Positions 1 to 57,368 of a DNA stretch of 57,368 nt are shown piece by piece. How positions within the stretch are numbered: position 1 is the stretch's first letter; every line of letters begins with the position of its first letter. This DNA is from a virus, in the IMG/VR virus record IMGVR_UViG_3300020221_000020, positions 1 to 57,368 of that record; one strand, written 5' to 3'. The position numbers and the translations under genes were made by a program. The notes beneath the pieces were generated by a model. It did no database searches, had not been told where the DNA came from, and saw only the letters and a program-made list of their open reading frames with translations.

Positions 1-151
1 AATATTTATTGTGCTGGTAAGGAATGTCTAATGAGATCTGTGCAAGATCTGCTGAGTATTGTTTGTTTTTGAATTGGAAGTCAATCTTTGAATCTTCTTC
101 CCATTCTGATCTAACATGATTAAAGAGTGTTTTCAGGTCATCAAATTTCAT
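1..151 (-). CDS. uvsY: Partial CDS, recombination mediator UvsY, N-terminal part
   Basis: The ATG at 151-149 overlaps the previous stop (ATGA). Fifty residues are visible before the window ends: MKFDDLKTLFNHVRSEWEED and on, then SLDIPYQHNKY. The pattern D-S-x-I-D...SL-x-IP-x-x-H-x-KY is typical of UvsY in marine T4-like phages. In T4, UvsY loads the UvsX recombinase onto gp32-coated single-stranded DNA. The rest of the gene lies outside the window. Its place after the capsid gene marks the boundary from structural to recombination genes. Confidence 0.78.
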   Translation of the reverse strand, partial: MKFDDLKTLFNHVRSEWEEDSKIDFQFKNKQYSADLAQISLDIPYQHNKY

Positions 152-663
152 AATTTTTTATTTTTCTTATCTCGTAATTCAAATTTTGTATATTTAAAAG
201 TTGCATCTGCTGTAAAATAATTTACTTCAGTATCTTCAACATCAAATCTTACTTCGGTTAGTGATATTGGAAAAAGATTTTCAAATGATACATATGCAGC
301 AATTTTATTATTACTATTTGTAATTTCTAATCTTCCATTAGAAGTTTGTAATTCTTTGTGTGCATGTTCTTCATACAATCCAAATTCTTTTATCCAATTT
401 TGAATAGACATATAATTTTTTAATTCTTCATCAATAATAAATGTGAGATTTAAATCTCCAGTCTGTATGCCACCAGCACCTGCTAATGGGATAGATCTAA
501 ATCTGGTTGGGACATCAATTGAAGGTAAATTGATATCGGGTATATTTGCACGTTGGCAAAAGAAATCTACTCCTGGAAATAAATCCAAGTCCATTTTAAA
601 TCCTGTAGGAGCAAGAAAATTTCTATTTTTTGGTTGCTCCGAATACCACTTAGACTGTGCCAT
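148..663 (-). CDS. Tail-tube-like structural protein (gp3 position), 171 aa
   Basis: A 171-residue protein starting MAQSKWYSEQPKNRNFLAPT, then GFKMDLDLFPGVDFFCQRAN and RFRSIPLAGAGG. FIIDEELKNYMSIQNWIKEF near residue 75 is a conserved segment of a phage tail-tube-like family. Marine T4-like phages carry a gene at this place (between 23 and uvsY) that is often named gp3, the tail completion protein. The length fits T4 gp3 (176 aa), but the motifs look closer to tube-like proteins (gp19/gp54 fold), so the exact name is open. The stop overlaps the uvsY ATG in ATGA. Confidence 0.7.
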   Translation of the reverse strand: MAQSKWYSEQPKNRNFLAPTGFKMDLDLFPGVDFFCQRANIPDINLPSIDVPTRFRSIPLAGAGGIQTGDLNLTFIIDEELKNYMSIQNWIKEFGLYEEHAHKELQTSNGRLEITNSNNKIAAYVSFENLFPISLTEVRFDVEDTEVNYFTADATFKYTKFELRDKKNKKL

Positions 664-676
664 AGTGTTTTATTTT

Positions 677-683
677 TATTTAG
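677..683 (-). promoter_or_regulatory. Late promoter motif CTAAATA
   Basis: CTAAATA lies directly after the gp23 terminator, 13 bases upstream of the ATG at 663. It restarts transcription of the next genes. Confidence 0.5.
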
Positions 684-689
684 GTGCAT

Positions 690-716
690 AAAAAAAGACC
701 CCCTTTTGGGGGGTCT
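690..716 (-). terminator. Rho-independent terminator after gp23
   Basis: The minus strand reads GACCCCC, a CAAAA loop, GGGGGTC and TTTTTTT. The hairpin begins about 20 bases after the gp23 stop and ends the strong capsid transcript. Confidence 0.9.
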
Positions 717-735
717 CCATAACTATCAAACTGAA

Positions 736-2127
736 TCAGTTGATGTTGGTGATTTGTACTCTTCTGTAGTACTGGTTGCTGTTAGCATTCATTGCCTCGC
801 CAGCAGGTGCTGAACCATAGTTACCATCAGTAGTAACGAATGGGTTGGCGACCATACCGTAGCGAGTCTTGAATCCAATCTTAGGCTGGAAGGTGTCTTG
901 ACCAATGCTACGAACCATTTGGAGAGGAACGTATGGGCAATAGAATAGACCAGCATCATAAGGTGAGGTGCCCTTATAACCCATTACATAGTAGTGCTTA
1001 GAAGCAGTGCTTTGGGTGTAGGAAGGACCACCGAATGGATCGATGTAAACCTTAACGCGACCGTTGAGGGTGCCAGCGAATACGTTACCAGTGTCATCAA
1101 CATTCATTGAAGTGCTGAGAGCAGGAGCGTAATCGAGAGCGCCAGTTAGGTTGAGAGCTGAAGCAACGTCTGCTGAGCAGATGATGAAGTTGCCCTTACC
1201 TCTACGGGTTTCCTGAGCGATAGCATTAGCGTCGCGGTCAATCTGGAATAGAAGACCCTTAAACTTCTCTGCCATCCAACGACCGTTGGAGTCAACATCG
1301 AGGTCGAATACGCCAGGAGTTGCAACATTGTGCTGAGCACCTTTCTTAGCAACGAAATAAACTGTGCGGATGATTTCACGGTTGATTTCAGCAAGAATCT
1401 CTGAAGAGAGAATGTTAGCAAGCTCTTGCTCAGCATCAAGACCGTGAATTGCCTTAAGGTCTTGTGCAAGCTCTAGAGTGTATTCAGCTTTGAGAGCGCG
1501 TGACTTGGCAGTAACCGAAGTCTTCTCGATGCTGAATGCCATCTCACGGAAGAGATAACCAGCTTCACCGAGTTGCTCTGACTCTGCACGAGTCATCTTT
1601 GATCCACGCTCATAGGTGCCAGGAGTGCTGTCATTAAGAACTGCAGGGTTGTTACCCTCCATATCTCCACCCGAACCTGCTTGGTTACGGACGTTGTAAT
1701 CGCCCTTAGCAGCATCGTAGCCACCAGAGAAACCTGCATCAGGCTCGTTGTATAGCGCCTCTTCGCCACCCTGATTCTCATACTTCGCTTTCATTGCGAA
1801 GATAAGACCAGTAGGACCGCTCATTGGTTGTACACCACAGATGTCGTAAGCAACGAGGTTAGGCATTGCACGACGAATTAGGCTGATGAGCACAGGATCG
1901 AAACCAGCGATAGCGCCAGTCGATGCAGCTGCACCAGTCATATTAGTTGCGCCAGCGAAGTTTACTGCAACTTCGTTAAGCACACCGCGCTCTTCGCGCA
2001 TAAATTTTTCTTGATTTTCTAACAGGACAGCGGTGACAGCCTTTCTGTGAGCATCAGAAATCTCGGTGACTCCTGAATGATTGAGAACGGGTGCCCACTT
2101 TTCCTGTAACATTTCTGCGTTAAACAT
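736..2127 (-). CDS. 23: Major capsid protein gp23
   Basis: A 463-residue protein (T4 gp23 is 521 aa). QPMSGPTGLIFAMKAKYENQ near residue 101 is the hallmark of T4-type major capsid proteins. ISLIRRAMPNLVAYDICGV precedes it, and FKTRYGMVANPF lies near 420. The first 50 residues form a helical propeptide; VLNE at 49-52 has the L-x-E form cut by gp21, giving a candidate mature N-terminus at V53. A terminator follows immediately. GC content here is higher than in the fibre genes, as expected for a highly expressed gene. Confidence 0.98.
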   Translation of the reverse strand: MFNAEMLQEKWAPVLNHSGVTEISDAHRKAVTAVLLENQEKFMREERGVLNEVAVNFAGATNMTGAAASTGAIAGFDPVLISLIRRAMPNLVAYDICGVQPMSGPTGLIFAMKAKYENQGGEEALYNEPDAGFSGGYDAAKGDYNVRNQAGSGGDMEGNNPAVLNDSTPGTYERGSKMTRAESEQLGEAGYLFREMAFSIEKTSVTAKSRALKAEYTLELAQDLKAIHGLDAEQELANILSSEILAEINREIIRTVYFVAKKGAQHNVATPGVFDLDVDSNGRWMAEKFKGLLFQIDRDANAIAQETRRGKGNFIICSADVASALNLTGALDYAPALSTSMNVDDTGNVFAGTLNGRVKVYIDPFGGPSYTQSTASKHYYVMGYKGTSPYDAGLFYCPYVPLQMVRSIGQDTFQPKIGFKTRYGMVANPFVTTDGNYGSAPAGEAMNANSNQYYRRVQITNIN

Positions 2128-2166
2128 TTTTAACTCCGTTTGGATGTTTGGAAAAATTGGGTTTAT

Positions 2167-2174
2167 GATTTATA
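2167..2174 (-). promoter_or_regulatory. Late promoter-like motif TATAAATC for gp23
   Basis: The gp22 stop TGA is followed by TATAAATC, 39 bases before the gp23 ATG. The last base departs from the usual A. A GGAG ribosome binding site precedes the ATG. Confidence 0.4.
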
Positions 2175-3305
2175 TCAAGTCCAGCGAGCGATTGCTGCCA
2201 TATAGGCTTGCATTTGAGGTGACACTTCCTGTCCCTCACCCGCTACTGGTGTTTCATCAACTACTTCTTTAGCTACAGATTTAGGGAAATATGATTCCTT
2301 AAGAGTGACAAGTTTCTCACGGAAGTTTTCTTCCGAAATAAACTCTACACCTTCTGCTAATGAAGCTAGTTTTTCTTTCTGAGTATCAGCGAGACCCTCA
2401 GAAATTTGATTTAGGATTACGGTCTTGTTGAAACCAGCAAGACGATTATTTAATTCAATGTTGCGCTCAATCTGTTCGTTTAGGCGCTGCTCCATTTCAC
2501 AAAGCTCGGTATTCATTCCTTCGACAAGATCAACTTTGTCGTCGGGAATATCGAGGTAATTTTCTTCAAAGACTGTTTTGAGACCCTTCATGAAATTCTC
2601 AGCAATTTCAAGCTTGAGACCTGTATCAATAGCAACTACGTTTTCTTCTAACCAATTTTGGATAGCGTAGTTAAGGGTTTCGTCTACCTTCTCAGCAAGT
2701 GAAGTTTTGATTGCTTCAACTTCTTCTGCTAGTTTAGTAGAATATTGTGCTTGAATGAAGGAAACTTGCTCATTGATTTTTGCCTTAACGGCAGCTTCAA
2801 AGATTGTTTTTGCTTTTTCTTTGAAAGTATCAGTGATTGTTTCTCCTTCTACAAGGGCTTCGATGTCATCATCAGATGAGTAATCGATTTCTTCCATACC
2901 AAACACCTTAGTGTTGTTAGGACCACCAGGAATTTGATAACCAGATGACTTAACTGATGGTGCTGGATCTTGATGATTGTCACGAACTACGTGACCATCA
3001 GCAACCTTCTTGTTATGTGATGCTGCTTTTGCACCAGGATTGTCTTCACCTTCTGGTTTTTCAAAAGTAGATCCGCCGTCATCTTCTGTTGACTGACCAG
3101 GGACAACCGAAGTTGGCACTGTTGGCATGGGATCTCTACCACCCGCTGCGTTTGCATTTACAGCTGTATTTGTTTGACCTGTTACTGGCTTCATATATCC
3201 ACTAGCAACTGGACTCCCAGGCACAACGGAGCTTCCGACCGATGGCATAGGATCACCATTTTCAGCAATAAATTCTTCAAACTTTTCGTTTAACATATCT
3301 GACAT
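2175..3305 (-). CDS. 22: Prohead core scaffolding protein gp22
   Basis: A 376-residue acidic protein (T4 gp22 is 269 aa). The first 150 residues are low-complexity and rich in Pro, Gly, Ser and Asp with repeated DPMPSVxSSVVPG or PTVPTSVVPG units. From about 155 it is helical and coiled-coil-like (EKAKTIFEAAVKAKINEQVS, EEVEAIKTSLAEKVDETLNY), with EMEQRLNEQIERNIELNNRL near 270. It ends near YMAAIARWT. It forms the core around which gp23 assembles and is destroyed by gp21. The longer N-terminus is a difference from T4 and may be a lineage feature. Confidence 0.93.
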   Translation of the reverse strand: MSDMLNEKFEEFIAENGDPMPSVGSSVVPGSPVASGYMKPVTGQTNTAVNANAAGGRDPMPTVPTSVVPGQSTEDDGGSTFEKPEGEDNPGAKAASHNKKVADGHVVRDNHQDPAPSVKSSGYQIPGGPNNTKVFGMEEIDYSSDDDIEALVEGETITDTFKEKAKTIFEAAVKAKINEQVSFIQAQYSTKLAEEVEAIKTSLAEKVDETLNYAIQNWLEENVVAIDTGLKLEIAENFMKGLKTVFEENYLDIPDDKVDLVEGMNTELCEMEQRLNEQIERNIELNNRLAGFNKTVILNQISEGLADTQKEKLASLAEGVEFISEENFREKLVTLKESYFPKSVAKEVVDETPVAGEGQEVSPQMQAYMAAIARWT

Positions 3306-3347
3306 CTTTGGTTTCCCCTGTACAGTTATACATTTATATTCTATGAT

Positions 3348-3355
3348 TATTTATT
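3348..3355 (-). promoter_or_regulatory. Late promoter motif AATAAATA for gp22
   Basis: AATAAATA lies in the 54-base gap before gp22. A second weaker motif, TATAAATG, follows at 3338-3331, 25 bases from the ATG. Confidence 0.5.
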
Positions 3356-3359
3356 AATT

Positions 3360-4004
3360 TTATAAATTAAACATGAAGTCCTCAAAGACTTTGAGAGACT
3401 TCTCTTCAATATTTTTGCGAGTTGCCTCGGAAATATATCTTTGGTATTTAGCAACTTTTGATTCTTTTAAGATTCCATTATCCCACACCCACTCTTTTCC
3501 TTCCATAATTCCATTTACAAAAGCATCTGGTGCAGAAGGATCTGCTACGATATCAGCTGCTGTTGCAAGCATGAAATCATCGCGGACATAATTAGCACCG
3601 TTGCGCTCTTCAATAGAACCCATACCTCTTGAAGATACGCCAAGTTTTACTCCTGATTCTAGAAGTGACTTAGCGATGTTTCCCATAGGAGTGGAAAGAA
3701 TTTGTGCTTTGCCAATAAAGTTGCTTCCTTCTGCTTTGAGTGAAACAATCTTATGTGAAACTCTATCTAGATTTACAGTAGGTCCATCGGGGTGTCCTAA
3801 CTCACCAAGAGCACGTCCAGCGGCAACATAACTTTCGTTGTATCTCGCTACTTCACGCTCTAAAACGTTAAATGGATATACACGTCCGTTACGATTTTTA
3901 ATATCCCCTTGAAGGAATACACCTTCAATGTGTAGAATTTTTTTACCGTTTGATTCTTCAATAAGAACTTGTACGTCCTCAATACTCTCGGTAATTAGTT
4001 TCAT
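3360..4004 (-). CDS. 21: Prohead protease gp21
   Basis: A 214-residue protein equal in length to T4 gp21 (212 aa). It contains FLQGDIKNRNGRVYPFNVLE near residue 30, the catalytic His in GELGHPDG (H71), and the catalytic Ser in LGVSSRGMGS (S124/S125), as in the herpesvirus-type serine protease family of phage proheads. ATAADIVADPSAPDAFVNGI near 148 is also conserved. It digests the scaffold and trims gp23 and other head proteins after E in L/I-x-E sites. It is coupled to the upstream gp67-like gene by ATGA. Confidence 0.96.
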   Translation of the reverse strand: MKLITESIEDVQVLIEESNGKKILHIEGVFLQGDIKNRNGRVYPFNVLEREVARYNESYVAAGRALGELGHPDGPTVNLDRVSHKIVSLKAEGSNFIGKAQILSTPMGNIAKSLLESGVKLGVSSRGMGSIEERNGANYVRDDFMLATAADIVADPSAPDAFVNGIMEGKEWVWDNGILKESKVAKYQRYISEATRKNIEEKSLKVFEDFMFNL

Positions 4005-4180
4005 TCTTCTGTACCTTCTTCTGGAGTTTCTTCTTGTGAAACAAAGAAAGACTGTGCTAGAATTTCTTTATATGACTTCATGTTTTCTGCTGCTTTAGCA
4101 TAAAGATGGTCATTAATTTTATCCATAGCGTCAATCTTATTACCATCTGCGATGGCATTGATGATATCAATAGTGTCCAT
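4001..4180 (-). CDS. Small prohead core protein, gp67-like, 59 aa
   Basis: The ATG at 4180-4178 opens a 59-residue frame, MDTIDIINAIADGNKIDAMD and on, ending in an acidic ETPEEGTEE tail. Its stop TGA overlaps the gp21 ATG in ATGA. In T4 the genes between 20 and 21 are 67 and 68, and gp67 is a small acidic prohead core protein cut by gp21. The size, helical character, acidic tail and position fit a gp67-like role. Sequence identity to T4 gp67 cannot be judged by eye, so this is by position and character. Confidence 0.72.
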   Translation of the reverse strand: MDTIDIINAIADGNKIDAMDKINDHLYAKAAENMKSYKEILAQSFFVSQEETPEEGTEE

Positions 4181-4201
4181 ATAATTTAACTGTTTAATAA
4201 T

Positions 4202-4209
4202 TATTTATC
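4202..4209 (-). promoter_or_regulatory. Late promoter motif GATAAATA overlapping the gp20 stop
   Basis: The gp20 TGA is part of TGATAAATA, 21 bases before the ATG at 4180. Confidence 0.55.
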
Positions 4210-5845
4210 AAGAATCACTGCTTGACGATGATGCTTTAGAAGCAGCAGGTGCAGGAGCAGGTGGCGGCATTGCAGATAATTCCAATGCTTTAGCATTCAT
4301 TTTGTTAGTATGCACTGGGTCGGGTGTAATACCAGCACCAATATCATTCTTCATTTGCTTATTAATTTCTTCATACTGTATGTCTGTCTGCATAAGAATT
4401 TGTTTTCTTACATATTCAATTGAATAGTATTTGCCCACAAAAGGATCAATTTTCATTAGAATATCTAAGCGAGTATTCGTTAACTCCGCATCTCTTAACT
4501 CGGAGAAATGATTATCGAAGATGAAATCATACTGAATATTTTCTTCCATATCCTCCCAGTCTTCTGGAGTGATAATACCCTTTAAGACTAGTTGAGTCTT
4601 AAGCATGTCATGAAATACGCAAGAAAATTTCTTGCGAAGTCTTCCTACAAATTTGTTAAATTTTAATTCATCTCTTAATACTTCTGTAGTCTTACCAAGA
4701 TTAAAACCTTTGTTGTCATCTGTAAGACGTGAAGGTGGAAGGTTAAGTGAATTGTAAAGTTTCTTACGGAAATACTCTACGTCCTTCAACTCACCTAGAT
4801 TCTGCCCACCAGGAAGTGTGGTGATTTCTGTGCCTCTGCCGCCTTCACGACGAGGTAACCAAAAATCTTCAAGCATACTCATATGCTTTTTGTCATCACG
4901 AATTTCTCCAGTGCTTGCATCATACACAAGTTTATTGCGATAGCGATTCATCACTTCGCGGAGATACTGCTCTGCTTTTACTTTAGGAAGATTACCTACA
5001 TCAATATAAAAAATTCTTCTTTCTGGTGCGCGTGATAGTCTATAGATAACAAGACTATCTTCAATCATGCGAAGTTGATTGAGTGCTTTGATAGACTTAT
5101 GAAGATAACTTAAATTCATCTTCTTGTTTAAATCCATCAATCCACAAGGTGCAAATGTAATAGAATCTGCAGCAAATCTTATGCCGCCTTGCATTGGGTC
5201 TGGACCACCTGCAAATGAAATGAAACCTTTTGGATTGTAAAGGTAGTATTCTAAATACTCCCCAAAATCATAAGCATCAGCAGTAAGAGAAGATCCATCA
5301 CCTTTACTCATCATCTGTTGTGATGATTTTTCTCTATCTTGTATTCTCTGCTTTACTTTTTTAATTTTGAGAGGATCGATATATCTTAACTCAGTAATTC
5401 CAGCTTTAGGATTTGCATGATCAATTACTTTATGATAGTATGTTCTGCCATCAATATACCAGTTGCGAAATATCTCGTGTGCTTTCTTATCAAAATTTAA
5501 AAGTTTTTTAATATATTCAAATTCTTTACGAATTTTATTTTTAATTCCTTCACCAACTTCTAAGTTGGATAACTCGATAGAAACTGCTGATTGATCTTCA
5601 TTGCTTACGATTGCTTCATTAACAATTTCATCAACAGCACTATCGACTTCTGGATGTAGCGCCATATCACGATAGCGCCTAATGAGATCAAACTCATTAC
5701 GCGCTACGCCTTCTATATCTACATAATGACCGAAGTAACCACCAGCAACGGTAGCTACTCCATCATCTTGACTAGGTGGTATAGGGGACTGTCCTTTTGG
5801 TTTAGAAACAGCCCCATTTATTGAGAAACCAAATAGTTGACTCAT
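4208..5845 (-). CDS. 20: Portal vertex protein gp20
   Basis: A 545-residue protein (T4 gp20 is 524 aa). Hallmark segments are YRDMALHPEVDSAVDEIVNE near residue 60, NWYIDGRTYYHKVID near 127, LRMIEDSLVIYRLSRAPERR near 258, IFYIDVGNLPKVKAEQYLRE near 278 and MLEDFWLPRREGGRGTEITT near 325. It forms the dodecameric ring that starts head assembly, carries the packaging motor and later joins the neck. The C-terminal 30 residues are rich in Pro, Ala and Ser and probably disordered. A late promoter for the next genes overlaps its stop codon. Confidence 0.97.
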   Translation of the reverse strand: MSQLFGFSINGAVSKPKGQSPIPPSQDDGVATVAGGYFGHYVDIEGVARNEFDLIRRYRDMALHPEVDSAVDEIVNEAIVSNEDQSAVSIELSNLEVGEGIKNKIRKEFEYIKKLLNFDKKAHEIFRNWYIDGRTYYHKVIDHANPKAGITELRYIDPLKIKKVKQRIQDREKSSQQMMSKGDGSSLTADAYDFGEYLEYYLYNPKGFISFAGGPDPMQGGIRFAADSITFAPCGLMDLNKKMNLSYLHKSIKALNQLRMIEDSLVIYRLSRAPERRIFYIDVGNLPKVKAEQYLREVMNRYRNKLVYDASTGEIRDDKKHMSMLEDFWLPRREGGRGTEITTLPGGQNLGELKDVEYFRKKLYNSLNLPPSRLTDDNKGFNLGKTTEVLRDELKFNKFVGRLRKKFSCVFHDMLKTQLVLKGIITPEDWEDMEENIQYDFIFDNHFSELRDAELTNTRLDILMKIDPFVGKYYSIEYVRKQILMQTDIQYEEINKQMKNDIGAGITPDPVHTNKMNAKALELSAMPPPAPAPAASKASSSSSDS

Positions 5846-5869
5846 GTTTAAATTATTTCACTGATACAC

Positions 5870-5877
5870 TATTTATC
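5870..5877 (-). promoter_or_regulatory. Late promoter motif GATAAATA overlapping the gp19 stop
   Basis: The gp19 TGA is part of TGATAAATA, 24 bases upstream of the gp20 ATG. The motif sits in a short 5-bp hairpin (5862-5878). Confidence 0.55.
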
Positions 5878-6475
5878 ACTCAATTTTACCGCCCAATACA
5901 CCAGCTGCAGTTCCTTTTTCTGCAGTCCAATATTGAATTTGGAATTCAACCGTAAAGTCTTCAATCTGGTCATTGCTATCATAAGCAAGATCAATTTGAG
6001 AAATGTTAGTTGGGAAACAACCTTTGAAGAAATATTTTCTTAAGTTGGATCCAGTTGGCGTTTCATCTCTTTCCAACTGAGTTACGGTTAAATCTGCCAA
6101 ATATCCATTTGCGGCACCGCCAGCAACTGGTTTGTAACCAATAGCAGTATTTGCTTCATGCTTATTTATTCCTTCCATCCATTTTTCCATTCCATGACGG
6201 ATTTCAAAATTTCTATCATTAATAAATGTGGCGGTCCAAGTATCGAATGTTCTATCTCCAGCAATTTTAACTGTCCTCCCTCTAAAAGGAACTTCAATAA
6301 CGCCTAGATTAGAAGCAGGAAGTGCTGCTGATTTGCAGAGCATGTTAGTCACAGTATTAGTAGGAATTTCAGATCCAAGGATTGTTGGAAAGCTAAATTC
6401 TACTAAAAATAAATTATTTCTTACACCTTGTTTTACGGTGCTTAAAAATTGACTTACGCTACTGTTAATAGTCAT
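5876..6475 (-). CDS. 19: Tail tube protein gp19
   Basis: A 199-residue protein starting MTINSSVSQFLSTVKQGVRN, then NLFLVEFSFPTILGS, with CKSAALPASNLGVIEVPFRG near residue 47, KIAGDRTFDTWTATFINDRN near 70 and an end near FKGCFPTNISQIDLAYDSND. These are the segments of T4-type tube proteins (T4 gp19 is 163 aa); this one has a slightly longer C-terminus. Hexamer rings form the inner tube through which DNA passes. It is preceded by an AGAGG ribosome binding site and sits 32 bases after gp18. Confidence 0.94.
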   Translation of the reverse strand: MTINSSVSQFLSTVKQGVRNNLFLVEFSFPTILGSEIPTNTVTNMLCKSAALPASNLGVIEVPFRGRTVKIAGDRTFDTWTATFINDRNFEIRHGMEKWMEGINKHEANTAIGYKPVAGGAANGYLADLTVTQLERDETPTGSNLRKYFFKGCFPTNISQIDLAYDSNDQIEDFTVEFQIQYWTAEKGTAAGVLGGKIE

Positions 6476-6507
6476 TGTTTTTTACCTCTTTGTTAAATTT
6501 TATAAAA

Positions 6508-8166
6508 TCAAACTTGACCAGTTACTTCAGCGAATGAAACACCCGTCTTAGTAGCAACAAAAGTGATGGTAATATAATTAATCGACCTTGATGGTTTTAC
6601 ATATATTTCAGCCACAAACTCATTTCTGTCAATAACATCTGGTGTGTTATTGGTTTCGTCACAAACAACTAAGAAGTCAGTAACTCCTCTCTTTGCTTTA
6701 ACTTCTTCCATGTAAGCATTAACTGTAGTGAAGAAAGCGTTTCTAGTTGTTTCGTCATTCAATTCAAATAATACTGTTTTAGCAACAGATCCGACTCTTC
6801 TTTCTAGTGCAAGGAATAAACGACGGACGTTGATTCTATCGAAAGCACTTGGAGTTGATAGAGCAGTCTTATCACCAAATAATACAATTCCTTGACCAGG
6901 GAATGATGTAATAGGATTAATTCTGTTTTGATATAATTCGTCTCTGTGGGATTTAGATGGTGTATAGGCAAGTTTAATAGCGTTTCTTAAGTTACCTCTT
7001 TGTAAACCTGCTGGCGAGAACCAATCTTCTAAAGTTATCGAAGTTTGTACACAAAGACCAGCAACGTCTCCACAGCAAGGAATGTAACGATATACATCGT
7101 TATAGCGGTCGTAAATATATTTGTATCCACTATCAAAAACAGCGTATGAAGTACTCGTTAAACTACTAAAATAAGTAATAATTGCATCTTTCTGTGCAGC
7201 TGCATCGGAGAGAGCAACAAAATCTCTATATGGAGAAACAAAAGCAACACAATCTTTTCTATTTGCAGCAATAGAAATTGCTTTTAAAGCTTTAGTTTTA
7301 GTAGCATTACCAGGAGTAGCACCATAACTAACACTACCACCAGCAAGGATAAAATCAATAGTGATATTTTCAATATCATCAAATTTGCCAAGTGCTGTTT
7401 CTAATGCAGCTGTTGACGCTTGATAACCATCTGCACCGCCATCAAGTGATAAATCTACACTACCAGCAGCAACTAATTCATCTGCAAATACATATTTTGA
7501 TTTTTTGTTAACAACAGTTGGGTAGAAATTTGACTCTCCTTCGCTATTAACTGATGTTGCTACTCTTGAAACAAATAAGAAAGTTTCTAGAAGTGTCCCA
7601 GGTATGCCAGTAATCGCACCAGATTCATCAATAACTGCTACGTGGCAAGTATCGGCATTTGCTGGTTTTAATGCGAGCGATGACCATTTTGCTGTGCCGT
7701 GATAAGTATCAGAGGCATAAGCAGTAGCAGTTACGCTCCCGTCTACCACCGAAACCTTCAATGAGCTACCCCAGGTACCAGGAGTACGAGCAGCAAATGC
7801 AAAAGTTGTAGTTCCTTTTTGTGCTTCAAAATCATCAACTGAAGTAATTAAAGGTGCATTGGGAGTAGTTGTATTATAGTCTGTAACAGCATTCTTGAGA
7901 TTGGCGTCGGCAACTCTTACTACTTCAAGTTGCCCTCCATATGATAGGAATGTTGCAGCAACATACCAATCTTCAAAGTTGTTATTATTTGGTCTGCCGA
8001 ACGTGTCAACAAGTTGTTGCTCGCTAGTAATTTTTGTAATTACTCCAACTGGTCCTTTTTCAAAGGCACCAACTATTGCAGCTGTATTTGCTTCGGTAGC
8101 TACGGCAACGGAATTGGTTAAATCACGCTCTCTTAATACAATTCCAGGTGATACTTGACCTGCCAT
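6508..8166 (-). CDS. 18: Tail sheath protein gp18
   Basis: A 552-residue protein starting MAGQVSPGIVLRERDLTNSV, then AIVGAFEKGPVG and FGRPNNNNFEDWYVAATFLS, the conserved beginning of T4-type sheath proteins (T4 gp18 is 659 aa). The C-terminal contractile core has INPITSFPGQGIVLFGDKTA, INVRRLFLALERRVG, and IYVKPSRSINYITITFVATK at the end. The middle (about 130-290) is a protrusion domain that differs most between phages. It forms the contractile sheath around gp19 and is read from its own late promoter. Confidence 0.96.
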   Translation of the reverse strand: MAGQVSPGIVLRERDLTNSVAVATEANTAAIVGAFEKGPVGVITKITSEQQLVDTFGRPNNNNFEDWYVAATFLSYGGQLEVVRVADANLKNAVTDYNTTTPNAPLITSVDDFEAQKGTTTFAFAARTPGTWGSSLKVSVVDGSVTATAYASDTYHGTAKWSSLALKPANADTCHVAVIDESGAITGIPGTLLETFLFVSRVATSVNSEGESNFYPTVVNKKSKYVFADELVAAGSVDLSLDGGADGYQASTAALETALGKFDDIENITIDFILAGGSVSYGATPGNATKTKALKAISIAANRKDCVAFVSPYRDFVALSDAAAQKDAIITYFSSLTSTSYAVFDSGYKYIYDRYNDVYRYIPCCGDVAGLCVQTSITLEDWFSPAGLQRGNLRNAIKLAYTPSKSHRDELYQNRINPITSFPGQGIVLFGDKTALSTPSAFDRINVRRLFLALERRVGSVAKTVLFELNDETTRNAFFTTVNAYMEEVKAKRGVTDFLVVCDETNNTPDVIDRNEFVAEIYVKPSRSINYITITFVATKTGVSFAEVTGQV

Positions 8167-8202
8167 GTTTGTCTCCTCGTAGAAGTCATTTTAATCTACA
8201 AA

Positions 8203-8210
8203 TATTTAGG
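8203..8210 (-). promoter_or_regulatory. Late promoter motif CCTAAATA for gp18
   Basis: CCTAAATA lies 36 bases before the gp18 ATG, in the 84-base gap after the zinc-finger gene. A GAGGAG ribosome binding site precedes the ATG. Confidence 0.6.
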
Positions 8211-8250
8211 AAAATGCTTTTTTCAAACGGGGAAACAATGCATGAGCATT

Positions 8251-8478
8251 CTACCAATCAGGATACTCTGATAGTTGTGGGTGTTTTCTTTGTCTTCTAT
8301 TAGTAATTCTTTTGATTGTGCAATCTTTACACTCGTAAGAATATGAAGACGGAAGATATTTCTTGCCCTTACGAATATTATAAAAATCTGTCAACAAATC
8401 TTTTGTCTCTCCACATACTCTACATGTTCTTTCTCGAAAAAGTAAATGCTCTAATGAAAATTGATCTTCTATATCCAT
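8251..8478 (-). CDS. Zinc-finger miniprotein after gp17, 75 aa
   Basis: A 75-residue protein starting MDIEDQFSLEHLLFRERTCR. It holds CRVCGETKDLLTDFYNIRKG (CxxC) and YSYECKDCTIKRI (CxxC), the zinc-finger pattern found at the N-terminus of HNH and endonuclease VII-type phage nucleases. The HNH catalytic part is missing, so this is a free zinc finger or the remnant of a nuclease. The C-terminus is basic (RITNRRQRKHPQLSEYPDW). It overlaps the gp17 stop by one base (TAATG) and is followed by an 84-base gap with the gp18 promoter. Confidence 0.72.
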   Translation of the reverse strand: MDIEDQFSLEHLLFRERTCRVCGETKDLLTDFYNIRKGKKYLPSSYSYECKDCTIKRITNRRQRKHPQLSEYPDW

Positions 8479-10142
8479 TAGTATCTCAGCATATATGAAA
8501 CTTCTGCTGCTACATCTCCATACTCATCAAGGTGCCAGACATCACCACTTTCATCTACAAACTTTACCTCTTCATCCTCAAACCCATCTACAATAAAACC
8601 AAACGGTGACATATCCTGTTCGATTTGATTTGCCTGCTCTTCATAGATACGCTTTCTTACATCATTATCTGTCATCTCTCTAAAGTAAGGTTGCACTGCT
8701 AACCAAGCAAATAATACAAGACACATTACTAAGTCATCATTATGTCCTTCATCTGCTTCAAAAGATTGATTCTTCTGAATGAATGTTGTAAGCTCACTAA
8801 TAATTTCGTAGTCAGGAATAAGCAACTTATCATCTTCAATTAATGTTTTAAGATTAGAGCATCCAACTTTTTTAGTTACCTTAGACATCTTCAAACCTAA
8901 TTGAGATTTGGTGCCAGAAAATCCTTGCCCCACAATCTGCCCAGCACGACCTCTCATCGCACACATCAGAATATTTGGATACTCTAAATCATAATGAAGA
9001 ATATTTCCCACTTGCTCACCAATATCATTAATTTCAATTAAGATGTATGCCTTGTTGTAATTTTTAGCAACTTGATCTACAATACTCGGAAACAGAATAG
9101 GTTTGATTTCATTGTTGCGATACTTTGCAACTACCTTCCATGGCAGAGAAGTAATATCAAATACCACAAATGCTGAGTAATCATTGTTTGTGCCGCGAGA
9201 CACATCAACAGTTATAATATAATCTCTGTCTTCCTTTACTTTCTCATAGACTTTGAGACCCTTACCATTATCTTGTATGGGGTCATCATAAACCATGGCG
9301 CGGAGTTTAGATGCTGAAATAAGAGTATCTACAGATCCCAAAAAGTTACATTCAAATTCTTGCTCAAACTGTCTTTGAGAAGTATTTGCAATTGTTTCTT
9401 CTTTCCACTTAGCATCACGACCAGGCACCTGAGACCAATGCACTTCAAGCGGCACATATCCATTCTTACCACGCTCAGCATCATGCCAAAGTTTATAAAA
9501 CATATTCATACCCTGTGGGGTAGAAATGATAATGACCTTTGTTGTTTTACCAGAAGAAATAGTAGGATACACAGAGGAGAAAAACTGCTCTGAAATATGG
9601 TTTGGAATAAACGCAAATTCGTCCAGAAAGATGATGTTAAAAGAGTTTCCTCTGACAGCAGAAGATGATGTAGAAGCAGCAATAATCTTGCTACCATTCT
9701 CCAATTCCATCGACCCTTTATTCCATGCCACAATACCCATCTGCATCCACTTGGGAAGATTCTCATATGCCAACTGCAAACGAGAAAGCAATTCTCTTGA
9801 TGTTTCTGCTTTGTTTGCTAGAATGGCAATCTTCACATTGTCGTTAAACAAAGCATAATGTAACAGATAAGAAATAACAGTTGTTGATTTTCCTGTTTGT
9901 CTAGGAAGTTTAGCAATATTAAATCTATGGTTGTGAAAATTATGTATTAATTGTTCTTGGAAGTCCCACATCTTAAATGGCACAAGACCTTCATCCAAAG
10001 AAACGATCTTGATATGATTCTTTGTAAAATAAACTGGGTCGTCCTTGCACTTAATAAATTCCTGAACTTGTTTCTTAGTGAAATTTATTGGTGTATTGGC
10101 TTTTTTTAAGTTAGGATTGCCAAGATATACTGCATCACTCAT
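8478..10142 (-). CDS. 17: Large terminase subunit gp17 (ATPase and nuclease)
   Basis: A 554-residue protein close to T4 gp17 (610 aa). It has the Walker A motif RQTGKST at residues 81-87, the Walker B IIFLDE at 170-175 with catalytic Glu, and the coupling motif IISTPQG at 206-211. The RNase H-like nuclease begins with TVDVSRGTNNDYSAFVVFD (D313), with ILIEINDIGEQVG further on and a late DDLVMCLVLFAW. It cuts concatemeric DNA and pumps it through the portal gp20. It overlaps the zinc-ribbon gene upstream by eight bases and the zinc-finger gene downstream by one base. Confidence 0.97.
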   Translation of the reverse strand: MSDAVYLGNPNLKKANTPINFTKKQVQEFIKCKDDPVYFTKNHIKIVSLDEGLVPFKMWDFQEQLIHNFHNHRFNIAKLPRQTGKSTTVISYLLHYALFNDNVKIAILANKAETSRELLSRLQLAYENLPKWMQMGIVAWNKGSMELENGSKIIAASTSSSAVRGNSFNIIFLDEFAFIPNHISEQFFSSVYPTISSGKTTKVIIISTPQGMNMFYKLWHDAERGKNGYVPLEVHWSQVPGRDAKWKEETIANTSQRQFEQEFECNFLGSVDTLISASKLRAMVYDDPIQDNGKGLKVYEKVKEDRDYIITVDVSRGTNNDYSAFVVFDITSLPWKVVAKYRNNEIKPILFPSIVDQVAKNYNKAYILIEINDIGEQVGNILHYDLEYPNILMCAMRGRAGQIVGQGFSGTKSQLGLKMSKVTKKVGCSNLKTLIEDDKLLIPDYEIISELTTFIQKNQSFEADEGHNDDLVMCLVLFAWLAVQPYFREMTDNDVRKRIYEEQANQIEQDMSPFGFIVDGFEDEEVKFVDESGDVWHLDEYGDVAAEVSYMLRY

Positions 10143-10374
10143 TTGTTTTTTCTAAATTTTTCGTAAATACTCCTAATGTATTTAACCTTTTTTTCCACCC
10201 GTCACCTTTTGTTGTTCCTTTTGCTGGGTTGATGCATCTGTCATCATTCATTCTTTCGTTATCACAAACTAAACTAGCAAGCTCTGTCTCGTTGCCTTTC
10301 TTGGTAGTGCCAGACCAAAAATGCTGACCACCAATCCAGCAAGCCCCGCATTTAGGGCAAGTTTTTGTTTGCAT
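10135..10374 (-). CDS. Zinc-ribbon-like small protein before gp17, 79 aa
   Basis: A 79-residue protein starting MQTKTCPKCGACWIGGQHFW. The CPKCGAC start and a later pair LVCDNERMNDDRC could hold a zinc ion (CxxC...CxnC). The C-terminal third is basic (KGTTKGDGWKKRLNTLG). It overlaps the gp17 start by eight bases, so it is coupled with the large terminase, and it is the first gene after a sigma70-type promoter. A role as a packaging accessory or DNA-binding factor is inferred from context. No family is recognised with certainty. Confidence 0.7.
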   Translation of the reverse strand: MQTKTCPKCGACWIGGQHFWSGTTKKGNETELASLVCDNERMNDDRCINPAKGTTKGDGWKKRLNTLGVFTKNLEKTNE

Positions 10375-10400
10375 ATTCCTTACAGTAAGATTGAAGTATT

Positions 10401-10429
10401 ACTATATATTACAAAAAAATGTTTGTCAA
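10401..10429 (-). promoter_or_regulatory. Near-consensus sigma70 promoter upstream of the zinc-ribbon/gp17 genes
   Basis: The minus strand reads TTGACA (10429-10424), a 17-base spacer, then TATAGT (10406-10401). The -35 is perfect and the -10 is five of six. It lies 26 bases upstream of the ATG at 10374. Confidence 0.65.
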
Positions 10430-10439
10430 GTAACAAATG

Positions 10440-10745
10440 TCAGCAATTCCAAGCTCTCAATGATTTGTTAATACGAGAATCTGGATCTCTTGCGGTTTTT
10501 TTTGAAGTCAATTTCTTTTTCATACCTTTCATTCTGGCACAGAATGACGCCCTACGGGGATTTCCAACCTTCTTTGAAGGTGCTTTAAGGTCGCTTCCAG
10601 GATTCTCACGCTCGTAAGATTTTCTTCCCTTCTCATTTAAACCACCTTCTGAATTCTTACCAGACTTTTTGGTCCAGGCAGCACCCTCTTCTAAAGAAGT
10701 TTCGTATGCGTTGAGATGCTCTCGTAACTCGGCAAATGTTTTCAT
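10440..10745 (-). CDS. DUF6321-like basic protein, 101 aa
   Basis: A 101-residue protein with an N-terminal helix (MKTFAELREHLNAYETSLEE) and a very basic second part with GLNEKGRKSYERENPGSDLK, GNPRRASFCARMKGMKKKLT and DPDSRINKSLRAWNC. This is the pattern of the DUF6321 family, found in marine phages, whose function is unknown. The dense Lys/Arg content points to nucleic acid binding or packaging into the virion. It overlaps the preceding gene by four bases. The stop at 10442-10440 is close to a sigma70-type promoter for the next gene. Confidence 0.75.
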   Translation of the reverse strand: MKTFAELREHLNAYETSLEEGAAWTKKSGKNSEGGLNEKGRKSYERENPGSDLKAPSKKVGNPRRASFCARMKGMKKKLTSKKTARDPDSRINKSLRAWNC

Positions 10746-11014
10746 GATTGATATGAAACTGCCACTGCTCTTATGTCATTGTTTGCAGCATAGATTTTTT
10801 GAGTAGGCAATTTTCTGATAACTAATGATTGACCAGGAGCTATACTAAAACTTGCTACTGTTGCTGGCGATGCTGCACCATCGGTAATCGTTACTAAGTG
10901 AGTTGTGTTAGCACCCTCATGCACGAGACGAACTTCTTGTGCTTCACCAACGGTAGTAGCTGTATTAGCAGTAGTAGGTAATGCTACCTCAGTGCCAAGA
11001 ATTTTTAATCTCAT
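10742..11014 (-). CDS. Small beta-rich protein between gp16 and gp17, 90 aa
   Basis: A 90-residue protein starting MRLKILGTEVALPTTANTAT, then VRLVHEGANTTHLVTITDG and FSIAPGQSLVIRKLPTQKIY. It is nearly all strand-forming, with no Cys and few Lys, like a small capsid decoration or fibre-type sandwich. I recall similar short proteins at this place in marine T4-like phages, but I cannot name the family. It has its own late promoter and overlaps the next gene by four bases. A virion decoration role is inferred. Confidence 0.65.
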   Translation of the reverse strand: MRLKILGTEVALPTTANTATTVGEAQEVRLVHEGANTTHLVTITDGAASPATVASFSIAPGQSLVIRKLPTQKIYAANNDIRAVAVSYQS

Positions 11015-11035
11015 TGTTTTTTACCATTTATTTTA

Positions 11036-11043
11036 TATTTATT
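11036..11043 (-). promoter_or_regulatory. Late promoter motif AATAAATA overlapping the gp16 stop
   Basis: The gp16 TAA is contained in AATAAATA, followed at once by TAAAATAAATG. It lies 22 bases before the ATG at 11014. Confidence 0.5.
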
Positions 11044-11443
11044 CTTCCTCTATTTTTCCACGCTTTAGCATCTTCTGTAGGTCTGCAGTGCTTCCTAGGA
11101 AGATAGCGTTATTAGTAACTGAGGTTGGTCCTTTGTTAGATTCTTCTTTACCAAGATTCTTCATTTTTTGCTGTAGATCAATTAATTTATCAGTCATGTC
11201 TGAGACCTGCTTCATAGCGTTTACAGCGACTTCATATGCTCTAGGGTGACCTGACTCCTGAGCAACCTCTAGAGCGCCTTCTACCGCCTCCTGACCCTTA
11301 GATATTAGACTGTATAATTGACCTCTGGTATATTCATAATCTTTGCCTGCATCTGGATTTTTTTCCACAGCAGTAATTTCTGTATTTTGAGATACCGTAT
11401 CGATATCAAAAATTTCTTCCATATTATCTTCAAACTTACTCAT
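11039..11443 (-). CDS. 16: Small terminase subunit gp16
   Basis: A 134-residue protein with the gp16 layout: acidic N-terminus with FDIDTVSQNTE, then DYEYTRGQLYSLISKGQEAV near residue 35, a helical oligomerisation core (EVAQESGHPRAYEVAVNAMK near 60), and a C-terminal NNAIFLGSTADLQKML motif. T4 gp16 is 164 aa and forms rings that recognise DNA and regulate gp17. The gene overlaps gp15 by four bases and precedes small genes leading to gp17. A late promoter overlaps its stop. Confidence 0.9.
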   Translation of the reverse strand: MSKFEDNMEEIFDIDTVSQNTEITAVEKNPDAGKDYEYTRGQLYSLISKGQEAVEGALEVAQESGHPRAYEVAVNAMKQVSDMTDKLIDLQQKMKNLGKEESNKGPTSVTNNAIFLGSTADLQKMLKRGKIEEE

Positions 11444-12237
11444 AGTAATGTAATTCCTTCATTAAATCCAAAGTCATCTCCAGGCATTAACAACTCATCG
11501 TCTAAGTTGTTAATAATACCATCATTATTCTGGTCTGTGAGAGCATCTGGCTCTACTGTATATCTAACTGTTCTTCTATGTTGTTTTAAATCGCCAACAG
11601 ATTCAAAGACAATTGCCTTACGAATAATTTCTGCATTGGTAACAGGACCATAGAAGTATGTTTTGAGAGTGAAGTCAAGAGTATATGTAATACTCCTTCT
11701 TCTCATCATATCATCTTGATAGTCATCTTCGTATGAAATATTATTAAGAATGATGGGCAAATCTTTTTTCTCTTCCATTTCTGGAATAAGATTCACAGTT
11801 ACCGTAAATGCTGGTTGAAAGTATGGTATAATTTGCTCAAGAATTTGTAGGGCATCGTCTTGAGTTTTTGATAGAATACCTAATTCAAATCCTAGATTAT
11901 AAGGCACTGGCATATACTGCACCTTTGTGCTAGTGCCAGAATCTTCTTTAAGATACTTTTGAATTGGAGATGTCTTTCTTGCTGAGTCATATGTAATGTC
12001 AGTCATCTCAAACGAGAGACGTGGCATTGTGATACTGACCTTACGCTCAGTGTTAGGATCTTGGTCTAAGCGAGCAAGAAACTTACTCTTAGGACCATAG
12101 GCAAGAGGCACCTTAAAGCGTTGAATCTCTGCACCAGTATCTGGGTCTGTTTTAATAATTTCGATGTTATTAAAGATGGTGCCAAATGCCTTAACATTCT
12201 TTTTAATAATCTCGTGATAAAAATGTCTTCCTAACAT
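11440..12237 (-). CDS. 15: Tail sheath stabiliser and terminator gp15
   Basis: A 265-residue protein starting MLGRHFYHEIIKKNVKAFGT, then FNNIEI, which matches T4 gp15 (272 aa). VPLAYGPKSKFLARLDQDPN near residue 40, LPRMSFEM-like MPRLSFEMTDITYDSARK near 70, and VPYNLGFELGILSKTQDDAL near 111 are hallmark segments. gp15 caps the finished tail as a hexamer and contacts sheath and neck. It overlaps the terminase small-subunit gene by four bases (ATGA). Confidence 0.93.
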   Translation of the reverse strand: MLGRHFYHEIIKKNVKAFGTIFNNIEIIKTDPDTGAEIQRFKVPLAYGPKSKFLARLDQDPNTERKVSITMPRLSFEMTDITYDSARKTSPIQKYLKEDSGTSTKVQYMPVPYNLGFELGILSKTQDDALQILEQIIPYFQPAFTVTVNLIPEMEEKKDLPIILNNISYEDDYQDDMMRRRSITYTLDFTLKTYFYGPVTNAEIIRKAIVFESVGDLKQHRRTVRYTVEPDALTDQNNDGIINNLDDELLMPGDDFGFNEGITLL

Positions 12238-13142
12238 TAGAATGAATCCTCCATATCTCCATATTCACCAAATGGATTTCCTTCACTAAAGTCAAGAATC
12301 GCATCGGCTTTATCTTCATACCATTTGTTTTCCGCATTATCATAATTATCAATTTCAAAATCAATAGTGGAGAAATTATCCACTATCCATGACGCACCAC
12401 TATCTTCACCAACTAAAGGTAAGTTTTTCTTTAATACTCCTTTTATATATGTGAGACGTAATTTTCTATTTGCTTGGTCCCAACTAGCAACTGTTGCTCT
12501 TGCTACAACTGGAGCACCACCTACAGGAGTAAATGTTTGTGTAACTTCTTCTCCTTCTATGAATACTCCTGTGCCACCAGTTAATTTGAGAATTACTGGA
12601 ATAGAATTTACTTCCTGTGGCAATTCATCAATTTCTGAAATACCAGTATCAAATTTACTATCAGCATGTTCAAACAACTCACAAGTTAATGCATACACAT
12701 AGTTTTTACCTAACTGATAGAAAGGCACTTCTCTTTCCACATACTTAATTTCGTATGTATTTTTAGTCATAGGAACATAAATTAAATCACCTTCGTTAGG
12801 TCTATTTCTAACAAAAGTAGATTCGTTGAGTGTATTAAAATTAGTCCAACGTCTTTTAGATACAGCTAATGTTACTTCATCTGTAATCTTAAGACCAAAC
12901 TTAGACATTGCAATAGCACCAGACCCACCAAAACCTTCCACATTAATTAGCATCATTTCAATCATGTATGCTTCTTTAAAGATGTTTAAAACGACATCAT
13001 TCAAACTACGGTCAATTAGCATTTCCTTTGGCACGTAATAAACATCCATACCAAACAATCGTATCTGCTCATCAACTAGATCTTGCACCAGATTTTGCTC
13101 TGATGATATACCGCCAAACTGTGGAAAATGTACGCTCTTCAT
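12237..13142 (-). CDS. 14: Neck protein gp14
   Basis: A 301-residue protein starting MKSVHFPQFGGISSEQNLVQ, then DEQIRLFGMDVYYVPKEML, which is typical of gp14 (T4 gp14 is 256 aa). FGLKITDEVTLAVSKRRW near residue 83 and GDLIYVPMTKNTYEIKYVER near 118 are conserved elements. A central insert (about 180-240) with GGTGVFIEGEEVTQTFTPVG is a small extra strand domain absent from T4. gp14 works with gp13 to close the filled head and join the tail. The end overlaps the gp15 start by one base. Confidence 0.92.
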   Translation of the reverse strand: MKSVHFPQFGGISSEQNLVQDLVDEQIRLFGMDVYYVPKEMLIDRSLNDVVLNIFKEAYMIEMMLINVEGFGGSGAIAMSKFGLKITDEVTLAVSKRRWTNFNTLNESTFVRNRPNEGDLIYVPMTKNTYEIKYVEREVPFYQLGKNYVYALTCELFEHADSKFDTGISEIDELPQEVNSIPVILKLTGGTGVFIEGEEVTQTFTPVGGAPVVARATVASWDQANRKLRLTYIKGVLKKNLPLVGEDSGASWIVDNFSTIDFEIDNYDNAENKWYEDKADAILDFSEGNPFGEYGDMEDSF

Positions 13143-13143
13143 A

Positions 13144-13956
13144 TTATCCGATTAGGAAGTTAGGTGGTAATTCATACTCTGATTGCATTCTTGCTTCAAT
13201 GTCTTCTATCTCTGTTTTGCCTTCCTCATACATTTTCTCTCCATTGAGAGATACTCCACCAGGAAGTTGGACGCCATTAAACTTGATTAGATTCTGTCCC
13301 CACTGTTTTTTAATTTGAGCAGTAACATAACGTTTGAGAAAGCTATCATTGTATATCTTAACGTGGTCATTTGGATTGAGTGCTCTATAGCATTCAATAA
13401 CAATCCATCTATCCTTTGCAATATATTTTGGATCGTAGTCAATATACAAACGATTCTGTCGTTTTGTGTATCTCAACTGAATCATAGATCCAGTATTTAA
13501 AACCATATCAAGTGTCTCAAGATATGATTTGGTCATGTAGTAGTTTAAAATATCTAATGACCCAAATGCATATAAATCATTAAGAAACATCTGATATTCA
13601 ATACCAAATAAGTCACCACGAATAGTAGAAGAAACAAATGAAAATAATCTTTCTACACCGATTACGTGATCGGGTACTTCTAGATAATTGTTACGCTCTT
13701 CCCAAGAGTCATTGTTAGGAGCAGTTGTAGTTGTATTACTTGTTTGGAATCTATTTACATCTGCTTGAGTAAATTTGTGCTTGAGAAACATTTTCTCAAC
13801 ACCATCAAAATGTCTATCATTAAAATACTGCAAAGACATATCAATGATGTCTTCAATTTGGTCATCATCGACATTGATTTCTAAAATTGGAGCTCCCAGT
13901 CTACGGAGGCAAAAATCTTTCAACTCCTCTCGTGTTGCTGGTTGAGATTTGGACAT
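13144..13956 (-). CDS. 13: Neck protein gp13
   Basis: A 270-residue protein starting MSKSQPATREELKDFCLRRL, then GAPILEINVDDDQIEDIIDM and LQYFNDRHFDG, the conserved beginning of T4-type gp13 (T4 gp13 is 309 aa). A segment YLEVPDHVIGVERLF near residue 90 and IDYDPKYIAKDRWIVIECYR near 175 also fit. In T4, gp13 forms the head-completion ring between portal and tail and binds gp14. The stop lies one base before the gp14 ATG, which fits the conserved 13-14-15 neck operon. Confidence 0.92.
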   Translation of the reverse strand: MSKSQPATREELKDFCLRRLGAPILEINVDDDQIEDIIDMSLQYFNDRHFDGVEKMFLKHKFTQADVNRFQTSNTTTTAPNNDSWEERNNYLEVPDHVIGVERLFSFVSSTIRGDLFGIEYQMFLNDLYAFGSLDILNYYMTKSYLETLDMVLNTGSMIQLRYTKRQNRLYIDYDPKYIAKDRWIVIECYRALNPNDHVKIYNDSFLKRYVTAQIKKQWGQNLIKFNGVQLPGGVSLNGEKMYEEGKTEIEDIEARMQSEYELPPNFLIG

Positions 13957-13980
13957 GAATATACAGAGACCCTTCTTATG

Positions 13981-13988
13981 TATTTATT
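13981..13988 (-). promoter_or_regulatory. Late promoter motif AATAAATA for the neck operon
   Basis: AATAAATA overlaps the TAA stop of the U32-like gene and lies 24 bases before the gp13 ATG. Confidence 0.55.
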
Positions 13989-15702
13989 ATTTTTCTAATA
14001 CGAATATCTGTAATCCATTCCAAAAACTATTCACATCTTCAACGACTGTTGTTAAAATTTTTCTATCAAACAATACTTTCAATTTATTTTGTTGTATAAA
14101 ATTGTAACTTGAATACACAACTCCATCAAAGTTGGCATCATCTAATACCAAAATAAATTTGTCATCCAACAATGGCAACATATGATTCAATGATTCTAAT
14201 TGACCTTCTGGCGAATGGTCTGAGTCATAGAAAATTACATTTGGTTTATGACCATTGAAATCTTCTGCTGATAAATCAGTAACTGACTTCTCGATAAAAG
14301 TATCAGAATCTTTTGCTAAGTGTTTCCAATTATATTTAAATTCTTCCTTTGGTGATTGATATTCTTTCCAGGGCACGTAATCCATCATTGGTTTAACATT
14401 CTCTGAAAAGTTATCAACGGCAAAGGATACGATATTATTATCTTCTGTGGCAGCAAAAAATGTGCTACCCATAAAACTGCCAGTTTCTAGGTAAGTTACA
14501 TCTTCATTATCACACAAACTATTTAAGAAATGTTTTACTAAATCAGATGATAGTCCTTGAATTTTTTTAAATTTATATTTTGAATCTTTTAGATATGCTT
14601 TGTCGATAGCATTTAAACAAATAGAAACTAATCTATCTGTGTATTCTGTATGTGATTTTTTGAAATAAGTATTGACTACTGCTTCACAATAATTGCAATC
14701 CCAACAATCAAACTTACAAGTTTTAATTTTTTCTCTCCACAAATCAATTGGTTTTTCTTTTAATTCAATATTGTCGGAATACTTTTTAAATTGTGGAAAC
14801 ATGTATTCAACATCTTTAGACCATCGATGAATTAAATCCATCGATTCTTCTAGTCTAGTAGCTGATTCTCTGCCATGTAATTTAAATACATCTATTCCTA
14901 AATTTAAAAATTCTTCCCAGTCTGCTTTCCACGGTGGAAGATTGGCAGCTTTAAGTGAAGTTGCAGAATCTTCTAAATCCCACTTAGAACAAGAAACTCT
15001 GCTGATGGGATTATTAAAATATTGCGACTCTGGAAATTGTCTAGTGCTATTATAATGATAGTGCTCTGGCATGATAGGACATCCACCCCAACAACCTTCA
15101 TTAACTAGTAATGAAATCTTTACTGGTTTACCTATAGAAGCACAATAATCTTTAGCTTCTTTAATGCGAATTAAAGAATCTCTATCTCTCATCAAATCTC
15201 TATCGAGATTGATGTATTGAAATCCTGCTTTTGCTAAGGATACAACCTCATTAGGTCTAGTAACTTCCCTCAAGATAGTATTTTTTACATATAAATCTGG
15301 AAATTCTTTTTGAATTTGTCCAGTCATTAACCAAGATGTATGTGGAATAGTAGCAATCTTTACCCCAACTTCATACAAGTATGTAAAATTTTCAATAAAA
15401 ATATCTAAATTTTCTTGTGTTGGTCTAACGTGAATGTTATTAAAAGTTGCTGAAAGAGGTATTCCAGTTTCATTACTGATGTATAATGCTTGCTTGATTA
15501 CAGCAACATCTGCTTCCTCACCACCAATAAAAGTTTCTCCCATTGCATCTTGAGCAAATGGGGGAATCCTACTAGTAAAGTATAAATCAAAAATATAATC
15601 TGAATGCTGCTTTAAAAATGGTATAAAAATACTATCAATAAATTCAGGAGATAGTTTGGGATTTATCGGTAGACTGAAGACTTTTTGTTTCACTTGTGAC
15701 AT
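13987..15702 (-). CDS. U32-peptidase-like Fe-S TIM barrel fused to class I SAM methyltransferase, 571 aa
   Basis: The N-terminal 345 residues look like the U32 family ([4Fe-4S] TIM barrels such as UbiU/UbiV, TrhP and RlhA). Seen are FPDLYVKNTILREVTRPNEV near 134, which matches the FPDLPIH.S...N element of U32; NEGCWGGCP (C204, C208) at the place of the U32 signature; SCSKW (C238); GIDVFKLHGRES near 270, matching the G.D..KIEGR motif; and CKFDCWDCNYC (C329, C333, C336, C339). Residues 380-571 are a Rossmann methyltransferase: YLETGSFMGSTF (motif I, near 404), FAVDNF (motif II), FYDSDHSPEGQ (near 492) and LVLDDANFDG (near 518). The fusion suggests hydroxylation or another Fe-S-dependent step followed by methylation. 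The substrate is unknown: tRNA, rRNA or a virion/glycan target. Family calls are by eye. Confidence 0.72.
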   Translation of the reverse strand: MSQVKQKVFSLPINPKLSPEFIDSIFIPFLKQHSDYIFDLYFTSRIPPFAQDAMGETFIGGEEADVAVIKQALYISNETGIPLSATFNNIHVRPTQENLDIFIENFTYLYEVGVKIATIPHTSWLMTGQIQKEFPDLYVKNTILREVTRPNEVVSLAKAGFQYINLDRDLMRDRDSLIRIKEAKDYCASIGKPVKISLLVNEGCWGGCPIMPEHYHYNSTRQFPESQYFNNPISRVSCSKWDLEDSATSLKAANLPPWKADWEEFLNLGIDVFKLHGRESATRLEESMDLIHRWSKDVEYMFPQFKKYSDNIELKEKPIDLWREKIKTCKFDCWDCNYCEAVVNTYFKKSHTEYTDRLVSICLNAIDKAYLKDSKYKFKKIQGLSSDLVKHFLNSLCDNEDVTYLETGSFMGSTFFAATEDNNIVSFAVDNFSENVKPMMDYVPWKEYQSPKEEFKYNWKHLAKDSDTFIEKSVTDLSAEDFNGHKPNVIFYDSDHSPEGQLESLNHMLPLLDDKFILVLDDANFDGVVYSSYNFIQQNKLKVLFDRKILTTVVEDVNSFWNGLQIFVLEK

Positions 15703-16429
15703 CACTATTCTCCTCAAGGAATTTATTATTTGGAATTTCGTCTCTTAAAAACCTTACTGTTTTTTCCGAATTTAATTTAAGTTGATCTACGCCAGCATTA
15801 ACTGCACCTGCATAACTCAATGCAAGTTGCAAAGTCTTAACTTGGTCTTCTTCTGGCATTTGTAGAATAGCATCTAAATTACCAGCTCCTAATCTTCCAC
15901 TGGTAATAATATCTATAGAAGTTTGTTTTGCCATTCTGGCAATCCAATACTTGTGCTCTTCTTCATCATCTTGCTCGAAGAATTTATCTGCTTCTTCAAC
16001 GCTTCCGCAATTTTGTTTCAACCAATCTAAGAAATAGCGCATTTCTATGTGGCATTGTTTTATTTTTTTATGCCACACTCTTAAATCTAAAAGAATATCA
16101 TCTAATTCTATTTCAAGCAATTTCCTTTCGTAGTCATCCTCTGACTTTTCAATATTATTTTTTATTTTTTCTATTTCTAATTCACACTTTCTCACGGAAA
16201 TTTTAATTTTCTCAAGAGAATGTTTTCTTGAATTGAGTTCAATTAAGGTTTGTCTTACTTGTCTATAAAAAGTAGGATGAGACCCAGAAACAAAATGATT
16301 ACACTGAAACTCTGTCTGGGGAAATGGTGTATCTACTGATTTTTCTATGAGATACTCTTCAAATTCATCATACGCGAAGTGATTCGATTCTGAGTCTATT
16401 TTCATTAAATATTCTTTGTCCATTGGCAT
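15644..16429 (-). CDS. Coiled-coil hypothetical protein, 261 aa
   Basis: Starts at 16429, 16423 and 16405 are all possible; none has a clear ribosome binding site, so the N-terminus may be up to eight residues shorter. Residues 60-140 are strongly helical with charged heptads (LNSRKHSLEKIKISVRKCEL, KKIKQCHIEMRYFLDWLKQN) and likely form a coiled coil. An acidic EQDDEEEH stretch follows, then MAKQTSIDIITSGRLGAGNL and MPEEDQVKTLQLALSYAG. The tail is Ser/Thr rich and disordered. It overlaps the upstream 187-aa gene and reaches 59 bases into the U32-like gene. It may be an assembly factor or adaptor, but no family is recognised. Confidence 0.68.
   Translation of the reverse strand: MPMDKEYLMKIDSESNHFAYDEFEEYLIEKSVDTPFPQTEFQCNHFVSGSHPTFYRQVRQTLIELNSRKHSLEKIKISVRKCELEIEKIKNNIEKSEDDYERKLLEIELDDILLDLRVWHKKIKQCHIEMRYFLDWLKQNCGSVEEADKFFEQDDEEEHKYWIARMAKQTSIDIITSGRLGAGNLDAILQMPEEDQVKTLQLALSYAGAVNAGVDQLKLNSEKTVRFLRDEIPNNKFLEENSDVTSETKSLQSTDKSQTIS
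15710..15715 (-). promoter_or_regulatory. Ribosome binding site GAGGAG selecting the ATG at 15702
   Basis: GAGGAG lies seven bases before the ATG at 15702. The earlier in-frame TTG at 15717 overlaps this site, so the ATG is the real start of the U32-like/methyltransferase gene. Confidence 0.7.
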
Positions 16430-16931
16430 TAATTCTATTCAATTCAACTGCTTGTTTGTAAGGCATTTCTATACCTAAGAAATCCTCATATAATATATTT
16501 AGGTCGTAAATACTATTGCAATTATCAAATGTTTGAATTAAAGATGTATTGAATCCAGGTGTGTTATTTTCAATTTCATCTTCAATCAATAATTTTGCAA
16601 AAATTTTCATGCAATTTACTACGCTAGCAACAGCCTCTTCAGATAAACTTACATAAACCTTCGTATCATAATTGCCAGTTTCAGGATTGAAAACATAGTC
16701 TTTCTTTTCTGCTCTAATTTCTGCCCACCACTTAGATCCTTTTACCGCAGTATTTCTATCTAAAGGAAAATGCTCTACACCGACAATATACTTATCGTAA
16801 TTTTCTTGAGTGCAACCTAAAATACTATACTTAATTTTAGTATCTTGAAACTCAAAAATTTTATTATCTAAAGCTTCCTGCGATACATCATGTAAATCAG
16901 CGAAGAAATAAATTAAATTATCGTAATTCAT
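16368..16931 (-). CDS. Hypothetical protein, 187 aa
   Basis: A 187-residue protein starting MNYDNLIYFFADLHDVSQEA. It has a strand-rich middle (KYIVGVEHFPLDR, WWAEIRAEKKDYVFNPETGN) and a helical C-terminal half (EEAVASVVNCMKIFAKLLIE, then LNILYEDFLGIEMPYKQAVE). I recognise no domain, signal peptide or membrane segment. AAGAGGT upstream is a good ribosome binding site. It lies 11 bases after the putative adhesin and overlaps the following gene by 38-62 bases, so the two are probably translated together. The GC content and codon use look like those of its neighbours. Function unknown. Confidence 0.72.
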   Translation of the reverse strand: MNYDNLIYFFADLHDVSQEALDNKIFEFQDTKIKYSILGCTQENYDKYIVGVEHFPLDRNTAVKGSKWWAEIRAEKKDYVFNPETGNYDTKVYVSLSEEAVASVVNCMKIFAKLLIEDEIENNTPGFNTSLIQTFDNCNSIYDLNILYEDFLGIEMPYKQAVELNRINANGQRIFNENRLRIESLRV

Positions 16932-16942
16932 TTTACAACCTC

Positions 16943-17917
16943 TTAGTAGTTTGGTGCTGTTGTGCCATAAGTGGCATTAGTTATACTGTAAGCAGAAGCT
17001 AGTGATGCAGAAGACATTCCAGCATTTCCTCCAGGAGTAGACGATAAATCATTAGCAACATCATTAACATAACTTACTTTATACGTGTTATTATTTTGAG
17101 CACCGTTGTAATGACCTAGACAATAACCTTTATTTGCACCAGACTGATAATTTTCTTCCCCCGCATTTTGCACACCGAAACTACTAATCTGAGCTCCAGT
17201 ATCATCATTATACTTAACCAGAGTAGCATTCAAGTTGCCACCATTTTTCATGTAGGAATATCCTTTGTAACTACTTAAAGCTTTACCCCAACCATCACTT
17301 CCAGGAGATGTTGTCCATGATGCATATGTTTCAGTGGACCATGTGAAGGATTGTGCAGTGCTACCTGTTTTATGCCACCCTCTGAATCTACCCTCAGATG
17401 TTGCTGTAAAATCATTTGAAGTTGCTGAGTTTTGTGGTCTCTGTGCAGATGTTGCCATCGTTTCAGTTTTCAAATCAAATCTATCAGTAGCAGCATTACC
17501 GCCACCAACGATATAAACCTTAGCTCCAGCATGTTCATAATCAACCATAGTTCCCAAATCGTTTCTCGAAACTGTCATATTCCAAGAAGCAGTAGCACCA
17601 CCTCTTGATGCCTCATTGGTCATATTCATAGACCAAGTTGTAGCAGAAGAACCCATGAAAGCATTTGCGATAGCATAAACATAAAAATATAAATCACTGT
17701 TTGCTCCGTCAGAATATGAAGCTGCTTCGCTCATTTTATCACCAAGGTTTGTTGTGATATCAGTTGAGTGATTAGTGCGATTCACATTTCTCCATGGGGA
17801 GGAATCTTTATATCCCCCCGCAACAAATCCGTGAGTAATGATTCTTGCTTGTGGCCAGGGGAGATCGCCCCCCGCTCTGGATGCTCCTAAATCTCTTAAT
17901 GTAGTTAATCTTGGCAT
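16943..17917 (-). CDS. Putative adhesin with kelch-like repeats, 324 aa
   Basis: A 324-residue protein starting MPRLTTLRDLGASRAGGDLP, then ITHGFVAGGYKDSSPWRNVN. The VAGGY motif near residue 32, VYIVGGGNAATDRFDL near 135, the GRFRGW and GWGKALSSYKGYSYMKNGG stretches, and several W-S-M-N-M repeats suggest a beta-propeller-like protein with diverged kelch-type blades that binds a surface ligand. It has no signal peptide or membrane segment and a strong ribosome binding site, CGGAGGTAAC. A weak GATAAATT motif lies upstream. It is the last fibre-type gene before the unknown insert, so a fibre-tip adhesin is the best guess. Confidence 0.65.
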   Translation of the reverse strand: MPRLTTLRDLGASRAGGDLPWPQARIITHGFVAGGYKDSSPWRNVNRTNHSTDITTNLGDKMSEAASYSDGANSDLYFYVYAIANAFMGSSATTWSMNMTNEASRGGATASWNMTVSRNDLGTMVDYEHAGAKVYIVGGGNAATDRFDLKTETMATSAQRPQNSATSNDFTATSEGRFRGWHKTGSTAQSFTWSTETYASWTTSPGSDGWGKALSSYKGYSYMKNGGNLNATLVKYNDDTGAQISSFGVQNAGEENYQSGANKGYCLGHYNGAQNNNTYKVSYVNDVANDLSSTPGGNAGMSSASLASAYSITNATYGTTAPNY

Positions 17918-17949
17918 AGTTTGTTACCTCCGTTTTTTATTTTTAAAAT

Positions 17950-17985
17950 TTATCAACCGAAGGATTGTTATCAACCGAAGGATTG
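17950..17985. repeat. 18-bp perfect tandem duplication spanning the stop codon of the 1641-aa gene
   Basis: The plus strand carries ttatcaaccgaaggattg twice without a gap (17950-17967 and 17968-17985). On the minus strand the unit encodes QSFG, a TGA stop and TAA. The second copy therefore repeats the gene's last four codons and stop. Confidence 0.9.
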
Positions 17986-20900
17986 TTTTGATCCAATTAC
18001 GTCAACAAAACTACTACCACTTCTAATAATTGTATAAGTCCAAACTTCTAGTTTGTTTGCGGTTCCAGTTGGTTGATTTCCTCCTTGCCACTTAACTGTA
18101 AATGAAGATCCATTAACACCGAATGTTGTTGACATCTTATATGCAGTACCTCCCTGAGAAACTAAAATTGCGACGACAATCACTTTATTATCATCAACAG
18201 TTGTTGTAGTTGGAATATTCTGAATGTTTGGTGTGATATCACCACTCATCGAACCAGATGGATGATAGTAGATAGCTCTGGTTGCAAAATTATAGTTTTG
18301 GTTTCCAGACTGACCAGGACCTCTAATTTCAAGTGCTTCAGTGAAGCTTGCTTGCTTAGAAATACCAGTTACATCTAAACCAGCAAGAGTTCCAATGGAA
18401 GTTAGACCAGAAGCAGAAGTTACCGTTGAAGCAAGAGTAGTTGCACTTAAAACAGAAGCTCCATTGATTTGGTATGATGCGCCAGTTGGAATATTAACTC
18501 CACTGGTACCGCCAACATTTAGTCCAGCATTTGGAAGATTCCATCTGGTATTAGCATGATCATACTTAAAGCTTAGGTTGCTAGTGCCAAGTTGTAGTCC
18601 AGCATCATTGGCAGTGTCACTATTCGTGGCACCGCTACCAATAATGATTGTTTTATCTGCAATTGATAAATCTGTTGAATTAACAGTAGTTGTTGTGCCA
18701 GCAACGGTGATATTACCAGCAAACGAAGCATTACCATCTTTATCAACACTAAACTTAGATGCACCACCAACTTGAGCATTGATTAAAGTTGTGCCAGCAC
18801 CAGATTGTGTATTAGTTGCATTAATAGTTAATGCTTCGGTGCTTGATGCAGTATCCCAAGTAGGTCTTACTTTTAGTGTGCCTACAATATCAAGATCAGT
18901 TGCTACTTTTTGCTTTCTTTCTACCGTAATTGTGCCAGTGGCAGGTGAAACAGCAGTGCCAGTCATAGTGTAAGCAAATGTTTTGGCAGTAGCATTAACA
19001 GCGGTTACTGTAAATGTGCCATTATAATTTGCTTGGTTTGCACCAGAAACTACGATTTGGTCACCAAGATATACGTTATTGGCAACGAAGGAAGTTACAG
19101 TAGCAGTAGTGCCAGAAGATGTAAGTAAAGAAACACCGATGGTTGGAGAGGATCTTACAATACCAGCACCAACTTGTCCATCAACATAAGTCTTAACCGC
19201 AAGTTGAGTTGGAACTGCAGCATCTCTAGAGAAGTCTCCGCCTAATGTAGCATCAGCTGAGAATTCATTAATTGACACACCCAATTCAGCACCTAATGTG
19301 CCGAGACGTAGTGAGGATAGACCACTCAAGTTAAACGCACTAGCGTCTAGTGTAGCGGTACCTGTTGCCTGCTCAACAACGAAGAATTCACCAACTCTGA
19401 AGTTACCATCTTGGTCAGATGAAACGTAGTAACATCTTCCAGGGAAGTTTTCTACAATTTCATTTGCTTGTACTGGATTGGTGGTTGGTGTACCAGGCCA
19501 GTTTGTATTTGCTTTGTTTCCAGTACCAACTTGTAGGAAGTCATGACCTGTCATACGTACTTGTGAGTAACGTAGACGAATTTCTACTGACTGACCGTTG
19601 TTTGCATTGATATTCTTTGGTCCCGCAAAGATAATAGTTGCTCTACCAACTTGAGGTTGATTAACTGAGGTAATACGGAAGAATTCATCATCAACTTTAA
19701 CAATATCATTAGTGTCAAAGTTAGCGATAGAAAATAGAGGAATATCAGTTACAGCGGTATCAACGTCTCCACGTAAAGTGGTAGCATTTGCTGTTCTTGT
19801 TATATAGTAAATTATAGATCCGTCAGTATGTGCAGCAGCGGTTGTTCCTTCCTGACCTCTAACTACTGTAACACTAGCAGCGTTAACAGCAGTAATTCTC
19901 ATCAATTCGTTATTGACTAAAATAAAGTTGTTTGCGCCAGCAGCAAATCCTGATAGAATTGATTGAGTATCGTCAGAGAATGGAATTTCAGTAGCAGCGT
20001 TATCAACACCAACTGTGCCTAAAACATCAAGCTTACCAGTTATTGAAGAAACATTATAAAGAGTTACTGCAGCACCACCAGCATGTAGTGCAAGAGTGCT
20101 TCCTCCAGTTGTTCCTTGCTTATAAACTTTTGCATCTTGAAGACGAGCATCACCAGAAGCGATTGTTAAGTTGGTGCCTGGGTTTGAATAACTAAATGTA
20201 GTGCCAGTAAGCACAGTAACTGTAGTTCTTTGAAGCACCCCTCCAATAATACCCTTCGTAACACCATCAGTTGAATCAAAACCAGTTGCAAAAGGTCTTA
20301 CCGTAGCAGTAGCAGATGGAATTGCAATAACAACTTTATCACCAGTGCTAAGACCATGCGGTCCTGATGTAGTTAAAGTAGTTACGTTATTATTTCTACT
20401 TACGTCAGAAACGTTAACTGATGCTGGAGCGGTGCCAGGAACATCATATCTTCTGAGACTTGAAATGAAGATATTTGTTGCAACGCCTGCATCAACAACA
20501 TCTTTAATAACATAATACCCAGGATCATTATATTGTGAAGCGCCAGAAACGTTGAGGAATTTAGTAGCTCCAGTTATTTTTGGAAGTACAGGATTACCAC
20601 CGACAACAGGAAGGTTTGTGAGTGGGAAAATCTTACCCTTAACACCTTCTAGAGCTGGAGTTGCGCCTCCTGCAGAGGTTGTGGCAGTTGCACCAGATGC
20701 AACTACTCCAGCAGCACCCACACCAGCAATTGATTTGCTATTAGCAAATGTACCAGTGATAGGCTCAATTACTAGATAATTTGATTGGACATAAAGAATT
20801 AAACCAAGAGCATAATCTGCTGCTCCAACTGTGCTTTGAGCAACTTGCTCATTCTGCTTAAAGACAGGACTATTTTCTTCATAACTGAAGTTAAGTCTTT

Positions 20901-22896
20901 GACCTCTAACTGTACCTGTGATTGGGGTTTCTGTAGTATCAAAACCAGAGGATACCGCACCATATGTGCCCCATGAGTTGTTACCTACAAGTGAGCGAAT
21001 TCTACCACCACCAGAGCAGGTATAACCAATGTGACAATAGTATGTGAAGGAAGAAACGATTTCTGCGTTACCTAGATCCTTACACCAGAAACCAACACCT
21101 AAATCGTGTATTTGAGTGAATGAATCAAATAGCATCGATCCGTTAGAAACAGTATTACCATAAATGCTCTTATCGATGATAGCACCTACACCACCAGTGC
21201 AGTTCGGCGCTTCGCCTAAAGTGCGACCAGAGAATGCTGAGCACTGAGTAATATATGGTGATTTACCTGTAATTGGAATTGAAGGATTGAGTCTTAAGAA
21301 TACCCCTCTAATAGTTGCCTGAGTGATGTCAGGAGAATCAAGACCTGTGGCAGGTTCGAAACCTTCCATTCCACTGAAAATCATATCTTTCAGAGTTGTT
21401 GATTCTGAAAGGAAAAACATTGTAGAGAATCTGTTTTCTACAGGTGTTGCGTCAGTTGAAAGACCAACAGTGTTTGGAGAAATAACAGTGGCGCGAAGGT
21501 TATCGCCAATAATAGATGTGAAAGCAGGGACTGTTAGTGGAAGTTGCTCAGGGTAGGTGCCAGACTTAACAAAAATAGTATTGATTGAAGTCGCTGTGCC
21601 AACAGGAATCTGAGAAAGAGCATAACGTAATGTTTTCCAAGGTCTGCTGATATTTTTACCATGAGTAGTAGCATCAGTACCATCAGTTGCTACATAAAAA
21701 ACATTTGCACAAAGGTTGTTTCTTTCCCACGCAGGAAGACCATTATCGACTGTGAGAACTTGACCACTTGTGCCAATTGGAAGAGGCACATTAGCGCCAG
21801 CATTATTTCTATAAAGAGTATCACCAGGATTTTGTAGGGTTAGTGTTGATTCTCCCTGTGCAAGTGCTTGCCAGTTAGCGCCACCGTCAGCAACGGGGTC
21901 AATGTTAATATTGTGTGCTGTTAAATTAACCCAACTTGCGGAAGATTTAGAAACAACATCATTCACTTGATAAGTTGCTGTTGAAGACCAGGGACCTCTC
22001 CAATTTAGACCACTGGAAACTTTTTTCCATTTTGTAGCATCAGTTGGATAGATACCTGCAGCACTAGTTGAAATTTTTACATATGTATTTCCACCGAATA
22101 GCACAACATCTCCAGGTACATACACAGTTGTATTACTGTATTCGCCTTTCATATCAAAACCAGTGGTCACAATTCCCCAATCAGCTGGTATTGCTGGAGT
22201 TGGTGGAATTGGTGGACTCGCTGAAGAATCTCCTGGATTACCAGGAATGTCTATTAGATAAAGGTTAGGTTGCTTGCCTTGACTGATAGTTTTGGCAACG
22301 TAAGTATAACCACCATAATTGACAATATCTCCTGGTTGATACTCTGTGCCCTGTAACCAAGTATCTTCAAAATTAACAGACTCTAGATAAACACTAAACT
22401 TAGTAAGGTCGAATGAAATACCTGAAGTATGGGCGGTAGTTACGAGATATAATGTGTTACCATATCTTACGATATCGTTTAATTTATACCAAGTGCCAGC
22501 GGTCCAATCTGATTTATATGTCGTGCCAGCAGTATAAAGAGACCATTTGGTAAGATCATTAGTATAGAATAAATTCTCGTTTGCTGCGGATGTATGATTC
22601 TGCACACAGAGATATTGATTAGCACCATAGCTAACAAGGTCATTCTTAGCGAAGAATGTATTTGGAGTCCATGTGCCTATGATTCTAACACCAGGGACAT
22701 GTAGTTGCCATCTTGGCACCGCAATGTCTAAATCTGTTGATGCCCAAGAAGTTTCTGATGCTGCCGAAGTATGATTAACGACACAAACGTATGTATTCCC
22801 TTTAAAGGAAACGATGTCGTCAATTACATAGGCAGTAGATGGAGCCCATGCACCTCTCCAGTTGAATTTTAATCTACCTAATCTGAAATCAGCCAT
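17971..22896 (-). CDS. Large adhesin/fibre with six carbohydrate-binding-like repeats and beta-helix, 1641 aa
   Basis: The N-terminal 370 residues contain six copies of a unit like chitin-binding type 3 modules (CBM5/12): W..G..Y...D.V...G..Y.C...H, for example WAPSTAYVIDDIVSFKGNTY, TPNTFFAKNDLVSYGANQYL and WYKLNDIVRYGNTLYLV. A beta-helix region begins near 400 (FYVATDGTDATTHGKNISRP) and includes GGGRIRSLVGNNSWGTYGAV. Near 1157 it has YYVSSDQDGNFRVGEFFVVE and then LAVKTYVDGQVG, shared with the 1646-aa protein. Near 1400 it has GNITVAGTTTTVNSTDLSIA, shared with the 491-aa fibre. It is probably a host-glycan-binding fibre. The stop is followed by a second tandem copy of its last codons (see repeat). 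Confidence 0.8.
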   Translation of the reverse strand: MADFRLGRLKFNWRGAWAPSTAYVIDDIVSFKGNTYVCVVNHTSAASETSWASTDLDIAVPRWQLHVPGVRIIGTWTPNTFFAKNDLVSYGANQYLCVQNHTSAANENLFYTNDLTKWSLYTAGTTYKSDWTAGTWYKLNDIVRYGNTLYLVTTAHTSGISFDLTKFSVYLESVNFEDTWLQGTEYQPGDIVNYGGYTYVAKTISQGKQPNLYLIDIPGNPGDSSASPPIPPTPAIPADWGIVTTGFDMKGEYSNTTVYVPGDVVLFGGNTYVKISTSAAGIYPTDATKWKKVSSGLNWRGPWSSTATYQVNDVVSKSSASWVNLTAHNINIDPVADGGANWQALAQGESTLTLQNPGDTLYRNNAGANVPLPIGTSGQVLTVDNGLPAWERNNLCANVFYVATDGTDATTHGKNISRPWKTLRYALSQIPVGTATSINTIFVKSGTYPEQLPLTVPAFTSIIGDNLRATVISPNTVGLSTDATPVENRFSTMFFLSESTTLKDMIFSGMEGFEPATGLDSPDITQATIRGVFLRLNPSIPITGKSPYITQCSAFSGRTLGEAPNCTGGVGAIIDKSIYGNTVSNGSMLFDSFTQIHDLGVGFWCKDLGNAEIVSSFTYYCHIGYTCSGGGRIRSLVGNNSWGTYGAVSSGFDTTETPITGTVRGQRLNFSYEENSPVFKQNEQVAQSTVGAADYALGLILYVQSNYLVIEPITGTFANSKSIAGVGAAGVVASGATATTSAGGATPALEGVKGKIFPLTNLPVVGGNPVLPKITGATKFLNVSGASQYNDPGYYVIKDVVDAGVATNIFISSLRRYDVPGTAPASVNVSDVSRNNNVTTLTTSGPHGLSTGDKVVIAIPSATATVRPFATGFDSTDGVTKGIIGGVLQRTTVTVLTGTTFSYSNPGTNLTIASGDARLQDAKVYKQGTTGGSTLALHAGGAAVTLYNVSSITGKLDVLGTVGVDNAATEIPFSDDTQSILSGFAAGANNFILVNNELMRITAVNAASVTVVRGQEGTTAAAHTDGSIIYYITRTANATTLRGDVDTAVTDIPLFSIANFDTNDIVKVDDEFFRITSVNQPQVGRATIIFAGPKNINANNGQSVEIRLRYSQVRMTGHDFLQVGTGNKANTNWPGTPTTNPVQANEIVENFPGRCYYVSSDQDGNFRVGEFFVVEQATGTATLDASAFNLSGLSSLRLGTLGAELGVSINEFSADATLGGDFSRDAAVPTQLAVKTYVDGQVGAGIVRSSPTIGVSLLTSSGTTATVTSFVANNVYLGDQIVVSGANQANYNGTFTVTAVNATAKTFAYTMTGTAVSPATGTITVERKQKVATDLDIVGTLKVRPTWDTASSTEALTINATNTQSGAGTTLINAQVGGASKFSVDKDGNASFAGNITVAGTTTTVNSTDLSIADKTIIIGSGATNSDTANDAGLQLGTSNLSFKYDHANTRWNLPNAGLNVGGTSGVNIPTGASYQINGASVLSATTLASTVTSASGLTSIGTLAGLDVTGISKQASFTEALEIRGPGQSGNQNYNFATRAIYYHPSGSMSGDITPNIQNIPTTTTVDDNKVIVVAILVSQGGTAYKMSTTFGVNGSSFTVKWQGGNQPTGTANKLEVWTYTIIRSGSSFVDVIGSKQSFG

Positions 22897-22953
22897 TTTT
22901 TATTTTCCTTATAGTGGTCCTTGGTGGATAAACGTTTGTGCCTAACCTGGCAA

Positions 22954-23625
22954 TTATTTTGGTCCTACACTGTAATCATAACTACCAAATCTAGCAACGA
23001 AATAACCTTGATCATCAATGAAATAGGTTATCTTTCTTGCTTCAAACTTATACTGTTGATATTTATCATTGTTTTCGTCGTTACTAAAAGATTTAACAAT
23101 ACTAGTAACTCTAAAAGTTAAATCTGTAACATCATTAACTTTTGAAGAAGGAACTGTTACAGTTTCATTTGGAGAGAATTGAGCTCCTCCACTATGAATT
23201 TCAACTGTTGAAATATAACCTTGAGCATTTCTAGTAATTAAAAGATTTAGTCCTGATCCAGGTTTTCTATTTGATTCTCCTTCTCCATCACCATTCCCAA
23301 TTAATCCAGTTACTGTGTATGTCACATTAGCATCAGTTGAATTTTCAATGCCTCCAGAAACTAATTGTATTGTTTTAACACCACCAACTTCAACAACGTT
23401 ATTCCAAGCATCCATGAAATCAATTTGCGCTGTGCCATCAACATTAAAAACATCAATATTATCGTTATCTGCAGTGTTTGTTTTGGTATAAACAAGCATA
23501 CCATCAGCGTCTCTTCTTAGAGCATGAAAAGTAAAACGGTTTGAGGTGTTAAAGTATGAATACATGCTTCCCCCTCCAGATCCAACACTACTGCCCTGCC
23601 CAGATTCACTTAAGTAAAGTGCCAT
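22954..23625 (-). CDS. Virion structural protein with GGxxFxPNE unit, 223 aa
   Basis: A 223-residue protein starting MALYLSESGQGSSVGSGGGS, a Gly/Ser linker followed by MYSYFNTSNRFTFHALRRDADGML near residue 22. Near residues 150-165 it has VEIHSGGAQFSPNETVTVPS, the same strand unit as the GxGYxxPP units of the baseplate giants. It ends YFVARFGSYDYSVGPK, rich in aromatic residues. The pattern LYVTKTNTADNDNIDV-like, seen as VYTKTNTADNDNIDVFN, suggests a surface strand domain. It lies between two fibre genes with a double late promoter. The function is inferred to be structural; no family is recognised. Confidence 0.63.
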   Translation of the reverse strand: MALYLSESGQGSSVGSGGGSMYSYFNTSNRFTFHALRRDADGMLVYTKTNTADNDNIDVFNVDGTAQIDFMDAWNNVVEVGGVKTIQLVSGGIENSTDANVTYTVTGLIGNGDGEGESNRKPGSGLNLLITRNAQGYISTVEIHSGGAQFSPNETVTVPSSKVNDVTDLTFRVTSIVKSFSNDENNDKYQQYKFEARKITYFIDDQGYFVARFGSYDYSVGPK

Positions 23626-23645
23626 CTAAAAACCCCAACTTGAGT

Positions 23646-23653
23646 TATTTATG
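23646..23653 (-). promoter_or_regulatory. Second late promoter motif CATAAATA
   Basis: It lies 20 bases before the ATG at 23625 and 10 bases downstream of the perfect TATAAATA, giving a possible double promoter for this gene. Confidence 0.45.
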
Positions 23654-23663
23654 ATATCACAAG

Positions 23664-23671
23664 TATTTATA
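23664..23671 (-). promoter_or_regulatory. Late promoter TATAAATA
   Basis: A perfect T4-late octamer in the 57-base gap before the 223-aa gene. A second motif, CATAAATA, lies at 23653-23646 nearer the ATG (23625). Confidence 0.6.
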
Positions 23672-23682
23672 ATAATTAACTA

Positions 23683-24420
23683 TTATGAATACACCTTCCA
23701 AAAATCTCCAGTCCAAACAATTGTAACTGTAACCCCAGCAAGATCAAGAATATATGGACTATCTGTGTCTCCAGTTTGATCTTGGAATGTTTTTCCTGAT
23801 CCTGCATCTAATATAACTGGATATGAATTCCAAGAATTTTTCATATCAGCAAAAACAATAGTATTACCTATGTTTGGATTTACTGGAAGAATTACTGTAA
23901 TATCTGATTGTGTAGAAGAATTAGTTAAGGTATCTACTAAATATCTTCCACTGACTTGTGCAACAAAATTTTGTGTTTCTACACCAAAACTTGCGCCAGC
24001 AGCAATATTATTACTGCCTCTAACAATAAGGTCACCTTTAATTTCTACTACACCAGTAACATCATTATCATTATTTGGGTCAATAACAATATCACCAGTT
24101 GCTTTAACTCTGTTAACTAACAAACTATTCATGGTGAAATCGCCAGTGCTCTCAAGAATACTTGGAGTTACTGAGTTTGGAAACATATTGATAGTATTAA
24201 CCTTTCCCCAAGAAAGGACTCCATTACCATCGGTAATTAACATTTCGTTAGCAGCACCATCATCAACTGGCATTGTCAATGTATAGCTTCCAGTTAAACT
24301 GGATGGTGCTTTAAGAGACACAAATCTAAGTGTGCCTACATTAGTGCTTAATTTTACTGCGTTGTTATTTTCAACAACCAGTCCGTTTTTTACGGTAAAT
24401 TCTTTGTTGTACGTAGCCAT
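23683..24420 (-). CDS. Fibre-like structural protein, 245 aa
   Basis: A 245-residue protein starting MATYNKEFTVKNGLVVENNN. It has the VSLKAPSSLTGSYTLTMPVD unit near residue 34 and then ITDGNGVLSWGKV, both also found in the 499-aa fibre (VSLKAPD..., TDVNGVMSWAEV). The second half is a strand-rich domain with VSGRYLVDTLTNSS, IVFADMKNSWNSYPVILDAG and a C-terminal WTGDFWKVYS, which resembles the end of fibre tip domains that bind a surface ligand. The gene has its own late promoter. The family name is not known to me; a virion fibre role is inferred from shared units and neighbours. Confidence 0.68.
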   Translation of the reverse strand: MATYNKEFTVKNGLVVENNNAVKLSTNVGTLRFVSLKAPSSLTGSYTLTMPVDDGAANEMLITDGNGVLSWGKVNTINMFPNSVTPSILESTGDFTMNSLLVNRVKATGDIVIDPNNDNDVTGVVEIKGDLIVRGSNNIAAGASFGVETQNFVAQVSGRYLVDTLTNSSTQSDITVILPVNPNIGNTIVFADMKNSWNSYPVILDAGSGKTFQDQTGDTDSPYILDLAGVTVTIVWTGDFWKVYS

Positions 24421-24453
24421 AACGGTTCACTCTCCCCGTTGTAGTGTTAGAAA

Positions 24454-24461
24454 TATTTATG
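24454..24461 (-). promoter_or_regulatory. Late promoter motif CATAAATA overlapping a stop codon
   Basis: The TAA stop of the 491-aa fibre gene is part of CATAAATA, 33 bases upstream of the ATG at 24420. Confidence 0.5.
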
Positions 24462-25932
24462 ATTTAATGGCAGTAGCAACTACCTTTACAGTAGTTAAAG
24501 TTGTTGCTGATGCTGGTGTGACCAAAAGACGAATATTGCCAGAATTAATATCAGCAGAATACGAAGCAATATATGTATCAGATGCTATAGCATTTTGCTC
24601 AGTTATAGTTACATCAATGCCGTTGTGTATCAATAATAGTTTTGATACATGTGTATTATTTCCCGATTTTGCTTGAATCAAATATTCCACTGAAGAGAAT
24701 GTGGAAGCAGGGAGGGGGAGAATTGGATATTGCGATGTTGACCCCGTTGTATTTGAAGCAGATGTATAAACAGCAACATTATTAACAGATAACATAGTAG
24801 CAGACGCAATTCCTAAAGTTGGGTCTGTTAATATAGGAGAGGTTAAAGTTTTGTTGGTTAAAGTTTCTACATTATTTAAAGTAGAAAGAGTGCCACTCGT
24901 AGGTAACGTTACATCCGTATTAGCAGTGGTTGTTACACTCAAAGTATGAGCACCAGTGTGTGTAAAATTACCGCCAAGAGTAATTGTTTTAGTGCCATTA
25001 TTTACACCAGTGCCACCGTAGGTTGGCGAAATAATTGTGCCATTCCAAACACCATTAGCAAGTGTTCCTACTGAAGTTAGATTGGAAGAAACAATTCCAC
25101 TACCTAATGCAGTCGATCCAATTACAGTAGTGCCATTAATCTTATAAGTTTTTCCTTCGGCAAGATTCCAACTTTCAGAAGAAGACCACGAAGTATATCC
25201 GTGACTATAAGTTAAAGTAACTCCAGTAGTGCCAACATTAAATCCAGACCCATCAGCGGCAGCTGCACTACTTGTGCCGTTAGCAATAATTACAACTTTA
25301 TCGGTGATTGCTAAATCAGTAGTACTAATTGTAGTGGTAGCACCTTGTACTAGCAAATCCCCAGTAATAGTTAAATTACCAGATATAGTTGCTAATGTGC
25401 CATTATCTCCGATGATTGAATCAGTAAACTGATTGTCGGTGTCATTCCACTTTGTTAGTTTATTTTGAGAAAGATTATCGCCATTTTTAATAGCAACTGT
25501 TACATCAATACTACCATCAAAACTTGTGCCAGATAGTCCTGTGCCAATGGTTAATGTTTTATCAATTGCTGCTTCGATAGTAATATTTTGACTACCATCA
25601 AATGCAATACCGTTGATTGTTCTTGCTGTTGCTAATTTTGTTGCAGTATCAGCATTACCAACTAACGCACCAGTAAATGACTGTGAAAAAATATTAGCAA
25701 ATTTGAAAGAAGATGACCCAAGATTATAAGTGGTGTTAGCAGAAGGTAATACAGTAGCGCCAAAAGAAGCGTTGGACATATTTGCCCTTGCTATTTCATA
25801 ACCACCAGCGGTTACTCCATCATGCAACCTCAAAGCATAGTTGCTAAGATTTACTGATAACTCACCTTGTGCTCCAGTAAAGTTATTATTTTGTGTTGCA
25901 GTGCCTCTTCTAAACTGTACTTGGGTTGCCAT
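24457..25932 (-). CDS. Tail fibre-like protein, 491 aa
   Basis: The N-terminus MATQVQFRRGTATQNNNFTG, then GELSVNLSNYALRLHDGVT, matches the Mtd/hyaluronidase-like anchor pattern (RRGT, GEL, L.L.DG.T.GG). Near residue 186 it has GNLTITGDLLVQGATTTIST, then LAITDKVVIIANG, shared with the 1641-aa fibre. The TLSTLNNVETLTNKTLTSP unit common in phage fibres follows near 350. The last 80 residues (EYLIQAKSGNNTHVSKLLLI and on, to SADINSGNIRLLVTP) match the C-terminus of the 1646-aa protein. It is probably an exposed fibre; the C-terminal domain is the likely tip. A late promoter for the next gene overlaps its stop codon. Confidence 0.77.
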   Translation of the reverse strand: MATQVQFRRGTATQNNNFTGAQGELSVNLSNYALRLHDGVTAGGYEIARANMSNASFGATVLPSANTTYNLGSSSFKFANIFSQSFTGALVGNADTATKLATARTINGIAFDGSQNITIEAAIDKTLTIGTGLSGTSFDGSIDVTVAIKNGDNLSQNKLTKWNDTDNQFTDSIIGDNGTLATISGNLTITGDLLVQGATTTISTTDLAITDKVVIIANGTSSAAAADGSGFNVGTTGVTLTYSHGYTSWSSSESWNLAEGKTYKINGTTVIGSTALGSGIVSSNLTSVGTLANGVWNGTIISPTYGGTGVNNGTKTITLGGNFTHTGAHTLSVTTTANTDVTLPTSGTLSTLNNVETLTNKTLTSPILTDPTLGIASATMLSVNNVAVYTSASNTTGSTSQYPILPLPASTFSSVEYLIQAKSGNNTHVSKLLLIHNGIDVTITEQNAIASDTYIASYSADINSGNIRLLVTPASATTLTTVKVVATAIKS

Positions 25933-25949
25933 TACTTTTTCCTATAATA

Positions 25950-26477
25950 TTATGGAGTATTTAAATCAACTTGATATAGTCTGCCTTCTGGACTCATCAT
26001 GTCCCAAAAAGCAATAGTTGACACGCCAAAAGCATCTGTTGTATTTGCTAGTGGGTCGTTTGGATCTGAATTAGCGTTATAATCACCAGTAGGAAACAAG
26101 GAAAGTCCAGGAAGTTCAATCCACTGCACTCCAGATCCTGTTGTTGCCAGAACATTACCAGCCGCCCCTGTACTACCATTAGCAGTCAGAGTGCCTAATA
26201 ATTTTAAATTTGTCGCATTTACATAGTAACCATCCCAAGTTAAATTGGGAGATGACCCATAAGAACCATTATTATTAAATTGAAACTCTCCGTTATTTCC
26301 AGCAAGACTAGTAGCAGATCCAATATCAATAATTGATTCTACACCGTTTTGATTTTTTTTGAGGAATAATTTACCTTCAAAGGTATTGATGGCTAATTCA
26401 CCTAAGTCAAGTTGCCCCACCTCGGGAAATTTCCCAGGTACGGCTGTACGTTTAATTCTAATCTTAGGTGCTGCCAT
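25950..26477 (-). CDS. Short fibre-like protein, 175 aa
   Basis: A 175-residue protein starting MAAPKIRIKRTAVPGKFPEV, then GQLDLGELAINTFEGKLFLK. This is the same anchor pattern (KR..., GEL, then LFL/LYI) as the 499-aa and 491-aa proteins. The middle has NGEFQFNNNGSYGSSPNLTWDG and NVLATTGSGVQWIELPG, typical of fibre strand units. It ends with SPEGRLYQVDLNTP. It is much shorter than its paralogues and lacks their long shafts, so it could be a cap, an adaptor or a truncated fibre. It starts after a late promoter motif and is followed 17 bases later by the 491-aa gene. Confidence 0.68.
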   Translation of the reverse strand: MAAPKIRIKRTAVPGKFPEVGQLDLGELAINTFEGKLFLKKNQNGVESIIDIGSATSLAGNNGEFQFNNNGSYGSSPNLTWDGYYVNATNLKLLGTLTANGSTGAAGNVLATTGSGVQWIELPGLSLFPTGDYNANSDPNDPLANTTDAFGVSTIAFWDMMSPEGRLYQVDLNTP

Positions 26478-26499
26478 ATGGCTTCCTCTCAGTCAGTGC

Positions 26500-26507
26500 T
26501 ATTTAGC
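26500..26507 (-). promoter_or_regulatory. Late promoter motif GCTAAATA
   Basis: The minus strand reads GCTAAATA 22 bases before the ATG at 26477, with GAGAGGAAG as ribosome binding site between them. Confidence 0.5.
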
Positions 26508-26518
26508 GGAGGGTGACT

Positions 26519-26740
26519 TTATGTAAAGTCTTCTTGGACAGTATTTACTGCCTTCTTTTTGGTTGTCCCAGTGGATTTATCAGATTCTAACTCGGTAATT
26601 TTTTCCCTAAGGGAGCTTACTGTCTGCGTTAGAATATTACCTCTGGTCTCTAAAATAATGTTTTGTTGGATTAAATCCGACAAACGCTTTTGATAAACTT
26701 GAATCAAAGAATTGTAATCAATTTCGACATCATTAGACAT
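26519..26740 (-). CDS. Small coiled-coil protein, 73 aa
   Basis: A 73-residue protein starting MSNDVEIDYNSLIQVYQKRL. Residues 10-55 form a long amphipathic helix with Leu/Ile/Val at heptad positions (LIQQNIILETRGNILTQTV, then LREKITELE), followed by a polar KSTGTTKKKAV tail. It is preceded by TGGAG as a ribosome binding site and lies 17 bases after the 499-aa fibre. It is the third small coiled-coil protein placed between fibre genes. A trimerisation or assembly-chaperone role is possible, but there is no homology evidence. Confidence 0.68.
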   Translation of the reverse strand: MSNDVEIDYNSLIQVYQKRLSDLIQQNIILETRGNILTQTVSSLREKITELESDKSTGTTKKKAVNTVQEDFT

Positions 26741-26757
26741 AATTTACTCCATATAAA

Positions 26758-28257
26758 TCAGAATGTACCGCCATCCACGAGTGTGTTAATTAACTCAAAA
26801 GTGCCAGCGTTATTATTTAAAACTTGATTGGTTGCAGTGCCGAAGCTACCTAACCAAAGACCTTTCATCTGGACATTTGCTAATGTACCAGATAGTTGAG
26901 GACCAGCGACTTCAGTTGTATCATCTACAAATAAGAATCCAGTGTTTCCATCCCAGAAGATAGAAGATGTTTTTGCAGATGAGTCGTAGTAGTGGAATCT
27001 AAAACCACGGTCAGTTGAAGTTGCTGAAGATGGAGCAGATCCATTAACTGTACCTAATTCTAAAACAGGGTCATCATAAGTTGTGACGGTTGAGTTAACA
27101 GTAGTTGTGCTACCATTAACAGTTAAGTTACCAGAAACAGTTACGTTTGCTCCAGAAAGAGTAAGTGCAGTTGATCCATCAGAAGCTTTAATATCATTGC
27201 CATTTACTCTTAAATCACCTGCAACAGTAACATCATTACCACTATAAGTAATAGGAGAATTTACTAATTGGTCGTTAGTATTATCCCAACCCATAATAGT
27301 GTTATCAGTAAGAGCACCACCATTCTTTAGTTGAATATCATCAGCATTAACTGTAATACCGATACCAGCACCAACTGCTAAATCAACAGTTTGACCTTCG
27401 CTTGCTGAAGATGTCTTAGCAAGACCATCACCAGCAGTTACATCAGCAACATAGTTACCAGTGGTATCAGTGCCAAGAGCAACTGAGTTAGCTTCGATAG
27501 TTGCAGTTAGAGTTGCGTTAGCAAGGTCAGTGATAGTTACACTACCGCTTAAATCACCTGCAAGAGTGATTGTGAAATCTGCAACGTCGAAATCTAACTT
27601 TCCAGCACCGCCAGCATTATCTGTGTAGGTAACGGAAATGCCAGATTCGCTGTTGCTGCTAACCATAGCACCAACAATATCTTCAATTCTTTCTGCTGCA
27701 ATTGTTACTGCTCCATTCACAACAGAAAAATCTGAAGTCGGAAAATTAGCAACACCAGCGTTAGTATCTGTTGCCAATTCTGCAGCAATAGTAACTACGT
27801 TATTGGTAATAGTTGTGTCAATACCTTCACCACCAGTAAAGGTGAGTGTTTCTCCTGTATTGATGGTATCTGTGCCAGTATCTCCAGCAATAGATAAATT
27901 ACTTACAACTTCTGCCCATGACATAACACCATTTACATCTGTCTTTAAGAAGTAATTTGCAGTAGGTGTTGCTGGAAGTGTGTAGGTAGTATTTGATGCT
28001 GAAGTATCTGGTGCTTTCAGTGAGACACTACCGCCGCCGCCAGCTCCAGTTTTTGCGTGTAGTTTTACTGATTGCCCAGTAGTTGAATTTTCTTTAATCC
28101 AGTAGCGAGCAGACCCAAAAAATTTATTATTATTGGTTGTGCTATCAAGTCCCACATAAAAATTATATTCATCATTGACAAATGCTGGTTCACCTGCAGC
28201 TAATGCTGGGAGGTTTGCTTGCGTACCTCTTTTAAACTTAATCGTTGGTGCCGCCAT
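26758..28257 (-). CDS. Tail fibre-like protein, 499 aa
   Basis: The N-terminus MAAPTIKFKRGTQANLPALAAGEPAFV has the KRGT...GEP pattern found at the start of phage adhesins such as hyaluronidase-like and Mtd-like fibres, and shared with the 491-aa and 175-aa proteins nearby. A VSLKAPDTSASNTTYTLPAT unit follows near residue 78. Repeats rich in Thr, Asn and Ala fill the middle. Near residue 380 it has GNLTVNGSTTTVNSTV, a unit also found in the 491-aa and 1641-aa proteins. It ends VDGGTF. It probably forms a trimeric beta-structured fibre that contributes to host binding. It is preceded by its own late promoter. Confidence 0.75.
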   Translation of the reverse strand: MAAPTIKFKRGTQANLPALAAGEPAFVNDEYNFYVGLDSTTNNNKFFGSARYWIKENSTTGQSVKLHAKTGAGGGGSVSLKAPDTSASNTTYTLPATPTANYFLKTDVNGVMSWAEVVSNLSIAGDTGTDTINTGETLTFTGGEGIDTTITNNVVTIAAELATDTNAGVANFPTSDFSVVNGAVTIAAERIEDIVGAMVSSNSESGISVTYTDNAGGAGKLDFDVADFTITLAGDLSGSVTITDLANATLTATIEANSVALGTDTTGNYVADVTAGDGLAKTSSASEGQTVDLAVGAGIGITVNADDIQLKNGGALTDNTIMGWDNTNDQLVNSPITYSGNDVTVAGDLRVNGNDIKASDGSTALTLSGANVTVSGNLTVNGSTTTVNSTVTTYDDPVLELGTVNGSAPSSATSTDRGFRFHYYDSSAKTSSIFWDGNTGFLFVDDTTEVAGPQLSGTLANVQMKGLWLGSFGTATNQVLNNNAGTFELINTLVDGGTF

Positions 28258-28287
28258 TTAATGTCCTATCTATACGATTTCTTTTAC

Positions 28288-28295
28288 TATTTATG
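28288..28295 (-). promoter_or_regulatory. Late promoter motif CATAAATA
   Basis: CATAAATA lies 30 bases upstream of the 499-aa fibre ATG, in a 49-base gap. A ribosome binding site AGGA follows before the ATG. Confidence 0.55.
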
Positions 28296-28306
28296 AATTA
28301 GAATAA

Positions 28307-28648
28307 TTAAAATCCACCGCCATCAACATCAATAAGATTGTCAAGATCAACATTCAATTCATCAATAAAGGATTGTGGCAATCCAGGTGATGTAAGATCT
28401 GTTGCCGCAGTTGCGAGCACAACATCTGGATTGACAAATTTGTATTTTTTCAAAGCAGCATCATAAACCATGACATAATTATTTGTAGTGTTTCCTACTT
28501 TATCTAAAGCAGAGGAGTCTACATTTCCTAAATCTTCTAGTGACTGTGCCAAGAGTTGTGTGGTGGATAAACGGAGATTTGTTACTGATTTAAGTTGAGC
28601 GGTAATGTTATTACCATATGTCATTTTTACGCGATACTCTGACATCAA
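28307..28648 (-). CDS. Small virion structural protein, 113 aa
   Basis: A 113-residue protein starting MMSEYRVKMTYGNNITAQLK. M2 is also a possible start. It has a SLEDLGNVDSSALDKVGNTTNNYVMVYDAALKKYKFVNPD segment, seen as GNTTNNYVMVYDAALKKYKF near residues 52-71. This is the kind of short strand unit that recurs in marine phage fibre proteins (value decoded, then term built into a sum). The C-terminus ends DLDNLIDVDGGGF, and the neighbouring 499-aa fibre also ends in DGGTF, so the two may share a C-terminal contact motif. It overlaps the preceding gene by four bases. Role inferred: minor fibre or connector. Confidence 0.62.
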   Translation of the reverse strand: MMSEYRVKMTYGNNITAQLKSVTNLRLSTTQLLAQSLEDLGNVDSSALDKVGNTTNNYVMVYDAALKKYKFVNPDVVLATAATDLTSPGLPQSFIDELNVDLDNLIDVDGGGF

Positions 28649-28977
28649 GTAACTCCTGGTGATACGGTTACGATTCCTTCTGCTACTCTGGTTTTTACAC
28701 CACCGCTGGATGTAATAACCAAATCATAAACATAACGTCCAGGTTTTAAAATTTTGGTAGCAAAATTGCCCATTGATAATTTTAACTTACCATCTGATCT
28801 ATTGACAAAAGAAGTGCCAAAATTATTATATGAAGATGAAGTATGTGTTTTTCTAATTTTTGCTTCGGCTGTATAACCAGTCAAATCTAATGGCACATTA
28901 TTTGCTGATGTTACAGTAAACTGTGCCTCAAAATCTGCACCTTGCTCCACAACTAAATTTACAGGTATGGCTGCCAT
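28645..28977 (-). CDS. Small virion structural protein with BppU-like beta domain, 110 aa
   Basis: A 110-residue protein starting MAAIPVNLVVEQGADFEAQF. The pattern QGADFEAQFTV...VPLDLTGYTAEAKIRK...DGKLKLSM...GRYVYDLVITSSGG resembles the beta-sandwich BppU/DUF2479-type domain that anchors receptor-binding proteins to baseplates in other tailed phages. The similarity is judged by eye and is distant. The gene starts a new transcription unit after the terminator and overlaps the next gene by four bases (ATGA). It probably links fibres to the baseplate or neck. Confidence 0.68.
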   Translation of the reverse strand: MAAIPVNLVVEQGADFEAQFTVTSANNVPLDLTGYTAEAKIRKTHTSSSYNNFGTSFVNRSDGKLKLSMGNFATKILKPGRYVYDLVITSSGGVKTRVAEGIVTVSPGVT

Positions 28978-28987
28978 TGCTACCTAC

Positions 28988-29020
28988 AAAAAACCCTTCG
29001 TATGATATTTATACGAAGGG
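28988..29020 (-). terminator. Rho-independent terminator with a late promoter in its loop
   Basis: The minus strand reads a 10-bp perfect stem, CCCTTCGTAT and ATACGAAGGG, around a 7-base loop, followed by TTTTTT (28993-28988). It lies seven bases after the stop of the coiled-coil gene. The loop and part of the stem contain TATAAATA (29013-29006). Confidence 0.85.
29006..29013 (-). promoter_or_regulatory. Late promoter TATAAATA inside the terminator loop
   Basis: A perfect T4-late octamer 28 bases upstream of the ATG at 28977. With the usual spacing, transcription would start around 29000, inside the second stem arm. The new transcript would then lack the first arm and could not form the terminator hairpin. 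Confidence 0.65.
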
Positions 29021-29026
29021 GGGGAA

Positions 29027-29233
29027 TTATTCTTCAGTTGTAGTTTCTTCTTCAGGCAACTCACCCAAATCTTCAGATTCGGATTTTTCAAGCAATTCAA
29101 TAGTTTCTAAACCACCTTGTAATTTGAGTTTATACTCTTGTGCTTTTGCTAACTCTGTTTGAATTTGAGCAATTTTTTCGTCAATTTCTTTGAGTTGATT
29201 TTGAAAATTTTCTTTCAGACCAGTAGTATCCAT
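29027..29233 (-). CDS. Small acidic coiled-coil protein, 68 aa
   Basis: The frame opens at a TTG (29254), but the ATG at 29233 is the likely start, giving 68 residues: MDTTGLKENFQNQLKEIDEK and on. Residues 5-50 form heptads (I/L/A at a and d) typical of a coiled coil. The last 20 residues are almost all acidic and end in EEETTTEE. The form resembles small trimerising chaperones such as T4 gp57A (79 aa) in size and coiled-coil character, but no homology is claimed. It lies between two fibre genes and is followed by an intrinsic terminator, so it ends a transcription unit. Confidence 0.7.
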   Translation of the reverse strand: MDTTGLKENFQNQLKEIDEKIAQIQTELAKAQEYKLKLQGGLETIELLEKSESEDLGELPEEETTTEE

Positions 29234-29257
29234 ACGCTTAAAATAACAACACAATGC

Positions 29258-29271
29258 TATTTATTATAGCA
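29258..29271 (-). promoter_or_regulatory. Overlapping extended -10 and late promoter motif, within a hairpin
   Basis: The minus strand reads TGCTATAATAAATAGCA (29271-29255). It contains TGCTATAAT, a perfect extended -10 element, and AATAAATA, a late-type motif. The outer six bases on each side (TGCTAT/ATAGCA) pair. The motif lies about 25 bases upstream of the ATG at 29233. I found no good -35 hexamer upstream. Confidence 0.45.
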
Positions 29272-29277
29272 CGGATG

Positions 29278-32200
29278 TCAAGAGATTACGTAATTTTTTT
29301 GAATAATCAAACGATTTAAATAATCATTTCCATCAAATGCAGGAGTATAACGTAATCTAACATTACCCCCAGAAATGTCTGCAGTAAATGCTCCGAGTAA
29401 TCTATTATTAAAAATAGTTGAATACTCTGTTACATAAACATCTGTGCCATCATTTAAAAGCATTAACTCCGTTGAATGAATATAATTGTTGACTGTATTT
29501 TTAATTTGAATTAAATATTTTGCTGTATAAACAGATGATACTCCAAATGAATCAACAGTAATGGTTGCCGAAGAAGTGGAATCTATAACTTCTAAATTAT
29601 CTAAAATTCTAACAATTTTTAATACACCATAGTTTTGTGTATCATTACCAGATTGATAATACAGGAAAGGCGGAGCATTTTGTGGTACTGTAAATCTAAC
29701 AGTAGTATTACTACCATTACCGTTACCAATAACACCAGTTGTATATAAATTTGCTCCAATAGGACCAGGAGATGTAACAATATTAAATGGGTGACCCGTT
29801 ACATCTCCTAATCGAAATACATATTCTTTACCAGGAATTAATTGTAAATCGGGTAAAACACCCAAATCTTGTGAGATATTTACATCTAAAATTTTATATC
29901 TATTGTTTTCTTTGGTAACTTCAAATGTTGGTACACCAGCAACTCCAATACCAATTTCTATCTCACCTGGATTTGCTGGAAGTAATCCAACATTTCCTAA
30001 TAAAGTCCTAGGTCCTATATTTTGTAGTTTTCCTAAATTTATTCCTTTTTCTTTAATATCAATAACATTTTGAGGATTGATATCAAATAAACTAAATTTA
30101 TACCTAGCAACACCCAAACTACTAGATCCAGATGTTTGTCCTGAAGAATATGCAGCAGCATTTACATCTAATTCTAAGAAACCACTCTCATGAATAGATC
30201 CAACTGTTACTTGACCACCAGAGATATAACTACCAGGATTTGTAGACTTTGCTACAGTAAAAGTATCGCTATCGACTAATGTAATTTGATATGTGCCATT
30301 AAATGTATCTGGAATTATCCCTTCTACTTCTACAAAATCCCCATCATTTAATAGGTGAGCAACAGAAGTATTGAATGTAACTAAATTTGTAGATGCACTC
30401 CATGTTGCTGATGAAATATTTTTTGAGACACCAGTTTTTTTTAGAATATCTCTAGTGCCGCCAACAGAAATTGCTGAGTTTATTGGAGGTAAAATACCTT
30501 TAACTACAGGAGTAAATTTACTGATACCACTTAAATAAGTATCTTCGTTTGGTACTCCAGTGCCTAATCTTGACGGGGATAAAATGCCAGAAACAATGGC
30601 AGAAGCATCTAGTTGATTTAACGATAGTAATTCCCAATTATCTGGGTCTGTTGCTGGTAAAGCAGTGAGAATCCAAGTTTGCACTACTGTATTTGGATCT
30701 CCATCTAACTCATTCTTTTGTACTGCTATATCTCCAGGTTTTAATGCATTACCAATAAATGTTAACGTTTGCCCAGCGGTAATTGTTGGTAGTGATTGAT
30801 CTACGGTAATCGTTTTATTAACAACATCAATTCCACCAATTACAATTCTAGTATTATCTGGAATTCCTGTACCAGTTATTAAAAGACCATCACGTAAATT
30901 TGTTACACTGTTTAAAACAATAGTATTTGTAGTATTACTAACAACAGTTTTATATGCTACAGGAATATATTCCTGTAGTCTTTCTATATCAGTTTCAATC
31001 GTATAAACTACAAATTGTTGTGTTTGTGGTAATTGAGAAACATCAATTTTTCCGTTAGAATCTAATTGTACAATTAAACCAGGAATACTTGCGGTGCCTT
31101 TGTTTAATCCAATAAAGTTTCCTAATACAGAAGATTTGTTGATATAATCTCTAACTGCTTTTTGAGTCGGTAATACAGTATGAGCCGCACCAACTACTCC
31201 ACCTAAAGTATCATCTGGAGAAAATTTAAATATTGGTACTCCAGGAGATCCTTTAAGTTGTAACGAATCTAATACTCCAAGAGCAACAGATCCATTAAAT
31301 GTTACTTTACCGCTTCTTAAATCTACATTGAAAAATTGACCGACACTAAAATTACCGCTTTGATCTGTAGCACTAACATAACATTTTCCAGAATCTATTT
31401 CAACATTTTGTGTTGCTGTAACAGTGATACCACCATTTTGTGGAAATGCAGTATAATTAATTCCAGATCCCACATACTCAAAAGTGTGCCCAGAACTATT
31501 AACTGTTGATGGTGAGAATAATTGAATTTGTGCGTTATTTGCTATTGCTGCTACTTGAGCATTTGTTAATGGAAAATTGGTCGTAAATTGAGTATTATTT
31601 CCTTCGCTGTAACTTAATACTTCCCCTACTACTTGCTCATTTCCATTTGGATCTAAACCTAAACCAGGAATTTTAATAATATAATTTGGAATTGGTGGTG
31701 CTTGGAAACCAGTTACGGTTACTTTAGTAAATACGGATCCAGTTGCAATAGTAATTTCTCCAGTAGAAGATCCTGGTGTATTAGCATAATTAGCATTCCA
31801 TGCAGTATCTAAAATAATAGAAATTCTATTAGTTTGAAAATCTACGCTATCAATGATTCTTCCAGTGCCATTGATTGATGGAGTAGAAACATGATTAGAA
31901 ATTGTTATTGCTTGACCTCTTTCAAATTTTCCAATATCTATAATTGAAACTTCTATAGTAACTTTTGTTTTAGTATTTCCAGCTGTTGAAGAAAATACAG
32001 TTCCTATAATACCACTTGGTGTTTGATTTATATCACTTTTTGTAATATTTTGTACTGAAGAAACTTGCCCTGCAGAAAAAATGGGCAATACATTATCAGA
32101 AAAACCAACTGCTTTTAATCCTTCTATACCAAAGTTTGTAGCAGAGTTAGTAATAGAAGCATACCCGCCAGATTCACAAAGTACACCTACTGCTTCAAAA

Positions 32201-34218
32201 ACTTGGAAAACAGACACCAACTGTGAATATGCATCATTCTTCATATGGAATCCAATGGACCCAAATACAATTTGAGTAAACGCATCAGCAACCATTGATT
32301 CTAATGGACTGTTGCTATCTAATTGAGCACCATCCGCCAAAAGACCGCCAGCCCTTGTTTTAGAAGCATCATAAGTTTTGGTAAGAGGATTGTAGGATAC
32401 TTTACCTAATTTAGAAATACATGAGCAGTTTTGAGTATATGGAGATAAGAAAATTCTTTCTTTTGGTGGAATAATTTTATATGTGGTAAGTAGTTTACCT
32501 TGCCCAGCAGGTATAGGAGCACTCAATACTAATTCATCATTTGAATTAATACTATTAATTGTATAACTATTGCTACCAATTTTGATTTTCCAACCTACAT
32601 ATGCTTCTTCTAAAAATCTGGTGGACAAGTTACCAGTAACAATAGGACTACCAACTGTTAAGTTGATTCTTCCTTTTCCTTTTATCCCGCTTTGCTCTGG
32701 ATATGCTACTGCATATCTCCAAGCAAATGCATCTTGAGAGACAAATGCACCAGTAACATGTCTCTTAGCGGTCGTTGCCACTCCTGTGATTGGATCTGGT
32801 TGTCCTCTAACAACAATCAATTCTCCAGTGGTAGTGTTAAAATCATACACTTTCATCCACTCTTGATCTACTAAAATAAAACCAGGACCAGGACGATATG
32901 GTGGCACATCACCACCTTGAATAATCGATGTTACAATACCAATAAGAGTATCGATTGTATTTTGTACTTTAGTACATTCTGGGAATCCTGTTAAATCTGG
33001 AAGAGGATCTGGATATCCTGCATTTAGAAAACCAGGAGGGACCGTTAAAATCTTTTGTTTTGCATGATAAGCAACTCTCTCAAAAGAGTAGACTAATTCT
33101 ACTTCTTCGCCAGCAACAGCAGCAATTAAAAATCCATCGGCATCTAAATATGATTCTCCACTTTTTACAGATTTTACATTTCCTCCACTTCTTAAATCAG
33201 CAACTATACCATCAATAACAATACCAAGATCCCTGCGGCAAATAAGTTCGTCATAATCTGGATCATTAATCAGAGCGGGAAATTGAGTGAGTAAATCAGT
33301 AATTGCTAAATTTATAATATCTGTTTTTTGAAATTCAATTAAATTAGATCCATCAAAATATACTCCTTCAACTCTAGAAAGAGTGTGCCCAGGTAATACT
33401 CTAAAAGTAGTATCAGTTGCTGATAAAATTCTATTGTCTGATTGCTCTGTTTCTAAAAATCCTTTACCGCCTTGGAAGTTATCCTCAAATACCATGTAGT
33501 TGATATAACAACCAGAAGTAACCCAAAAAATATCTCTACCTTCATTTTTTGGAATTACAATAGTTTCTCTTAAGTTATCACCTACAATTGAAGTTCCTTT
33601 TGGTAAGTAAATAGGATTTTCTTCGTAGTATGTGCCAGTAGAAACTCTAATAGTAGTATTACCATCTAAAGCAGCAGCTGCCCGTGCTGCCGCCCTAATT
33701 GATTTAAATGCTTTTGAAGGACTTTTCCCAGACTTAGAATCGTTGCCGTCTGTTTTTACATATAAAACATTGGTATAGTCTGCGTCTCCTAAAGAAGTTG
33801 GAGACCCCCATCCACTAACTGTTTTAGGTCCGTATAATTCTTTTGTAACACTATTATAATAATAGTCATTAAGTTTTCCTTGGGTGCTTAATGGCGCAAC
33901 AACACCAGATAAAATTTGCTCGGAAATAGAAATAGTTGATGCTGGCCAAGATCCATTTGTTTTGGGACCATATAAATCTTTCTTAACAGTATCTAGATAA
34001 AAATCTCCATTAGCACCATCCGCAGATGTAGGTGGCAGTGTGCCACTTAATAATGATCCACCGTCATCTCCAGCGAGGGAAATTTGATTAATAGCAGTAA
34101 CTAGATTAGGTAGTCCACTAACAAGTTGGCTAATGTCTCCTACATCAGTAGCAAGAGAATTAATCTCCTGTCTCTGTTGATCAAAGGTATAACTTTTGGG
34201 AACGTTTCTAATTGCCAT
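29278..34218 (-). CDS. Large fibre or baseplate-attached structural protein with beta-helix, 1646 aa
   Basis: This modular protein starts MAIRNVPKSYTFDQQRQEIN. After an N-terminal part with two LPPTSADG/STQGKLND-type units, a right-handed beta-helix-like region begins near residue 150 (LYVKTDGNDSKSGKSPSKAF, then GTSIVGDNLRETIV). An alpha-helical insert CRRDLGIVIDGIVADLRSGG follows near 330. Near 950 it has CYVSATDQSGNFSVGQFFNV and then LPTQKAVRDYI, both also present in the 1641-aa protein at 22896-17971. The last 80 residues (YLIQIK...GAFTADISGGNVRLRYTP) match the C-terminus of the 491-aa fibre at 25932-24457. It is most likely a tail or side fibre, or a baseplate appendage that touches the host. 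The previous gene overlaps its start by one base. Confidence 0.78.
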   Translation of the reverse strand: MAIRNVPKSYTFDQQRQEINSLATDVGDISQLVSGLPNLVTAINQISLAGDDGGSLLSGTLPPTSADGANGDFYLDTVKKDLYGPKTNGSWPASTISISEQILSGVVAPLSTQGKLNDYYYNSVTKELYGPKTVSGWGSPTSLGDADYTNVLYVKTDGNDSKSGKSPSKAFKSIRAAARAAAALDGNTTIRVSTGTYYEENPIYLPKGTSIVGDNLRETIVIPKNEGRDIFWVTSGCYINYMVFEDNFQGGKGFLETEQSDNRILSATDTTFRVLPGHTLSRVEGVYFDGSNLIEFQKTDIINLAITDLLTQFPALINDPDYDELICRRDLGIVIDGIVADLRSGGNVKSVKSGESYLDADGFLIAAVAGEEVELVYSFERVAYHAKQKILTVPPGFLNAGYPDPLPDLTGFPECTKVQNTIDTLIGIVTSIIQGGDVPPYRPGPGFILVDQEWMKVYDFNTTTGELIVVRGQPDPITGVATTAKRHVTGAFVSQDAFAWRYAVAYPEQSGIKGKGRINLTVGSPIVTGNLSTRFLEEAYVGWKIKIGSNSYTINSINSNDELVLSAPIPAGQGKLLTTYKIIPPKERIFLSPYTQNCSCISKLGKVSYNPLTKTYDASKTRAGGLLADGAQLDSNSPLESMVADAFTQIVFGSIGFHMKNDAYSQLVSVFQVFEAVGVLCESGGYASITNSATNFGIEGLKAVGFSDNVLPIFSAGQVSSVQNITKSDINQTPSGIIGTVFSSTAGNTKTKVTIEVSIIDIGKFERGQAITISNHVSTPSINGTGRIIDSVDFQTNRISIILDTAWNANYANTPGSSTGEITIATGSVFTKVTVTGFQAPPIPNYIIKIPGLGLDPNGNEQVVGEVLSYSEGNNTQFTTNFPLTNAQVAAIANNAQIQLFSPSTVNSSGHTFEYVGSGINYTAFPQNGGITVTATQNVEIDSGKCYVSATDQSGNFSVGQFFNVDLRSGKVTFNGSVALGVLDSLQLKGSPGVPIFKFSPDDTLGGVVGAAHTVLPTQKAVRDYINKSSVLGNFIGLNKGTASIPGLIVQLDSNGKIDVSQLPQTQQFVVYTIETDIERLQEYIPVAYKTVVSNTTNTIVLNSVTNLRDGLLITGTGIPDNTRIVIGGIDVVNKTITVDQSLPTITAGQTLTFIGNALKPGDIAVQKNELDGDPNTVVQTWILTALPATDPDNWELLSLNQLDASAIVSGILSPSRLGTGVPNEDTYLSGISKFTPVVKGILPPINSAISVGGTRDILKKTGVSKNISSATWSASTNLVTFNTSVAHLLNDGDFVEVEGIIPDTFNGTYQITLVDSDTFTVAKSTNPGSYISGGQVTVGSIHESGFLELDVNAAAYSSGQTSGSSSLGVARYKFSLFDINPQNVIDIKEKGINLGKLQNIGPRTLLGNVGLLPANPGEIEIGIGVAGVPTFEVTKENNRYKILDVNISQDLGVLPDLQLIPGKEYVFRLGDVTGHPFNIVTSPGPIGANLYTTGVIGNGNGSNTTVRFTVPQNAPPFLYYQSGNDTQNYGVLKIVRILDNLEVIDSTSSATITVDSFGVSSVYTAKYLIQIKNTVNNYIHSTELMLLNDGTDVYVTEYSTIFNNRLLGAFTADISGGNVRLRYTPAFDGNDYLNRLIIQKNYVIS

Positions 34219-34430
34219 TACTTACCAGCTATTTCTCTTAAAAGATTTTTAATTTCCGATAATTCACCTTTAAGAATCTCTACATCTTCTGTCAATCCTT
34301 TAATAATTTCACTAGGAGATTTAGATTTTCTGGTGCTATCAAATAAACTTTTATCTGTATTTATTATAGCACCAGTCATGTTATCACGATATAAATTTTC
34401 ATGACCACATACTTTAGAATAATTATTCAT
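34218..34430 (-). CDS. Small coiled-coil protein between structural giants, 70 aa
   Basis: The frame is open from 34478, but the ATG at 34430 overlaps the stop of the previous giant in TAATG and is the better start, giving 70 residues (MNNYSKVCGHENLYRDN...). The N-terminal half has the GHENLYRDNMTGAIINTD motif, which I recall from small proteins of marine T4-like phages. The C-terminal half (SEIIKGLTEDVEILKGELSE and on) shows heptads of Leu/Ile and is likely a coiled coil. Its stop overlaps the start of the 1646-aa fibre gene by one base. A role as a chaperone or connector for the neighbouring fibre is inferred only from position and coiled-coil character. Confidence 0.7.
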   Translation of the reverse strand: MNNYSKVCGHENLYRDNMTGAIINTDKSLFDSTRKSKSPSEIIKGLTEDVEILKGELSEIKNLLREIAGK

Positions 34431-37400
34431 TAAAATGCCGCCACAATTCTGGCGTCTTGTATTTTTGGTACATAACAAGGATTAGATGCTTTCATTACAA
34501 TTTTAATTGCAAACGATGAGAATTCATTTAAATTTACTGCAGTATACTTATGCTCTTTATATGAAGATTGATTTTCAAATAAACCAGCAATTGCAATTTC
34601 ATTAGATGGTGCTACATCAAAATCTGGATATCCAGTACCATTAAAGGGTATATACTCAACATCATCAAAAGTACTTTGTGAATTAACTGGTTTTATTTTA
34701 TAGTAAACTTCAATATCATCTTGTTTTGCTAAATTAGCCGTTAATCTTACATCAATTGTTGTTGCTGGGTTTGCTAAAGTAATTTCTTTTGTTACATATT
34801 TTGCAACAGAAGAACTATTTTTAGAATTTATATCAGAAATGTATAGTATTCCAGGTGAATAAGTAGCAGAGGAAACCTCAATAAATCCTGGCACAGATTC
34901 ATTTGTATCAGTTAAAGATTGAGGAGCAATATTTTGATGCCATAGTTTGTCATATACGCGAATAATATCTGGTTGTTGGTTAGCACCATTGTTTGCAGAA
35001 GATCTTCCATATGTATTTCCTTCTGCATATGCAGTATAGTTGCCATTAATCGGTGCTTTTTCTTCTAAAACGACCAATTCTTTTTTAATTTTATCCCAAG
35101 AAATAATTTTTGCATAAATTTTAGTTGAAAATCTATTTACTAAATCTTCACGGTAAACTTCTACATTAGTGCCAGGAGTAAATACAGGCAATACTTCTGT
35201 TATACCATTTGGAGAAACAGAGGCACCATCTAGATTTTGGACACCAAAAGTTAATGCTTCGCCAGCTTGATATAAACCAGTGTTTTTAATTTTAACATAT
35301 ATGGTATTGCTTGTTACTTTTATAATATCTCCTTTAGTTTTTGTGTTAACACCTACCACACTTTGATTAATCGTTGGTAATATAGCTTGACCTCCCTGTC
35401 CAGCTGGTAAATTAGAAACTTCAAATTTATAAACTGGATAGAATTTTAATATTTTATATCTTCTTCCATATCTAGTTTGGTCACCATATCCTTTATCAAC
35501 AAATGATGAAATTGTTTTTACTGACGAAGATCGTAAATCAATTATTGGTGATAAATGATCTAATGTAGTGCTAAAGGTTAGTTTATAAACTAAAGATTTT
35601 TTCTTTTCCCCCCATGTTGCATTATTTTTTATCTCATTAAAATAAGACGCAATAACTTTTTGATTTGTAAAATAATGCTCTTCGTTTAAAAATGTAGTTT
35701 CATAATCTGATTGTTGATACGAAGTATAATTTTCGCCCACACTATCTAAAGGAATTATATTTGTAGTTTTTACTTCCGCATTAAATTTTGTATTAGTAAA
35801 TGAGAGATATCCGATTTGTGGGTATAATTTTTCATATTTTCTATTATATGAAGCAAGGATTTTATTTCCTCCTCCAAAAGTAGAAGATCCCGCACCCAAA
35901 TTTGTAGTAATATTATAATATTCTAATCCAGAATTTGAAACTGGGAAAAGATTTGTATTAAAATATTCACCGTCTATTCCACCAACTGTATTTACTTGTT
36001 TAAATGTTACATATGATTTCCCAGAATCTTCAAATCCATTATTAATATGTAAAATTCTAGTAATTTTATTATTATTTTTGAATAATAAAGATGTAGCAGA
36101 ATCATTGGATGAAGCGTCGGTCTCTATAGAATTCATATCTAACATTTCATAACCCAAATCTTCATTAGTCAATCTAGCAGTAGCAGTTGATCCTTTTGTG
36201 AAAACTGCTCTATATAAAGTAAATTTAATATCTTGACTTAAATCTTCTGTCCAAGTATCAACATTTTGTGATTTAAAAACTGATCCTAATAAAGGTTGTT
36301 GAGTAATTACCTGTGAAGTAGCTACATCAGTTTCTCCTAATTTAGATGACCATATCCTATAATTAGTAGAATCTGTTTCAATAGATAAAGCATAATCAGT
36401 ATTATTTTGTAAATAGATTGGATTGTCAAAAACAAATTTTGTTGGGGAAATAGATGATGTAGTTACTCCATCATTAGGATCTACAGAAACCCCCATTCTA
36501 ACTGCAGGAGTATCTACTTCTAAAATAGGAATAATTACAGCTTCTCTACTAATAGATCCATTTGGTTTCAAAATAATAGAAGGTGGGTCGGTATATCCTG
36601 ATCCTGGCAAAATAATATTTGCTTCAAATACTTCACCATTAGAAATTGAAACATTACCTAAAGCACTACTTCCTCCAGGAAGTTGAGGACTTTGGATGAT
36701 TAATGTAGCAGAATCATATCCCTCACCGTAATCTGTTATGAGTAATTTTGAAATTTTTCCAGAATCTTTAGATATAGAAACAAGTAACTGACTATTATTT
36801 TGTTTGTTAATATCAATTAAAGTTTGTATTACTAATGATTCTCCAGATTTAAATGCAGATCCAGTAGCACTGATATAATTTGATAAAACGAGAGTATATA
36901 CTTGATCGTTACTCAAAGAAACAGTTTTTTGCAGCGTGGGGACTAATTTATTTCCGTTTTTATCAACTACCTCTTTTACTACTCCTTTAACACCAGATTC
37001 ACTACCAGAAATAGTTTCACCAATTGTCAAATTTAAAGTAGAATTAGCAGTTATTTTTAAATAAGTATCTGGTAGCTTAACTACTTCTGTTCCTGGTATA
37101 ATATAGTTGCCAGGTTTCTTACTATTTGTATCTGTTAAATATACTCTTACTGGTAAAGTATCGCTTTTTTTAGAAAAGAATAAATCTAATTCAGTTACAA
37201 ACACACCGCCCTCAAAATTTTCTATTCTAAATGTTTGTGATAAAGGACTTGGTTTTGCTTGAGTTGATGCATTATCAATAAATTGAATTCCTTCTGGTGC
37301 TTTAAAGAAAGATGGAATTGTAGAAATAATAGATGCTGGTTGATTTGGAAAAATACCAGTAGGATAATACTTACATTCAGCAAAACTATCTACAGTATTA

Positions 37401-40400
37401 TCAATTTTATCTTCTGTGCTAGTTGTAAATCTTATAGTTTTAATTCCTGCGGCAAAATTTAATTTTAATGCCCCGTCTTCATTATCATATGATACTGTGT
37501 TAATGTCTCCTGTCCATGAAGCATTTTGCACTGGGGCATAACCAGCTGGAAAAATTAAAATGCCGCTGGCATCTCCATTTTCATTTGATGTAATAGCATG
37601 ACCATTATCTCCATTAGATCCAAATGCACCAACTGAATTGCCAGGAATCTGAGTAAATCTAGTATCTTGTGCCACCCATCTAGTTACATTACGAGTATCA
37701 ATAAAAGCATAATATTTTGTATTTGGTTTTAATCTTCTAACAATAAATTTAATAGCTTTAGATCTAGCATAAAGTTGAATAGACGAGGACACTATTTTAG
37801 ATCCGTTGCTTACACTTTGCACTCCTTTACCAATTTCATTATTTTGTGGACTTATATTTGAGCTAGTTGAAACAGTGGCTGGTAAAATAGTAGTATTGCT
37901 ATTTGATGTTACTTCGCTTAAAGAACTAACATTAAAGAAAGTTCTATTTGTACCTATCCAGTTTGTCAAATAAAAATTATTTAAACTAGAATATCCCTCT
38001 CTTGAATCTGCCTTTGATAAGAAAACCGAAAATACCTTTGTGTCATTATTCAATACAGAAGGACTTTGCTTAATATCATACCAATGATCAATATTTGGAG
38101 AAATTGACAAATCTCCAACGTATTGGACCACTACAAAAGGATTTGGATTTATTTCTCCGCTAGCTGTGGCAAATTTATTTTGAATTACTGTTTGTGGAGT
38201 GTATGGTAAAGTGATGACATCTCCAGTCCTTACATAACCATCAGTTGCTCGTTGTTGAGCAGATGTATTTAACTCCACTAAAGAATAAGAATTTTCTATT
38301 GATCTTGGTCTTAAAATAGATTGTTGAGTATCAATAGCACATTTGTAATCTAAAGATGGTAAATTGCCAACTGCGTGATTTTCAAAACTATCTACAATAA
38401 TACCAGATTTAAATCTATCTAATCCAATATCATCTTTTACTTGCATATTAAAAGTTTGCTGCTCTAGAATACTCATTGTAGTATAATATTCTAATCTTTC
38501 TATGCGTTTTTCTAACTTACCAATATCACGCATAGTATATCTTCTATTATCTACAGCAGTTACTCTTACATCAGCAACACTATTTGTATATGCTGGTAAA
38601 AATAGATAATATAATGCTATTGAATCATCTGGAGTTTCTGGTTTTGATGGATTCAATGAAGAATTTCCTTTTTTAGCAATAAATTCTCCTTTTTTATTTA
38701 AGAAAATTCCATCAATTCTATCTAAGTATTGTTGACTATTAAAAATTATTGATGCTTCTAAACTAGCATCATGTGCTACTGCAGCAGATGGAATACCGCC
38801 AGATCCATTAAATCCTATTGATTCGCCAGACAATAATAGTGTTTTATTTTGGAATCCAGATAAAATAGTATTTACATCAACTTTTGGTCTAAAATCAACT
38901 ACATCTGTCAAAGAAACTTTTCCTAAAACGGGAGAATTGAAACTAGGTATATCAGATATGGGAGTGCCAGTTAAAGTATACGAATCTACAATAGAAAAAT
39001 CTCCTTGTGAATGCTCAAAATAATTAAAAACAATCACTAATTGTCCGATTGGAGCAGAATATCCTGGTTTTAAAACTAATCTAGAAACATCATAAAATGT
39101 GTCTCTTTGACCATCATCAAAAGTAAAATGATCTGTAATATCAAATCCATCTATTATATTATTTTGATCATCTAAAACAGGTGGACTTGAAGTAGATCCT
39201 TCAAAAACTTTAATGTCTGTGCCATAAATTCCAAATGCATCTGCATACGAGATTACATCTGCAGTTTTTTCATCATAGTCATATCCTCTAAATGGTATTA
39301 TTTTATCTCCACTTGACACTACCGCAATACGTTTGTTTCGGATAGCAACTTTAGTTTTAGGGGAAGCTTTATCTATTTCGATAGTAGCAGATAATTTTAA
39401 CACTACATTTGATGCTGCCGCAGCATCAGTACGAAATGTTAAATTATCTAACGTAATTGCCACCCCACCAGTTAATGTTTGTGCAACTTGATCTTTGGTG
39501 AGATACATTACATCACCATTTTCTAATCCAGTATTTGAATTTCCTTTGTCTAAAATAGTGAGTAAGAAATTACTTTCTTCAAAATCTATGAATCTTTGTG
39601 TACCAAATTTTAATTGTGCCGAAAACGTAATTTTTCCGCCAGAAGTAGAAGAAGTAGTAATAAAATCTCTTCTTATATAATACTTAAATTTTGTATTATC
39701 ACTATCCTGAATTAATGATCTTGGTGATTTAAATCCAATTGGAAATAATAACGATGGATTTGGAGGACTAGTTAATTTTGTCCTTTTTCTAACAATAACT
39801 GAATTATTAACATCTGCTTTTAAAGCACTATCTAAGTATATTGCTGCTTTAGATAATCCTGAGGGAGATGATACAGATTCTACTAGACTTCGTACTACTG
39901 TATTATTAACGTCAATATATTGAATAATATCCCCAGGCACCAAATCTTTTGCTGGATCTCCAGAAAAAGCTAAACAAATTAAATATTTCTGTCCTTTCTT
40001 ACCAGAAAAAGTTAATGTAGTTATATCCTTACTAACAGAATATTCAGTATCAAAAGTTTCTACATCAGCAGTAAATTTATTTACGCCACCACCGCCAAAT
40101 TCAGAGTAAAGTGACTTTACATTTTCGTTTGTATAAGTTGTAATTACATTTTTAAATAAAACCGCTTTTACAACTGCAGTTTGTGTTGGATTAACGCCAG
40201 AATCACTGTTTATTATTACAGACGGCGGTGATACATATTCATCACTAAACAAATTTCTATCTATGATAGATACGCTGATAGCTTTTCCTCCTACCAGTTG
40301 GGGTTTAATTATAGAAACATCAACTGCTTTTCCATTAATAGAAATTGGTTTTGAAGCAACAACTGAAGTTGATTGGGCATAACCACTTCCTCTTTTTGTC

Positions 40401-42964
40401 ACAACAAAATGAGAAATTGTATTTTCTCTTGCAATGGAAATAGAATTTCCAGATTCATCTGTTATTGTTTCTCCTGAAGCAAAAGTACCAGACAATACCT
40501 TGACATGTAAAGTATTTGATGAGCTAAAACTAGAATCTGCTGTGCCTTCAATAACAGCATACGCTCCACTTTTGGATCCTGTAATATATTGACCAGCGGA
40601 AAATCCAGATGTTATTTTACTCTCGGTTGTTATTTTTGTAAAAAATAAAGGATTGAAATATTCTAAATTAAATATGGCATTATAAACAGAATTTCCAGAA
40701 ATATCTTTTCCTTTTGAAATTATTTTATCTGTTTCTTGATTAAACCCAGCTGCTCTTTTTAATAAAGTAATATTTTTTGATTTTGCAAAACCAATAATAG
40801 GTATAATGGTTTCGCTATAATCTACGATTTCTCCAAATGGCAAAATAACATTAGTTGCTGTAATTGGCACTGTTAATATAATATTTCCAGTCGCTGCCGA
40901 ATTAGGATTAGCTGCTAACGTATATTCAAAATATTTATCGGTAGGTCCAGCTAAAACTGTTGCTCCAGAAATATTATAAACATCTGGTATTGCCCCTGCT
41001 ATTGTTATCGTATTCCCAGCACTTAGACCATGACTTGTTAAAGTGGTTACTTTTGCAATGTAAGTATTGACACCACCAACAACTCTAACTTCATATGCTA
41101 AAGATACCACTTGAATTTGAGTGCCACTCGCTTGCCAGTAATAATTTTGTGCATTGAAAGCACCGTTATCGGTAGTGCTGGACGGTGTTCTATAAAATAA
41201 TTGTCTTCTTTTTACATCTGTAGTTGCAGATGTGGCACTTAATGCAGAAGGAATAAAATCACCGTTATCAAATTCTAAAAATTTTTCTTGTAAATCCCTT
41301 TTATTACCTAAAACTGTTAATTCTAAATACACTTCACCGCCAATATCATCTGGTCTTTCGACAGTGGAGAATGCAATTACTTCTACATAATCAACTGTAG
41401 TAGCTGCTAATGATTGTGCTAAATTAGCTACATAGTATAATTTTTGACCTAAAATATAATCAAAACTTGCTGCAGGCGTTTTTGCTTTGACGTAAATAGT
41501 TTTTATTGCATAATCATGTATAACATTAGTTTTTGCTAATGATCTCAGAGGAAGTGATCTACGTGAAGATGTTTTTCTAAATCCAGAATTTCCATTGTAA
41601 CCTAAATATCCATCATTAAATATTGAAGAAAAATATAATGTTGGATATGATGTTAATTGCTCTCCTTCATTATTTAAAGGAATAGTGCCATATACATTAG
41701 TAATATTAAATGATGGCAATCCATATGTCTTAATTCTATTATTTTCTTTAGTTAAAACATCACGCGCTTTATCTACAGTTACAAACTTAGTTTGTTTGTT
41801 GGCAATTTCGTATCCTCTAACATATGCTTTACCAGCACCCAAACCAGCAACAATTTTTGTCTCTGCTTCTTTTTCAGAAAAATTATCATCCCCAACAGTG
41901 CCATCAACTCTTAGTGGATAGATACCTTGATTATCTCCTTTTTGTAGATATTCTCTAATCTCAATTGGAAAATTGTCTACAATGTAATCACCAGATTCAT
42001 CATATGTTCTTCTTGCTAAAGTTTCTTCTATAACTGAAGATTCTTGATTTACAACTTTTCTTTGGATTACACCTAATTTTAAAGTAAGTAATTCAATAAA
42101 ATTATCATCTGTTGTAGTGTTTAAATCATATGCTACTAAATTCAAATCAATTTTTAAACGATGTGCTCCAGGAGCAGTATAGTTAGAAAATCCCCTAGCA
42201 TTATCATATAAAGTGATATCTTTTTCTGGAGTTACAATTTCTTCAGAAATTAAAAAACCAATTTTTTTAGATGGTTGGAAATTATACTTATCTATTACTA
42301 ACAAAGATTCTTCATTTTGCACAAAAAATCCATTAACAAAATATATTCCAGTTTCTACTTTTACTGCAGAAGCAAATCCCATAGCAGTACTTGGTTCTTC
42401 TTTTACTGCCAAAGTATCTGGATTTGTTACTTTTATTTTACTAGGTAAAGAGCTGCTATCAGTGCCCACAGTCAATCTTGGACTATTTGTAATATTTACT
42501 TCTAATTCTTCACCTTGCCTAAAAGTTTTTTCGCTATTATCACCACCACTAATATAATTTACATAAATGGTATCAGATTCTGTTTCTGTTGCATAATCTG
42601 CTTCAACTACAAGTGCTTGCACACCAGAATTTAAACCAGTTAATGTTAAATTAATTAAATCTTTGATATCATACTTTTTAAATTTAATTTCACCACCAAC
42701 ATTTTCTGCTACTTCTGAGACAGAAGATAATTTTACATAATTTAATCTATTATTAAAAGAAACTTCCCCTGGGATTACTTGTTGCCCTTGTTTAAATTGA
42801 TATTTCCCAAACTGCTCAATTTGATTCTGTAATATCGATTGTAAGGTAGTTAATTCTCTAGTTTGAATAGAATATCCAGGTCTAAAAAGTACTTTATAAA
42901 AGTTTTTAGACGCTTCAAAATCGTCGTTATATTCTTTCGTGTTTAGATTAATCTTTTCGGGCAT
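34430..42964 (-). CDS. DUF4815 virion structural protein, 2844 aa
   Basis: A giant open frame whose N-terminus (MPEKINLNTKEYNDDFEASK, then FYKVLFRPGYSIQTRELTTLQ) is the hallmark of the DUF4815 family, a virion structural family of marine T4-like phages. A conserved helical segment IGKLEKRIERLEYYTTMSIL occurs near residue 1490, followed by FENHAVGNLPSLDYKCAID. GxGY units occur near 860, 2075 and 2130 (GSGYTDPPSIIL). The family probably replaces or extends outer baseplate wedge proteins such as gp9/gp10, judged by position after gp8. It starts 43 bases after gp8, and its TAA overlaps the ATG of the next gene in TAATG. The exact role is unknown. Confidence 0.82.
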   Translation of the reverse strand: MPEKINLNTKEYNDDFEASKNFYKVLFRPGYSIQTRELTTLQSILQNQIEQFGKYQFKQGQQVIPGEVSFNNRLNYVKLSSVSEVAENVGGEIKFKKYDIKDLINLTLTGLNSGVQALVVEADYATETESDTIYVNYISGGDNSEKTFRQGEELEVNITNSPRLTVGTDSSSLPSKIKVTNPDTLAVKEEPSTAMGFASAVKVETGIYFVNGFFVQNEESLLVIDKYNFQPSKKIGFLISEEIVTPEKDITLYDNARGFSNYTAPGAHRLKIDLNLVAYDLNTTTDDNFIELLTLKLGVIQRKVVNQESSVIEETLARRTYDESGDYIVDNFPIEIREYLQKGDNQGIYPLRVDGTVGDDNFSEKEAETKIVAGLGAGKAYVRGYEIANKQTKFVTVDKARDVLTKENNRIKTYGLPSFNITNVYGTIPLNNEGEQLTSYPTLYFSSIFNDGYLGYNGNSGFRKTSSRRSLPLRSLAKTNVIHDYAIKTIYVKAKTPAASFDYILGQKLYYVANLAQSLAATTVDYVEVIAFSTVERPDDIGGEVYLELTVLGNKRDLQEKFLEFDNGDFIPSALSATSATTDVKRRQLFYRTPSSTTDNGAFNAQNYYWQASGTQIQVVSLAYEVRVVGGVNTYIAKVTTLTSHGLSAGNTITIAGAIPDVYNISGATVLAGPTDKYFEYTLAANPNSAATGNIILTVPITATNVILPFGEIVDYSETIIPIIGFAKSKNITLLKRAAGFNQETDKIISKGKDISGNSVYNAIFNLEYFNPLFFTKITTESKITSGFSAGQYITGSKSGAYAVIEGTADSSFSSSNTLHVKVLSGTFASGETITDESGNSISIARENTISHFVVTKRGSGYAQSTSVVASKPISINGKAVDVSIIKPQLVGGKAISVSIIDRNLFSDEYVSPPSVIINSDSGVNPTQTAVVKAVLFKNVITTYTNENVKSLYSEFGGGGVNKFTADVETFDTEYSVSKDITTLTFSGKKGQKYLICLAFSGDPAKDLVPGDIIQYIDVNNTVVRSLVESVSSPSGLSKAAIYLDSALKADVNNSVIVRKRTKLTSPPNPSLLFPIGFKSPRSLIQDSDNTKFKYYIRRDFITTSSTSGGKITFSAQLKFGTQRFIDFEESNFLLTILDKGNSNTGLENGDVMYLTKDQVAQTLTGGVAITLDNLTFRTDAAAASNVVLKLSATIEIDKASPKTKVAIRNKRIAVVSSGDKIIPFRGYDYDEKTADVISYADAFGIYGTDIKVFEGSTSSPPVLDDQNNIIDGFDITDHFTFDDGQRDTFYDVSRLVLKPGYSAPIGQLVIVFNYFEHSQGDFSIVDSYTLTGTPISDIPSFNSPVLGKVSLTDVVDFRPKVDVNTILSGFQNKTLLLSGESIGFNGSGGIPSAAVAHDASLEASIIFNSQQYLDRIDGIFLNKKGEFIAKKGNSSLNPSKPETPDDSIALYYLFLPAYTNSVADVRVTAVDNRRYTMRDIGKLEKRIERLEYYTTMSILEQQTFNMQVKDDIGLDRFKSGIIVDSFENHAVGNLPSLDYKCAIDTQQSILRPRSIENSYSLVELNTSAQQRATDGYVRTGDVITLPYTPQTVIQNKFATASGEINPNPFVVVQYVGDLSISPNIDHWYDIKQSPSVLNNDTKVFSVFLSKADSREGYSSLNNFYLTNWIGTNRTFFNVSSLSEVTSNSNTTILPATVSTSSNISPQNNEIGKGVQSVSNGSKIVSSSIQLYARSKAIKFIVRRLKPNTKYYAFIDTRNVTRWVAQDTRFTQIPGNSVGAFGSNGDNGHAITSNENGDASGILIFPAGYAPVQNASWTGDINTVSYDNEDGALKLNFAAGIKTIRFTTSTEDKIDNTVDSFAECKYYPTGIFPNQPASIISTIPSFFKAPEGIQFIDNASTQAKPSPLSQTFRIENFEGGVFVTELDLFFSKKSDTLPVRVYLTDTNSKKPGNYIIPGTEVVKLPDTYLKITANSTLNLTIGETISGSESGVKGVVKEVVDKNGNKLVPTLQKTVSLSNDQVYTLVLSNYISATGSAFKSGESLVIQTLIDINKQNNSQLLVSISKDSGKISKLLITDYGEGYDSATLIIQSPQLPGGSSALGNVSISNGEVFEANIILPGSGYTDPPSIILKPNGSISREAVIIPILEVDTPAVRMGVSVDPNDGVTTSSISPTKFVFDNPIYLQNNTDYALSIETDSTNYRIWSSKLGETDVATSQVITQQPLLGSVFKSQNVDTWTEDLSQDIKFTLYRAVFTKGSTATARLTNEDLGYEMLDMNSIETDASSNDSATSLLFKNNNKITRILHINNGFEDSGKSYVTFKQVNTVGGIDGEYFNTNLFPVSNSGLEYYNITTNLGAGSSTFGGGNKILASYNRKYEKLYPQIGYLSFTNTKFNAEVKTTNIIPLDSVGENYTSYQQSDYETTFLNEEHYFTNQKVIASYFNEIKNNATWGEKKKSLVYKLTFSTTLDHLSPIIDLRSSSVKTISSFVDKGYGDQTRYGRRYKILKFYPVYKFEVSNLPAGQGGQAILPTINQSVVGVNTKTKGDIIKVTSNTIYVKIKNTGLYQAGEALTFGVQNLDGASVSPNGITEVLPVFTPGTNVEVYREDLVNRFSTKIYAKIISWDKIKKELVVLEEKAPINGNYTAYAEGNTYGRSSANNGANQQPDIIRVYDKLWHQNIAPQSLTDTNESVPGFIEVSSATYSPGILYISDINSKNSSSVAKYVTKEITLANPATTIDVRLTANLAKQDDIEVYYKIKPVNSQSTFDDVEYIPFNGTGYPDFDVAPSNEIAIAGLFENQSSYKEHKYTAVNLNEFSSFAIKIVMKASNPCYVPKIQDARIVAAF

Positions 42965-43007
42965 CTCTATTCAATGTGAAGTTTTATATTATGAAATTAA
43001 TAATATA

Positions 43008-44888
43008 TCAGAATTCGATCACTAATTTAATATCTTCAATCTGATCTGGTGCTCTTGTAATTAGTCTTCGATTTTCAACGTAAATAATATCTCCAGTATA
43101 TTTTGCAACTTCTGGTAATGCTAATCCATTAGTAAAAGATAATCCTAGAAGTGGTAGCACTGTTCCTCCAGTAGTATAAGTTGTTTCTACGGTGCCAGTA
43201 ATTAAAGAAGTTTGTCCAGTAATTAATTTTGCGGCATTAGAAACAAACAATCTTACAACACCATTATCTGTATGTAAATCTGGAGTTTGGAAATACTTTA
43301 ATACGCCTGAAGATGGAGTTTGCCCCGCTGGCACTTCATCAAAAACCCAAGAAACCACAGTTCCTATTGCAAATTTTCCTGCAGCAATTTCTTGTTTAAT
43401 AATTTCATCTGGTTGGAAATTTCCAGAAACGTTATTTAACTTAACAGCGTACAAAGAGCTTAATGTATCTGCTGTTGCAAAATCTGTTGATGGAGCGGGA
43501 AGACGAGGATCGGTAATAATACCAATTCTTCTAAAATCATTATCTACAGGGAAATCACCTTGTCCCTCGGCATACGTTAAACGAATATTTGCCATGATTC
43601 TCTTGGCAAATAATTCAGCAACAGGATCTGCACCGTGACCTCCTTTTACTGGGATAACAACTTCGATTGCTCCAGTAGCACTTCCAGGAACTGTAAATGG
43701 ATTTGTCAAATCTGGATTTTCAAATAAATACCCATTCTTTAATAAGATATTACCGTAAGTATATCCAGACCCAGAAATATTTACTCTTGCTCCAGTATTG
43801 TCAACAAGATATGCGGTATCAATTGTGCCAGATGCAGTAGTTTCGATTCTTACTCTGCCACCAGTGCCGTTTCCTTGAATTTCAGTATAGATTACTTCAC
43901 TAGCTGGTAAATTAGATCCAATATTTTTTACAATAATTGCACTAATTGATCCAGACTGAGTTGCTGCTAGAGTTTGAACTACAGAATCTTGCACAACTGG
44001 CATAAAATCTGTAGATAAAAATCTAATAACATCATTGGTTGGGATAGTATACATATACTTCCAGATATATCCATTTAATGCTACCGTTGGGAATTCAGTG
44101 AAAAATCCTGTTGCACTATCATATGCTCCTTGCCCAGTTGGTGCAGGATTTCTTTTTGGTTGTAAAGCAACATTGGTGCCACCAGGATTTGCTGCACTCT
44201 CTCCATTATAAACACATTTGAAAACTTCATAGTTTTCATTTACAATATAAAATCTAGCATTTGAGATAGATTGAGCAGGACCAGCTGGACCAGAACCATC
44301 TGGATCAACTGTAGCTGGTTTAGCATAAGAATAATCAGGTTTCCACATGTCAAATTTGGGATTGACAGTTGGATTCCAATTATATCTTCTAATTACTGGT
44401 CTAACTTGCTCGGATGTAATTCTTTTCAAAGCAACCATGTCATCATGAATGCTTTGATCTTCCTCTTGATTATCAGCTGGTCTTAGAGGAATTTCATCGG
44501 TAGCATAACGATATACTGCAGCATTTGCAGTTGCATTTGATGTATTACCTTTAATTTGACTTCCAATTCCAGGCACCGCAACAATATTAGGAAATACGTT
44601 TGAAAGAAGTAAACTATTTGGATAAACAGCTTCTACAGTTGCTCTAAATGGAGAATTTGATAACGTAATACCAGTGCCAGTCACAAAGACCTGCTCTCCA
44701 ACCTGAAAACTTCCAACAGCAGCATATATTTCTAGATATGCGTACCATCGTTGTGGTCTACCGACAAAGAAATATGATTTTGTCCTGTCTGAAGAAGTGG
44801 ATTCAGACCCAGTTGCCCCCTCGGACAAAGATTCTAAAAATTGTTTTGCATTAAAAATTCTGAATTTTTCAGAAATGATGGCTGCCAT
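43008..44888 (-). CDS. 8: Baseplate wedge subunit gp8
   Basis: A 626-residue protein starting MAAIISEKFRIFNAKQFLESL, which I recognise as the start typical of gp8 in marine T4-like phages (T4 gp8 is 334 aa). It contains RPVIRRYNWNPTVNPKFDMWKPDY near residues 160-185, seen here as RRYNWNPTVNPKFDMW, and the WKYMYTIPTNDVIRFLSTDF segment near 280-300. The second half carries a GSGYTYGNILLKNGY unit near 378, also found in other structural proteins here, and a C-terminal VENRRLITRAPDQIEDIKLVIEF. In T4, gp8 dimers join gp7, gp6 and gp10 in the wedge. It is preceded by tandem late promoters. Confidence 0.85.
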   Translation of the reverse strand: MAAIISEKFRIFNAKQFLESLSEGATGSESTSSDRTKSYFFVGRPQRWYAYLEIYAAVGSFQVGEQVFVTGTGITLSNSPFRATVEAVYPNSLLLSNVFPNIVAVPGIGSQIKGNTSNATANAAVYRYATDEIPLRPADNQEEDQSIHDDMVALKRITSEQVRPVIRRYNWNPTVNPKFDMWKPDYSYAKPATVDPDGSGPAGPAQSISNARFYIVNENYEVFKCVYNGESAANPGGTNVALQPKRNPAPTGQGAYDSATGFFTEFPTVALNGYIWKYMYTIPTNDVIRFLSTDFMPVVQDSVVQTLAATQSGSISAIIVKNIGSNLPASEVIYTEIQGNGTGGRVRIETTASGTIDTAYLVDNTGARVNISGSGYTYGNILLKNGYLFENPDLTNPFTVPGSATGAIEVVIPVKGGHGADPVAELFAKRIMANIRLTYAEGQGDFPVDNDFRRIGIITDPRLPAPSTDFATADTLSSLYAVKLNNVSGNFQPDEIIKQEIAAGKFAIGTVVSWVFDEVPAGQTPSSGVLKYFQTPDLHTDNGVVRLFVSNAAKLITGQTSLITGTVETTYTTGGTVLPLLGLSFTNGLALPEVAKYTGDIIYVENRRLITRAPDQIEDIKLVIEF

Positions 44889-44923
44889 AGTCTTCCCTTT
44901 GGTTGCTTATTTTAATTCCAAGT

Positions 44924-44937
44924 TATTTATATTTATA
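44924..44937 (-). promoter_or_regulatory. Tandem overlapping late promoters TATAAATATAAATA upstream of gp8
   Basis: The minus strand reads TATAAATATAAATA, two perfect T4-late octamers offset by six bases, in the 53-base gap before gp8. This is the strongest late-promoter match in the window. Confidence 0.65.
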
Positions 44938-44941
44938 CTGT

Positions 44942-47900
44942 TTATAATAAACTTCTTAAGTAATCACCAGCATTGTGCGATTTAGCAACTGTATTTTCTG
45001 CTCCCCTAACACACCCAATAAAACGATCACTTAATTTATTAGTATATGTTACTATTTCATCACCAATCAGTAGTTTCCCAGTATTAGGATACCTAGACGT
45101 GTTTGGAATATAAACTATAGTATCAGTTGTGTTTAATCCGCTATCCAATATTGCGCCAAATTCATTGACAGATGGCCATGTTAATTCCCAAACAGATCCA
45201 CTTATTCCTGTAGATGATGCATAACCATCCGAAAAATCTCCAAGAGTTATATTTGGGTAATAAATCTCCATCATTTCTAAAGTATTTTGCTCGCTTACAT
45301 TTGCTAATCCATAATCAGTAATAAATTTAATATTTTCATAAACTTCAAATCTATTTCCTAATTTACCAAAGTGATACTTATCATTATTTAACCCAGTGTA
45401 ATAAGTGTCAACAGCTCCAAAATCTGCAATTACTGTGGTAGTTTTTGTTAAAGATTGAATTGTAGAAATTACTGGGGGGAAGAAGAATTTAGATAATCTC
45501 TCATACGAGATATTAGTAATTGAAATAAATTCTGGTGGATCTAAAGTTATAATAGAAGTAATATCTCTGTTTACTTTTTTTATCTCTGCATCTTTTGGTG
45601 GTGGTGTTATTATTATAGTTGGATTTGTTGAATCGTAGAAACACCTTACATCAGAAATTGTTTGAATTTCTGGTGAATCAGAAGGAGTTTTAATAATTGA
45701 GATTAATCTTGATACAGTAGTATCTAAAAATATTTGTGGACTTAGTAATAAATCAGTCCTGCTGCTTATTACTTTTTGTGGAGATTTGTATATACTATAT
45801 CCTCTAGTAACATATACTTTTGGCGGAGTAATATAACCACTACCAGGATTTGTAATGACAATATCAATAATTTCTCCTCGGTCCATTACGACAAAACCAG
45901 AAGCGCCTCCCCCAGTTACAGGACCAATGATATTACCAAAAGAATCTCTTTGTGGTTGTGGCACAAAAACCAATTGAGGAGTTTTATCATATCCATATGC
46001 ATTTGGTTGAATTGATATGCCCCTATATTCAATAATGGCATCATTTTTATTAGTCACTAATATAGTTGTGTTATCACGCAATCTTACCAAATTTGGATTT
46101 GTCAATTCTACAATAGTATTTCTTCCATAAATGGTTTTTGGTAAGATAATTCCATCATATATTCTAACAGCAAATTCTTCATACTTTCTATTATTCCATG
46201 TTAATGACGTTACTTTTCCACCATTAACAGATGCTAATACACTTAATCCAACGCCATCTATTATACCGTTATATTGTGTTACATCAACTAAACCATAGTG
46301 ATTCTCTTCAATAAGATCTTCTGGTCTATGACCTAGTTTTTTTAAGGTTTCTGGAATTTCTAAAATTTGACGATAATCTCTCTCGCCATCAATTTTTACT
46401 AAATCTCCAATATCTAAATTATTTTCATACTTAGGTAGTAATTCTGTGCCTACCATCCATCCAGCTTTAGTTTTGAATACTAATTCATTTTTTTCATCAT
46501 CCTCAGTAAAAGAAGAAATTGATGCAATTTGATTAGATGGTATTACATATTCAGACAATCCTCCAGTTGGCACAAATTTTAAATCTTTCAAAGATGAAAA
46601 TTTATTATTTTGTTGTCTAATTATAAATCTAGTAGTTAATTGTCCAGGTGTTTTACTATATTGTAATACTTCTCCCACCGCTTCCCATTGCCCCAAACTA
46701 TTTCCTTGATAAACCGTCGATCTATCAGATAATTCTTTGAAAGATACTGCACCATTTACTACAATATTAATAACATTGAAAAATTTATTATTTTCAAAAT
46801 TATAAAAAGTCAATTTAGGAATTGTTTGTCTTCCATACAAATAAAGAACATTTATTTTTTGTCCAGGTTTGGGTGCTTCCGAAAAAATAATATCTGATCC
46901 CGTAATGGTGTAATCTCTGTTTCTTACTTGTAATATTCCCTCTCTAAACAGTAAAATACTTCTATCACTATCTACACTAATTGTGCGTTTTCCTAAAACA
47001 CTACGAAGTATAAATGGACCTCTTCTTTCTCCAGTAAATAATCTTTCATCTATTTCTAATCTTTCGTAGTTTCCTACACTGTAAGCAAAGAATTTTTGTC
47101 TATTTTCTTCATTTATTTTAGTTGGTGGTGCAACAAAAACTATTTCATTTGGAGTTTTTGTTCTATCGATATAATACGACGATGTTGCTGGAATTAAAGG
47201 AGTCATTTTATTTTCCTGCAACACTCCATCCAAAGAAACTATAAGATTTTCTTTGGCATCTAAAATTGCATTTGTGTCATCTTCATAATATAAAGGAAAT
47301 CTTGTCTTAATGCCATTGAAATCATTTTCAATATTTTTAATTTTTTTGAAATATTGAGAATTAAAAGAATTATTTTTAAATCTAACTAAACGACCAACAA
47401 ATTTTTGTGCTTCTACTATTTGATTATTTGAAATTCTTTGCCCTAATGGTGCTTGAGCAAAAGTAATGGTAGATCCAGAAACAGTAAAAGCTCTTCCAGG
47501 TTCTTGCAATACACCGTCTAATGTAATAACCAAATTATTAACATTACTCACATTTAATGGTCCTACTCCAGAAACAATCATATTAAATGTTTTTCTTCCA
47601 ACTCTATTTCCAGATTGATTAAAGTCGCCATCAAATACTTGTTGTAAAGAAAAAGAGTATGATATTGTTTCTGAAGTATCAATTGAAGATGCAAATACAG
47701 ATCCTTTACCTCTTCTAATATTATTATCTTTAACATCAATTATTGTTTGAGTAATCTGTTGTCTTGTGCTTTCAATAGTAACTCTATTAGTTTTTTCATT
47801 CCATAATTCTATAATACTAACATTATCCAATATTCTTTGATTCTCTGGCATCTGTGTCGATGCTGTAACATCAATAGATACTTCACCAAACATTTTAAAT

Positions 47901-50900
47901 CCAGCTGGATGCACAGTTTGCTCAACCAACTTTTTCCAGATATTAATGGGTGATTTTGATTTTACAACATAGGAATAATCTTGATAGAAATAAGAATCTG
48001 ATAATTTTTGATTTCCTACAGATAATTTTCCCTTATCTGTATCATAGTATCCAGCATTATCATAATATGATCTAATATCAGAGGAAAATATACTATAGAA
48101 TACTTTATTAACTAGAGCAACATTTTTTTTAGATTGTCCAATAATTTGTAATCCAGATTTAAATTCTCCTATTACATTAATAAGTTTGATTATATTAATT
48201 TTATTTTTATATCCATCTACAGAAATTCTTCCTTCTGCAATCAAAGAATTATTTTCATATTGTTTGACTATTTCACCATTTAAAAAACAATTTTCAGTAA
48301 AATTAGATAGTTGTAAAATTTGATGAGATGTGTAAACAGATGATAAAGAAAAATCATCATAATAATTAGATCCATTATAATCAATTCTAATATTATTTGG
48401 TATTCCTATATTATTACTTCCAAAATAAGCGATTACATCTGTTTCAACCACAATCATTAATGGTTTTGTTTTATAAACAATATTATAATCTTTTGGCAAT
48501 ATTGCTATTATTTCTCCACTGTTTCCTTTTACAATTTCAAATTCTGGAAAAATGTCACTGTTTAAAATTACAACAGATGGTTTTGAATATCCACTGCCAG
48601 AAAGACTTACAGACACGGACAATATTTTTCCTGTCAATTGATCATAATTAACATTTGGAATACATTCAAATGCAGGAGAAACTCTAATACCACGAATTAT
48701 TGGTAATTTTTTATATAATTTTCCCGTATTTGTAATTTTTAAAGAATCGATTTTTCCAATTGCAAAAATTGAAGAAGTAGTGTAATTAAAACTACCAGAT
48801 CCATCATATTGAGGAATTTTATCTAATTTATAAGCAAATGATTTTGGCGAAACATAAGATACTACCTTTTCTCCTTGTAAAGGATCGTCTATTACTGATA
48901 AGTAAGAATTTTCTGAGTCTATAACACCAGATTTATCATAGTAAAAATAATTTGTAAAATCTAATGATTTTTTTTGTGTATAATTATTTAATGGCGAAGA
49001 ATCACCAAAACCAAATTTAACTGAAATAAAAGAATTAGATTCTGACCCAGATCCAGGCAAAGAATTTCCTTTAATAACTTCTGTAGTAACTAAATTTCTG
49101 TTATTACTTGGTGAAAATTCTAAAAATGACCCAGCTAAAGATGGATGATTTGTGATAAATTTATACTTATAATATTTTTGTATTTCTATAACAGGATTTT
49201 TTATCCAAGGACCGTTAATAGATTTTGAAAATTCAAACTTGTAATTTGCATCCTTAATAATAGAATCAACACGCACTAATTTTACTGGAGTACTATTATC
49301 AAAAAATGTTGATGCGAATGATAATTTTGTAATAGATTCTAATGTTTGATTATTGTCAAAGATAACAGTTAATTCTTGTCTTTCCGAATTATACTCATTA
49401 ATTACAGCATCTCCAGTTGAAGGTCCAATTCTATTACCAATAGTAAAATTATATTTTGCATTATTAACAAATACTGTTTGATTTGAGAAATGATTTACAG
49501 CTGCCGTATTTTGAATACCCCTAGTTACATTGATTGTATTGTTTAATATAGAATTAACAGACATTAATTCATCATTAACCTTTAAAATATCACCGTTTGA
49601 TATCCCAGATACATCATTTACTATTAATTTTGTTTGTGTTTTTCCAAGACCAACATGAGTAACTTCTAGATATAATACAGATTGACTTAATGATCCAGAA
49701 AGTCTTTGAAGACTAGAATTTAAAACAGTAAGGACATCTCCAATTTGATACCCACTACCCTTTCCAATAATTACTACACCATTTTCCGTGACAGATCCAT
49801 TGACAACCGTTATAGTTGCTCTTGCATTACCAGGAGCGCCTGGAGACCCAACAAAAGCATTTGAAGAGACTATAATACCATTTTGATTTCTACATTTTGT
49901 TTGATCTGCAAAAATTAATTCTATGTTAGAATAAGTTGCCGACCCAGCATTTGCATAATCAGATCCTCCGTTTAAACGTTTTGTTACGCCAACACCAGAA
50001 TCATTTATAGTTGTGGTAAATGATGGAGTAAATAATTTTACTGTTTGATATATTCTTTTTCTGACATAATAATTTGTAGTAGTTGTAGAATCATTTGGAT
50101 TGATATCAACAAATATTTTATCATTTTCTGTTATCTTATGTTCGGTATTGGTTTTAATTAATCCAATATTTTCATTTAATGAAAATATTTCTATATTTTT
50201 ACTCAACTCATCTATTTGAAATACTCTACTGCCTACCGTATCATCAATATTGTTTGTTTTTAAGTAAAAACTTGCCGATGTTGTAAATGTACCATCTAAT
50301 ACCTTAATTTTTACTGTATTTCCTCCTATCACCTCTTCTAAAATTTGTCCTCTGCCATTTTCACTAGTTGCGACTACTCCAAATGTGGCAGCATTTTGTA
50401 AAGAAATTGGATTTCCATTAGGAGTCTCGGAAATCTTAAATTGGTTGGTTGTAGAATTTTTAACATAGTAAATTTTATTTGCAATGATACCATTAGATGA
50501 TTGTGGAAAAACTATTCCACTGCCATCTGTAAATGGATTAAAAGCTACTTTTAAAAAATTATTTTGTATGCTTAATACCGTTACTTCTTTACCAGTAGTG
50601 AGACTTATTATTGCATTTTTTGTATAGAATGATTCTGTGTCCAGAATTAAATTTAAAACTCTAATATTAGAGTTTAATTTGTTTACGGTATCAAAATTTC
50701 CAGAAACATTTCTAAAAACAAATTTATTTGCCGAAAAAATATTACCAACAACTTCACCATTTGCTCCAGTACCTTCTTGTGTAATTATTGACCCATCAAA
50801 AAAATAAACTGGTGTTTTTGATTCTATTAATACTGCTTTTGTTTGCTGAGATTCTATAGATACAATATTTTCTCCCTTTAAAGAAGCAACATCTGCACTT

Positions 50901-53785
50901 GCTTCTTTGCCATTTGTGTCAAAATTATCTATAATTACCGAAGACCCAACAGAAAACTTATTATGTGAATTTTCAACCACAGAAGATGTAATATTACCCT
51001 CTTTTGTTGTTTCTACGATTGCTTGTGCTCCAATGCCATTATTAGGCATAGAAGATAATCTTAATCTTCTTGAATTTGAAGGAAGATTAGTGTGTTGTAT
51101 TTTATTAGTATAATTTGATTCAACGGGAATAGAATAATATCTATTTCCTAAAATATAAGGAAATTCTGGTTGATTAGAAGAATTAATAGTAATGAAATAA
51201 GCATAAACTCCTTCTGGATAATCTGGTGTTACACAATATCTTCCATTATTATCATCTAAATCTCCAAACCTATGTTGATATCTGTAATCTTCAATAAAAT
51301 ATCCTAATGGGTAACTGGAAATATTTGGTCCTCCAGTTCTTTCAGTTTTTAATCTGTAACTCGTTTCCATTCTCTTTATCGAAGAAGATGGATTCAAAGG
51401 ATCTGTATAAGCATATGGACCATAAATTGGGTTGCCATCATATGCATATCCCAAAATAGGCGAGTGCTGAGAAGAATTAGTATCTCCTAGTTGATTTCGT
51501 AATGCAACTGGATTAGCGATGTGAGCATAACCATAACCAAAAGATCTTTCAATATTTTCAAAATAAAAACCATTATTGGAGTCTAAATTAGATGTATATC
51601 TTTGATACCTGTTTATTTTCCATCGCTTTACTTTAGTAACAGCAGTTGCACCTTCTCCATCTGGAATTATTTGTATTCTAATATTTCCTTGTGTATAAAA
51701 CTTGCCTTCCTCTACTTTGATAGTATCAATTAACTTACCATCTGTAGAAATAACCGCTTTATATTCTGCTAGTTTTCCAGCGTTTGTTATGTCACTAATA
51801 ACAATTTTTGGCGGGGATGAATAATACTCTCCAGGATTGTCAATAATTAATTTTGTAACTTTATCTTTTGTGACTACAGCACTTATTACAGCACCTCTAC
51901 CAGAGCTAATCAAAACCTCTGGATCTGTTTCAAATTTTTCTCCAGGAGAAGCTATTTCAATTCGGTCAATTACTTCACCAGACAAAACTGCTTTTGCTTT
52001 TGCTCCTTTATCGCCGCTTATAATGACATAAGGTGGTGCTTTGTAACCCTTTCCTTTGTTTGTTACATTGATAGAAACTACACCACCAAAAATTACATCA
52101 TTTTCAACTAAATTATTTTGGGAATTAAAAACAGAATCGTAATCTTTATATCCATATGCCAAAACACCATTCAAAAATACTCCAACATCTCTAATTCCAG
52201 TTTCATATAATTCAGTAGTCCTTGATGGATACTTTTTAATTAATTTTAAATGTTTTTGATCTTTAAATGCAATTCCAGTAAAATTACCGATAGTATATGA
52301 AGGATACCCAGATGATGCAATATAATAATATTGATCATCTTCATAAATTGCCGCTACATTATTCAATACTTCATTTAATCCTGCAACATTACTATAAGAA
52401 ACATTATTATTTAAAATCCAACGATTTGCAGATAAAAGTTTACTATAAATTACAGGATTTCTAGTTTCAAATCCAGGTTTACTAATTTGTACAGTATCTC
52501 CTTCAGATGAAAAGGGCGTTCCTGAAGAAACATTGATATTATATAAAATTCCCAATGCCAAAAACTTAATTTTTTGTGTTACTCCATTGATGACAACATC
52601 TACAGACAATGTTGCATAATTATAAACGGGAGTATTTACTGGATAATCTCCATTTCCAGATCTTGAGTCTATTTCAAATTGATTTACAGTTTTATCTTTA
52701 AATGTAAAAGTTTCATTTCCGATTAAAACTTTTCCTTTAGTGTTTTTCCAACCAGTTGCTGAAAAAACATTAATTTTACTATTATTAGTTGCGGTAGGAA
52801 GCAGTCTTTTTGTTAGAAAAGTTTTTTGTGCTACTTTAAATTCTCCAACTATACTATTTGGAGAAATTACGATTTCGTAAATACTTTCATTATCATAATT
52901 TCCTAAAAATAAAATATTATCTACGATGCCAAAACTATTCCTTACGGAAGAATTGTAAATATCCTCTTCCTGGATTATTTTTTGACCAATTACTGATAAA
53001 ATATCATTCTGATTAATTTGACTAATTATTTTTACTTTTAACGCATATTTTCCAATCCAATTAGAAGTAGAAGTTTTTAAAGTATTGTCTTTTGGGTAAT
53101 AAATGGAAGGAATATCATTTGCATCTTGAGCAACAATTGAATTAAAAATAAATTTAATTGACTGATCTGTTCCTTTTGCTCTATAGAATTGTTTGATGTT
53201 TTTAATTAAAGTTCTTTTATCTACTTCTGGTTTTAAAGATTCTTCTGGGAATGATGCTAGATATTGCGTTTCATAATTTTTAACAAAAGCATATAAAAAT
53301 AAGTTACTAATGTTAAAAACTTGTGCTCCAATTAAATGTTGGAATCCTGTGGATAAATTATGGGATTCTACTGTTTTATATTTTGATGTATTATATAAAT
53401 CTCCTAATTTTGTAGTCCCACTAAGATTTCTCTTGCAATTTACAAATGAAGTTGGTGTTTTAGAAGCATAGAAAATAATTTCATCATCTATCATTACATA
53501 ACCATTTTTTTCTGGAAACGCATATGTATCAGAAACATTGATTGTAGTAGAATTACTAGAAACATTACTAGTTAATGTAGTATATTCTGATAATAAATCT
53601 TTTTCGTAAGTATCAATATCGCTATACTTAGTTAAATTTTGAATAATATCAAGAGGTTGCCCAGTAAGCTCTAGTTGCTCGTAATACTTTTGTAAAAACG
53701 AAGCAAATTTTGGATATTCACTAGAAATAAACTCGGGTAGTTGACGATCAACTAATGTAGAAATTCTTTTCTGAATGGTTGCCAT
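44942..53785 (-). CDS. Giant baseplate protein in the gp7 position, 2947 aa, with an embedded YHYH-like domain
   Basis: A single uninterrupted frame of 2947 codons starts MATIQKRISTLVDRQLPEF four bases after gp6. Its place between gp6 and gp8 matches T4 gene 7 (about 1030 aa), but it is almost three times as long. Visible modules are: an IDDEII strand unit near residues 85-125, repeated near 1395 and at the C-terminus near 2895 (each with a RG..GT or RGAENT segment before a His); GxGYxxPP units near 580, 650, 1345, 1730 and 2650; and a YHYH-like domain at about 775-885 (HSPILGYAYDGNPIYGPY, then NGRYCVTPDYPEGVYAYF, then FPYILG). The composition is rich in strand, Asn and Ser, as in phage baseplate arms. 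It probably forms the outer wedge and may carry host-contact modules. The gp7 assignment is from position, not from recognised gp7 motifs. Confidence 0.8.
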   Translation of the reverse strand: MATIQKRISTLVDRQLPEFISSEYPKFASFLQKYYEQLELTGQPLDIIQNLTKYSDIDTYEKDLLSEYTTLTSNVSSNSTTINVSDTYAFPEKNGYVMIDDEIIFYASKTPTSFVNCKRNLSGTTKLGDLYNTSKYKTVESHNLSTGFQHLIGAQVFNISNLFLYAFVKNYETQYLASFPEESLKPEVDKRTLIKNIKQFYRAKGTDQSIKFIFNSIVAQDANDIPSIYYPKDNTLKTSTSNWIGKYALKVKIISQINQNDILSVIGQKIIQEEDIYNSSVRNSFGIVDNILFLGNYDNESIYEIVISPNSIVGEFKVAQKTFLTKRLLPTATNNSKINVFSATGWKNTKGKVLIGNETFTFKDKTVNQFEIDSRSGNGDYPVNTPVYNYATLSVDVVINGVTQKIKFLALGILYNINVSSGTPFSSEGDTVQISKPGFETRNPVIYSKLLSANRWILNNNVSYSNVAGLNEVLNNVAAIYEDDQYYYIASSGYPSYTIGNFTGIAFKDQKHLKLIKKYPSRTTELYETGIRDVGVFLNGVLAYGYKDYDSVFNSQNNLVENDVIFGGVVSINVTNKGKGYKAPPYVIISGDKGAKAKAVLSGEVIDRIEIASPGEKFETDPEVLISSGRGAVISAVVTKDKVTKLIIDNPGEYYSSPPKIVISDITNAGKLAEYKAVISTDGKLIDTIKVEEGKFYTQGNIRIQIIPDGEGATAVTKVKRWKINRYQRYTSNLDSNNGFYFENIERSFGYGYAHIANPVALRNQLGDTNSSQHSPILGYAYDGNPIYGPYAYTDPLNPSSSIKRMETSYRLKTERTGGPNISSYPLGYFIEDYRYQHRFGDLDDNNGRYCVTPDYPEGVYAYFITINSSNQPEFPYILGNRYYSIPVESNYTNKIQHTNLPSNSRRLRLSSMPNNGIGAQAIVETTKEGNITSSVVENSHNKFSVGSSVIIDNFDTNGKEASADVASLKGENIVSIESQQTKAVLIESKTPVYFFDGSIITQEGTGANGEVVGNIFSANKFVFRNVSGNFDTVNKLNSNIRVLNLILDTESFYTKNAIISLTTGKEVTVLSIQNNFLKVAFNPFTDGSGIVFPQSSNGIIANKIYYVKNSTTNQFKISETPNGNPISLQNAATFGVVATSENGRGQILEEVIGGNTVKIKVLDGTFTTSASFYLKTNNIDDTVGSRVFQIDELSKNIEIFSLNENIGLIKTNTEHKITENDKIFVDINPNDSTTTTNYYVRKRIYQTVKLFTPSFTTTINDSGVGVTKRLNGGSDYANAGSATYSNIELIFADQTKCRNQNGIIVSSNAFVGSPGAPGNARATITVVNGSVTENGVVIIGKGSGYQIGDVLTVLNSSLQRLSGSLSQSVLYLEVTHVGLGKTQTKLIVNDVSGISNGDILKVNDELMSVNSILNNTINVTRGIQNTAAVNHFSNQTVFVNNAKYNFTIGNRIGPSTGDAVINEYNSERQELTVIFDNNQTLESITKLSFASTFFDNSTPVKLVRVDSIIKDANYKFEFSKSINGPWIKNPVIEIQKYYKYKFITNHPSLAGSFLEFSPSNNRNLVTTEVIKGNSLPGSGSESNSFISVKFGFGDSSPLNNYTQKKSLDFTNYFYYDKSGVIDSENSYLSVIDDPLQGEKVVSYVSPKSFAYKLDKIPQYDGSGSFNYTTSSIFAIGKIDSLKITNTGKLYKKLPIIRGIRVSPAFECIPNVNYDQLTGKILSVSVSLSGSGYSKPSVVILNSDIFPEFEIVKGNSGEIIAILPKDYNIVYKTKPLMIVVETDVIAYFGSNNIGIPNNIRIDYNGSNYYDDFSLSSVYTSHQILQLSNFTENCFLNGEIVKQYENNSLIAEGRISVDGYKNKINIIKLINVIGEFKSGLQIIGQSKKNVALVNKVFYSIFSSDIRSYYDNAGYYDTDKGKLSVGNQKLSDSYFYQDYSYVVKSKSPINIWKKLVEQTVHPAGFKMFGEVSIDVTASTQMPENQRILDNVSIIELWNEKTNRVTIESTRQQITQTIIDVKDNNIRRGKGSVFASSIDTSETISYSFSLQQVFDGDFNQSGNRVGRKTFNMIVSGVGPLNVSNVNNLVITLDGVLQEPGRAFTVSGSTITFAQAPLGQRISNNQIVEAQKFVGRLVRFKNNSFNSQYFKKIKNIENDFNGIKTRFPLYYEDDTNAILDAKENLIVSLDGVLQENKMTPLIPATSSYYIDRTKTPNEIVFVAPPTKINEENRQKFFAYSVGNYERLEIDERLFTGERRGPFILRSVLGKRTISVDSDRSILLFREGILQVRNRDYTITGSDIIFSEAPKPGQKINVLYLYGRQTIPKLTFYNFENNKFFNVINIVVNGAVSFKELSDRSTVYQGNSLGQWEAVGEVLQYSKTPGQLTTRFIIRQQNNKFSSLKDLKFVPTGGLSEYVIPSNQIASISSFTEDDEKNELVFKTKAGWMVGTELLPKYENNLDIGDLVKIDGERDYRQILEIPETLKKLGHRPEDLIEENHYGLVDVTQYNGIIDGVGLSVLASVNGGKVTSLTWNNRKYEEFAVRIYDGIILPKTIYGRNTIVELTNPNLVRLRDNTTILVTNKNDAIIEYRGISIQPNAYGYDKTPQLVFVPQPQRDSFGNIIGPVTGGGASGFVVMDRGEIIDIVITNPGSGYITPPKVYVTRGYSIYKSPQKVISSRTDLLLSPQIFLDTTVSRLISIIKTPSDSPEIQTISDVRCFYDSTNPTIIITPPPKDAEIKKVNRDITSIITLDPPEFISITNISYERLSKFFFPPVISTIQSLTKTTTVIADFGAVDTYYTGLNNDKYHFGKLGNRFEVYENIKFITDYGLANVSEQNTLEMMEIYYPNITLGDFSDGYASSTGISGSVWELTWPSVNEFGAILDSGLNTTDTIVYIPNTSRYPNTGKLLIGDEIVTYTNKLSDRFIGCVRGAENTVAKSHNAGDYLRSLL

Positions 53786-53789
53786 CTAA

Positions 53790-55601
53790 TTACTCTTGTA
53801 CAATCGTAAATTTACTATTTGTAATATCGACATCGAGAAACATTTCTCTAGCAGACACAATATCATTTGAAGCTGGTTTTACACGAATTTCAATTTTATC
53901 ATCGGGAAAAGATCCTTTTAAAATAATTAAATTATTCATCATCAATTCCCCTTTGCCATAATCTACTTGACCAAGTTGTGGGTTTAAGACAATTTTATCA
54001 CCAGTTATACTATCTAGACGATATAAAATAAGTTTTCCTTTTCTATCTTCAATATAAACTTGATATTGAGGAAACTCTCTAACAGTAAATGGTGTGCTGC
54101 TTACTACTGGCAAATCATCGACTAAAAATGGGTTTTTATAACAAATTTCATAATAATATTTTGAGTTAATAGCAGGATAAAAATCTTTTCTCATCATCAC
54201 TGTAGTCAAATTAGATTTGATCGATGATTCTGCATCATCAATGACACCAACAAATTTACTGTATCTAAATTTACCATCAAATTTTTCTGTATCGGAGAGA
54301 AAAATATAATCTTCTATATTTTTAATTACCAACGAAAGAATTTTGTCGTTTTTATATGTTGTTTTTGTTGAGTCATAAAAAATCTTTGAGGTCAACTCAA
54401 CATATAAAATAGATGGATCTACAATTCTAGGAGTTACAGAAGCAACCGAATATTTTTTAAGTTTGTTTTCTAACTCTGTTTTTGTAAATGAAGAAAGTGT
54501 GGTAGAATATCTGGGTTTAATTGCAATCTTGACTACTCCATATTCAGGCGGATCATCTTCTTCTCCACCAAAAGCAGTTATATCAGCAACAGCTGGATAT
54601 AGATTTCTTATTATTGCTTTATAATCTTCTCCAGTAACTGCTCGATCTTGAGTGGCATAATTTTTGGACGCATTAAATTTAATTCTTTCTAAACTTTCTG
54701 AGTATTCGCCGCCTGAAGATGCCGAAACAAGAGTAATTTCTCCTATGTTAAAAGAATAAGCGTTAATACTATTGTTTGTTGATTCTAAATCTTCTACAAA
54801 ACCATTAAATCCAAAATTCTTAGCACCATTTGTTTCTGGACCAGATGTAGTAAGATATGAAATTTCTACATATTCTCCATCCAGTAGTTTTCTACCAAAT
54901 ACACCATCACCAAATTTAATTTCGTAGTTTTCGTCCTCAATTTCTGTTAGAAAGAAAACTTTGCTTCCTGGCAATACATTTAAAATATTTTCTGCATACT
55001 CATACAAATCAAAAGCAGATGACTGAGCAGATTTAAATACCTTCACTCTAATTGTTGTGGTATCAATATTTTGATTTTTTAACAAAAATCTTTGATTTCT
55101 CAATGCGCCTAGCACAGTGTGGAAATCAGTTATAATTACTCCAGAATAAATGTTTATATTTTGAAACAGTGCAATACCATTATTAACTGGTGCTCGCACA
55201 TCATCTAAAATAGAATATTGATAAACAGTATTATCAAAAAATGCTGTAAAAGCTTTTCCTCTTCGGATTAAAGCTGTGTTTGGTTTATTTGGCGAAGTAT
55301 ATTGTAGTTTTAAATTAACAGTTGCTTGAGAAGCTGTTGCTGATTTTGGTCTATATCCTAGTTGCTTAGCAATAGCAACAACATTGTCTCTAAGAGTAGC
55401 AGAATCGAGAAACATCTCGTTTGCCACCATGTTTGTATTAAAAGCAGTATAATACGTATTATACGCCAAGACATCTAGCAACTGACTAAGAGCACTCCCC
55501 TCAAAATCATAGTCACTAAATTCCGAATTTGCTCTCAAATAGTCTTTAAGAGACGTTTTTATATTATTAAAGTCTAATTGATTTAATTGAGAGTATGGCA
55601 T
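53790..55601 (-). CDS. 6: Baseplate wedge subunit gp6
   Basis: A 603-residue protein, close to the T4 gp6 length (about 660). The N-terminal segment has the typical FEGSALSQLLDVLAYNTYYTAFNTN stretch, seen here as GSALSQLLDVLAYNTYY near residues 35-51, then FLDSATLRDNVVAIAKQLGY. The middle contains the J-like signature EIKFGDGVFGRKL and YATQDRAVTGEDYKAI. In T4, gp6 dimers form the continuous ring of the inner baseplate and bind gp25 and gp7. It lies three bases after gp25 and four bases before the giant gene that follows, forming a wedge operon. Confidence 0.93.
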   Translation of the reverse strand: MPYSQLNQLDFNNIKTSLKDYLRANSEFSDYDFEGSALSQLLDVLAYNTYYTAFNTNMVANEMFLDSATLRDNVVAIAKQLGYRPKSATASQATVNLKLQYTSPNKPNTALIRRGKAFTAFFDNTVYQYSILDDVRAPVNNGIALFQNINIYSGVIITDFHTVLGALRNQRFLLKNQNIDTTTIRVKVFKSAQSSAFDLYEYAENILNVLPGSKVFFLTEIEDENYEIKFGDGVFGRKLLDGEYVEISYLTTSGPETNGAKNFGFNGFVEDLESTNNSINAYSFNIGEITLVSASSGGEYSESLERIKFNASKNYATQDRAVTGEDYKAIIRNLYPAVADITAFGGEEDDPPEYGVVKIAIKPRYSTTLSSFTKTELENKLKKYSVASVTPRIVDPSILYVELTSKIFYDSTKTTYKNDKILSLVIKNIEDYIFLSDTEKFDGKFRYSKFVGVIDDAESSIKSNLTTVMMRKDFYPAINSKYYYEICYKNPFLVDDLPVVSSTPFTVREFPQYQVYIEDRKGKLILYRLDSITGDKIVLNPQLGQVDYGKGELMMNNLIILKGSFPDDKIEIRVKPASNDIVSAREMFLDVDITNSKFTIVQE

Positions 55602-55604
55602 TGA

Positions 55605-56003
55605 TTATCTCGTTCTCTGTAAAAGAAATTGGGTTGATAGTGGAGCACCTTCAACTTCTCTACCTATAATTTCAAATTCTATATAAACCTCAAATGCATT
55701 ATTGCCTTCATCGGGAGTAACAATAATGTCTCTAACATTTACCCGAGGCTCATAATTTTGCACCAATAAAAAAATTTCATCTCTTAGAGTAGCAGCAGTA
55801 GCAAAATCTAATAAATCAAACAATAATTCACTAACTCTACTGCCTAGACTAGAATTAAAAGGTCTTTCACCTCTTTTAGTCATCACTAAATTTCGTAAAG
55901 CAGTCTTAATGGCGGTTTCATTTTTAGTTACCACCAAATCTTTTGTATTTGGGTGGGCACCAAATGCCACACTTATGTCCTTAAAGGTTTGAAAGGTGGG
56001 CAT
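55605..56003 (-). CDS. 25: Baseplate wedge subunit gp25
   Basis: This 132-residue protein has the GPW/gp25 layout: a short variable N-terminus, the central helix-rich segment with TALRNLVMTKRGERPFNSSLGSR near residues 35-55, and the C-terminal strand region with NYEPRVNVRDI near residues 83-93. In T4, gp25 lies at the inner end of the wedge and starts sheath polymerisation. It shares its fold with T6SS TssE. The length equals that of T4 gp25. It is followed three bases later by gp6, its wedge partner, and is preceded by a late promoter motif. Confidence 0.93.
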   Translation of the reverse strand: MPTFQTFKDISVAFGAHPNTKDLVVTKNETAIKTALRNLVMTKRGERPFNSSLGSRVSELLFDLLDFATAATLRDEIFLLVQNYEPRVNVRDIIVTPDEGNNAFEVYIEFEIIGREVEGAPLSTQFLLQRTR

Positions 56004-56026
56004 GAAATACCACTAGAAGTCTAATA

Positions 56027-56034
56027 TATTTATC
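56027..56034 (-). promoter_or_regulatory. Late promoter motif GATAAATA for the gp25 operon
   Basis: The minus strand carries GATAAATA 23 bases before the gp25 ATG, close to the T4 late consensus TATAAATA recognised by the gp55-type late sigma factor. It lies just downstream of the GC-rich repeat pair. Confidence 0.6.
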
Positions 56035-56041
56035 ATGCTTG

Positions 56042-56089
56042 TGTCGGAGATTCGCGCTCACCAGAGGTTTTATGTCGGAGTCCCGCTCA
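56042..56089. repeat. GC-rich imperfect direct repeat upstream of gp25
   Basis: Two copies of tgtcggag...cgctca occur at 56042-56060 and 56073-56089 on the plus strand, separated by 12 bases. They fill most of the gap before gp25 and are much richer in GC than the surroundings. The second copy overlaps the stop codon of the 69-aa gene. The function is unknown. They could be remnants of a duplication or an RNA structure element. Confidence 0.5.
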
Positions 56090-56296
56090 TAACCATTCTG
56101 CATAATCATCAAAACCATTCTTACCACCACACCACTTTTCCATGCGGTTTTGAGGAATCTTATATTTTTGAATACGTGCTTTTCTTAGCAATGCATCACT
56201 CTTAGGATCTGTAATAAGCACAGAAGTGCCAAAGTCATTTTGCATCATCGAAGGTACATTATCTGGAATTGGTTTGTTAGCCATCTGTTTGTCCAT
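56087..56296 (-). CDS. Small conserved hypothetical protein, 69 aa
   Basis: A 69-residue frame starting MDKQMANKPIPDNVPS. A second Met at residue 5 (56284) is an equally possible start because neither has a strong ribosome binding site. The C-terminal half is basic with several aromatic residues (KARIQKYKIPQNRMEKWCGG) and ends in an acidic DDYAEWL tail. No known domain is recognised. It sits immediately upstream of gp25 in the baseplate block, so a minor structural or assembly role is possible, but this is inference. The stop codon overlaps one copy of a GC-rich imperfect repeat that fills the gap to gp25. Confidence 0.6.
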   Translation of the reverse strand: MDKQMANKPIPDNVPSMMQNDFGTSVLITDPKSDALLRKARIQKYKIPQNRMEKWCGGKNGFDDYAEWL

Positions 56297-56326
56297 AAGG
56301 GGTAAACAGAACTTTTAAAGGGGTTG

Positions 56327-56755
56327 CTATCCCTCGACTATTCGATTGTACATCTCTCTTGACCAATAGCGGTAATATTCTGTTTTTCTTAAGTAGTCTC
56401 TAGCATTTAAAAGGTCGTCACGTCGCTGAGCTATAATTAAGTTATGTTTTCCACAATTCGTCTGAATTCCATTAACATAAGATGGTTCGGAGATGTGGTC
56501 ATCTAGAAATATATAGTCTCTATGAATCATGTGGAGCTCAGCGCACCGCTGTAACATCTGAGAAAGTTTACAATCCCCAACTACAAAAATAGCGACATCG
56601 ACTCCTTCAATGGGACCGACATCGCTTAAATTACATTCCTTAATACAATAAGTCGCTTTAGCAGCATATGGACACACAGGAAACCCTCCAAGGTCTTTCT
56701 GTGGTTTTGTAATGCTGTTTATCCAATCATCGATGTCTTCAACGACCTTGCCCAC
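56327..56755 (-). CDS. Conserved hypothetical protein with a CPYA motif, about 142 aa
   Basis: The frame is open from 56794, but the best start is the GTG at 56755, preceded by AAGAAGAGGT four bases upstream. This gives a protein of about 142 residues starting MGKVVEDIDDWINS. Features seen are an N-terminal acidic helix, a CPYA motif followed by a spaced Cys pair (ATYCIKEC), a hydrophobic strand VDVAIFVVGD, and a tyrosine-rich C-terminus (EYYRYWSREMYNR). Four or five Cys in the first half could bind a metal or form a redox site. I do not recognise the family. It overlaps the 47-aa gene by 17 bases and sits between the spike tip and gp25. Confidence 0.6.
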   Translation of the reverse strand: MGKVVEDIDDWINSITKPQKDLGGFPVCPYAAKATYCIKECNLSDVGPIEGVDVAIFVVGDCKLSQMLQRCAELHMIHRDYIFLDDHISEPSYVNGIQTNCGKHNLIIAQRRDDLLNARDYLRKTEYYRYWSREMYNRIVEG

Positions 56756-56882
56756 GATACCTCTTCTTAGCCCCGTTACGTGCTGTTGCAGCACGATTTG
56801 TATTTTTACTGCGCCCTTGGCGAGTGCATTTGGGTTTTCCAGGAATATAATTTGACTTATTAAAACTAGGAGACTTTGCCAT
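56739..56882 (-). CDS. Small basic conserved protein, 47 aa
   Basis: The ATG at 56882-56880 opens a 47-residue frame beginning MAKSPSFNKSNYIPGK and ending KKRYRGQGR, with stop TGA at 56741-56739. It is strongly basic, with about 14 Lys/Arg and hardly any acidic residues, and has a run of N/R/A/K in its second half. It looks like a nucleic-acid-binding or virion-packaged basic peptide, but no domain is recognised. It starts about 40 bases after the PAAR gene. The following gene begins inside its 3' end at a GTG, so the two are probably co-translated. Similar short basic peptides occur beside baseplate genes in marine T4-like phages (recollection, not searched). Function unknown. Confidence 0.6.
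   Translation of the reverse strand: MAKSPSFNKSNYIPGKPKCTRQGRSKNTNRAATARNGAKKRYRGQGR
56759..56768 (-). promoter_or_regulatory. Ribosome binding site selecting the GTG start at 56755
   Basis: The minus strand reads AAGAAGAGGT, then four bases, then GTG. The upstream in-frame GTG at 56794 lies within the previous gene and has no comparable purine stretch, so the internal start is preferred. Confidence 0.5.
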
Positions 56883-56923
56883 ATAGTTTAAACAACTAAA
56901 AAAATATTATATCACGAAAAAAT

Positions 56924-57247
56924 TTATGATGCAACCGTCACGGTAGGTACACCGCCACCAGTAATAGGACCAGCGGCGGTTGTCGATCCTACAAACGCTA
57001 ACGGATTTCCACCAACTAAAACTTTTGGAGCTCCACTGGTCACCGTGCCTGTAGCAGTAACACACCCAGGCGGTGTGCCAGCTAGCCATGGAGTTACTGG
57101 AGAATTAACAGTTGCTACTGGCACACCACCTATCAATACGGTTTGATTGACAGGCGGAACAGAAATGCCAGTTTGCACAGTAGTCGTTGTTTGGCAAGGT
57201 CCTGTATTAATTGTAATTATACTTCCTTGCGTTGCTACTTGTGGCAT
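56924..57247 (-). CDS. PAAR-like baseplate spike tip protein (T4 gp5.4-like)
   Basis: This 107-residue protein is rich in Gly, Thr, Pro and Val and has two GG-x-P repeats (IGGVPVATVNSP near residue 40 and VGGNPLAFVGS near residue 78), with further GP and GGG turns. That composition and length fit PAAR-repeat cones, which cap the central spike of contractile tails and sharpen the tip that pierces the outer membrane. Two Cys residues (in GPCQT and PPGCVT) could help bind a metal ion, as known PAAR tips do, but this is inference. It overlaps the preceding partial gene by 13 bases and precedes a set of small conserved genes. Its position matches T4 gp5.4. Confidence 0.8.
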   Translation of the reverse strand: MPQVATQGSIITINTGPCQTTTTVQTGISVPPVNQTVLIGGVPVATVNSPVTPWLAGTPPGCVTATGTVTSGAPKVLVGGNPLAFVGSTTAAGPITGGGVPTVTVAS

Positions 57248-57368
57248 TCTTCACCTGCCAAAAAGTCTTCTACCTTATTTAGACGCTCATATAAAACATT
57301 CAATGCATCAGGTAGACTTTTGTAATCTTCTCCAGGTGGTCTGTATTCCAGAATAAATGGATCAGGAA
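57235..57368 (-). CDS. Partial CDS, C-terminal end of a probable baseplate hub protein (gp5-like)
   Basis: An open frame enters from the right edge of the window and ends at a TAG at 57237-57235, giving 43 C-terminal residues that start PDPFILEYRPPG and finish AGEECHK. The last 25 residues (from about LPDALNVLYERLNKVEDF) are likely helical. The stop lies 13 bases inside the PAAR gene that follows, a translationally coupled arrangement. In T4 the PAAR protein gp5.4 follows the hub/lysozyme gene 5, so a gp5-like identity is inferred from position only. No catalytic part is visible because the rest lies outside the window. Confidence 0.55.
   Translation of the reverse strand, partial: PDPFILEYRPPGEDYKSLPDALNVLYERLNKVEDFLAGEECHK

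What the first reader, a model, noticed from the sequence alone, without database searches (positions are those of the whole stretch)
28988..29020. Terminator whose loop contains a late promoter: a self-resetting boundary
Seen: a perfect 10-bp stem plus TTTTTT on the minus strand, with TATAAATA spanning the loop and stem. Known: the T4 late octamer is followed by the start site about 6-7 bases downstream. Inference: transcripts that read through the whole element form the hairpin and stop, while transcripts that begin at the loop promoter lack the first arm and escape. One 33-base element could then insulate and restart the operon at once.
Basis: partly seen in the sequence, partly recalled or inferred. 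Interest (0 to 1): 0.62.

Follow-up and report, generated by a model that had tools for sequence, protein, structure and literature searches.

The report
Late promoter nested inside a terminator
In a marine phage related to T4, a 33-base stop signal between two genes carries the next gene's start signal in its loop, so RNA arriving from upstream should be cut off while RNA starting there should escape; relatives keep this nested design with matching changes in the stem.

Summary
It is not chance. About 40 distinct related contigs, and isolates S-PM2, S-RIM32, Syn1 and S-CAM4, keep the design with compensatory stem changes around an invariant TAAATA. Across 643 distinct terminators TAAATA takes the in-loop register 46 times; 14 permuted hexamers average 1.3 (maximum 6). 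In 11 marine phage genomes or long contigs it occurs 10 times against 0.6; T4, RB49 and KVP40 have none. By the T4 start rule +1 falls in the 3' arm, so late transcripts keep none of the 5' arm. Where relatives lost the 5' arm, the T-run mostly eroded too while promoter and 3' arm stayed; the window holds one such relic before gp13. Best reading: an intrinsic terminator that stops read-through but is absent from RNAs begun at its nested late promoter. It works like the T4 gene e/49 nested promoters, but on termination instead of translation. No transcript-end data were available, so termination and escape remain inferred.

The parts
29011..29020 (-). left (5') arm of the terminator hairpin, CCCTTCGTAT
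29004..29010 (-). loop AAATATC
28994..29003 (-). right (3') arm, ATACGAAGGG
28988..28993 (-). T-run (TTTTTT), predicted release site for read-through RNA
   Evidence: co-loss with left arm in relatives
29006..29013 (-). T4-type late promoter octamer TATAAATA, three bases in the left arm and five in the loop
   Evidence: TAAATA invariant in relatives; consensus NATAAATA in cyanophages, PMC2984593
29000..29000 (-). predicted transcription start (+1), with 29001 (A) as neighbour
   Evidence: octamer at -13 to -6, PMC1524935; folds
29027..29233 (-). upstream gene, 68 aa, phrog_580 (unknown function)
28645..28977 (-). downstream gene, 110 aa, phrog_1084 / L-shaped tail fibre assembly (phrog_3304)
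13970..13988 (-). relic of the same element before gp13: octamer AATAAATA and right arm CATAAGAAGGG kept, left arm and T-run lost
   Evidence: intact copy in the related contig G010

Best explanation
The element is an intrinsic terminator for the upstream unit with the late promoter of the downstream gene nested inside it. RNA polymerase coming from upstream transcribes both arms; the hairpin forms before the U-run and the RNA is released. Late polymerase, carrying the phage sigma factor gp55, recognises the octamer in the loop and starts about 6 nt further on, inside the right arm. Its RNA has no left arm, cannot form the hairpin, and runs through the T-run into the downstream gene. Termination thus depends on where the RNA began. 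Shown: the anatomy, conservation of the register, stem covariation, joint loss of left arm and T-run, and absence of the hairpin from predicted late RNAs. Inferred: that termination and initiation take place in vivo, and the exact +1.
For: Register: TAAATA in the terminator loop 46 times against a mean of 1.3 (maximum 6) for 14 permuted hexamers; 10 against 0.57 (maximum 2) in 11 marine phage genomes or long contigs; reverse motif once against 40. Covariation: 96.5% paired, 30 two-sided changes against 11 +/- 2.8 shuffled, score 0.326 against 0.119 +/- 0.019. Start logic: none of 46 predicted late RNAs keeps a base of the left arm, median energy -17.6 to 0.0 kcal/mol, +1 base G28 A16 C2; window fold. 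Joint loss: 39 of 40 intact hairpins have five or more T in a row, 2 of 7 with a degraded left arm do. Promoter: ATAAATA and CTAAATA are enriched upstream of ORFs in these phages; both are described late promoter cores (PMC2984593, PMC1524935).
Against: No transcript ends were examined. The start rule is borrowed from T4. In the window the predicted +1 is C, not a purine. Counts include related sequences; independent genomic sites number about three or four. Several of the genomes scanned were picked because they carry the phrog_580 gene, and Syn9, P-HM2, P-SSM2 and HTVC008M have no in-loop case. The co-loss test is small, was defined after the pattern was seen, and its rank correlation alone is not significant.
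Confidence: 0.8

Rival explanations
1. Translational lock of the T4 gene e / 49 / soc / I-TevI kind: in read-through RNA the hairpin hides the ribosome binding site; late RNA lacks the 5' strand and is translated. Termination is secondary or absent.
For: The same nesting is documented in T4 (PMC3014915), and the scan recovers T4 gene 49. At the mazG sites the 3' arm is GGGAGG or GGGGAGG, a strong Shine-Dalgarno-like sequence close to the ATG.
Against: In the window the ATG lies 16 nt beyond the stem and does not pair with it. At phrog_580/gp13 sites the GGG of the arm is usually 13 or more nt from the ATG. A conserved T-run directly after the stem, lost with the left arm, is not needed for such a lock.
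Confidence: 0.1
2. Mere compaction: an ordinary terminator and an ordinary promoter overlap to save space, and the exemption of late RNA is only the condition that makes the overlap tolerable, not a selected regulatory feature.
For: Gaps are very short (49 bp here), and terminator-then-promoter without overlap is also common in the same genomes (34 in the two upstream bins).
Against: The molecular mechanism would be the same, so this rivals the reason rather than the working. Recurrence at unrelated gene pairs (phrog_580/gp13, mazG, one more S-CAM3 site) suggests some benefit.
Confidence: 0.3
3. The hairpin is an RNA stability or processing element at the 3' end of the upstream message and does not terminate; the octamer in the loop is an independent promoter.
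For: Terminator hairpins often also protect 3' ends; no 3'-end data are available here.
Against: The T-run follows the stem directly in 39 of 40 intact cases and erodes when the left arm is lost, which processing alone does not require.
Confidence: 0.07
4. Coincidence: an AT-rich loop that happens to read TATAAATA.
For: TATAAATA is not rare in AT-rich DNA (4 found, 8.9 expected in the window).
Against: Permuted-hexamer and reverse-motif controls, invariant TAAATA with covarying stems.
Confidence: 0.01

Closest known systems
T4 gene e, soc, 49 and I-TevI nested late promoters with RBS-sequestering hairpins (PMC3014915)
   Same: A late promoter lies in the 5' strand of an inhibitory hairpin; RNAs from upstream form it, late RNAs lack the 5' strand and escape.
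   Different: There the output is translation (SD or AUG sequestered). Here a U-run follows, the SD/AUG of the window gene is not in the helix, and the octamer reaches into the loop of a short terminator.
Intrinsic (Rho-independent) terminators
   Same: GC-rich stem, short loop, T-run, close behind the upstream stop codon.
   Different: The loop holds a promoter for the next gene, so the terminator is missing from RNAs that start there.
T4-type late promoters (gp55 octamer; PMC2988020) and their cyanophage form NATAAATA (PMC2984593)
   Same: Same octamer and same predicted distance to +1; variants with CTAAATA, as described for Aeh1 (PMC1524935).
   Different: Embedded in a terminator. The passages read in the cyanophage genome comparison (PMC3037559) predict promoters and terminators separately and do not mention nesting.

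Membership tests
Intrinsic terminator | GC-rich stem directly followed by a T-run on the transcribed strand | tested here: met
   10-bp stem and TTTTTT
Intrinsic terminator | position just after an upstream gene | tested here: met
   left arm begins 6 nt after the upstream stop codon at 29027
Intrinsic terminator | RNA 3' ends at the T-run | not testable with these tools
   no transcript-end data
T4-type late promoter | octamer TATAAATA or close variant upstream of a late gene | tested here: met
   upstream enrichment of ATAAATA in the window (10 ORFs against 1.4 for permuted 7-mers) and in complete genomes
T4-type late promoter | start 6 nt after the octamer; dependence on gp55, gp33, gp45 | not testable with these tools
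   position rule taken from PMC1524935; purine bias at predicted +1 in relatives
T4 gene e-type translational lock | late promoter in the 5' strand of the hairpin, so that late RNA lacks it | tested here: met
T4 gene e-type translational lock | Shine-Dalgarno and/or AUG of the downstream gene sequestered in the helix | tested here: not met
   window ATG 28977 lies 16 nt beyond the stem and does not pair with it; plausible only at mazG sites

The most novel reading that the evidence does not exclude
Marine T4-like phages use a recurrent device in which a terminator is made conditional on the RNA's own start point: its arms straddle the +1 of a late promoter, so read-through is stopped, at some sites (mazG) perhaps with the ribosome site locked as well, while late transcripts are exempt without any antiterminator protein.
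Probability: 0.6. Interest if true: 0.7.

Novelty: new variant of a known kind. Interest (0 to 1): 0.62.

Why it matters
It would be a factor-free switch: a terminator that acts on read-through RNA but not on RNA begun at its own nested promoter. This matters more in hosts without Rho, as is held for cyanobacteria (own knowledge, not checked here). It extends T4's known translational trick to transcription termination, is directly testable in S-PM2 with Synechococcus WH7803, and suggests a compact insulator-plus-promoter part of about 33 bp. Annotation that lists promoters and terminators separately misses the coupling.

Tried and rejected
Near-identical DNA in the phage collection: none. Exact hairpin in IMG/VR: only one close relative, so families were collected through flanking genes. 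Rfam: nothing. Bidirectional terminator: rejected, no T-run on the plus strand. Syn9 as test case: it has 5 nt and no phrog_580 gene before gp13, and the paper looked up by the DOI I recalled for its transcriptome is not held. Two S-PM2 expression papers gave no start or stop sites here. Literature searches for a promoter inside a terminator found nothing relevant; the library is open-access only, so this is weak evidence of novelty. The first alignment mixed stem types whose 5' arms are one base out of register, so covariation was counted on types B and C only. Two broader versions of the left-arm / T-run test mixed in unrelated sites and start-in-loop hairpins; the family-restricted one was used. 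That the mazG sites mark an early-to-late border rests only on gp41 and mazG lying upstream; the downstream genes have no known function.

Full report
WHAT IS THERE. It lies in a 49-bp gap between a 68-aa phrog_580 gene (stop at 29027) and a 110-aa gene of phrog_1084 / L-shaped tail fibre assembly (ATG at 28977). The surrounding minus-strand genes are a T4-type virion cluster: major head protein, scaffold, portal, terminase, gp13- and gp14-like connectors, tail fibres and baseplate wedge. Named relatives are almost all Synechococcus and Prochlorococcus phages, so the phage is of the cyanophage kind; its host is not known.

CONSERVATION. Homologues of both flanking genes were fetched from IMG/VR. 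Behind the phrog_580 gene about 40 distinct contigs carry a terminator hairpin with ATAAATA or CTAAATA in its loop, although stems differ and the next gene may be the fibre-assembly gene or gp13. S-PM2 has it between S-PM2p095 and gp13. Seventeen distinct hairpins show pair changes at several stem positions. The formal count on 23 distinct rows gives 96.5% paired cells (shuffled 85.5 +/- 1.3), 30 two-sided changes (11.0 +/- 2.8) and a covariation score of 0.326 (shuffled 0.119 +/- 0.019; at most 0.097 when slid). TAAATA is invariant, though these sets were selected for carrying it. The stem is thus kept as a structure around a fixed promoter core.

REGISTER. For every distinct terminator in the fetched sequence I measured the hairpin centre relative to the +1 implied by nearby ATAAATA or CTAAATA (octamer at -13 to -6: PMC1524935; -13 numbering also in PMC2988020), with the 14 other orderings of the hexamer as control. 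Three registers stand out: terminator just upstream of the octamer (34 in two bins, the usual order); octamer in the loop (46 against 1.3, maximum 6); and +1 in the loop, with the octamer at the outer edge of the left arm (14 against 1.0, maximum 7, so weaker). Between the first two there are none. Those loci were collected by gene homology, so I repeated the scan on nine isolate genomes (S-PM2, S-RIM32, Syn1, S-CAM4, S-CAM3, Syn9, P-HM2, P-SSM2, HTVC008M) and two long viral contigs: 10 in-loop cases against 0.57, maximum 2 for any permutation. They fall into the phrog_580/gp13 site, a site behind mazG, and one further S-CAM3 site. Five of the isolates and the two contigs had been picked because they carry phrog_580, so the scan is blind only to the other sites; the remaining four isolates have none. 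T4, RB49 and KVP40 have none in the loop. T4 gives one start-in-loop case just upstream of gene 49, an already known nested late promoter.

WHAT THE LATE RNA LOSES. In all 46 in-loop hairpins the predicted late transcript keeps no base of the left arm; the median energy goes from -17.6 to 0.0 kcal/mol; the predicted +1 is G 28, A 16, C 2, a purine bias that independently suits the start rule. For the window, RNA starting at 29000 or 29001 cannot form the terminator.

NATURAL EXPERIMENT. Some relatives keep promoter and right arm (TAAATA...AAGGG) before gp13 but have lost the left arm. In the family-restricted set 39 of 40 intact hairpins have five or more T in a row, but only 2 of 7 degraded ones (Fisher p 8e-5). 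The window holds such a relic before its own gp13: AATAAATACATAAGAAGGGTCTCTG. Contig G010 has intact copies at both places. Left arm and T-run therefore behave as one unit, the terminator, separable from the promoter. The sample is small and was defined after the pattern had been seen.

MECHANISM. Shown by sequence: nested design, one-directional terminator, conserved register, covariation, joint loss. From established knowledge: T4-type octamers direct starts about 6 nt downstream; hairpin plus U-run releases RNA. Inferred: read-through RNA stops at 28993-28988, late RNA from about 29000 escapes, and the downstream gene is driven by its own promoter. At this locus both neighbours sit in the virion cluster, so the likely role is to set the expression of adjacent late units independently. 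At the mazG site the upstream genes are replication-type (gp41, mazG) and the 3' arm GGGAGG could also serve as Shine-Dalgarno, so a double lock is possible there; the downstream genes have no known function.

COMPARISON. T4 genes e, soc, 49 and I-TevI have hairpins that hide the ribosome site and that late transcripts lack (PMC3014915). The logic is the same, but the defining feature there, a sequestered SD or AUG, is not met at the window site, and the T-run and in-loop octamer are additional here. I call it a new variant that works like the T4 device, not a member of it. No paper describing a late promoter in a terminator loop was found; the library is open-access only.

LIMITS. No transcript ends; start rule borrowed from T4; related sequences inflate counts; few independent sites; compaction as the reason for the overlap is not excluded, since it predicts the same anatomy.

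Noticed in passing
window 13970-13988 (-): Relic of the element before gp13: octamer and right arm kept, left arm and T-run lost.
   Followed up: yes
L311-L332 downstream of mazG; L177:13157 (-); L212:14202; Syn1 L446:3035, S-CAM4 L426:5695, S-CAM3 L457:5809: A second family of in-loop elements behind mazG, whose 3' arm GGGAGG/GGGGAGG could also be a Shine-Dalgarno, so termination and ribosome access might be locked by one hairpin.
   Followed up: partly
L325, L327, L334, L350, L368, L378 behind mazG; L236, L243, L253, L257 before gp13; S-PM2 L191:5172: Start-in-loop hairpins: octamer at the outer edge of the left arm and predicted +1 in the loop, for example AATAAATACCCCC^GTAAGGGGGTTTTTTATG.
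   Followed up: partly
G010: L197:14273 and L198:9776: One contig carries two intact copies, before the fibre-assembly gene and before gp13, as if genes had been inserted between phrog_580 and gp13.
   Followed up: partly
L457:17840 (S-CAM3, about record base 177,840): A third in-loop site between small genes of unknown function; the downstream one is phrog_566.
   Followed up: no
window 23628-23671 (-): Two octamer-like boxes followed by GGGGTTTTT just before an ATG, resembling the right half of the element without a matching left arm.
   Followed up: no
window 30956-30979 (+): Strong palindromic hairpin (CTACAGGAATATATTCCTGTAG) inside the 1646-aa tail fibre gene.
   Followed up: no
complete genomes, e.g. 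S-CAM4, Syn9, P-SSM2, S-CAM3: CTAAATA is enriched upstream of ORFs in these cyanophages (14, 10, 17 and 9 against about 3 to 6) but not in T4 (1), suggesting a second late promoter core as described for Aeh1.
   Followed up: partly
window 13987-15702 (-): 571-aa gene of phrog_1458 (unknown function) directly before gp13; the G010 counterpart begins with a GGGSAGW motif as in flavin-dependent halogenases (recalled resemblance, not tested).
   Followed up: no
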